A stretch of DNA of 38,138 nucleotides from Acidobacteriota bacterium (GTDB taxonomy: Bacteria; Acidobacteriota; Thermoanaerobaculia; Thermoanaerobaculales; Sulfomarinibacteraceae): positions 1-38,138 of the forward strand of contig JAADFK010000004.1 of the NCBI GenBank assembly GCA_013152925.1, in the 5' to 3' direction. A program made the position numbers and the translations under genes. How positions within the stretch are numbered: position 1 is the stretch's first letter; the number at the start of each line of letters is the position of its first letter. Shown here piece by piece: positions 1-38,138 of the stretch. The notes beneath the pieces were generated by a model that saw only the letters and a list, made by a program, of their open reading frames with translations, ran no database searches and had not been told where the DNA came from.

Positions 1-41
1 CGACGGGCGGGGAGACCCTGTCAAAAACCAGGGTCCCGGTG

Positions 42-2288
42 CTACTCCTCACCGAAGAGGCGGCTGAAGAGCCGCCGGACGCCGTCGGTCGCGGTCGTCT
101 CCTCGTTTCGCGGGTTGGTGTCAGTCGAGCCGCCGCCACCGGCAGCACCTTCCGCCGGACCCTCGGGCCGTTCCGCCCGTTGTTCTTCCGCCGGCCGTGG
201 CTGGGAAGCCGGGGCGTTCTCCTTCCGCTCCGGTGAAGCTCCGCCGTTGTCCACGGTGGGTTTCTTGCGCCGCCGCCCGCCCCGGCGCCGGCGGCGGGAG
301 GACGAGCCCGTCTCCTTCTCCTGGCCGCCGCCTCCGTCCGGAGCCGCCCCGGCCTTTTCCGCTTCCGCCTCCCGGGGCGCCTGGCCGCCGCTGCCACCCT
401 TTTCGGTCTTCCTGGCCGTCGAATCCTCGGTGGACGCGCCGGGCTTTCTCCGCCGGCGGCGCCGTGACGAGGAGCTCCTGGGACGGTCGGCCTGTAGGTT
501 CTCCTTGCGCGGGCTCGCCTCCGCCTGGGCGGGCTGCTCCGGGCGATCGGAGGTCCCACGAGGCTCCGGTGGCTCCGCGGATGTGGCCGGCTCCCCGTCT
601 CCGCCGATGGGCGCATCGGCCGTCTTCTTGTGACGGCGGCCGCCCCGCCGCCGCCGCTTCGACGGAGTGTCCGTCGTGCCGACGGCGGGCTCGGCGGTTT
701 CCCCGGCGGGTTGCCGCTCCTGGGGTTGGGATGCGGCTGCGGCGGGACCCCCTCCGGTGGTCAGATCGGTCACCTGGACGGCGGGTTGTTCGGGCTCCGC
801 TGCCTGTGAAGAATCTGCCTGGCGCGTCTGTTTCACCCAGGAGATGTCCTCCTCCGAACGGTGCAGGCCCGGCGCGGCGACGACTTCGATGGTGATCTCG
901 TAACCAGCCTCCAGGTCGGCCAGCTCTTTCCGGTAGGTGTTCTGCAGGAAATCTGCCAGCTCGGGGTGCAGGCGGACGCGAACGCCCTTGAGCCCCCGGG
1001 TCGCCGCGCGCTCCTCGATCCGCCGCAGCAGGTTGAGGCTGACGGTCTCGGGGCTGGGGATCCTGCCGCCGCCGCCACAGGTGGGACAGAGGCGGTGGGT
1101 CCTCAGGACGAGGGGCGTCTTCAGCCGCTGGCGGTTGATCTCCAGGAGACCGTTGGGACTGATACGTCCGACGCTGACGCGGGCCCGGTCAGCCTTGAGG
1201 GCATCGCGCATGGCCTTCTCGATGGTCTTCCGGTGTTTCGGGGAGTCCATATCGATCAGGTCCACCACGACGAGGCCGCCGATGTCCCGGAGCCGGAGCT
1301 GGCGGGCGACCTCGGCGATGGCCTCGAGGTTGGTCTTGAAGGCGGTCTCGGACTGGCTCCCGCCGCGGGTGGACCGTCCCGAGTTGACGTCGATGGCCGT
1401 CAGGGCCTCGGTACCCTCGATGACGATGGACCCGCCGGAGGGAAGCTCGACCCGAGGCTGGAAGATGCGTTCCAGCTGGTCTTCCAGGTTGTACCTGGAG
1501 AACAGCGGCATCCGCTCGCGGTAGCGGATGACCCGCGTCTTCGAGCGGGGCATGAAGGCCCGCATGGCGGCCTGGACCCGCTCGAAGGCCTCGTCGCTGT
1601 CCACGACGACCTCCTCGATATCGGGGCTCAGCATGTCGCGCACGGCCTGGATGATCAGGTCCTGGTCGCTGTAGAGGAGACGCGGTCCCTTGCCCTGATT
1701 GGCCTCGCTTCGAATCCGCTTCCACAGGCGGAGGAGGGCGTTGAGGTCGCGGTTGAGGGCTGTCTTGCTCTGGCCGATGGCGTTGGTCCGGATGATGTAG
1801 CCGAACCCCTCGGGGGCGGCCAGCTTCTCGGCCGCTTCCTTAAGGGCGCGCCGCTCCTCCTCGTCCTCGACCCTGCGGGAGATTCCGTGAACGTCGTCAT
1901 AAGGCATGAGCACCAGGTGGCGCCCGGCGAGGCTGATATTGGTGGTCAGGGCGGCGCCCTTGCTGCCGGAGGGGTCCTTGGTCACCTGCACCAGGATCGG
2001 TCCGCCCTTTTCCAGGATGCGGTCGATGCGGGGCCGCCGGCTCTCCTCGGCCGGCGTGCGGTGCCACGCCTGGCGGACCACGTCGTGGGCCCGCACGAGG
2101 CCGTCCCGCTCGGCGCCGTAGTTGACGAAGGCGGCGTCGAGACTGGGCTGGACGGAGCTGACGACGCCCCGGTAGATGTTGCCGCGGGTCAGGCCCGCCT
2201 GGGCGATGGCCACCTGGTAGTCCTCGAGGATATCCCCGTTGACGACGGCGATGCGCAGCTCTTCCGGGCGCTGCGCGTTGATCAACAT
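42..2288 (-). CDS. rng: Ribonuclease G/E family protein with long Arg/Pro-rich C-terminal tail
   Basis: Translation from ATG at 2288: MLINAQRPEELRIAVVNGDILEDYQVAIAQAGLTRGNIYRGVVSSVQPSLDAAFVNYGAERDGL; also ALTAIDVNSGRST, VVDLIDMDSPKHR and CPTCGGGGRI, typical of RNase E/G. The ORF track extends to 2432, but the conserved N-terminus begins at 2288. Confidence 0.95.
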   Translation of the reverse strand: MLINAQRPEELRIAVVNGDILEDYQVAIAQAGLTRGNIYRGVVSSVQPSLDAAFVNYGAERDGLVRAHDVVRQAWHRTPAEESRRPRIDRILEKGGPILVQVTKDPSGSKGAALTTNISLAGRHLVLMPYDDVHGISRRVEDEEERRALKEAAEKLAAPEGFGYIIRTNAIGQSKTALNRDLNALLRLWKRIRSEANQGKGPRLLYSDQDLIIQAVRDMLSPDIEEVVVDSDEAFERVQAAMRAFMPRSKTRVIRYRERMPLFSRYNLEDQLERIFQPRVELPSGGSIVIEGTEALTAIDVNSGRSTRGGSQSETAFKTNLEAIAEVARQLRLRDIGGLVVVDLIDMDSPKHRKTIEKAMRDALKADRARVSVGRISPNGLLEINRQRLKTPLVLRTHRLCPTCGGGGRIPSPETVSLNLLRRIEERAATRGLKGVRVRLHPELADFLQNTYRKELADLEAGYEITIEVVAAPGLHRSEEDISWVKQTRQADSSQAAEPEQPAVQVTDLTTGGGPAAAASQPQERQPAGETAEPAVGTTDTPSKRRRRGGRRHKKTADAPIGGDGEPATSAEPPEPRGTSDRPEQPAQAEASPRKENLQADRPRSSSSRRRRRRKPGASTEDSTARKTEKGGSGGQAPREAEAEKAGAAPDGGGGQEKETGSSSRRRRRGGRRRKKPTVDNGGASPERKENAPASQPRPAEEQRAERPEGPAEGAAGGGGSTDTNPRNEETTATDGVRRLFSRLFGEE

Positions 2289-2553
2289 TCTTCGTGCCAC
2301 AGATGCTCCCATGCGCGGGCCGTTGTTGCATGACTGGGACGGAACGCCCAAGGGACGGCCGGCCGGCCCGGCGCGCCGGGCCGGGGCGATCGTCCCCGGC
2401 CAGCGGGGCCACAATAGCCCATGAACGGACAAATTGGAAGCGCTATGGGACTGGAGTAAAGGTCCTTGGGTTCGTTCGAGAAGGAGGGGTGTATACTGGG
2501 TTCAATGTGATGGCGGTCACTGACTGCCCGCTTTCATCAGGTTGGGGGGCCTT

Positions 2554-3012
2554 ATGCACTCGAGCGCGCGACGGATCATCGTTCTCTCTCTGATCCTGGT
2601 GCTGGCCGGCACACTCCAGGGGCTGGCGCAGAATGCCGATTTCGCCACCGTGGACAACCCCTACCAGGGCGAGGTGCCATTCACCCTCGGCAAGCCGTCC
2701 TCTCCCATGGTCGAGATCGCCGGTATCAGGTGGTCGACCATCCGGCTGATCCCCTCCACCACGGCGCTGGAATCGGGACGTCGAATCCGGACCGTCGTGG
2801 AAGTGACCCTGGAAAACACCATGAGGTCGCGGGCCAAGGTCCTCATCGTGCTGCTCTTCGAGGACGGCGACGGCAACGGCCTGGACCGGGTGGAGCTGAA
2901 ACCGATCACCGTGGGCGGCGGCAAGAAGAAGATCTTCAAGCAGAAGATCAAGGTACAGTCCGACGTTCTCGGTGCCGCTGCAAAGCTCTACCTCTTCGCC
3001 GAGGTCAAGTAA
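2554..3012 (+). CDS. Hypothetical secreted protein
   Basis: MHSSARRIIVLSLILVLAGTLQGLAQ... signal-peptide-like N-terminus. Complete ORF with plausible RBS; no family recognised. Confidence 0.7.
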   Translation: MHSSARRIIVLSLILVLAGTLQGLAQNADFATVDNPYQGEVPFTLGKPSSPMVEIAGIRWSTIRLIPSTTALESGRRIRTVVEVTLENTMRSRAKVLIVLLFEDGDGNGLDRVELKPITVGGGKKKIFKQKIKVQSDVLGAAAKLYLFAEVK

Positions 3013-3023
3013 GCGCCGGGTTA

Positions 3024-3105
3024 CCTGTCCCCTTCGGGGCCGGCGATGCCCTGGAAAACGAGGTGGCTGTGAGGCCGGGTTTCCCCGTGTACGGCCCTTC
3101 GGGCC
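3024..3105. terminator. Two UUC(G)-loop hairpins between convergent genes
   Basis: CCCC-TTC-GGGG at 3029-3039 and GGCCC-TTC-GGGCC at 3093-3105, between convergent stop codons 3012(+) and 3167(-). No clear U-tract. Confidence 0.4.
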
Positions 3106-3166
3106 TGCAACCGCCCTGGCCACGGTAACGTGCTCGCTTCCCTGCGACGTTCAGCCGCGCAGGTCC

Positions 3167-3844
3167 CTACCAGGTGTGCTGCCGGCGGACCAGGGCCAGG
3201 AACTCCTCCCGGACCTTCCGGTCGGCGAAACACCCGCGCAACGCCGAGGTCGTCGTCAGGGCACCGGGCTTCTTGACGCCACGCATCTCGACGCACAGGT
3301 GCCGGGCTTCGATGACCACCATGACTCCCAGGGGTTTGAGCTTGGCCCAGAGGAACTCGGCCACCTGCTCCGTCAGGCGTTCCTGAAGTTGCGGGCGCTT
3401 GGCGTAGAACTCGAGGATACGCGGGAGCTTCGAGAGACCGACGATGCGGGACTGCGGGATGTAGGCGATGTTGGCGTGACCGTAGAAGGGTACGAAATGG
3501 TGTGCGCACATGGAGTAGAAGGGGATCTCCCGCTCGATGACCATGTGGTGGTAGTGCTCGTCGTTGGGAAAGGTGGTCACCTTGGGCTCGGCACCCTCGA
3601 AGATGCCGTGAAACATCTCCGCGTACATCTTGGCGACCCGCTCCGGCGTGTGGGTGAAGTTGGGGTCGTCGAGATCGAGATTGAGCTCACGCATCATCGC
3701 GGCGATGTGCGGCACCAGACGCTCGACCAGGTTCTGGCCGGCCTGTTTCGACACGAGGTTGCCGTTGCGCTCGTGGATGGGTTCCTGGGGGTCGTCGGAC
3801 ATCGGCTTGATCTCCCGCATGTGGGCCTCCGCGCGCTCGAACAT
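3167..3844 (-). CDS. folE: GTP cyclohydrolase I
   Basis: NFTHTPERVAKMYAEMFHG, IPFYSMCAHHFVPFYGHANIAYIPQSRIVGLSKLPRILEFYAKRPQLQERLTEQVA, VVIEARHLCVEMRGVKKPGALTTTSALRGCF; unmistakable FolE. Confidence 0.96.
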   Translation of the reverse strand: MFERAEAHMREIKPMSDDPQEPIHERNGNLVSKQAGQNLVERLVPHIAAMMRELNLDLDDPNFTHTPERVAKMYAEMFHGIFEGAEPKVTTFPNDEHYHHMVIEREIPFYSMCAHHFVPFYGHANIAYIPQSRIVGLSKLPRILEFYAKRPQLQERLTEQVAEFLWAKLKPLGVMVVIEARHLCVEMRGVKKPGALTTTSALRGCFADRKVREEFLALVRRQHTW

Positions 3845-4097
3845 GTTCACCTTGCAAAATACGCCTTTTCCGGGATTGATTCCAGGGTTACACTGGAGGA
3901 GGTTGTTCCGCTGTCCCCTGCCGCCGACCCTGATGCTGCCGCTGCTGCTTCGCTGTCCCTGTCGCCGTTGCTGCGGCCGGCCATGGCGGGGAGCTCCCTC
4001 GGCTCCGGCCGGTGCGGGCCTACCCTCGGGGCGCCGTTCCACCATGCCCAGCAAGCTGGGCGATGCCACGGCGGCTGCCGCGGTAGAATGACGGCTT

Positions 4098-5885
4098 ATG
4101 AGGTCTTTCCGCCACCTTGCAGCCCTTCTGTTCGTTCTGATCATGGCCGGTGCGGCTGTCGCGGAGGTGCCCGAGATCCGGGACCTGGGTTCCGTCGCGC
4201 CCGGTACGCGAGGCGTGTGCATCACGGAGATGCCGGGCGGCGAGCTGACGAAGATCCCGCTCACCGTCCTGGCCTACCAGACCGGTGCGACCCCAGGTGG
4301 CGACATGTTCCTGGTTCGCCTGGACGACCCGCGTTTCAAGGCCACCGGAATCCTGGCCGGTATGAGCGGTTCCCCGGTGTACATCGACGGCCGTCTCCTG
4401 GGTGCCCTGGCCTTCGCGTGGCAGTTCGCGAAGGAGCCTGTGGCCGGTGTGACGCCCTTCATCCGGATGATGTCGTTGGGAAAGGGGACCGGTGGCGCGA
4501 GCCGGCCGGCAACGTCGCCGCCGGGCCGGCCGGCCTTCGCAGGTCTGGTCGAGGCGTGGAACGAGGGTACGCTTGGCCGGAGCGTGCTCGACTGGCTGCT
4601 CCCGGGATCGACGCCGAAGGGCCGATCACGGGTGCTTGCCGTTTCCCTGGGCGCCGGCCCCGCGGACGGTTGGCTGGCCGGCGCCTGGAAGCGCCTGGGG
4701 TGGGCCACGACCGGTGCGGCAGCCCGAAGCTCGGGGGACGATCCTCTTCCGATGCCCCGGCCGGGAGGCATGATCGCCGCGGTCCTGGTGGATGGGGATG
4801 CGACCGTCGCGGCCGGTGGCACGGTGACCGAGGTTCGCGGCCGGCAGGTCTGGGCCTTCGGACACCCCTTCCTGGGGACCGGCCGGGTCCGCCTGCCCCT
4901 GGCACGGGCCAGGGTGACCGCCCTCCTGCCGAGCCTCGCCTCCTCCTTCAAGTTCTTCGCGGTGGGCCGGGAGGCCGGCGCGCTGGAGGCCGACCGCTCC
5001 CGTGGTATCTGGGGGCGCCTCGGCGCCGTGGCGCCGATGCTCCCGGTTCACATCCGTGTCGATGGACGCCGGTACGAGGTCCGTATCGTCCCGGATCGCA
5101 CTCTGTTGCCGCTGCTGGCCGCCTACGTGACCCAGACCTCCATCACGGCCGGCGGACGCTCGCTGGGCGACCAGACGCTGCACCTGGACATCGGCCTGGA
5201 CTACGGCCCCGGCGGCCGGGCCAGTTTCCGGGAGAGCTTCGTCCGCCCAGATGCTCCGGCCCAGGCCGCGGCCCTTGCGGCGGCCGTCCTCGGCTACATG
5301 GAGGGATCTCCCTTCCCGGCGCCGCCTCTCAAGGGGCTGGAGATTTCCGTCAGGACCGAGGAAGCCGTACGGAGGATCACGATCGTCGAAGCGGCGCCGG
5401 AGCGCCGGATCGTCCGGCCCGGGCAGCTGCTCCGGGTCCATCTCCGGCTGCGCCGCTTCGGCCAGGGTGACACGTGGCGGACGGAGGAGATTCGCATTCC
5501 CGCCGATGCCAAGGCCGGCGCCGTGGACCTCGTGGTGGGGGACGGGGATGCCTGGACGCTGTACGACCTGGGGGCGCGTCCCTTCCGTCCGGCCTCCTTC
5601 GAGGATGACCTGCGCCTGCTCGACCGGCACCTTCCGGCCAGCACGATCGTGCTCGCACTGGAGCGGCGGGATGTGGGCGTCGTCCTGGACGGCGGCACCG
5701 TTGCGGTGCCGCCGAGCGTGGCGCTGTACCTGGAAGCTGGCCGTGGCGGCGAGGTGAAGAAGGTCTCGTACCGGGTGGTGGCGCGGCGGGTCATCGACCT
5801 CGGGGAGCCGGCCTCGGGCGGATTCCGCGTGAGGCTTCGGATTCGGACCGACGGAATGGTTTCAGGCGAGGAGGAGGGTTCATGA
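4098..5885 (+). CDS. SpoIVB (S55)-type peptidase domain protein, secreted
   Basis: Signal-like N-terminus; VRLDDPRFKATGILAGMSGSPVYIDGRLLGALAFAW (S55 serine block) and VWAFGHPFLGTG...DRSRGIWGRLGAVAPM (S55 histidine block). Confidence 0.8.
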   Translation: MRSFRHLAALLFVLIMAGAAVAEVPEIRDLGSVAPGTRGVCITEMPGGELTKIPLTVLAYQTGATPGGDMFLVRLDDPRFKATGILAGMSGSPVYIDGRLLGALAFAWQFAKEPVAGVTPFIRMMSLGKGTGGASRPATSPPGRPAFAGLVEAWNEGTLGRSVLDWLLPGSTPKGRSRVLAVSLGAGPADGWLAGAWKRLGWATTGAAARSSGDDPLPMPRPGGMIAAVLVDGDATVAAGGTVTEVRGRQVWAFGHPFLGTGRVRLPLARARVTALLPSLASSFKFFAVGREAGALEADRSRGIWGRLGAVAPMLPVHIRVDGRRYEVRIVPDRTLLPLLAAYVTQTSITAGGRSLGDQTLHLDIGLDYGPGGRASFRESFVRPDAPAQAAALAAAVLGYMEGSPFPAPPLKGLEISVRTEEAVRRITIVEAAPERRIVRPGQLLRVHLRLRRFGQGDTWRTEEIRIPADAKAGAVDLVVGDGDAWTLYDLGARPFRPASFEDDLRLLDRHLPASTIVLALERRDVGVVLDGGTVAVPPSVALYLEAGRGGEVKKVSYRVVARRVIDLGEPASGGFRVRLRIRTDGMVSGEEEGS

Positions 5886-7981
5886 GACGGGTGATACCGC
5901 TGTTCGCTCTGGCCGTGCTGGTGACGGGGGGCGTGGCCGCCTCGCAGACACGGCGGTGGGTGTCCGATACGGCTGCGGATCTGGTCAGGGGCCGTGGGGA
6001 GGGCGTCGCCGTTACGAGCGATGGCCGCCTCGTTCCCGTGGCTCGATGGCGGGCGGCGCTGACCCTCGAGGAACCGACGGCGCTGGCGGCCGTTGTGGGC
6101 CCGAAGGGATCGATCATCGTCGGGACGGGTCATCCGGCGCGACTGGTCGCCATCGAGGGTGGGTCGCAACAGGTCCTGGCCGAGGTGCCGGCCGAGCAGG
6201 TGACGGCGCTCCTCGGCCTCCCGAACGGCGACCTCCTGGTGGCCACCGTCGGACCCGCCGTCATCTATCGGTACCACTCCGGCACGCTGGCCGAGGTGGG
6301 GCGCCTGGGAGCGGGCGGCGTGTGGGACCTGGCGCTCTTTCAGGGACAGGTGGTCGCTGCGGCCGGCCCCCCGGCGACCCTGTACCACGTTACGGAGAAG
6401 GGCCTCGAGCGCTGGGTGGAGCTTCCGGACACCCACGCCAGGTGCCTAGCGGCCGATGGGGATTCGTTGATCGTCGGAACCTCGGGCAAGGGGTACGTGC
6501 TTCGTGTGGACACCGGGGGCACGGTGGGGGTCGTGGCCGACACGCCGTTCACCGAGATCGCCTCGCTGGCAGTGGCGCCCGGTGGTGTCGTGTGGGCCGC
6601 GGCGGTCGTTGGGGAGCCGGAAGAAGGCGCCCGGGGTGGCGTGACATCCAAGAAGCCGGCTGGCGCGGCAGGAGCGAAGACGGCGAAGGTGAGCAGCAAG
6701 GCGGCGAGCCTCAAGCTGCCCAAGCTCAACGGCAAGACGGCCGCCTCCGAGCTGATTCGCGTGACGCCCGACGGGGTCGTGCTCTCGGTGCACCGCTTCG
6801 TCGACCAGGTGGTGTCCGCCCTGGCGTGGGACGGCAGCGGCGTCCTGGCCGGTACCGGCTGGGAGGGCGAGGTGTGGCGCTTCGAGCCCGGCGGGCTCGG
6901 TGCGCGCCTGGCGGTGGTGGACGCCGTGCAGGTCGTGGCCTTCGCCGGCCGGGGGCGGATTGCCCTGACCCAGGGCCCCGCCTCGGTCCTGGTCCGCGAT
7001 CCGTCCAAGCCGGGCGGCGGGACCTTCCGGAGCCGTGTGCACCGCTTCAAGATCCCGGCCCGGTTCGGCAGCTTTCGCGTGGCACCCCGGCGGCCGGGGG
7101 TCCGGATCCGCTTCCGGTCCGGCGTGACGGCGGCGCCGGATCACAGCTGGCTGCCGTGGACCGACTGGTTGCCGGCCGGGTCCGGCATCGTTCCCCTGCC
7201 CCCGGCGCCCTCGTTGCAGTGGGAGCTGGAGATTCCCGCCACGGCACTCGGCGGCATCGATCTCGTGGAGGTCGCCTACCGCCAGATCAACGCCCCGCCC
7301 CGTCTGGAATCGGTCAAGGTGGCGGAGCCCGGCGCGGTGTGGCTGGCCTCCCCACCGCCGACGGGGCAGTACATCCAGGTGGATCACCCGGATGAGAACG
7401 GCTTTTTCACGGTGCTCTCCCGGGGCAAGAAGGCTGCCTCGACCACCCGGAACGGGAAGAAGTACTGGCGGGTTGGGTTTCGTACGGTATCCTGGAAGGC
7501 CAGGGATCCCAACGGCGATCCGTTGCTCTTCTCGGTGGAGCTCGAAGGGGAGGACGGTTTCATTCTGCCGGTTCGAAAGGACCTCGACCGGAGCCAGCTC
7601 GCGGTCGATGTCACCGCCGTACCCGACGGGCGGTACAGGTTCCGGGTGCATGCCACGGACCGGGTTCGGAACCCCGGACACGCGTTGGCAGCGATGGCCC
7701 TCAGCCGCTGGTTCACGGTGGACAACACGCCCCCGGTCGTCAGCTTCCGGAGGAAGGGGGAGAGCTGGCTGGTGGAGGTCCGCGATGCGGCGAGCGCTCT
7801 GGCCCGCGCCGAGTATTCGCGGGATGGGAAGGCCTGGAAACCCCTTGCGCCGGAAGACGGTATGCTCGACGGGACGGTGGAGCATTTCCGGATACCGGTG
7901 GTCACGGGACGCCACCTGCTGGTGGTCCGTGCCATGGACCGGCACCACAACCGGGCCACGGCTGGCGTGACGGAGGAGTGA
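5882..7981 (+). CDS. Secreted beta-propeller-like protein, translationally coupled to the S55 peptidase
   Basis: ATGA overlap at 5882-5885; signal peptide MRRVIPLFALAVLVTGGVAAS; repeated LL.LPNGDLLVAT / LAADGDSLIVGTSGKGYVLRV / LAWDGSGVLAGTGWEGEVWRF blocks; C-terminal Ig/FN3-like region (WKARDPNGDPLLFSVELEGEDG, RFRVHATDRVRNP). Confidence 0.65.
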   Translation: MRRVIPLFALAVLVTGGVAASQTRRWVSDTAADLVRGRGEGVAVTSDGRLVPVARWRAALTLEEPTALAAVVGPKGSIIVGTGHPARLVAIEGGSQQVLAEVPAEQVTALLGLPNGDLLVATVGPAVIYRYHSGTLAEVGRLGAGGVWDLALFQGQVVAAAGPPATLYHVTEKGLERWVELPDTHARCLAADGDSLIVGTSGKGYVLRVDTGGTVGVVADTPFTEIASLAVAPGGVVWAAAVVGEPEEGARGGVTSKKPAGAAGAKTAKVSSKAASLKLPKLNGKTAASELIRVTPDGVVLSVHRFVDQVVSALAWDGSGVLAGTGWEGEVWRFEPGGLGARLAVVDAVQVVAFAGRGRIALTQGPASVLVRDPSKPGGGTFRSRVHRFKIPARFGSFRVAPRRPGVRIRFRSGVTAAPDHSWLPWTDWLPAGSGIVPLPPAPSLQWELEIPATALGGIDLVEVAYRQINAPPRLESVKVAEPGAVWLASPPPTGQYIQVDHPDENGFFTVLSRGKKAASTTRNGKKYWRVGFRTVSWKARDPNGDPLLFSVELEGEDGFILPVRKDLDRSQLAVDVTAVPDGRYRFRVHATDRVRNPGHALAAMALSRWFTVDNTPPVVSFRRKGESWLVEVRDAASALARAEYSRDGKAWKPLAPEDGMLDGTVEHFRIPVVTGRHLLVVRAMDRHHNRATAGVTEE

Positions 7982-7983
7982 GC

Positions 7984-8499
7984 ATGGTGCAGACAACGGC
8001 AGCGTTGGCGGTCTACCCGGGTTCCTTCGATCCTCTCCACCTGGGGCACGTGGACATCATCGATCGGGCGGTGCAGATATTCCCCAGGGTTGTCGTGGGA
8101 ATTCTCGAGAACGCCTCCAAGGACTCCCTGTTCACGCCGGCCGAGCGGGTGGAGATGATCGGCCGGCTTTACGCCGAGGTGCCGTCGGTGGAGGTCCGCA
8201 GCTTCAGTGGGCTCCTGGTCAGCTTCCTCAAGGAGCTCGACGCCACCATCATCATCCGTGGCATGCGCGCCGTCTCGGACTTCGAGTACGAGTTCCAGAT
8301 GGCCCTGATGAACCGCCGACTCTATCCCAACGCCGAGACCGTGTTCCTGACGCCGAAGGAGGAGTACACCTACCTCTCCTCGAGGCTCGTCAAGGAGGTC
8401 ATCGGGCTGGGAGGCGACGTGTCGGGGCTGGTGCCGGAGCCCGTCCTCGGTCATCTCCAGGCACGGTATCGCAAGGCCACCCACCCGCCCACACGGTGA
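7984..8499 (+). CDS. coaD: Phosphopantetheine adenylyltransferase
   Basis: AVYPGSFDPLHLGHVDIIDRAVQIF...IIRGMRAVSDFEYEFQMALMNRRLYP...TYLSSRLVKEV. Confidence 0.97.
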   Translation: MVQTTAALAVYPGSFDPLHLGHVDIIDRAVQIFPRVVVGILENASKDSLFTPAERVEMIGRLYAEVPSVEVRSFSGLLVSFLKELDATIIIRGMRAVSDFEYEFQMALMNRRLYPNAETVFLTPKEEYTYLSSRLVKEVIGLGGDVSGLVPEPVLGHLQARYRKATHPPTR

Positions 8500-8568
8500 G
8501 AGGAAGATGAGGGGTGAGGCATCACCAACCGGCTGGGGTGTCACCCGGCAACGCCCGTCCAACGGGTC

Positions 8569-9756
8569 GTGGGGGAGATCTTCCCGTCCGGGACGGTCGT
8601 CGGGCGGCGTGACGCCGTGCGCCTGCTGATCCTTGGTCCCGGGCACCCTTTTCGCGGTGGTATCGCCAGGACGACCACCGACCTGGTGCTGGCTCTCAGG
8701 GACCGGGGCCACCGGGTGGAGTTCTTCACACCGTACCGGCAGTACCCTGGCTGGCTCTACCCCGGGGTCGGCGACCGCGATCCGGACGCCTGCGCCCGGG
8801 TCGAGGGAGCCCGGTCGATCCTGGCGCCACTGTCCCCCCTGGCGTGGGCCGGTCTGCGGCGGCAGTCGCGAGACGTGGGTGCCGACGCATGGGTCCTGCC
8901 CTACTGGACCTGGGCCTGGGCGCCATGGTGGCGTTTCCTGTTGATGGGATTGCCGCCGGACCGGCCGCCGGCCGTGGCCATCGTCCACAACGTGGCCGAC
9001 CACGACGCGGGCGTCCTCCAGCGCCTGGCGGCGCGGCTCGTCTTGGGCCGGGTGGAGGGGCTCTTCACCCACGCCGAATCTCTGGCGTGCCAGCTGAGGG
9101 AGCTCTACCCGTGGACCCCCGTGGGAGCGTTTCCCCTCCCCGTGCCGCGCGTGGAGCGAGGCGACCGCGCAGCGGCGCGGTCGGCCCTCGGCATCGAGCG
9201 GCGCGAGCGGCTGGCGATGTTCGTGGGGCTCGTTCGGTCGTACAAGGGCGTTGAGGATCTCCTGAGAGCCTGGGCCCGGTTACCCGCGGGCTCGCCGTGG
9301 CGTCTCCTGGTGGCCGGAGAGCCCTGGGGAGAGCTGGGAGTGGAGCTCCGGTCGCTTCATGACCGCCTGGGGCTGGGAGCCCGTGTCCGGCTGGATCTGA
9401 GATGGATTCCCGAGAACGAGCTGGGCGCGCTGATGGCCGCGGCCGACCTGCTGGTCGCGCCCTACCGCCACGGCTCCCAGTCGGCCGTGGTTCCGCTGGC
9501 CTTCGCCCACGGGATTCCGGTGCTGGCCACGTCGGTGGGTGGGCTGGCCGAGGTAGTCCGGGACGGGATCAACGGGCGAATCGTCCCGCCGGCCGACCCC
9601 CCGGCGCTCGCCCGGGCCGTGGAGGCGCTGGACGACACGACCCTGGCCCGTCTGAGGGACGGTTGCCGTTCCACTCAGGATGCGCTCGGCTGGGATGTCT
9701 ACGCCTTGCGGCTGGAAGGGCTGCTGGAACGGGTCGTCGAGGCGTCCGGGCGTTGA
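8569..9756 (+). CDS. Glycosyltransferase family 4-like protein
   Basis: LLILGPGHPFRGGIARTTTDLVLALRDRGHRVEFFTP; FVGLVRSYKGVEDLLRAWARL; LLVAPYRHGSQSAVVPLAFAHGIPVLATSVGGLAEVVRDGINGRIVPPADPPALARAV. True start may be GTG at 8617 (VRLLILGPG). Confidence 0.85.
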   Translation: MGEIFPSGTVVGRRDAVRLLILGPGHPFRGGIARTTTDLVLALRDRGHRVEFFTPYRQYPGWLYPGVGDRDPDACARVEGARSILAPLSPLAWAGLRRQSRDVGADAWVLPYWTWAWAPWWRFLLMGLPPDRPPAVAIVHNVADHDAGVLQRLAARLVLGRVEGLFTHAESLACQLRELYPWTPVGAFPLPVPRVERGDRAAARSALGIERRERLAMFVGLVRSYKGVEDLLRAWARLPAGSPWRLLVAGEPWGELGVELRSLHDRLGLGARVRLDLRWIPENELGALMAAADLLVAPYRHGSQSAVVPLAFAHGIPVLATSVGGLAEVVRDGINGRIVPPADPPALARAVEALDDTTLARLRDGCRSTQDALGWDVYALRLEGLLERVVEASGR

Positions 9757-9791
9757 GGGACAGAGCCCATCCACGACCCCGTGAAACGAAA

Positions 9792-9815
9792 CGAGCCGGC
9801 CTCGAGGCCGGCTCG
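9792..9815. terminator. Perfect hairpin between convergent genes
   Basis: CGAGCCGGCC-TCGA-GGCCGGCTCG, 10-bp perfect stem, between stop codons 9756(+) and 9836(-). Confidence 0.65.
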
Positions 9816-9835
9816 TGGGATGGAAAGAGGGTCGT

Positions 9836-10849
9836 TCAGCGTGCCAGGCCGCGAACGAGGTTGATGGCGTCCTCGCGGCTCAGGTGATCTCCGAGCTTGA
9901 GGGTCTTGATGTCGGACCAGCTGTCCTCGTCGAGCGTGATGTACTGCACCGCGTCCCCGGCGTTCCAGTAGAGGGCGATGGAGAGGTTGTGTCCAACCTC
10001 GAAGTCCGCATCGTTGAGGGGAAGGCCCGGCTTGATGAACACCATCTTGCGGAGGCCGAAAACGATGACGTTCCGCCGGCGCTGCGCCGTGACGGGGTCC
10101 CCGTCTCCGTCGGATTCGGGCTCCTCTCTCAGGCGCACGATGCCGAACATGCAGTTGGGGAGGTCCGCGAAGATAAGATGGGGGTCACCGCTCTGTGCGT
10201 CGACAAAGAGACGCGGGAAGGTCAGACCCGAGGCATCCTCCTCGAGCTTGCAGCCGGAGCCCCATGGTACGAGGGCTTCCATCTCCACGGGGGCCCAGCC
10301 CTCCATGTCGGGGATGCCATTCTCATCGAGGACGGTTGAGGCGTAGTAGGCGCTGCCGCCGTCGTCGGCTGTGAGGTCTTCCCACCAGGCGAGGTGGATC
10401 CGGCTGTCGATGCCGGTGACCACGACATTGCCGTCATCATCGGTGGCCGTCAGCTTCGTGTCGTGCACGAGGAGGGAGGGATGTGCGGCGTTGAGACGGC
10501 TTTGGCCGGCAACGGCGATGGGGCCGAACCAGGTTCCATCGTGCAGCGTGGCCAGCATGATCCGGGAAAGGCCTTCGGTGGGGTTTTCTTGCCAGGTTGT
10601 GACGATGGTCTTGGTGGCCGGGTCGAAAGCGATGAGAAGGAAGGATGCGTTGACGTTCGCGGTTTGCGGAACCGGGATGATCTCGGGGTTCTGCTCGGCA
10701 CGCTCCATGATGAGGGAGAGCCCGCTGTCGGCGGCCTCCAGCCTGTAGAGGGTGCCGTCCGGTCCCAGGGCGATGTTCGGCGTCCCGGCCGACGCCACCA
10801 TGGCCACGGTCGTCAGCAACACGGCAAGGCAAGTGATTGCTCGTTTCAT
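9836..10849 (-). CDS. Hypothetical secreted protein, third gene of XRE/TPR operon
   Basis: MKRAITCLAVLLTTVAMVASAGTPNIALGPDGTLYRL... signal peptide. Start codon lies 2 nt after the TPR gene stop (TGAAGATG). Confidence 0.7.
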   Translation of the reverse strand: MKRAITCLAVLLTTVAMVASAGTPNIALGPDGTLYRLEAADSGLSLIMERAEQNPEIIPVPQTANVNASFLLIAFDPATKTIVTTWQENPTEGLSRIMLATLHDGTWFGPIAVAGQSRLNAAHPSLLVHDTKLTATDDDGNVVVTGIDSRIHLAWWEDLTADDGGSAYYASTVLDENGIPDMEGWAPVEMEALVPWGSGCKLEEDASGLTFPRLFVDAQSGDPHLIFADLPNCMFGIVRLREEPESDGDGDPVTAQRRRNVIVFGLRKMVFIKPGLPLNDADFEVGHNLSIALYWNAGDAVQYITLDEDSWSDIKTLKLGDHLSREDAINLVRGLAR

Positions 10850-10851
10850 CT

Positions 10852-11757
10852 TCAACCTCTCAAGTTCACCACGCGGGTGAGGTCCACATCGAGGAAAACG
10901 TCGATAATGTCCTCGTCGGGCGCCACCTCGGGGTAGCACCGGACGAGCTCGCTCAGGAAGCGGCGGGCCCGGAAGCGATCTCCCTCGCGGACGGCGACCT
11001 CGGCCAGCAGGAAGAGCGTGTTCTTCACCACCAGGCGGTCGTCGGTCTCCATGGCCAGCTCCAGGCCCCGCTCGCCGTGACGCCGCGCCTCCTGCAACGA
11101 CCCATCAAGGAGATGCCCGTAGCACAGATCCTGGAGCGGCTGGGGCAGGAGGTGCAGTGCCCTCTGGAGCTCCAGCTCCCGGCGTGACACGTCGCACAAC
11201 TCGATTCCGGAGTCCAGACGGTCGGTGCACATGAGCACGTAGCCCAGGTTGTCCCGTACCAGGGAGGCCATGGAACGGTGGTACCCCGTCAACCCTTCGT
11301 AAGCAGCCAGGGCCCGCCGGTACGCTGTCTCGGCCTCATCGAAGCGTGAGTCCAGCACGGCGATATTGCCGACGAGGTTGTTGGTTGCCGCCGTCGGGGC
11401 GTCTTCTCCCAGCTCATTGGCAAAGGAGAGGGCCCGCCGCGCGTAGCCCATGGCGTCCTGAAGCCGGGTGGCCATGTAGAGAGCCATGCCCGTGTAGTAC
11501 GATGCCATCCAACGGGCGCGCGGCCGGCCGCTTCCCAGGAGGATTCTCTTGAGCCGGGGGAGGCAATCCTCCCCCCGTTCCAGGTCGATCAGGATGGCGG
11601 CCTGGTTGCAAAACGCGAGATCGGCCCGCTCGGAGTCCCCGCGGCGAATGGCTCCCGCCTCGGCCTGGCGCCAGACGTCGAGCGCCACCTCCACATCGCC
11701 GGCGGCGAAGGCCGCCTCGGCCCGCTGGCGGTGGAGCTCGTACCAGGCTTCGCTCAT
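10852..11757 (-). CDS. TPR-repeat protein
   Basis: MSEAWYELHRQRAEAAFAAGDVEVALDVWRQAEA... NNLVGNIAVLDSRFDEAETAYRRALAAYE...; repeated TPR-like helices. Overlaps the XRE gene by 4 bp (ATGA, 11754-11757). Confidence 0.75.
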   Translation of the reverse strand: MSEAWYELHRQRAEAAFAAGDVEVALDVWRQAEAGAIRRGDSERADLAFCNQAAILIDLERGEDCLPRLKRILLGSGRPRARWMASYYTGMALYMATRLQDAMGYARRALSFANELGEDAPTAATNNLVGNIAVLDSRFDEAETAYRRALAAYEGLTGYHRSMASLVRDNLGYVLMCTDRLDSGIELCDVSRRELELQRALHLLPQPLQDLCYGHLLDGSLQEARRHGERGLELAMETDDRLVVKNTLFLLAEVAVREGDRFRARRFLSELVRCYPEVAPDEDIIDVFLDVDLTRVVNLRG

Positions 11758-12170
11758 CGTCGGCCCCAGCGTGACCGGTCGCCGAGCTCGGCCTCGCGTT
11801 CCTCGGCCCGTTGGCGCCGGAGCTTGAACTCGAGGAACTCCTGGACCTCCCGGCGCGCTTCGGGATCCAGCCGCCGCAACATCTGGAGCGTCTGCATGTC
11901 CTCCTGAGAGAGAGGAGCCGCGGCAGCCTTGACCGGCGGCGCCGTCTCCTGCTGGAAGAACTGGGCCACGTCCATGCCGAACACGGTGAGAATCTTGAAG
12001 AGGTTGTCGAGGGAGACCCGGTAGGTTCCCTTCTCCATGCGTGACAGATCCGACTGTTGAATGCCAATCTGGCGCGCCAGCTCCGACTGGGTCATCCCGC
12101 GGAGCTTGCGGAGCTTCCGCAACCGCTCTCCGATCCGGGCGACCTCTGGAACTTCCTGGCGAACCGCCAC
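11754..12170 (-). CDS. XRE-family HTH transcriptional regulator
   Basis: IGERLRKLRKLRGMTQSELARQIGIQQSDLSRMEKGTYRVSLDNLFKILTVFGMDVAQFF; canonical HTH_3 domain. Confidence 0.92.
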   Translation of the reverse strand: MAVRQEVPEVARIGERLRKLRKLRGMTQSELARQIGIQQSDLSRMEKGTYRVSLDNLFKILTVFGMDVAQFFQQETAPPVKAAAAPLSQEDMQTLQMLRRLDPEARREVQEFLEFKLRRQRAEEREAELGDRSRWGRR

Positions 12171-12199
12171 GCAACCTCCCGACTGATGTACGATACCCT

Positions 12200-12215
12200 C
12201 CCGTTTGAAACCGGG
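12200..12215. promoter_or_regulatory. Candidate XRE operator palindrome
   Basis: CCCGTTTGAAACCGGG, centred on the palindrome GTTTGAAAC, between predicted start site and start codon; flanked by direct GATACC repeats. Confidence 0.4.
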
Positions 12216-12226
12216 ATACCATATTC

Positions 12227-12255
12227 ATAGTAAGGTGGGAACCATGGCGTGTCAA
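12227..12255 (-). promoter_or_regulatory. Sigma70-like promoter for the XRE operon
   Basis: On minus strand TTGACA (12255-12250), 17-bp spacer, TACTAT (12232-12227). Confidence 0.65.
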
Positions 12256-12448
12256 CATATTTCCTGGCGTGTCCGGCCGGCCCCCGCCGGCGAGGAGCCG
12301 CCACCGGGAGCGACCATGAGCTGCTTCGTGTCCTTGAGGTTGTGCGAGCCGCGTTTGCCAAGACATTCGTGTTTTCTCAAGTATCGTCATGCCCCGGTTT
12401 ACTGGTGATGGCAATGGTCATGGGGAGATCTTTCCGGGCGGGCCGCCC

Positions 12449-13261
12449 ATGCCTTTGATCCAGCTGCTGGCCGAGTTCGGGCGGAGCCTGCGTGGCAACG
12501 CGTACCTGCTGTGGCAGCTTTCTGTGCGGGCCTTTCTCTCCCGGCACAAGGGCTCGGTTCTTGGGCTGCTGTGGCCCTTCGTCAACACCGCGGTCCAACT
12601 GGGGCTGTACTGGGCGGTGTTCTCCAAGTTGATTGGCATACGTCTTGCTGAGGGATCGCCCGTGGGTTTTGGACTGTACCTCATGGTCGGACTGGTGCCG
12701 TACATCGCGGCCAGCGACGCCCTGACGCGTTCGACCTCGCTTTTTCGCGCCAACCGGACCCTGATTCAGCGCGTCCGTTTTCCAGCAGAGGTTCTGGTGA
12801 TGGGTGAGCTGCTGGGCACGCTGATGCACCACGGCCTGGCCATGCTGGTGGTCATCGCCGTCTGTGTGGCGGTGGGAGCCGTCAGCCTGTCCGGTCTGCC
12901 CTGGTTCTTCCTTGGGCTGGGCGTGATGATCCTGTGGCTGGTGGGGCTGTGCCTGCTGCTCGCGGTGGCCGGTGCCGCCTTGCCGGATTTCGGCGAGGTG
13001 CTCGGGCTGACGCTCCTGGTGGTGTTTTACGCGGCCCCCATCGTCTACCCGATGACGATGATTCACAACCCGGCGATCCGGGCCCTCATCTCGCTGAACC
13101 CGCTGACACAGGTGGTCGGCCTCATCCGTGCCGGCCTCATCCGGATGCCGCCACCCGGCTGGTGGGCCATCGGCGCCCTGGCCGGCGTCGGGCTGATTCT
13201 CGCCGGCGCAGGAATTGTCGCGGTGGCCGGTGTCCGGCGGCATCTGGCGGACTTGTTGTGA
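12449..13261 (+). CDS. ABC-2 type (Wzm-like) transporter permease
   Basis: YLLWQLSVRAFLSRHKGSVLGLLWPFVNTAVQLGLYWAVFSKLIGIRL...; multiple TM helices and typical ABC-2 N-terminus. ORF track start is 12389; ATG at 12449 fits the family start better. Confidence 0.85.
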   Translation: MPLIQLLAEFGRSLRGNAYLLWQLSVRAFLSRHKGSVLGLLWPFVNTAVQLGLYWAVFSKLIGIRLAEGSPVGFGLYLMVGLVPYIAASDALTRSTSLFRANRTLIQRVRFPAEVLVMGELLGTLMHHGLAMLVVIAVCVAVGAVSLSGLPWFFLGLGVMILWLVGLCLLLAVAGAALPDFGEVLGLTLLVVFYAAPIVYPMTMIHNPAIRALISLNPLTQVVGLIRAGLIRMPPPGWWAIGALAGVGLILAGAGIVAVAGVRRHLADLL

Positions 13262-13364
13262 CCAGAGGAGTTGAACGATCGAAACGATCTCCGTGGCGGC
13301 GGCAGGGATGGTGTAGAATGCCCCGCCCGTCACGGGATGGAAACCCGCCGGTCATCCGGGAAGG

Positions 13365-15098
13365 ATGAGCGTGGCAACGTGGAGGACGAGAGAGATGCAA
13401 CGAATATTGAGAAGATGGTGCATGACAGGCCTCATGGGCTTCGGTTTGCTGTGGACGCCGGTGGCCGTGACGGCGGGGGTGACACCCCAGGTCAAGAAGC
13501 CGGAAGCGACGCCCACCGGCAAGCCGGCGCCACAATCGACCATTGACGACAACGCCCCGGAGCGATCGCACAGCTTCGACGAGTGGGTGGCGGCCATGAT
13601 GAAGCCGAGGCCCTATCCCAAGAGCACCATCGTTCGCATTGACAAGAACTTCGCGCGGCCTCACAGGGCGGTTCCCTGGAAGTTCCGTATCGTCAAGGAG
13701 GACAAGGATACGGTGTGGCTTCAGCCGCTGCCGCCCGAGGACCCCGCCTCTCCGCTTCACGAGTTCTGGTTGCAGGAGCAGGAACGGCAGGCAATGATCC
13801 TCCACAACCTTGAAAACCCAGAGAAGGCCAACATGCTCAACTTCGATGAGGCACGTCCGCCCATGCCGTTCCAGGACGCCGTGCATTTCCAGGTGAGTCA
13901 GGACGGGCTTCCGAAGTCAGGGCAGTGGCGGAACAACTTTGTCCTGGCCGATCTCAATGAGGATGGGATCACGGACATGCTCATGCCGCCTCCCCGGGAG
14001 GGAGAGTTCCGGGCTCCTATCATCCTGCTTGGTGATGGTCACGGCGCGTTCCGCCAGTGGAAGAAGGTCCGCTGGCCGGCCAAGGTGCCCTTCGACTACG
14101 GCGGCGTCGCCGTCGCCGATTTCGATCATGACGGCCACAAGGACATCGTCGTGGCCGTCCATTTCAAGAACCAGTACGTCCTCTACGGGGACGGTCACGG
14201 CGACTTTTCCCGTTTTCAGAAGCTCCCGACGCCCAAGGAGGAGGTCCACAGCCAGGCCGTGGCGGTCGCCGACTTCAACGGTGACGGCTGGCAGGATCTG
14301 GCCTTCCTCGCCGAGGTCAGCTACAACATCAAGACCTCGGAGAGTCTTTCCGTCCCATCGGTCTGGGTGCTGGAAAACAGGAAGGGCAAGGGGTGGACCG
14401 TCCATCTGAAAGGGCTTCCCAACAAGATCATGGGGATGAAGCTGGTCGCCACGGATCTCGACGGCGACGGGCGGCCGGATCTCCTTGTGTCCTCGAGTGC
14501 ACAGGATTGGCGAAACCTGGTGTTCTTCAACAGGGTCGACGCCGCGACGGACGCGTGGAGCTGGGCGACGAACCGTGTGGGCGACGTGCTGGCGGGCGCC
14601 TTCCATTTCTCCGTCGTGCCGGAGGCCGGGACGACCAACCAGGTCCTTGCCGTCTTCCAGCAGTTCCAGCTCCTTCACAAGCCGGACGAGTCCACGGGGA
14701 GGAAATCCACCTCGAGATCCGGGCTGGTGCGGTACACCATCCATCCAAACGGGGTGGTGGACACCCGGGTTCTCGAGCTGGACGAGACGGAACAGAGGAG
14801 CAATCCCTGGTGGCGACTGGCCTCGGGAGACATCAACGGGGACGGTGCCGCCGATGCGGTGTTGCTCCGGCATTCGGGCGCCATCCAGGTGTTGTTCGGC
14901 GACAGCCGCGGGGGATACGTGGAGGAGAAAACGCCGGAGTTCAAGCCGATGGGGCGTCCCTACGACGTGCAGATCCGGGACATCGATGGCGATGGCCATG
15001 GGGAGATCATCGTGATGACTGCCGCCACCAAGAAGCTTCCCGGCGGCATGGCAATCCTGCGGATGGCCCCATCACCTCCATCCGGTGCCTCCAGGTAG
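13365..15098 (+). CDS. FG-GAP/VCBS-repeat secreted protein
   Basis: Six calcium-loop-like motifs: ADLNEDGITDML, ADFDHDGHKDIV, ADFNGDGWQDLA, TDLDGDGRPDLL, GDINGDGAADAV, RDIDGDGHGEII; N-terminal signal sequence. Confidence 0.85.
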   Translation: MSVATWRTREMQRILRRWCMTGLMGFGLLWTPVAVTAGVTPQVKKPEATPTGKPAPQSTIDDNAPERSHSFDEWVAAMMKPRPYPKSTIVRIDKNFARPHRAVPWKFRIVKEDKDTVWLQPLPPEDPASPLHEFWLQEQERQAMILHNLENPEKANMLNFDEARPPMPFQDAVHFQVSQDGLPKSGQWRNNFVLADLNEDGITDMLMPPPREGEFRAPIILLGDGHGAFRQWKKVRWPAKVPFDYGGVAVADFDHDGHKDIVVAVHFKNQYVLYGDGHGDFSRFQKLPTPKEEVHSQAVAVADFNGDGWQDLAFLAEVSYNIKTSESLSVPSVWVLENRKGKGWTVHLKGLPNKIMGMKLVATDLDGDGRPDLLVSSSAQDWRNLVFFNRVDAATDAWSWATNRVGDVLAGAFHFSVVPEAGTTNQVLAVFQQFQLLHKPDESTGRKSTSRSGLVRYTIHPNGVVDTRVLELDETEQRSNPWWRLASGDINGDGAADAVLLRHSGAIQVLFGDSRGGYVEEKTPEFKPMGRPYDVQIRDIDGDGHGEIIVMTAATKKLPGGMAILRMAPSPPSGASR

Positions 15099-15174
15099 CG
15101 TGAGGCGGCGCTTTGCCCTTTCGGGCGGGGTTGTGTATCATGCCGTTGGTTCTCCCGCATTTTCGGTGGGGGGG

Positions 15175-15203
15175 TTGACAGCCTGGAAGTGGGATGTTAC
15201 GTT
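15175..15203 (+). promoter_or_regulatory. Sigma70-like promoter upstream of 15343 gene
   Basis: TTGACA (15175-15180), 17-bp spacer, TACGTT (15198-15203); implies ~130-nt 5' UTR. Confidence 0.5.
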
Positions 15204-15342
15204 TATGCTGTTATGACATGGCGACCGAGCGAAAGGCTCAGAAAACCACGGTGGGGAGGTGATGTTCTCGACAGGGAAACGGTTGATTCGAGGGTAGTTC
15301 AAGAAGGTTGAGATCGTCAACACGTCAAGGAAGGAGTTTGGT

Positions 15343-16827
15343 ATGAAGCGGTTTATCACCATCGTCGCAGCGATCGCCCTGGTATTTGGGGTCAGCACTG
15401 CGGCGTACGCCAACATGTGCGCCCGGGACAACGTTCCGGCCGCCACGATCCTCTATCCGTTCGTCCACTACAACTACACGGACACCAACGTCAACACGCT
15501 TTTCTCGGTCACCAACGTGTCGAGCGAGGCGGTCATCGTCCACTTCACGCTGTGGACCGACTACAGCCTCCACGTCGTCGACTGGAACGTGGTGCTGTCG
15601 GGTTACGATGTGCAGACCTTCAGTGTCCGCGACATCCTCGACATCCCGGGCATCCTGCCCTCCACGGGCACCCAGGCCGGCGACTACGAGTGGGCCAACC
15701 CCGATCAGGGTGACGGCATCGGTCCCATCAGCGACTTCCTCAACCCGTCGGAGCCCACGAGCGCACTGTCCGCCCGCTGTAATCCGACCATGGACGCCTA
15801 CCCGTCCTTCCCGGCCTTCCCGCAGCAGTTCAAGGACTTCATGAAGGGCCTCCTGACGGCGTCCCAGACGGTCGCCCGCTGGCACATCGACTGCAACGGC
15901 AATGACGTGACCTACGGTGACTGGTTCGAGGCTCGTACCACCAACGACAACACCTGGATGTACATCACGGCCGACGTGGTGTGGACCTGCAACCGCATGA
16001 TGCCGGATGCCGTGTCCTTCTACTGGCAGGATGGTGCCGTCCTCAACGGTGGGATGAACCCCGCGCTGCAGCAGGCCATGTACGACAACGTGCTGGTCGG
16101 CGACATCTTCTACATCAACGACGCGCAGAACTTCAGCGAGGCGATCCCCGCGGTTTCCATCGAGGCCGATCGCTACTATCCCTTCCGGGATGCCCTGGAC
16201 GGTGACCCGCTGACCTTCTACCACCAGTACGTCGAGAATACCGGCGCCGGCTACAGCATCACCTCGGGCGACTATCGTGAGCCCCTGCCGACCGCGTGGG
16301 CCTTCCGGTTCCTGAACATGGGTTCCGTCATGTCCACCAACCTCCGCGTCTTCAAGCGCGCCGTCCATGTGGGCACTGGCACACATGCCTTCCTGATCTG
16401 GGACAACTTCAACGATGCCGATGCAGTGACCCCGGCCGCCCCGACCTTCATCGCGGCCGACGACACGGTGCCCTACAGCCTCTTCATCTGGAACGAGGAC
16501 GAGGACGCCATGCTGATCACTGACGTGCGGCCGCCCTGGTCGCCCAGCCCCGGCACCTGCCGGATCAACCTGCTGCCCCTCGAGACGCAGGAAGTCAGCA
16601 TCACCGAGTTCGGCGTCACCTTCGACTCCGGCTGGGGCCTGCTGGTCTACCCGCCCTCCAACGCGCAGCCTTCTGGCGACTGGTACCAGGTCTATGTTTC
16701 CACGCAGCACGCTGCTGCTGGCCGGTACTCCGCCGTGCTCGAGGGCTGGGTCCTCGGCAACGCGAACTGCTACCCCGAGCAGACCCTGCCGGACCTGTGG
16801 TCCGCCTCGGTTGGCCAGGGCGAGTAG
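15343..16827 (+). CDS. Hypothetical secreted/surface protein
   Basis: MKRFITIVAAIALVFGVSTAAYANMCARDNVPAATILYPFVHYNYTDTNVNTLFSVTNVSSEAVIVHF...; clear signal peptide; SD AAGGAAGGAG; own promoter and terminator. Confidence 0.75.
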   Translation: MKRFITIVAAIALVFGVSTAAYANMCARDNVPAATILYPFVHYNYTDTNVNTLFSVTNVSSEAVIVHFTLWTDYSLHVVDWNVVLSGYDVQTFSVRDILDIPGILPSTGTQAGDYEWANPDQGDGIGPISDFLNPSEPTSALSARCNPTMDAYPSFPAFPQQFKDFMKGLLTASQTVARWHIDCNGNDVTYGDWFEARTTNDNTWMYITADVVWTCNRMMPDAVSFYWQDGAVLNGGMNPALQQAMYDNVLVGDIFYINDAQNFSEAIPAVSIEADRYYPFRDALDGDPLTFYHQYVENTGAGYSITSGDYREPLPTAWAFRFLNMGSVMSTNLRVFKRAVHVGTGTHAFLIWDNFNDADAVTPAAPTFIAADDTVPYSLFIWNEDEDAMLITDVRPPWSPSPGTCRINLLPLETQEVSITEFGVTFDSGWGLLVYPPSNAQPSGDWYQVYVSTQHAAAGRYSAVLEGWVLGNANCYPEQTLPDLWSASVGQGE

Positions 16828-16874
16828 ACAGCAAACGGTACGTTTCACACTGTTCGTGACGAACAGCAATCTGG

Positions 16875-16894
16875 CGGCGGCCTTCGGGCCGCCG
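16875..16894 (+). terminator. UUCG-tetraloop hairpin terminator
   Basis: CGGCGGCC-TTCG-GGCCGCCG followed by CTTCTTC. Confidence 0.6.
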
Positions 16895-17069
16895 CTTCTT
16901 CACTTGGGTCCGTAACCTGCATTACCCGGGTGCGGATGCCTTTGAATTGAAGGTGCCCCGTTGCGCCGGAGTGTCAGGTTGGTGTAACGGCAATGTAATA
17001 GTCCTTGGATTTGGTTGCCAAGATGATGGGGATCACACAGATAGCATGGCCCATGAGGGACCAAGCCTG

Positions 17070-17075
17070 TATAAT
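17070..17075 (+). promoter_or_regulatory. Candidate -10 element
   Basis: Exact TATAAT preceded by CTG, ~120 nt upstream of preferred start of the next CDS; no good -35 seen. Confidence 0.3.
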
Positions 17076-17192
17076 GAGGAAGGGTGGGAAGGGAGTGGGA
17101 GAATTACGAATGAAATGGGGACAGACATGAGAATGTTTTTTGAAAGGAAAGCCGGGCGGCCACGTCCTGGGGACGGGCCTGAGGAGTCCACG

Positions 17193-20100
17193 ATGGGAAC
17201 CTACCTGAAAGACCTAACACGTACGGGTATCCGTGCACTGACGCTGGGCCTGCTGCTGACGGCGGTCGTTCTGGGAGCCATGGGCCAGAATCTCGCCGTC
17301 GCTGCCGGAACCCATCTTTACAGCTACACGCCTCCGCTCGTGGTGGACAGCACCAACAAGGGCGATGTGTGGATCTGTTACGACCGGCCGAAGCGGCCGG
17401 CACCCCTGCACTGGGGGAACAAGGAGTACATGATCCTCGACGCGGCCACCGACGTCCAGATCTGGGACCCGGGGACCGGAACGGAGGTTGCCGCCGGACA
17501 CTTCGGGATCGGTTCCGGTTGCTCGGCGCCGATCACGGCCGGTGCCGTCGTGGCCCAGGGGCCCAATACTGCACTTGGAAACGATGGTTTCGAGGATGTC
17601 AACATCTGCGATGAGTGCCGATTCGGGGTGGCCAATACCGCGGACGGTCTCCTCGTCTTCGACCTCGGGACGCCCAACCCCTCCGGGAAGCCTCAACTGA
17701 AAGCGGTTCAAACCTACGCGGCGACGCAGACGGGGGGCACGTACAAGGTTGGCAATACCCAGTACGTGGTGGTTGGAGGAGATTACGGGTCCCCGTTCGC
17801 CGGCAAGTGTCCCTCCGGCCAGATGGGTGTCTATACCTTTTCCCCCTCGGGAGGGATTTCGGCCACGGGCGTATGCATCAGCGATGTGGCCACGTTCCAC
17901 CCCAAGAAGGGGCGGCAGTTCAAGGTCCTGAGCGTGGCCGGCGGCCTCGAGGATTTCTACATCTACCGCCAGTCCAACAACCACGATGTCAACATCGTCA
18001 AGCTGGCGTCCGACGGCACGCCAATCCTGCCGCCGATCAACGCAACGCCGTTCAATGCCGGTAACTTCGACTACTTCAGCCTTGACACGTACGACCTGGC
18101 GGACGACACCAAGCCGCCGGCCGGCCCCAGGGGTTACCTGCTGATCACCAATGCGGCCGCGTCGCCCTACGCCACGGTCTACGAGCTGACGCCGGACGGA
18201 AACGGCGGCCTGAACATCTCGACGCTGTGGAGCAATAGCGAGTCCGTCACCTGGGATATTGGGGCCATCCACTATCCTTACGTCTTCCTCAACGTCCTGG
18301 GGAATCCGCTCCAGCCACGGAGGCTTCTGGACATCAGCACCGACCCGGCGACGTTCATCGATTTCGACTACTGGAACGACCCCGAGGGAGACGAGGATTA
18401 CAACACGGCAGGGGCGAGCCCCGGCAAGGCCATCGACCAGGATGCGTACTTCTCTCCCGACGGCCAGTGGCTCTACTTCGCCCGCTTTTACCAGATGTCG
18501 CGCTTCAAGTTCACACCGTCCGATCCGACGGCGGCCATCGTCGTGACCCCTTCCCCGGCATTTTGGGGTGATCAGGCTCTGGTCGATGGCGGAGGCTCGG
18601 GCGGTGCGGCCGAGTACAGCGTCTGGATCGACGACAAGGCATCGGGAACGGATCAGAACGCCACCGTCTATGCGGGCACACCGCCATGGAACAACGGCTG
18701 GGGTACGGCGACGAGCGTTTCCTGGCAGATACCCAACGATGGCTCGACCGGACCGTACTACGGGCACGTGGCCGTTCAGGATACCGCCAGGGGTTACAGC
18801 TACGATCCTGTCGCCCATCCCGAGATGCTGGCCAACCAGCAGATCAACCTGGACACGACCCCGCAGCCGAAGATTACGATCAACGGCGACGAGGGCCCGT
18901 TCACGGTCTTCATCGGCGACACGCGGACCCTCAGCGCCACCAACAGCGATGGCAATCCGTCCAGCTACCTCTGGGAGATCACCTCGCCTTCGAACATGTA
19001 TACCGGGCAGAACGCCACCATCACCCAGGTCTTCGACGAGCAGGGGACCTGGAACGTCTCCCTCGATGTCGCATGGGTGAATGGTGAGTACACCGACACG
19101 GCGACCACGACCGTCACGGTGAAGTCGGCCCTTGCGGACTTCACCTTCAGCCCTTCCAACCCCAAGGACAACGAGGCCATCAACCTCGATGCATCGGCCT
19201 CCAAGCCCTCCGGCCAGCTGAGTTACAACTGGGAGGTGCTCAACGGTACGAGTCCCGAATGGACGGGCTCCGGCGTGACGGCGACCATTCCGAAGGACAC
19301 CCTCGTCCCGGGCTCCTACACCATCAGGCTGACGGTCCTCAACGCCTCCACCAATGAGAGCGACACCCTGGAGAAGACCCTGTCGGTCATCAGCGGCGCC
19401 AGCCAGATCTCCATTTCTCCGACGGATCCGGAGCGGGGCCAGACCGTGACCTTCGCCGTTCAGGGGATCTCGGGAATCACCGGGATCAACTGGCACTTCG
19501 GCGGCGCCAGCTGCGACGGAACGCCTGCCGATCAGACCTGCACCGGCCAGTGGTGCACGCCGGCCGGCTACACCTACCGCGACGCCGGTACCTACAGCGT
19601 GCGGGCGGACGTCATCACGCAGTCGGGGACCACCAGCCTCTATGGAACCGTCAACGTTCAGAACGTCGGGAGCTGCCCGGCCGGTAGCTGCACCTATAGC
19701 TCGTCGATCACCAATACCTCCTTCTCCGCCTCCGGCGGCAACGCGGCCGTGACAGTGGGCGCGAGCTCCAGCAGCTGTCCTTGGACGGTTTCCTCCAGCC
19801 AGACCTGGCTGAGCCTCGGCCAGACCTCGGGCACCGGGAGCGCGAACATCTCCTTCACCGTGGGCTCCAACTCCGGCGGGACTCGGTCGGCCTCCATCAC
19901 GGTACGCGGCGGGAGCACCTTCACGAGAACGTTCAGTATCACCCAGTCCGGTTCAGGTGGTGGGGGTGGCGGCGGCTCGCTCTCCATCAATCCCGAGAGC
20001 CCCAAGAAGGGTGAGGCGGTCACCTTCGCCGTCCAGGGGATCAGCGGCATCAACGCGATCACCTGGCATTTCGGCGGTGCGAGCTGCGACGGCAGCCCCG

Positions 20101-21281
20101 CCGATCAGAGCTGCACCGACGGTATCTGGTGCACCCCGGCGAGCTACACCTACCGTGACGCCGGGACCAAGTCGGTCAGTGCGGTCGTCTCAAGCGACTC
20201 GGGAACCCAGACCGTCACTGGAACGGTGACCGTGCAGAACGACGGGCAGTGCTCGGGAGGGGCGTGCAGCTACTCCGTTCAGGCCAGCGCGACGAGCTTC
20301 GGGCCCAACGGCGGCACGGGGACCGTCAATGTAACCGCGGATTCCGGATGTGCCTGGAATGCCACGACGACACAGCCGAGCTGGCTCCACATCACCGGCG
20401 TCGGCTCGGGGAACGGGAACGGTTCGTTCAGCTTCTCGGTGGACAAGTACACCGGTACCGATTCCCGAAACGGCAACATCACCGTTCGCGATCAGTCCAT
20501 CAAGATCACCCAGAGCGGCGTCTCGAAGGGTGACTTCCTGGTCTCCGCGGCGGCCAGCATCCCCGGTGAGAAGGGGACGTACTGGCAGACCGATCTCTGC
20601 ATCTTCAACCCGGACACCGGGCTCACGGCGAAGGCTCACGTGGTTTTCCTGCCGGAATCTCTTGGCCAGGTGGACCCCGTGGATCTGACGCCCGGCGGCG
20701 TCAACATCCCACGGCTGGGCACGCTGTGCCTGCAGGACGTCCTGGGAACCCAGGGTGATACCAAGGGCGCTCTCAGGGTCAAGGTGGACAACGCCGAGCA
20801 GCTGGCAGCTCCCGTGGTCGTCACCTCGCGCACCTACACCAAGCAGGGTGACGGTGGGGTTGGAACATACGGTCAGAACGTACCGGGCCGGTCTGTCTCG
20901 ACCGTGGCGGCCACCCGCCTGGTCATTGGCGGGCTGCACCACTACCAGGACAATGACGGCAGCGGCTTCCGCACGGCCATCGGCCTGGTCAACCAGACGG
21001 ACAAGACCATCGGCGGCATTGTCATTCACCTGTACGACGACAAGGGTAACGAGGTAGGGAGCTACGAGACCGGCCTGTATGCCAACGGTTTTCTCCAGGT
21101 CGACCGGATCGTCGAGAAGGTGCTTGGACCCGGCGCGCAGCTCAAGGACTTCTCCGTGGTCATCCGCTTCAAGGACGCGCAGGGCGTCGAGGGTGCCGCC
21201 AAGGAGCTCACCGCCTACGCCTCAATGGTGGACGATGTCACCGGCGATGCGGTCTTCATCCAGGGCGTTCCGATCCCCTAG
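17193..21281 (+). CDS. Large secreted PKD/BACON-repeat surface protein
   Basis: Signal-like MGTYLKDLTRTGIRALTLGLLLTAVVLGAMGQNLAVAAG; PKD blocks and two BACON-like blocks (CPWTVSSSQTWLSLGQTSGTGSANISFTVGSNSGGTRSASITV...ITQSG). ATG 17193 is preferred for its GAGGAG SD; ATG 17127 and the ORF track start 16947 are alternatives. Confidence 0.8.
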   Translation: MGTYLKDLTRTGIRALTLGLLLTAVVLGAMGQNLAVAAGTHLYSYTPPLVVDSTNKGDVWICYDRPKRPAPLHWGNKEYMILDAATDVQIWDPGTGTEVAAGHFGIGSGCSAPITAGAVVAQGPNTALGNDGFEDVNICDECRFGVANTADGLLVFDLGTPNPSGKPQLKAVQTYAATQTGGTYKVGNTQYVVVGGDYGSPFAGKCPSGQMGVYTFSPSGGISATGVCISDVATFHPKKGRQFKVLSVAGGLEDFYIYRQSNNHDVNIVKLASDGTPILPPINATPFNAGNFDYFSLDTYDLADDTKPPAGPRGYLLITNAAASPYATVYELTPDGNGGLNISTLWSNSESVTWDIGAIHYPYVFLNVLGNPLQPRRLLDISTDPATFIDFDYWNDPEGDEDYNTAGASPGKAIDQDAYFSPDGQWLYFARFYQMSRFKFTPSDPTAAIVVTPSPAFWGDQALVDGGGSGGAAEYSVWIDDKASGTDQNATVYAGTPPWNNGWGTATSVSWQIPNDGSTGPYYGHVAVQDTARGYSYDPVAHPEMLANQQINLDTTPQPKITINGDEGPFTVFIGDTRTLSATNSDGNPSSYLWEITSPSNMYTGQNATITQVFDEQGTWNVSLDVAWVNGEYTDTATTTVTVKSALADFTFSPSNPKDNEAINLDASASKPSGQLSYNWEVLNGTSPEWTGSGVTATIPKDTLVPGSYTIRLTVLNASTNESDTLEKTLSVISGASQISISPTDPERGQTVTFAVQGISGITGINWHFGGASCDGTPADQTCTGQWCTPAGYTYRDAGTYSVRADVITQSGTTSLYGTVNVQNVGSCPAGSCTYSSSITNTSFSASGGNAAVTVGASSSSCPWTVSSSQTWLSLGQTSGTGSANISFTVGSNSGGTRSASITVRGGSTFTRTFSITQSGSGGGGGGGSLSINPESPKKGEAVTFAVQGISGINAITWHFGGASCDGSPADQSCTDGIWCTPASYTYRDAGTKSVSAVVSSDSGTQTVTGTVTVQNDGQCSGGACSYSVQASATSFGPNGGTGTVNVTADSGCAWNATTTQPSWLHITGVGSGNGNGSFSFSVDKYTGTDSRNGNITVRDQSIKITQSGVSKGDFLVSAAASIPGEKGTYWQTDLCIFNPDTGLTAKAHVVFLPESLGQVDPVDLTPGGVNIPRLGTLCLQDVLGTQGDTKGALRVKVDNAEQLAAPVVVTSRTYTKQGDGGVGTYGQNVPGRSVSTVAATRLVIGGLHHYQDNDGSGFRTAIGLVNQTDKTIGGIVIHLYDDKGNEVGSYETGLYANGFLQVDRIVEKVLGPGAQLKDFSVVIRFKDAQGVEGAAKELTAYASMVDDVTGDAVFIQGVPIP
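19401..20521 (+). repeat. Two tandem PKD-BACON modules within the CDS
   Basis: Unit 1 19401-19978 (SISPTDPERGQTVTFAVQGISGITGINWHFGGASCDGTPADQTC...), unit 2 19979-20521 (SINPESPKKGEAVTFAVQGISGINAITWHFGGASCDGSPADQSC...), Gly-rich linker between, conserved Cys positions. Confidence 0.8.
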
Positions 21282-21308
21282 CTCCGCTCGCCCGATCCTG
21301 CACTTCAC

Positions 21309-21336
21309 GGCCCCTCGCAAGAGGGGCCTTTTCTTT
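21309..21336 (+). terminator. Intrinsic terminator
   Basis: GGCCCCTC-GCAA-GAGGGGCC followed by TTTTCTTT. Confidence 0.88.
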
Positions 21337-21965
21337 CCTGTTCAAGAACGTGGGCCCGACGGGAACGGAGCGAGAATGAAACGCAGAGGCGCCGAGGGAA
21401 GATGGGGGATCGGTGGCACGGCAACGAGGAGCGCGGGCTTCAGCCCGCATCTGGCTCCCCGAAACTCGGTTGTGGTCGATGGTTGGTCGTCGCTCCCCTG
21501 CTGAAGACCGCCGAGAGCATCGTACGAGGCTGAGCGAATTCGCAATGTTGAAGCGCGGGGGCGTTGGCGGAGGAGAGGAGAGTTTCGCGCAGAGAGCGCG
21601 GAGAACGCAGAGAGGAAAGAAGGGAGGCTTCCTTTCGGGTGTTCCCTGCTTCCTCAGCGCGAACTCCATGGACAGGTGCTGGAACCAGCAACACAACCTC
21701 AGGCCAAAGAATGCCAGGAAAGAAATCCAGGAACTCTTCCCTCTGCGTTTCCCGCGATCTCCGCGCGAGATATTCCGGGGAGGGCGGGGGAGAAAAGAGT
21801 TTCGCGCGGGGAACGCGGAGAGCGCGGAGAAGAATTGGGGTGGAGGGTGGGATTCCTGCCGATTGGGCGGGGCTGTTCCGCAGCGTAGGAACCTCAGGGC
21901 GAACTGGGGGGGGTCAGCATTGTGAGGTTGTGGTACCCGGCACGGCGGGCTGGCACGACGCTGAA

Positions 21966-22193
21966 TTGAAGAAGACAGATCCTGAGTTGCTCAAGCGCAC
22001 CCCGTACATCTGGTTGAAGAACCCCGAGAAGCTCACCGACAATCAGCGTTCACGTCTCGGCCATCTGGAGAAACTCAACCTGCGCTGCAATCGGGTCGAT
22101 CTGTTCAAGGTAAGTTTCCGCGAGCTCTGGCAGCACAAACGTGAAGGCTGGTCCAAACGGTTCTTGAAGAAGTACCCCGTATCGGTACGCTGA
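21966..22193 (+). pseudogene. Fragment of ISL3-like transposase
   Basis: LKKTDPELLKRTPYIWLKNPEKLTDNQRSRLGHLEKLNLRCNRVDLFKVSFRELWQHKREGWSKRFLKKYP resembles the central/C-terminal part of ISL3-family transposases; no N-terminal or catalytic remainder visible. Confidence 0.6.
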
Positions 22194-22239
22194 ACTGTCC
22201 CGGGCTGAGCGATGGTGGGCGGGTGGATGGCGGGTGGTA

Positions 22240-22512
22240 TCAACGCAGGAGGTCGTGGAGGCGATCGTAGACCTCCCGCCGGTGGCCGACGGCAACGACG
22301 AGGATTTCAAGCCGGTTCTCGATAACGCGGTAGACGATCCGCCAGTCCCCGGTTCGCCAGGAGCGGAGCCCCTGGAGCGTGAGCTGGAGCGGCTTGCCGC
22401 GGAGAGGATCCGTCCGGAGGATTTCGACGGCGGCCCGGATCCGCTTCTGGACCTGAGGATCGAGCTTGCGAATCGCCCGTGCGGCGGACCGTGTGTAGCT
22501 AACCTTCCACAT
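22240..22512 (-). CDS. RelE/ParE-family toxin
   Basis: MWKVSYTRSAARAIRKLDPQVQKRIRAAVEILRTDPLRGKPLQLTLQGLRSWRTGDWRIVYRVIENRLEILVVAVGHRREVYDRL. Confidence 0.9.
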   Translation of the reverse strand: MWKVSYTRSAARAIRKLDPQVQKRIRAAVEILRTDPLRGKPLQLTLQGLRSWRTGDWRIVYRVIENRLEILVVAVGHRREVYDRLHDLLR

Positions 22513-22765
22513 CGGCCCAGAGCTCTTCGTGGCTCACCGTCTGACCCCGATCCGCCTCCTCGAGGCCGCAGCGCACGGCGGCCGCCAGAGCGGGGTCGGC
22601 GAGGATCTCCAGCGTCTCCAGGAGACCTTCGTATTCCGAGATGGACAGCAGCACACCTGCCGGGCGCCCGGAGCGGGTGATGACCACCGTTTCGCCGAGG
22701 CGGTCGACTTCGGCCAGCAAACGGGCGAGGTTGGTTTTGGCATCCGATAGGGTCACCGTGGGCAT
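22499..22765 (-). CDS. Phd/YefM-family antitoxin
   Basis: MPTVTLSDAKTNLARLLAEVDRLGETVVITRSGRPAGVLLSISEYEGLLETLEIL; overlaps toxin start by 14 bp. Confidence 0.9.
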   Translation of the reverse strand: MPTVTLSDAKTNLARLLAEVDRLGETVVITRSGRPAGVLLSISEYEGLLETLEILADPALAAAVRCGLEEADRGQTVSHEELWADVEG

Positions 22766-22779
22766 GGTACCTCCCGACT

Positions 22780-22810
22780 AGAATATAGCCCAGTATTCTG
22801 GTCGTGTCGA
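22780..22810 (-). promoter_or_regulatory. TA promoter with overlapping inverted-repeat operator
   Basis: Minus strand TCGACA (22810-22805), N17, TATATT (22787-22782); inverted repeat AGAATA-N8-TATTCT at 22780-22799 overlaps spacer and -10. Confidence 0.6.
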
Positions 22811-23275
22811 GGCGTGACGGTTCGGCAATGTGGAGGTGAAGGGGAAGCTCGGGGAGAAGAGGGTCTCGCGCAGAGAACGCAGAGAACGCAGAGAACGGAG
22901 AGGGGGAGAAGGGAATGGTGGGGAGGGGCCTTGTGCGTGGGCCGTGGGGGTGCGTCAGAAGTTTTCTCCGTTTCTTGCAGGCTGGCACGCCCGCAACCCG
23001 TGAAGAGTACCCGGTCCGCCACACACACCCGTCACCTCACCAGGAGAAATTCCTTCCTCTGCGTCCTTGCGCCTCTGCGTTACAAATTGCTTCTTCTTTT
23101 TCACTGAGGTCGATGAAAGAGGATTGAAACGCAGAGGCGCAGAGGGAGGAGAGAGGGTCACGGAGCAGGAGCATGAGCCCGCATCGGGCTCCACCAACGT
23201 GAAGGTGGCTATTGACCGCGCGGGTTGTGGGATTTCGGCGTGGTGGATCCACTGTCCCCTCTCTGCGTCCTCCGG

Positions 23276-23546
23276 GCTCTCCGCGCGAAACCTCCCGGGT
23301 GGGCGGGGGAGAGGAGAGTCTCGCGCAGAGAGCGCGGAGAACGCAGAGAAGAGGACTGAGAGAGACCATGTGGCTTAGCCAATTCCGTCCTTTGCGCGAG
23401 AGATCTCTGGAAGATTCTTCGGAGCCAGGAATACCCCCGCGGTCCTCATTTCTTCCGCGCTGCAGGCGCCCAACTCTTCCCTCCGCGATCCCCGCGCTCT
23501 CCGCGCGAAACCTCCCGGGTGGGCGGGGGAGAGGAGAGTCTCGCGC
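23276..23546. repeat. 51-bp identical direct repeat, two copies 220 bp apart
   Basis: GCTCTCCGCGCGAAACCTCCCGGGTGGGCGGGGGAGAGGAGAGTCTCGCGC at 23276-23326 and 23496-23546, each inside an imperfect CGCAGAG-type inverted repeat. Confidence 0.9.
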
Positions 23547-23764
23547 GGAGAACGCAGTGAACGCGGAGGGGAAAGGTGGAGGTGCGAGGCGCAGAGACGT
23601 GGGGATCGGGGAGGACAGGCGTTCGAGGAATCGTTGTTACTGAAAGCGCGCACTCCCCGGGAGTGCGGCTCTCCAGGCGGCGTGGTTTGTGGAAGACCCC
23701 GGCTCCTTGCCCCGCAGAGCATCTTCCCTCTATCCTCTATCCTTTTTCCTCTTTCTCTTTCTCC

Positions 23765-26700
23765 TCACGCCTCACCCTTTTCCCCGACCAGCCCCCGGAA
23801 GTCTTCGAGAATGCGGTAGAGGGCGGGGATGAGGACCAGGGTGATGGCGGTGGCGAACATGACGCCGAAGCCGAGGCTGACGGCCATGGGGATGAGGAAG
23901 CGGGCCTGCATGCTGCGCTCGAGGATCATGGGGGTCAGGCCGAAGAAGGTGGTCAGGGTGGTCAGAAGGATGGGCCGGAAACGGCGGATTCCGGAATCCA
24001 GGAGCACCTGGTTGAGGGGAATGTGCTCGGCGCGCTCGTGGTTGATCAAATCGACCATGATCAGGGAATCATTGACGACCACGCCCGTCAGGGCGACGAC
24101 CCCCATTCCGGAGAGCATGCTGAGGTTGAGCCCCATGAGCAGGTGGCCGAGGACGGCGCCGATGATGCCGAAGGGGATGGCCGTCATGATGATCAGCGGC
24201 TGGACGTAGCTCCTGAGGGGGATGGCCAGCAGGGCGAAGATGGCCAGCTGGGCCACGAGGAAGTTGACGCCAATGCTCTTCATGGATTTCGACTGTTCGC
24301 GCTGGGCGCCGCCGAAGCGGAAGCTCAGCCCTGGGAAATCCTGGACGAGCTGGGGCAGGACCTTGTCGCGGATCTGACGGTTGATCTCGTTGGCGTTGGC
24401 CTGCTGCTCGTCCACGGTGCCCGTGACCGTGACCACGCGGCGGCGATCCGTGCGGTTGATGATGGAGTAGCCCCGGCCCTCGGTGACCTCGGCCACGGTG
24501 GGGAAGGGGATGCGGGTACCGTCCGGCAGCGAGATCCTCAACCTGTCGAGGCTTGCCAGGGTCCGGCGGGCAGCCTCGGGGTAGCGGACCTTGACGCGAA
24601 TGTCGTCGCGGCCCCGCTGGATGCGCTCGGCCTGGTCGCCCCAGTAGGCATGGCGCACCTGGTTGGCCAGGTCGGCCAGGCTGAGGCCCAGGTTGTGGCC
24701 CTCTGGCTTGAGGCGGATCTTGAGCTCCACCTTGCCGGGCTCGAAGGAGTCGGCCACGTCGCCGACCCCGGGGTACTCGCGGATGGCGGCCTTGAGCCGG
24801 TCGGCGGCCCGCACGAGGACAGCGAAGTCGCGGTGGGAGAGCTCCACGTTGATGTCCTCGCCCACGGAGAAGAGGTTGGAGGAGAAGGCCAGGGAGGAGG
24901 CACCGGGGATCTCGCCGACGATTTCCCGCCAGCGGTTGGCCAGAACGGGGGAGGGGATGCCCCGGTCCTCGCTGTCGAGGAGCTCGACGGTCACCTCGGC
25001 CAGGTGGCCACCGGAGTCGCCGCCCACGCCCTGGCTGTGTCCCCCGGCGGCGACCCGCTGGGCGCGCGGCTGCTGGCCGATGACCGTGGCGATGTGGCGG
25101 ATGATGGGCGGGGCACCCTCGCCCCGCTCTGTCTCGAGCTCGGCGGCGGCCTTTCGTGCGGCCGTCTCGATCCGGGTGGCGTAGGCCTCGGTGACGTCGA
25201 GTGGCGTCCCCTTGGGCATGGTCAGCTCGGCGGTCATGAAGTCGGCGTCCACGCGGGGCATGAAGGTGAACTTGACGTGGCCCCCGGCGATCAGGCCGAT
25301 AACGATCGTCAGGGTGGCGATGGCCGCCGCCAGGGTGACGTAGCGCCGGCGGACGGCGAGCTCGAGAAGATGGGCGTACGGGCCGTTGACGAAGCGCTCC
25401 AGGGCGTTCCTGGCCCGGGCCTGGAGGCGGGCGATGGGCCCGGGGATCCGGCGGCCGCGGGCACGCGCCAGGTGGCTGGGCAGGATGAAGAGGGCCTCGC
25501 AGAGGGAGATCAGCAGCACCGACACGACCACGACGGGGATCGTCTTCATGATCTGGCCCATGCGGCCCGAGGTGTAGGCCAGGGGGATGAAGGCAGCGAC
25601 GGTGGTCAGGACGGAGAAGATCACGGGAACGGCCATCTCCCGGACGCCGCGTATGGAAGCCTGCAGGGGGGCCATGCCCTGCTCCCGGTAGGCGAAGATG
25701 TTCTCTCCGATGACGATGGCGTCGTCCACCACGAGGCCCAGGGATACGATGAAAGCGAAGAGGGAGATCATGTTGATGGTGACGCCGAAGTGGGAGAGGA
25801 CGAGCATGGCGCCAAGAAAGGAGGTGGGGATGCCCATGGTGGTCCAGAAGGCCAGCCGGAGGTCGAGGAAGATCGCCAGGGAGAGGAAGACGAGGATCAG
25901 CCCGAGGCGTCCGTTGCGGAGGAGGAGGTCGATGCGCGAATGGAGGATCTCCGAGCGGTCCTCGTAGGTGTCGACCCGGACACCGGCGGGGAGGTGGGGA
26001 CGGAGCCTCGTCAGGTAGGACTTGACGGCGTCGACGATCTCGATGGCGCCCTGGTCGCCGACGCGGAAGACCTGGACCGAGGCCGCCGGGGTGCCGTCGA
26101 AGCGGGAGGCGATGTCGCTGTCCTCGAAGCCGTCCACCACGGTGGCGATGTCCCCGAGACGGATCCGTGTGCCGTCGGGACGGGCGAGCACGACGATGTC
26201 GGCGAACCCGGGCCCCCGGTAGCGCTGGCCCTTGCCGCGGACGAGGATCTCGCCGCCACGCGTCTTGATGGTGCCGCCCGGAACGTCCAGGGAGCTCCTC
26301 CGGACGGCGTCGGCCACCTGGGCGAAAGAGAGGCCGTAGCGCCGCAGGGTGTCCTCGGAGACCTCGATGTCGATCTCGAAACGCCGCACGCCGCTGATCT
26401 CCACCTGGGAGATGGAGTCCATGGCCGTCAGGTCGTCACGGATCTGCTCGGCCAGGGTCTTGATGGTGGTCTCGGGGACCTTGCCGTGGACCACCACGGT
26501 GATCACCTGGGTCCGGCTGAGAACCTCGGCGATCACCGGCTTCTCCGTCTGCTCGGGAAAGGTCTCGATGCGGTCCACGGCGGCCTTGATGTCGTCGAGC
26601 ACCCGACGCGGATCGGCGCCGTCCTCGAGCTCGGCGATCACCGTGCCCATGCCTTCCTGGGCCATGGAGCGGATGCGGTCAATCCCCTCCACACCGGCGA

Positions 26701-26923
26701 TGGCCTCCTCGACCTTCATGCAAACCCCCTCCTCCACCTCGGCGGGGGCGGCCCCGAGGTAGGGGACCCTGACGGTGATCATCTGGGTGGGAAGGTCCGG
26801 GAAGACCTGGACGGGCAGGCGCCACAGGGCAATGGCGCCACCGATGATGAGGAAGAGCATGAGGATGTTGGCCGCCACGTGGTTGGCGGCCATGAACGCC
26901 AGGGGCCCCCGCTGCTCGTTCAT
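23765..26923 (-). CDS. RND efflux permease (AcrB-like)
   Basis: 1052 aa; FPDLPTQMITVRVPYLGAAPAEVEEGV, SLGLVVDDAIVIGENIFAYREQGM, GVVALTGVVVNDSLIMVDLINHER. Confidence 0.95.
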   Translation of the reverse strand: MNEQRGPLAFMAANHVAANILMLFLIIGGAIALWRLPVQVFPDLPTQMITVRVPYLGAAPAEVEEGVCMKVEEAIAGVEGIDRIRSMAQEGMGTVIAELEDGADPRRVLDDIKAAVDRIETFPEQTEKPVIAEVLSRTQVITVVVHGKVPETTIKTLAEQIRDDLTAMDSISQVEISGVRRFEIDIEVSEDTLRRYGLSFAQVADAVRRSSLDVPGGTIKTRGGEILVRGKGQRYRGPGFADIVVLARPDGTRIRLGDIATVVDGFEDSDIASRFDGTPAASVQVFRVGDQGAIEIVDAVKSYLTRLRPHLPAGVRVDTYEDRSEILHSRIDLLLRNGRLGLILVFLSLAIFLDLRLAFWTTMGIPTSFLGAMLVLSHFGVTINMISLFAFIVSLGLVVDDAIVIGENIFAYREQGMAPLQASIRGVREMAVPVIFSVLTTVAAFIPLAYTSGRMGQIMKTIPVVVVSVLLISLCEALFILPSHLARARGRRIPGPIARLQARARNALERFVNGPYAHLLELAVRRRYVTLAAAIATLTIVIGLIAGGHVKFTFMPRVDADFMTAELTMPKGTPLDVTEAYATRIETAARKAAAELETERGEGAPPIIRHIATVIGQQPRAQRVAAGGHSQGVGGDSGGHLAEVTVELLDSEDRGIPSPVLANRWREIVGEIPGASSLAFSSNLFSVGEDINVELSHRDFAVLVRAADRLKAAIREYPGVGDVADSFEPGKVELKIRLKPEGHNLGLSLADLANQVRHAYWGDQAERIQRGRDDIRVKVRYPEAARRTLASLDRLRISLPDGTRIPFPTVAEVTEGRGYSIINRTDRRRVVTVTGTVDEQQANANEINRQIRDKVLPQLVQDFPGLSFRFGGAQREQSKSMKSIGVNFLVAQLAIFALLAIPLRSYVQPLIIMTAIPFGIIGAVLGHLLMGLNLSMLSGMGVVALTGVVVNDSLIMVDLINHERAEHIPLNQVLLDSGIRRFRPILLTTLTTFFGLTPMILERSMQARFLIPMAVSLGFGVMFATAITLVLIPALYRILEDFRGLVGEKGEA

Positions 26924-28131
26924 GAACGGCCTTCCCCGTGGTCCGGCTCGGCGGGCCGGGGCCTCGAAGCGGAGCGCGGCGCGGCCTTTCCAGGGGCCAC
27001 GCGGATCTTCATGCCGTCGGTCACCACCTCGAGCTGGGAGGTGACCACCACGTCGCCGTCGGAGAGCCCCTCCGTCACCAGGGCCGTTCCACTGTCGTAG
27101 AGCGCGACGGTGACCGGCGCGAAGCGCAGCTTCCCGTCACGAGCGAGCCAGACAGTGTGGCCCTCGTGGACGGCGTGCCGCGGAATGACGTAGGCGCCGG
27201 AGAGAGTCTCGCCCTCGATGGCCACGTGGACGAACATCCCGGGCACAAGCGTCGCGTTCCGGTCGGCGAAGGGTTCGTCCACCTCGACGATGACGTGGAC
27301 CATCCGCGTGGCCGGGTCCACCTCGCCCTCGGTACGGGCCACCCGGGCCCTCCATGTGTGGTTCCGGCCGGCGAACTCGACGGTCACGGTGGCCGGGGAT
27401 CCCTTGCCGCGGGAGCCCGGCCTGGGCACGTGGAGCCAGCGCAGCTCTGCGTCTCGCAGGGGTACGGGGATCTCCATGATGTGAGAGCCGTAGACGGTGG
27501 CCACGGCTTGCCCGGGGCCCACGTACTGGCCCACGTCGGCATTCTTGGAGACCACACGGCCGTCGAAGGGGAGGCTGAGCCGTGTCCGCTCCAGGTTGAG
27601 CTTCGCCGTGGCCAGGTCGGCCCGGGCGGCCTCGAGCTGGGCGCGGGCCTGCTCCACCTGGGGAAGCCGGAGCACGAGGGGCGAGGGGGGCTTCTCGCCG
27701 GGATGGATGCGGTCCCACTCCTGCCGGGCGACGCGGGCCTCGGCCTCGGCCTGGTCGAGCTGGACCCTGGCCTGCTGCACACCGGCCTCGGCCCGCTGCA
27801 CGGCGGCCTCGTAGTCCCGCGGGTCGATGACCATCAGGGCCTCGCCGGCCCGGAAGAAGCCTCCGGCCGCCATGGCGGGATGGACCTCGATGATGCGTCC
27901 TGCCACCTGGGGGATCAGCTGGACACGAATCCTGGCGCGGACGGTGCCGTCACCGTGGACGATCACCGGGTGGTCCACGGGATGGACCGTGACACCGTCC
28001 ACCAGCGGGCCGAGGTAGGGCTGCCGGACACGGGGAGGGCTCTTGCGGCTGCTGATCAGCATGGCGGCGACGAGGAAACCGGCCGCCACGATGAGGAGGG
28101 GCAGGGCAGCACGTTTGAGGGTTTTCATCAT
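26920..28131 (-). CDS. RND periplasmic adaptor (membrane fusion protein)
   Basis: VAGRIIEVHPAMAAGGFFRAGEALMVIDPRDYEAAVQRAEAGVQQARVQLDQAEAEA...LSLPFDGRVVSKNADVGQYVGPGQAVATVYG. 4-bp overlap with the permease. Confidence 0.93.
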   Translation of the reverse strand: MMKTLKRAALPLLIVAAGFLVAAMLISSRKSPPRVRQPYLGPLVDGVTVHPVDHPVIVHGDGTVRARIRVQLIPQVAGRIIEVHPAMAAGGFFRAGEALMVIDPRDYEAAVQRAEAGVQQARVQLDQAEAEARVARQEWDRIHPGEKPPSPLVLRLPQVEQARAQLEAARADLATAKLNLERTRLSLPFDGRVVSKNADVGQYVGPGQAVATVYGSHIMEIPVPLRDAELRWLHVPRPGSRGKGSPATVTVEFAGRNHTWRARVARTEGEVDPATRMVHVIVEVDEPFADRNATLVPGMFVHVAIEGETLSGAYVIPRHAVHEGHTVWLARDGKLRFAPVTVALYDSGTALVTEGLSDGDVVVTSQLEVVTDGMKIRVAPGKAAPRSASRPRPAEPDHGEGRS

Positions 28132-28135
28132 GATC

Positions 28136-29637
28136 TCAGCCTTCCGGAGGGGTGGTGTTCTTCGCCGGGGAGGCCCCGGTGGCCGCCGCCGCGGCCTCTG
28201 TCCGTGCGGTCCCGGCCTCGGTCGGTTCCCAGTTGCCGCCAAGCGCCAGGTAGAGGCCCACGCGGTTGTCCCAGAGAGAGGCCTGGGTGACGGTCAGGGC
28301 CAGCTGGGAAATCTGCTTGGCCCTGTCCGCCGCCAGGAGGTCGAGGAGCGCGCCCGTTCCCTCCTCGTAACGCCACCGGGCCAGCTCCTCGGCGTTGGTG
28401 GCGGCCTCCACCCTCTGCCGGGCCGCCCGGAGCTGGTCCTGGAGGGTGGCGTCGGCCGTCAGCCCGTCTTCCACCTCCCGGAGCGCCTGGAGCACGGCGC
28501 TGGCGTACTGGGCCGCGGCGGCCTCGGCGCGGGCGCGGGTGGCCTCCACCTGGGCCCGGAGCTGGCCGCCGTGGAAGATCGGTGCGATGAGGTTGGCCAG
28601 GGCCGAGTAGATCAGGCCGGAGGTGTCGAGGAGGTGGGAGAGATCGTCGGAGACGATGCCGCCGCTGGCCGTCAGCCGGAGGTCGGGGTAGAGAGCCGCC
28701 AGGGCGGCGCCCACCTGGGCCGTGGCCGCCGAGAAGCGCATCCGGGCGGCCACGAGGTCCGGCCGCCGGTCCAGCAGGGAGACGGGCAGGCCCACGGGGA
28801 TCGGGTCCAGGGCCGGGACGGCCGGAAGCGTATCGGGGAGCTCGGGCCCCGTTCCCGGCCGGCGGCCCACGAGAATGTCGAGGGCGTGGCGGGTGGCCGC
28901 CAGGGACCGCTCGATGGGTGGGATGGCAGCGGCCGCCGCCGCCCGGTTCTCCCGGACCAGGTAGAGATCGCCGGCGTCCACCACGCCCGCTCGGTACCGG
29001 GCCTCCACCAGCTCAGCCGTCTGCGTCCAGCTATCGAGGGTGGTCCGGTCGATGGTGAGCTGGCGCTCGAGGGCCGAGATCTGGGCGCGAAGGCGGATGA
29101 CCTGGGCGATCAGGGTGTCGACGAGCGTTGTGCGATCGGCCTCGGCGGCGAGGACCTGGGCCCAGGCGGCCTGCTGGGTTCGCCTGAGGCGGCCGAAGAG
29201 GTCCAGCTGATAGTTGACGCTGAGCTGCTGCTGGAAGGTGGTGGAGTAGATCCCGACGCGTCCCACCCTGGGCAGGACGAAGGAGAACTTGTTGCGCTGG
29301 CCCCTGAGATCGTAGTCGACCTGGGGCAGCCGGGCGCCGTAGGCACCCTTGAGAACGGCCTCGGCTTCCAGGACCCGGGCCGCGGCGGCCTTGAGGTCGG
29401 TGTTGTTGGCCAGCGCCTCCTCGATCAGGGAGGTGGTTACGGGATCGGCGAAGTCGCGCCACCAGTCGTCGGGGGGAAGGGGAAGCCTGGTTGCCTTCTC
29501 CGGCGAAGGGGCCGCCACGAAGGACTCTGCGGTGTCGGCCGCGGTCTTCGGCGCCTCGTCCGGGTCTGGTCCCAGCGTGCATCCGGCGGCCAGGAGCGCC
29601 GCAGCCGTCACGGCGGCCAGGAGGGCACTGTGCCTCA
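28136..29637 (-). CDS. Outer-membrane efflux lipoprotein (NodT/OprM type)
   Basis: Lipobox LLAAGCTLGPDP; DWWRDFADPVTTSLIEEALANNTDLKAAAARVLEAEAVLKGAYGARLPQVDYDLRGQ...ALREVEDGLTADATLQDQL. ATG at 29637. Confidence 0.92.
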
Positions 29638-30324
29638 TCGTCCGTCTCCACCGGCCACGGCCAGGACGCCCGCAGTGGAGAATCGGGTGATATGCCGCGC
29701 CATCCGTTCCAGCTCCTCGGCGGGCCACGAGGGGGCGTCCGGACCGTGCCGCAGCCGCGCGTGGTGGATCACGTGGACCAGCTGGCCGACGATGGAATGG
29801 ACGCAGAGCTCGGCCGAAACCTGGTCGAGACCCGGCGCCACCTGGCGCAGCGCCGAGGCGAGGCTCCGGCGGACAGGGTCGATCATGGTCTCGAAAAGGA
29901 CGTGCCGTGGAAGGTGGGGATCCAGCATCTCACGGGCCATCAGCTCCATGATCAGCCGGCCCTCGCTCTCATCGATCAGGGGCTCCATGAACGATGCGGT
30001 GAAGGTCGAGAGGACGAGCTCCACGTCGGCGTCGTCGCCGGCCTCCTCGAGAGCCTGTTCCAGCCGCCCGGTCCGTATCCGTCGGAGGGCGTCCAGTCGC
30101 CGCTGGAAGACCTGGAGGTAGAGGTTGTCCTTGCCGCCGAAGTGGTAGTTGACCGAGGCGACGTTGCAGTGTGCGGCCTGGGTGATTTCCCGGACCGAGG
30201 TGGCGTCATAGCCTCTCTCTGCGAAGAGCCGCTCGGCCGACTCCAGGAGCCGCTCCCGGGTCGTATCGGATTCGGCGCTCTGGTGTGCCGGTCCTTCTGT
30301 CATGGAAGGGTCTCCAATGCTCAT
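29635..30324 (-). CDS. TetR-family transcriptional regulator
   Basis: TRERLLESAERLFAERGYDATSVREITQAAHCNVASVNYHFGGKDNLYLQVFQRR; overlaps the OMF gene (ATGA). Confidence 0.93.
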   Translation of the reverse strand: MSIGDPSMTEGPAHQSAESDTTRERLLESAERLFAERGYDATSVREITQAAHCNVASVNYHFGGKDNLYLQVFQRRLDALRRIRTGRLEQALEEAGDDADVELVLSTFTASFMEPLIDESEGRLIMELMAREMLDPHLPRHVLFETMIDPVRRSLASALRQVAPGLDQVSAELCVHSIVGQLVHVIHHARLRHGPDAPSWPAEELERMARHITRFSTAGVLAVAGGDGR

Positions 30325-30334
30325 TTCAATCGTG

Positions 30335-30363
30335 AGTATAAAACGAATGTTTTACTCCTGCAA
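30335..30363 (-). promoter_or_regulatory. Promoter/operator of tetR-RND operon
   Basis: Minus strand TTGCAG (30363-30358), N17, TATACT (30340-30335); palindrome TAAAAC-GAAT-GTTTTA at 30339-30354 fills the spacer. Confidence 0.7.
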
Positions 30364-30380
30364 GGCCCCCCCCAGGACGG

Positions 30381-30670
30381 GACGTGCCGCCCACGTACTT
30401 CTCGCGAGACCGTGCAGCCCAGCCTCAACGCCAAGGAGAGAAGTGCGTGAGTGGCACTCCACGGGAAGGGCGCCCGGAGCATTAGTGTGCCATCGAAGGA
30501 GGCGTTCCGCGACGCATTCCGGCGGGCGCCTCCAAACCGCTCTGACCGCCCCTCGCGTCGCGCCCGCCGGAAGCGGACGGCGCTTCCGGGCGGGCCTCCG
30601 CCGGCCCTCCCGGGAGCGAACGCCGGAGCCGAGGAGAACCCGTTCCCTGCGCGCCAGGGAGAGCCGAAAA
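30381..30670 (+). repeat. Multi-hairpin intergenic element, copy 1
   Basis: H1 30384-30403/30438-30457; H2 TTCCGGCGGGCGC 30517-30529 / GCGCCCGCCGGAA 30560-30572; H3 CGGCG-CTTCCGGG...CCCGGGAG-CGAA-CGCCG 30578-30625. Homologous to 37728-38010 and the reverse complement of 37405-37665. Confidence 0.85.
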
Positions 30671-30740
30671 CCAACGGACACCGCCTTCCGTGCTCCGAGG
30701 GAACTGGACGGGCGGTATACTGGGCGGAAGGAGGCTACCC

Positions 30741-31511
30741 ATGTCCAAGACTCTCGTGATGATCCACGGCATGTTTTCAGCCCCCTGGGTCTGGGAGAAG
30801 TACGTGCCATTCTTCGAGGATGTGGGCTGGCGCTGCGTGACGCCGACCCTGCGCCACCACGACATCGAGCCGGGGAGCCCGCCTCCTCCCGAGCTGGGCA
30901 CGACGAGCGTGCTGGATTACGTCGAGGACCTGGAGGAGCTGATCCGCGGCCTGGAGGAGGAGCCGGTCCTCATGGGGCACTCCATGGGCGGGCTGCTGGC
31001 GCAGATGCTGGCGGCCCGGGGACAGGGCTCCGCGGCGGTGCTCCTGACCCCGGCGGCGCCGGCGGGCGTGCTGGCGCTCTCTCCCGCGGTGATCAAGTCG
31101 TTCCTCGGTCCCCTGACCACCTGGGGCTTCTGGAGGAAGTCCTTCCGGCCGACATTCAAATCGGCTCTCTACGCCTTCCTGGAGGGTTTCCCCGAGGAGG
31201 AACGGCGCGGGATCTGGGAGCGGATGGTGTACGAGTCCGGCCGGGCCATCTTCGAGATCGGCCTGTGGCCGTTCGACCGGCGCCACGCCACCCGCGTGGA
31301 CCCCGCGGCGGTCACCTGCCCCGTGCTGGTGGTGGCTGGCGGCAGGGACCGCGCCACGCCGGCCTTTGCCGTTCGCAAGGTGGCAAAACGTTACCCAACG
31401 GCCTCCTACCACGAGCTGCCTGACCAGGCCCACTGGGTGCTGGCCCAGACCGGCTGGCAGGACGTGGCCGCCCTCTGCGCCCGCTGGCTGGGGGAAGTGG
31501 CTCCGGGCTGA
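30741..31511 (+). CDS. Alpha/beta hydrolase
   Basis: MSKTLVMIHGMFSAPWVWEKYVPFFEDVGW...PVLMGHSMGGLLAQMLAARG...CPVLVVAGGRDRATPAFAVRKVAKRYP...PDQAHWVL. Confidence 0.92.
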   Translation: MSKTLVMIHGMFSAPWVWEKYVPFFEDVGWRCVTPTLRHHDIEPGSPPPPELGTTSVLDYVEDLEELIRGLEEEPVLMGHSMGGLLAQMLAARGQGSAAVLLTPAAPAGVLALSPAVIKSFLGPLTTWGFWRKSFRPTFKSALYAFLEGFPEEERRGIWERMVYESGRAIFEIGLWPFDRRHATRVDPAAVTCPVLVVAGGRDRATPAFAVRKVAKRYPTASYHELPDQAHWVLAQTGWQDVAALCARWLGEVAPG

Positions 31512-31587
31512 GGTCCGACCGGCAAGGGTGCGTCCCGCCATGAACGATGTCCGGTGTCACCTGGTGGGGAACCTTGTTCTTGATGAT

Positions 31588-31654
31588 GGTCCGGCTGGGT
31601 CCTGGCCGCCTGGTCTGTCGAGGTTGTCCTGTTCGTAGCCAGGTGGGCCGGACC
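31588..31654. other. Long composite stem-loop downstream of hydrolase
   Basis: GGTCCGGC-N5-CCTGG ... CCAGG-N3-GCCGGACC. Confidence 0.55.
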
Positions 31655-31860
31655 GAATCAACGGCTCGCGGAGGAGATCCATACACGGGGATGGAGCTCC
31701 CCGGTGAGCTGGAACGGTTTCTCCCGCCCATCGTCCGATGAGGCGCGGCCGGTCATGTCGTTTTCTGATACGGTCGCACGTGCTGTGTGATGTCGGCCGC
31801 GCCAATAGTGTTCCGGAATACGGATTGTGGATGTAGAATCGAACAATCATGGAGGTGAGC

Positions 31861-34800
31861 ATGCGGATGGCATTCGGGTGCGTCGGGCTGGTTTGCCTGT
31901 TCGTCGTGGCGGCTGCGGAGGCGGGCGCACAATGCGGGCCGTGGACGATCGTTCCCGGGCCGCCGGCCCAGGGGAGCCGGGCGGCGGTCTGGACGGGGGA
32001 CCGTTTCGTGGCCGTCGGGGAGGGCTTCTTCGTCAGCCCCGACGGGCGTTCGTGGCGGAACGTACCCCAGGCGGGCTTTCCGCCGAACGGCGACGTGGGG
32101 CTGAGTTGGTCCGCGGTGGCCTTCAACGGGCACCAGCTCGTGGCGGTGGCCGACCATGGCGAGGTGTTCTTCCCAGGCGACGCCGAAGGCACGGGGGCCA
32201 TCGCCATCAGCTCCAATGGCGAGCGTTGGAAGCTCGTCGTACCGGTGGTTTCGCAGGGCCTCCACGCGGTGGCATGGGGTGGAGGGCGTTGGGTGGCGGC
32301 CGGAGATTCCATCTTTCTGTGGAGCGAGGATGGAACGAGCTGGCACGAGGGAACCGTCGTGTCGGGACCGGCAGGCGTGGGGATCTGGTCCGTTGTGTTT
32401 ACCGGCTCACGGTGGGTGGCGCTCGGGGTCCGTAATAGCGGTATCGTGGCCACCAGCGAGGACGGTGTCACCTGGAACGTTGATCCCGTGGAGGCACCGA
32501 TGGTTGCCCTTGCGAACAACGGTGCCGCGACGGTTGCCGTCGGTGGTGATGTCGCCCTGACGAGCACCGATGGGATCTCATGGACGTCGCACAAGGTTGG
32601 CGGAGATGTCTCACTCTTCAGTCTTTCCTGGGTCGGAGAACACTTTGTCGCGGGTGGTGTTCAGCGCGTCGGCTGGGAATCCGGGCCTCCAGTTGCTTTG
32701 GGAAGCACCGAGGGCTCCAGCTGGAAGCTGCTGTCCACAACGCCACGGCCCGTTTCCGCGATGGCGGCCGGCCACGGTTTCTTTGTGGCTTTGAGCTCGG
32801 GCATGGGCGTCATGACGAGCCGGGATGGAACGAGTTGGGAGCTGTCGGGCGGTATCGGCTATGGGCGGAGCTTTCAGGCTGTGCAAGCGGTTGGAGGGCG
32901 CCTGATGGCCGTCGTGAGGCATTACGTTTCCTTTCCGTACACCTATTTGGGCTCAGGTCCGTTCCGGTCGGATCTCGCCATCTCCACCGACGGGATTCAC
33001 TGGGAGCATCATCCGATCGATACCGACGGTTACTCTGACCTCGCCTGGAAGGACGGCCGCTACCTGGCCCTTGCTCCCGATGGCCTGATGTCCAGCCTCG
33101 ACGGTGTTTCCTGGTATCCCTCCCGCGGGGGTCTTCCAACGGGCTCGCACTTTCATGAGGTCGCGGCCGGACCGCCGGGCTTCATTGCCTCTCTCAGCGA
33201 CAACAACGACCGGTCCGTCGTCTCCCTCTACTACAGTGACGACGGGTTGAGTTGGACTCGTGCTGCGACGGCGGATGGCACCGCGATTCCGGGACGAGCG
33301 CTGAGCTGGGCGGTGGGCCGTTTCATCGCGGCGAGCGAAGACCGCGTCGCAACGAGCGTCGACGGCCTTCACTGGACCGTCAGCATGGGCTCCTGGGGAA
33401 CGAATGGTTTCTCGGCCTTCGCCGGGAACGGGAGCCGATTCGTCGGGATCGGCAAGGGCAGCCTCCTGGCCTGGTCGGACCACGGCCTCCAGTGGACGGC
33501 GGTGAACGGCATTCCCGAGGGCGATCTTTTCAGCGTCACGTGGGACGGTGAGGAGTTCCTCGTGGCCGGCGCCGACTTCCTCCTGAGGAGCGCCGACGGG
33601 ATCCATTGGAGCTCCGAGGCCCTGTGGGACACACCCTGGTACGGCGGGATCGCGGTGCTCGACGGCCGAACGGTGATTGCGGGACGGGACGGATCCCTGC
33701 TCGTGCGAGCCTGCCCGGACGAGACTCTCGATGCCGGCGCCGGCTTCCGCATGGCCCTGCCCGCCATGGCCCACACCGCCGGACGGAACGGGACCGCCTG
33801 GCGCTCGGACCTGGTCCTCCACAACCCGGGCGACCGGGCCGTCCGGGTCGGCGTCTGGCCGGCCCATCACTCCCGAGGCGCCGGCGGCGTCGCCTCGGCC
33901 TCGCTGGTGGTGGAGCCGGGGCGTTCCGTGACGCTCCAGGACCTCCTGCCGGGCTTCCTGGGGTCGGACGAGCCCTCCGGGGGTGCGTTCCTCACGGCCA
34001 ACGCGCCCCTGCTCGCCGCGTCGAGGACCTTCAACGGGCAGAAGGATGGTACCTGGGGTCAAAACGTTCCGCTCCTGTCACCGGGAGACTGGATCGAGGC
34101 CGGACAGCGTGCCGTCATTCCGGGAATCGGCGAGGACGCCTCTGTGCGGACCAACCTGGGGCTGCTCAACCCCAACGGCTCGGCGCTGGTGGTCCACGTG
34201 CGCTTTCACGACGCCGACGGCGCGCTGCTCGGCGAGCGTTCCTGGACGGTGCCGGCCTGGGGCTGGCGGCAGATCGACCAGGTGCTCGAGAAGGCCCAAG
34301 CGGCGCCGGTTTCCCTGGCCTGGGCGGATCTCGAGGCGGACGGTGACCTCGTGGTCTACGCCTCGGTGATCGACAACGCCACGGGTGACGCCGTCACCGT
34401 CCTGCCCGCGGCGCCGGCGGACGGTGACCTGGTCGTGCCCGCTGCGGCCCATGCACCGGGCTTCGGGGGTGTCGTGTGGCGTACGGACCTTGACCTGGTG
34501 GCCGCTGGGGCTGGCCCCGCCCGCTACCGGCTGGAGCTGCTGCCCGCGAACGGGCCGGTGCTCCAGAGCGGCGAGCGGACCCTGGAAGCGGGGCATGCGG
34601 AGAGACTGACGGATGTGGTCGCGACGGTCTTTGAGGCCTCCGGCGGCGGCGCCATCCGGATCGTGCCGCTCGCGGGCGAGCTGACCGCGTTCAGCCGAAC
34701 CTACGCCGCGGGGCCCGCGGGGAGCTTCGGCCAGGCGGTCGCCGCGCAGCCGGTGGCGGAGGGAGGGCCGGCGGCCGGTGAGCTTCGTCTGGTGGGCCTG

Positions 34801-35121
34801 TCGGGATCTCTCTCGGACCGCGAGGGCTTCCGGACGGATGTGGGGGCGGTCAACCTCTCGGATCGGGCGGTGGCTCTCGAGATCGAGCTCCGCGCGGGTG
34901 ACGGCACCCTGGTCGGACGGCGCGAGCTCGACCTGGCAGCCGAGAGCTGGGCGCAGCTCGACCGCGTGTTCCAGGGCCTAGCGGCCACACCGGTGGTTGG
35001 CGGCTACGCCGTGATCACCTCCGCGGACGGCCTCCAGGACATCCTGGCCTATGCCTCGGTCATCGACAACCGCACCGGCGACCCGGTGTTCCTTCCGGCG
35101 GCGGTCCGCGCAGGACCATAG
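31861..35121 (+). CDS. Large secreted Asp-box/BNR-like propeller protein with duplicated C-terminal module
   Basis: SD GGAGGTGA before ATG 31861; signal MRMAFGCVGLVCLFVVAAAEAGAQ; thirteen S-x-[DNE]-G-x-x-W-like motifs (e.g. WSEDGTSW, TSEDGVTW, TSTDGISW, ISTDGIHW, YSDDGLSW, RSADGIHW). Confidence 0.8.
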   Translation: MRMAFGCVGLVCLFVVAAAEAGAQCGPWTIVPGPPAQGSRAAVWTGDRFVAVGEGFFVSPDGRSWRNVPQAGFPPNGDVGLSWSAVAFNGHQLVAVADHGEVFFPGDAEGTGAIAISSNGERWKLVVPVVSQGLHAVAWGGGRWVAAGDSIFLWSEDGTSWHEGTVVSGPAGVGIWSVVFTGSRWVALGVRNSGIVATSEDGVTWNVDPVEAPMVALANNGAATVAVGGDVALTSTDGISWTSHKVGGDVSLFSLSWVGEHFVAGGVQRVGWESGPPVALGSTEGSSWKLLSTTPRPVSAMAAGHGFFVALSSGMGVMTSRDGTSWELSGGIGYGRSFQAVQAVGGRLMAVVRHYVSFPYTYLGSGPFRSDLAISTDGIHWEHHPIDTDGYSDLAWKDGRYLALAPDGLMSSLDGVSWYPSRGGLPTGSHFHEVAAGPPGFIASLSDNNDRSVVSLYYSDDGLSWTRAATADGTAIPGRALSWAVGRFIAASEDRVATSVDGLHWTVSMGSWGTNGFSAFAGNGSRFVGIGKGSLLAWSDHGLQWTAVNGIPEGDLFSVTWDGEEFLVAGADFLLRSADGIHWSSEALWDTPWYGGIAVLDGRTVIAGRDGSLLVRACPDETLDAGAGFRMALPAMAHTAGRNGTAWRSDLVLHNPGDRAVRVGVWPAHHSRGAGGVASASLVVEPGRSVTLQDLLPGFLGSDEPSGGAFLTANAPLLAASRTFNGQKDGTWGQNVPLLSPGDWIEAGQRAVIPGIGEDASVRTNLGLLNPNGSALVVHVRFHDADGALLGERSWTVPAWGWRQIDQVLEKAQAAPVSLAWADLEADGDLVVYASVIDNATGDAVTVLPAAPADGDLVVPAAAHAPGFGGVVWRTDLDLVAAGAGPARYRLELLPANGPVLQSGERTLEAGHAERLTDVVATVFEASGGGAIRIVPLAGELTAFSRTYAAGPAGSFGQAVAAQPVAEGGPAAGELRLVGLSGSLSDREGFRTDVGAVNLSDRAVALEIELRAGDGTLVGRRELDLAAESWAQLDRVFQGLAATPVVGGYAVITSADGLQDILAYASVIDNRTGDPVFLPAAVRAGP

Positions 35122-35440
35122 ATGGCGGCCCGATGCCGCGGGGTCGCGGCGGGGGACCGTTCCGGCGGCAGGGGTCGCCGTGGGGAGAAACGACGGGGTC
35201 CACTATCCGTTCCGTTCAGAAAAGGAGAAGCCGGGGCGCTTCGGGGAGCGCTCGATTCCAACCGTGCAGTCTTCGCCGGGAGGAGGTGGAGGTGCCAAGG
35301 GGCGTCCGTGCAGGATCGGAGCCCTGCACTCCAGATGTTCCCGGGCGATGGCTGCTGGGAAACGGCGGTGTCCCCTGACATCCCCCGTCGGCGCCGGCCG
35401 CGGACACGGTGGCAGACTCGATCGCGGTCGCGGGGACGGG

Positions 35441-36526
35441 TCAGGCGATCTGCTGGATGATCTGCGACGCGAGCTCTTCGAAGGCCTTCGCGGCGGCGGA
35501 GTCCGGTTTCTCGACGACGATGGGTTTGCCCGCGTCGCCGCCGCTGACGATGGCGGGATCGATGGGGACGCCGCCGAGGTAGGGGACACCGAGCTCCTTC
35601 GCGCTCTTCTCGCCGCCGCCCCTGCCGAAGATATACTCCACGTGGTGGCAGGAGGGGCACTCGTAGAAGGACATGTTCTCGATGATGCCGAGCACGGGGA
35701 CGTCCATCTTCGTGAACATGGCGAGACCCTTGCGGGCGTCGATCAGGGCCACGTCCTGGGGTGTGGTGACGATGACGGCGCCGGTCATGGGGACGTTCTG
35801 GCAGAGGGTGATGGCCACGTCGCCGGTGCCGGGCGGCAGGTCGACGATGAGCTCGTCGAGCTTTCCCCAGACCACGTCGCTGAAGAACTGCTCCAGGGCC
35901 TTCATCAGCAGCGGACCGCGCCAGATGACCGGCTGATCGGCCTCGATGATGTGCCCCAGGGAGATGACCTTGACGCCCCAGTCCGTCTCCACGGGGTAGA
36001 TCTTCCCGGACTCGTCGGCCAGGGGCTGGCCGCCGCCCATCATCATCTGCTGTGAGGGTCCGTAGATGTCGGCATCCAGCAGCCCGACGGATCGTCCCTG
36101 CCCGGCGAGGGCGATGGCCAGGTTGGCGGCCACGGTGGACTTGCCCACGCCGCCCTTGCCCGAGGCGACGGCGATCACGTGGCGGATCTCCTCGATCCGT
36201 CCGGCCCAGGCCGGGGCGGCCTGGCTGCCAACCTGTGGGCCGCCCGCCTGGGGCAGCTCAGGCCCGGTCTGAGCTGGAAGGATGCGAACTTCAGCGCGGA
36301 TCTCTTCGACTCCCTCGATCTTCTCGAGAGACTCGCGGATCTGGTTCTCCACCTCCTCGGCGGCGGCGGGAGAGGCGCCCATCAGGGTGACGAGCACACG
36401 GACGCTTGCCCGGTCGATCTCCAGCTGGCGGATGAACCCTCCATCCTCGAGGTTCCGGCCGGTGACGGGATCCTTGATCTGGCGGAGTGCCTCTCGAACG
36501 GCGTAGTGGGACAGGCGCGGTTTCAT
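35441..36526 (-). CDS. apbC: Mrp/ApbC/NBP35-family P-loop ATPase (Fe-S cluster carrier)
   Basis: HVIAVASGKGGVGKSTVAANLAIALAGQGRSVGLLDADIYGPSQQMMMG...LIVDLPPGTGDVAITLCQ...MSFYECPSCHHVEYIFGRGGG, plus N-terminal DUF59-like region. Confidence 0.95.
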   Translation of the reverse strand: MKPRLSHYAVREALRQIKDPVTGRNLEDGGFIRQLEIDRASVRVLVTLMGASPAAAEEVENQIRESLEKIEGVEEIRAEVRILPAQTGPELPQAGGPQVGSQAAPAWAGRIEEIRHVIAVASGKGGVGKSTVAANLAIALAGQGRSVGLLDADIYGPSQQMMMGGGQPLADESGKIYPVETDWGVKVISLGHIIEADQPVIWRGPLLMKALEQFFSDVVWGKLDELIVDLPPGTGDVAITLCQNVPMTGAVIVTTPQDVALIDARKGLAMFTKMDVPVLGIIENMSFYECPSCHHVEYIFGRGGGEKSAKELGVPYLGGVPIDPAIVSGGDAGKPIVVEKPDSAAAKAFEELASQIIQQIA

Positions 36527-36563
36527 GACGGCGTGGCTCCTTTCCTGACCGTGGAGTTTAACC

Positions 36564-37334
36564 TCAGGAGCGGGGGCTGCATTCCCCCTCGGGTTCCGGA
36601 ATATGCCCACGGGGCCCCCGGAGGCGATCGATGATACACCGTGTCTCGTCCATCAGCGCCTGCCGATCCTTCATGCTGCGGCCCTCCGTGGGAATGGCCT
36701 CTCCGATGCGGACGGTGATGACGCTCAGGGGCCGGACCTTCCAGTCGTGGGAGGGCATGGCCAGTCTCGGGCCCTCGAGCCCGACGGGCAGGATGGGGAA
36801 GTGCGATCGCATGGCCAGCAGGAACCCGCCCCGCCGGAACGGCAGCAGGCGGCCGTCGTCGGTGCGGGTCTCTTCGGGGAAGATCAGCAAGGAGTTCCCG
36901 CCCCGGGCCTGATCGATGGCCTGGAGGAACATCCCGACCGCGGTGCTCCGGTTCGCCCGGTCCACGGGGATGAAGCCCAGAGCCTTGAGCGCCCAGCCGA
37001 GGAGGGGAACGGAAAACAACGATTCCTTGGCCAGAAAGCGGGTACCGATGCGGGAGGGCAGTGCGGCCAGCAGGGCCGGGATGTCCAGGATGGACTCGTG
37101 GTTGGCCATGATGACGTAGAAGCGGGAAGGGTCCAGGTTCTGAAGCCCCTCCACGCGGAGCCGCACCGCGGCGGCCAACAGGATCAACCGCCCCCACCAG
37201 CGGGCCAGGTAGAGGGTCGTGCGGCCCGTGGGCGAGAAGGGGGTGGCGGCGACGGCGGCGACGGAGAACAGGATCGTCAAGACGACCGCGACCGGCCAGA
37301 CCCACAGGCTGAAGAGGAAGCTCACCACGCGCAT
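36564..37334 (-). CDS. plsC: 1-acyl-sn-glycerol-3-phosphate acyltransferase
   Basis: FYVIMANHESILDIPALLAALPSRIGTRFLAKESLFSVPLLGWALKALGFIPVDRANRSTA...LLIFPEETRTDDGRLLPFRRGGFLLA; HX4D motif. ORF track start (37865) extends spuriously into the repeat. Confidence 0.92.
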   Translation of the reverse strand: MRVVSFLFSLWVWPVAVVLTILFSVAAVAATPFSPTGRTTLYLARWWGRLILLAAAVRLRVEGLQNLDPSRFYVIMANHESILDIPALLAALPSRIGTRFLAKESLFSVPLLGWALKALGFIPVDRANRSTAVGMFLQAIDQARGGNSLLIFPEETRTDDGRLLPFRRGGFLLAMRSHFPILPVGLEGPRLAMPSHDWKVRPLSVITVRIGEAIPTEGRSMKDRQALMDETRCIIDRLRGPRGHIPEPEGECSPRS

Positions 37335-37404
37335 CAGGCCGGTATTGTACGCCGGCAGGGTTGAGAGGGGGTAGGCTGGCGGCCACCTCGCTTCGCCGGC
37401 GCCA

Positions 37405-37665
37405 GGGGGTTCCCTTCGCTCATCTCCGGCGTCCGTTTGTTTGCGGACCGGGCGAACAAACGCCGTCCTCCTCCGGCGGGCGCGACGCGCTCGGGGTGAG
37501 AATGGGCCGAGGCGCCCGCCGGAGTCCGGTGCGGGACGCCTCTCAGGAGGGCCAACGCCTTCTGCCGGCGGTGTTCCCGTGCATTGCCAATCATGCACTT
37601 CTCCCCTTGACGCCGAGGTGGAGCTGAACAACGTCGGGAGAAGTACATGAATGGCACGTGCCACC
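37405..37665 (-). repeat. Multi-hairpin intergenic element, copy 3 (inverted)
   Basis: H3 37427-37465 (CGGCG/CGCCG outer, TTTGTTTGC/GCGAACAAA inner), H2 CTCCGGCGGGCGC 37471-37483 / GCGCCCGCCGGAG 37512-37524, H1 37586-37605/37636-37655. Confidence 0.8.
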
Positions 37666-37727
37666 CAGCGCGCCCTGCTCCTGGCGTAGTGGTGGACCTT
37701 CTCCCCGGGCGAAGGGACCGCCGGACG

Positions 37728-38010
37728 GGACGTGCCGCCCACGTACTTTCTCCCGAGCGCGCCAACGATCCCTTCACGCTCCGGAGGGAAGTGCGTGAGT
37801 GGCACTCCACGGGAAGGGCGGCCGGAGCATTCGTGTGCCCTCGAAGGAGGCGTTCCGCGACGCATTCCGGCGGGCGCTGCCCAAGCGCTCTCATCACCCC
37901 TCGCGTCGCGCCCGCCGGATGCGGACGGCGCTCCCGGGCGGGCCTCCGCCCGCCCGCACGGGAGCGAACGCCGGCGCCTAGGAGAACCGGTCCCCCGCGC
38001 GCCAAGGGCA
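37728..38010 (+). repeat. Multi-hairpin intergenic element, copy 2
   Basis: H1 37732-37754/37786-37805; H2 37865-37877/37908-37918; H3 37926-37973 (CGGCG-CTCCCGGGCGGGC-CTCC-GCCCGCCCGCACGGGAG-CGAA-CGCCG). Confidence 0.85.
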
Positions 38011-38138
38011 GATTACCCAAAAAAACAGTGTCCCCTTTTCCCTTTCTCAACGGTGTTGGCAATTGCCGAAAATGTTCGGTGGTGGATGGCCCTGGAAGGG
38101 TGGTCTCGTGGGTTTTCGCGACTTTGGGTTTTGGGCAT

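Follow-up and report, generated by a model that had tools for sequence, protein, structure and literature searches.

The three-copy element in the window (the whole stretch of 38,138 nucleotides that was analysed) is a folded unit that spans eight genera, all within a single GTDB family of Acidobacteriota. Because its fold is kept more than its letters, we take it to be a real and apparently undescribed element and not a chance pattern. The earlier note had described three copies, running H1-H2-H3 on the + strand in copies 1 and 2 and on the - strand in copy 3, and had argued for selection on their structure. All three are present, in that order and on those strands, with core spans now refined to 30374-30632, 37420-37667 and 37722-37980, and selection on structure is strongly supported by covariation above phylogenetic background, including in an alignment made from sequence only. 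The features of the window are these:

30374..30632, + strand (H1→H2→H3): copy 1, subtype A, a full unit found with covariance models R1 and R2 (163.7 bits); its neighbours, named from Pfam, are a TetR-type gene (-) and an alpha/beta hydrolase gene (+)
30384..30457, + strand: H1 hairpin of copy 1, GTGCCGCCCACGTACTTCTC ... GAGAAGTGCGTGAGTGGCAC, from the sequence and from covariation across copies
30501..30624, + strand: junction module of copy 1, from RNAalifold and phylogeny-preserving covariation
30501-30506 with 30619-30624: closing stem of copy 1, GGCGTT with AACGCC, enclosing H2 and H3
30517-30572, + strand: H2 of copy 1
from about 30578, + strand: H3 of copy 1
37420..37667, - strand (H1→H2→H3): copy 3, subtype B, a full unit (192.7 bits)
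37428-37433 with 37535-37540, - strand: closing stem of copy 3
about 37434-37462, 37471-37524 and 37585-37656, - strand: H3, H2 and H1 of copy 3
37668..37721: linker of 54 nt inside the head-to-head B-A pair formed by copies 3 and 2
37722..37980, + strand (H1→H2→H3): copy 2, subtype A, a full unit (147 bits)
37732-37805, 37865-37919 and about 37927-37975, + strand: H1, H2 and H3 of copy 2

Copies 1 and 2, both of subtype A, are 89% alike across 237 nt, and copy 3, of subtype B, resembles subtype A at about 72% over the best stretch. Since copies 2 and 3 both belong to one head-to-head pair (B-type, then A-type), they are not independent; the same B-A layout is seen again about six times in the host genome (contigs C114, C118, C230, C76, C23 and C39), in some cases truncated. 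Measured against dinucleotide shuffles, the folding z-score is -4.7 for copy 3 taken as DNA and -2.9 for copy 1 taken as RNA. The local pairings quoted in the earlier note (the arms of H1 with a C-G to T-A compensation, a 13-bp H2 with an altered end pair, and H3 inner stems of CTCCCG/CGGGAG in one copy and TTTGTT/AACAAA in another) can all be found in the sequence.

The core unit is ~245-260 nt long, conserved edges (read by eye) add some 20-25 nt, and the hairpin order H3-H2-H1 is constant across copies. The fold that RNAalifold gives for units of the host genome and of its relative G005 exceeds three hairpins. Each unit consists of two modules: a three-way junction (closing stem, H3 and H2), in which H3 and H2 appear to be the arms under the closing stem, and the long hairpin H1, which stands on an extra, covarying base stem absent from the earlier account. 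The outer H3 stem of that account, CGGCG/CGCCG with a 4-nt bulge, is doubtful: it can form in genera g1, g6 and g8, and g7, g2 and g3 have no copy in which all its pairs are present. It vies for the same bases with the long-range closing stem, which holds a strongly covarying pair (C-G 64 : G-C 43) and is the better-supported reading. The closing stem takes the forms GGCGTC/GACGCC, GGCGTT/AACGCC and GGCGGC/GCCGCC, with GGCC/GGCC in g7, where on average only about five of the six pairs are kept. Forms of the H1 base stem include GUGCA/UGCC, GUGGA/UCCC and GCG/CGC, and a mismatch just inside it (C·C, A·A or C·A) recurs in many copies. Few bases are constant in all six genera, namely CCGG...GCCT in the region of the junction and, near H1, CCG.G...GCC ... 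GGCAC...CC. The H1 stem itself has at least four forms in the host genome alone, and many g7 copies differ too. Single copies have cleanly lost one hairpin, H3 in contig C39, H2 in C230 and H1 at locus L087.

A first count of pairing covered 112 copies in an alignment fitted to the model. Standard pairs occupied 91.6% of its cells, vs 69% when shuffled and 42-50% with the partners slid, and two-sided changes numbered 1178 cells vs 360. Because this alignment had been fitted to the model, a tree-preserving null was made, an R-scape-like implementation of our own in which the tree and each branch's substitutions are preserved. Beyond this null 33 of 54 pairs covary, the closing stem and the H1 base stem both do so, and in a blind test of all pairs every one of the 25 significant pairs lay on the structure or within one column of it. 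The junction stem and H1 were also recovered from a sequence-only alignment of 47 copies of one genus (g7), in which seven of nine significant pairs belong to the consensus fold and the remaining two lie, by position, in H2 and H1. The earlier note had staked its claim on covariation above the phylogenetic background, and under our implementation of such a null the claim survives.

Paired arms might also be maintained as a by-product, by template-switch repair of quasi-palindromes, which would keep them complementary without selection. Such repair would fit H1 stems that are swapped wholesale yet still paired, and inverted repeats around HUH genes (see below) that are perfect despite differing sequences. 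However, covariation extends to the long-range closing stem and to the base stem of H1, orthologous stems retain sequence besides complementarity, and a symmetric process would not predict a strand skew. This explanation is already weakened, and we consider it highly unlikely.

A strand-symmetric cause should produce G·T and A·C oppositions equally. Counted as independent origins in strand-neutral helices of sequence-only alignments, the H3→H1 strand has 150 A·C vs 69 G·T; that is, G·U is tolerated about 2:1 over A·C on the H1→H2→H3 strand. Genus g8 alone is at parity (14 to 13). A structure-fitted count also gave parity and is unreliable, because its alignment was fitted to the fold of one strand; two further counts gave a slight skew, and the sequence-only count supersedes all of these. 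The skew toward the H1→H3 strand therefore makes a folded single strand likely, in the H1→H2→H3 direction in which the earlier note had read the element; that the oppositions favour one strand is partly shown. The 14 tRNAs in the same loci have 28 G·T and no A·C, a result that ARAGORN's own rules favour, and single-stranded DNA, too, tolerates G·T. The choice between RNA and single-stranded DNA, which the earlier note had left open, is narrowed without being settled: one strand seems favoured, orientation relative to genes is random, and orthologous sites differ in presence or absence of a copy.

These data bear most directly on the possibility of a new structured non-coding RNA, which would be transcribed H1→H2→H3 from dozens to more than 100 loci and would have the three-way junction and H1 as its fold. 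The excess of G·U-type over A·C-type oppositions (150 to 69) speaks for it, as do several blind-significant g7 pairs that run the complete G-C, U·G, U-A, C-G series on the H1→H2→H3 strand, and orthologous copies that keep their stems and vary their loops. Yet the skew is weaker than expected of a textbook RNA, with g8 and the structure-fitted count at parity, and there is no orientation bias relative to genes, no Rfam relative and little base identity constant across genera. Such an RNA may exist and is the chief rival to the reading preferred below, although we are inclined to doubt it. We think it rather unlikely that the units make up a new class of large non-coding RNAs, structured as a three-way junction with a long hairpin, present dozens to more than 100 times per genome throughout the family and with the hairpin stem rewritten in many copies. 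If it is an RNA, it would be an unusually abundant structured one.

Further copies, which the earlier note had made a test of its claim, were found both in the host genome and in relatives. By DNA similarity the host genome contains about 30 clear pieces, and covariance model R1, trained on 19 units taken from it and from G005, gave 51 matches there at E<=0.01, some overlapping or partial. The host genome holds about 45 copies, full or partial, and two relatives hold at least 127 and at least 117. Of the genomes searched with R1, 12 of the 20 from this GTDB family (host included) and none of the 25 from outside it gave a match. The broader model R2 (68 sequences) matched 12 of 15 sampled family genomes, including three that R1 had missed or barely found, and gave no match in 76 genomes sampled from the other families in the class. 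Structure models were needed for this, a DNA search of 60 relatives having missed most of the family. Of about 85,000 species genomes searched for the exact H1 pattern, a single additional Acidobacteriota MAG of the same family (JAADFN010000030) had genuine copies; two contigs from DPANN and one from Acidobacteriaceae also matched, apparently by chance, with no other part of the element present. No match was found in the viral contigs (exact pattern), plasmids and phages searched. The genomes are MAGs, and the E-values come from short calibrations. Contigs C19, C136, C76, C8 and C23, and C30 of genome G013, begin or end inside or beside a copy, and copy numbers from MAGs are therefore probably underestimates. 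At about 120 x 245 nt in 3.4-3.8 Mb, core units make up ~0.8-0.9% of the genomes of two relatives.

With crude gene calls, 106 of 111 copies are intergenic; gene pairs with copies are convergent in 21 cases, tandem in 19 and divergent in 5, vs 4, 33 and 6 among pairs that lack a copy. Copies between tandem genes point either way at random (13 to 11), and arrays occur in every orientation (head-to-head, tail-to-tail, tandem triples). Two orthologous gaps in g7 carry copies in one species and are empty in another, differences that may be gains or losses; at one such site, read closely, neither a target-site duplication nor inverted repeats bounding the unit were recognised. At one orthologous site the stems have been swapped for other paired sequences, with 8 two-sided compensations. 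Downstream of mnmA, three species share an element that is 93-95% identical, vs 81% for the flanking coding sequence, with 0-1 changes in ~107 stem positions vs 11-15 in ~138 loop positions. If the fixed copy were not under selection, this pattern would be difficult to account for. That stem sequence is held constant in fixed copies is partly shown, at this one clean locus, and the case for retention draws on few loci. In the rnc-uvrC gap of two species (L127 about 1370-1790 vs L196) the element is 99.6% identical and the flanks 79-86%; the gap including the element is about 99% identical, one species having a 43-nt insertion. Since the identical block runs past the element, recombination is possible there.

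In another reading, each pair would mark both termini of a larger transposon, with single units as solo ends or deletion products. A- and B-type units do pair repeatedly in the host genome, and one pair, on contig C231, encloses a HigB/HigA-like two-gene block. But most pairs have only about 55 nt between their units, single units occur in other genera along with tandem triples and tail-to-tail pairs, and no recurrent neighbour protein was found; we regard transposon ends as quite unlikely. The enclosed block (L060 2857-3480) looks by eye like a toxin-antitoxin system of HigB/HigA type. Around the copies generally, no recurrent gene or protein was seen beyond a few common to two to four loci. 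Near copies in four genomes (L115, L124, L193 and L206) lies a small gene whose protein, with the shared motif VRVPAPLKSIADQVIRSASSVPANL.EGHGRSGRDR, resembles four-helix-bundle S23-type proteins. In G005 (L090, L095 and L096), arrays of a short GGTCACGGACACGG-like repeat lie beside copies in the same gaps. At about 31725-31850 the window also contains another repeat, unrelated to the element (GATGAGGCGCG.CCGGT...GTCGTTTTCTGATACGGTCGCACGTGCTGTGT), which is found again on contig C124 (L075 about 440-560), where it adjoins a degenerate H3-like piece.

The reading that we prefer, tentatively and at close to an even chance, is that of a mosaic repeat of the BIME/REPIN kind, dispersed as DNA and retained for its fold; it would be family-specific, high-copy, non-coding and much larger than BIME or REPIN. 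Its copy number, clade distribution, conserved fold with compensatory change, intergenic placement, presence/absence and stem replacement at an orthologous site are direct observations. The unit would disperse as DNA, and the enzyme moving it in trans would probably be a single-strand transposase of HUH type, encoded by the host and recognising the strand in its folded form. Many copies would then be retained where the fold is useful in place, for instance at transcript 3' ends between convergent genes. Several points stand against dispersal as DNA. HUH genes do not track the element, and copies are no denser near them; the target-site duplication and unit-bounding inverted repeats looked for were not recognised; purely selfish DNA would not be expected to show strong constraint on fixed copies; and presence/absence could come from deletion instead of insertion.

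Y1 HUH genes (RAYT-type) were found in 29 of 36 genomes and, across the order, most genomes have them whether they carry the element or not. The sister family, in which the element is missing, often has them; none were found in G006 and G018, two element-rich but incomplete genomes. At 31 HUH loci the element occurs at background density and does not bracket the HUH gene. A RAYT partnership was rejected on these grounds of presence and position. In genome G012 an HUH transposase gene fills the gap downstream of mnmA in which three sister species carry the element, a single case that is suggestive of a link. The HUH genes at L078, L212, L213, L217, L219 and L261, from this family and order, are tightly flanked by inverted repeats (perfect over 28-30 bp in four of the six), all of which contain GGTGCCAGG or GTGCCAGG and vary in inner sequence by gene. 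The perfect repeats begin with GGTGCC, the first letters of the H1 base of subtype A; this likeness is too short to build on and is no proof of descent.

The earlier note had recognised no named family, and Rfam bears this out: at gathering score the element has no match, the sole hit being a group II intron piece outside it (RF02005, L114 3144-3239 in G001, about 1.4 kb from a copy), and a permissive threshold added chance microRNA models only. We found no paper describing it in the literature.

Among known systems, the element is best compared with BIME and REPIN. Like REP, BIME and REPIN sequences it is multi-copy, intergenic, palindromic, mosaic and clustered in direct and inverted order (PMC3733652, PMC3116915, PMC6006769), it is commoner between convergent and tandem genes, and most of the genomes have HUH transposase genes. 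Yet two defining features, a unit with a tag and a flanked transposase, are not seen in it: the GTAG or CGTC foot of REP has no invariant counterpart, and unlike the repeat of a REPtron, which flanks its cognate RAYT gene, the element neither flanks HUH genes nor clusters at them. A REP unit is a palindrome of 20-40 nt, whereas the element is about 245-300 nt long, with a three-way junction and three arms. TIRYTs are Y1 transposase genes with long terminal inverted repeats, and their hosts include Acidobacteria (PMC3733652). The HUH genes of this family resemble them in their perfect 28-30 bp inverted repeats starting GGTGCC, but these TIRYT-type repeats are not the three-hairpin unit. Bacterial MITEs, such as Correia/NEMIS and RUP (treated in part also in PMC3733652), are likewise non-coding, dispersed, intergenic and of roughly the same size class; they differ in that here no inverted repeat bounding a single unit and no target-site duplication was recognised at the one site read closely. 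The repeated structured RNAs in Rfam share a conserved branched fold with compensatory changes, with no family matching the element, and integron attC sites (with R and L boxes and the IntI integrase) share the keeping of structure over sequence. In contrast to REP, the stems of the element are visibly constrained in a fixed copy. At least one fixed copy looks selected, which would set these elements apart from decaying mobile debris, and if they are moved as folded single strands they would be far larger and more elaborate than the known REP elements.
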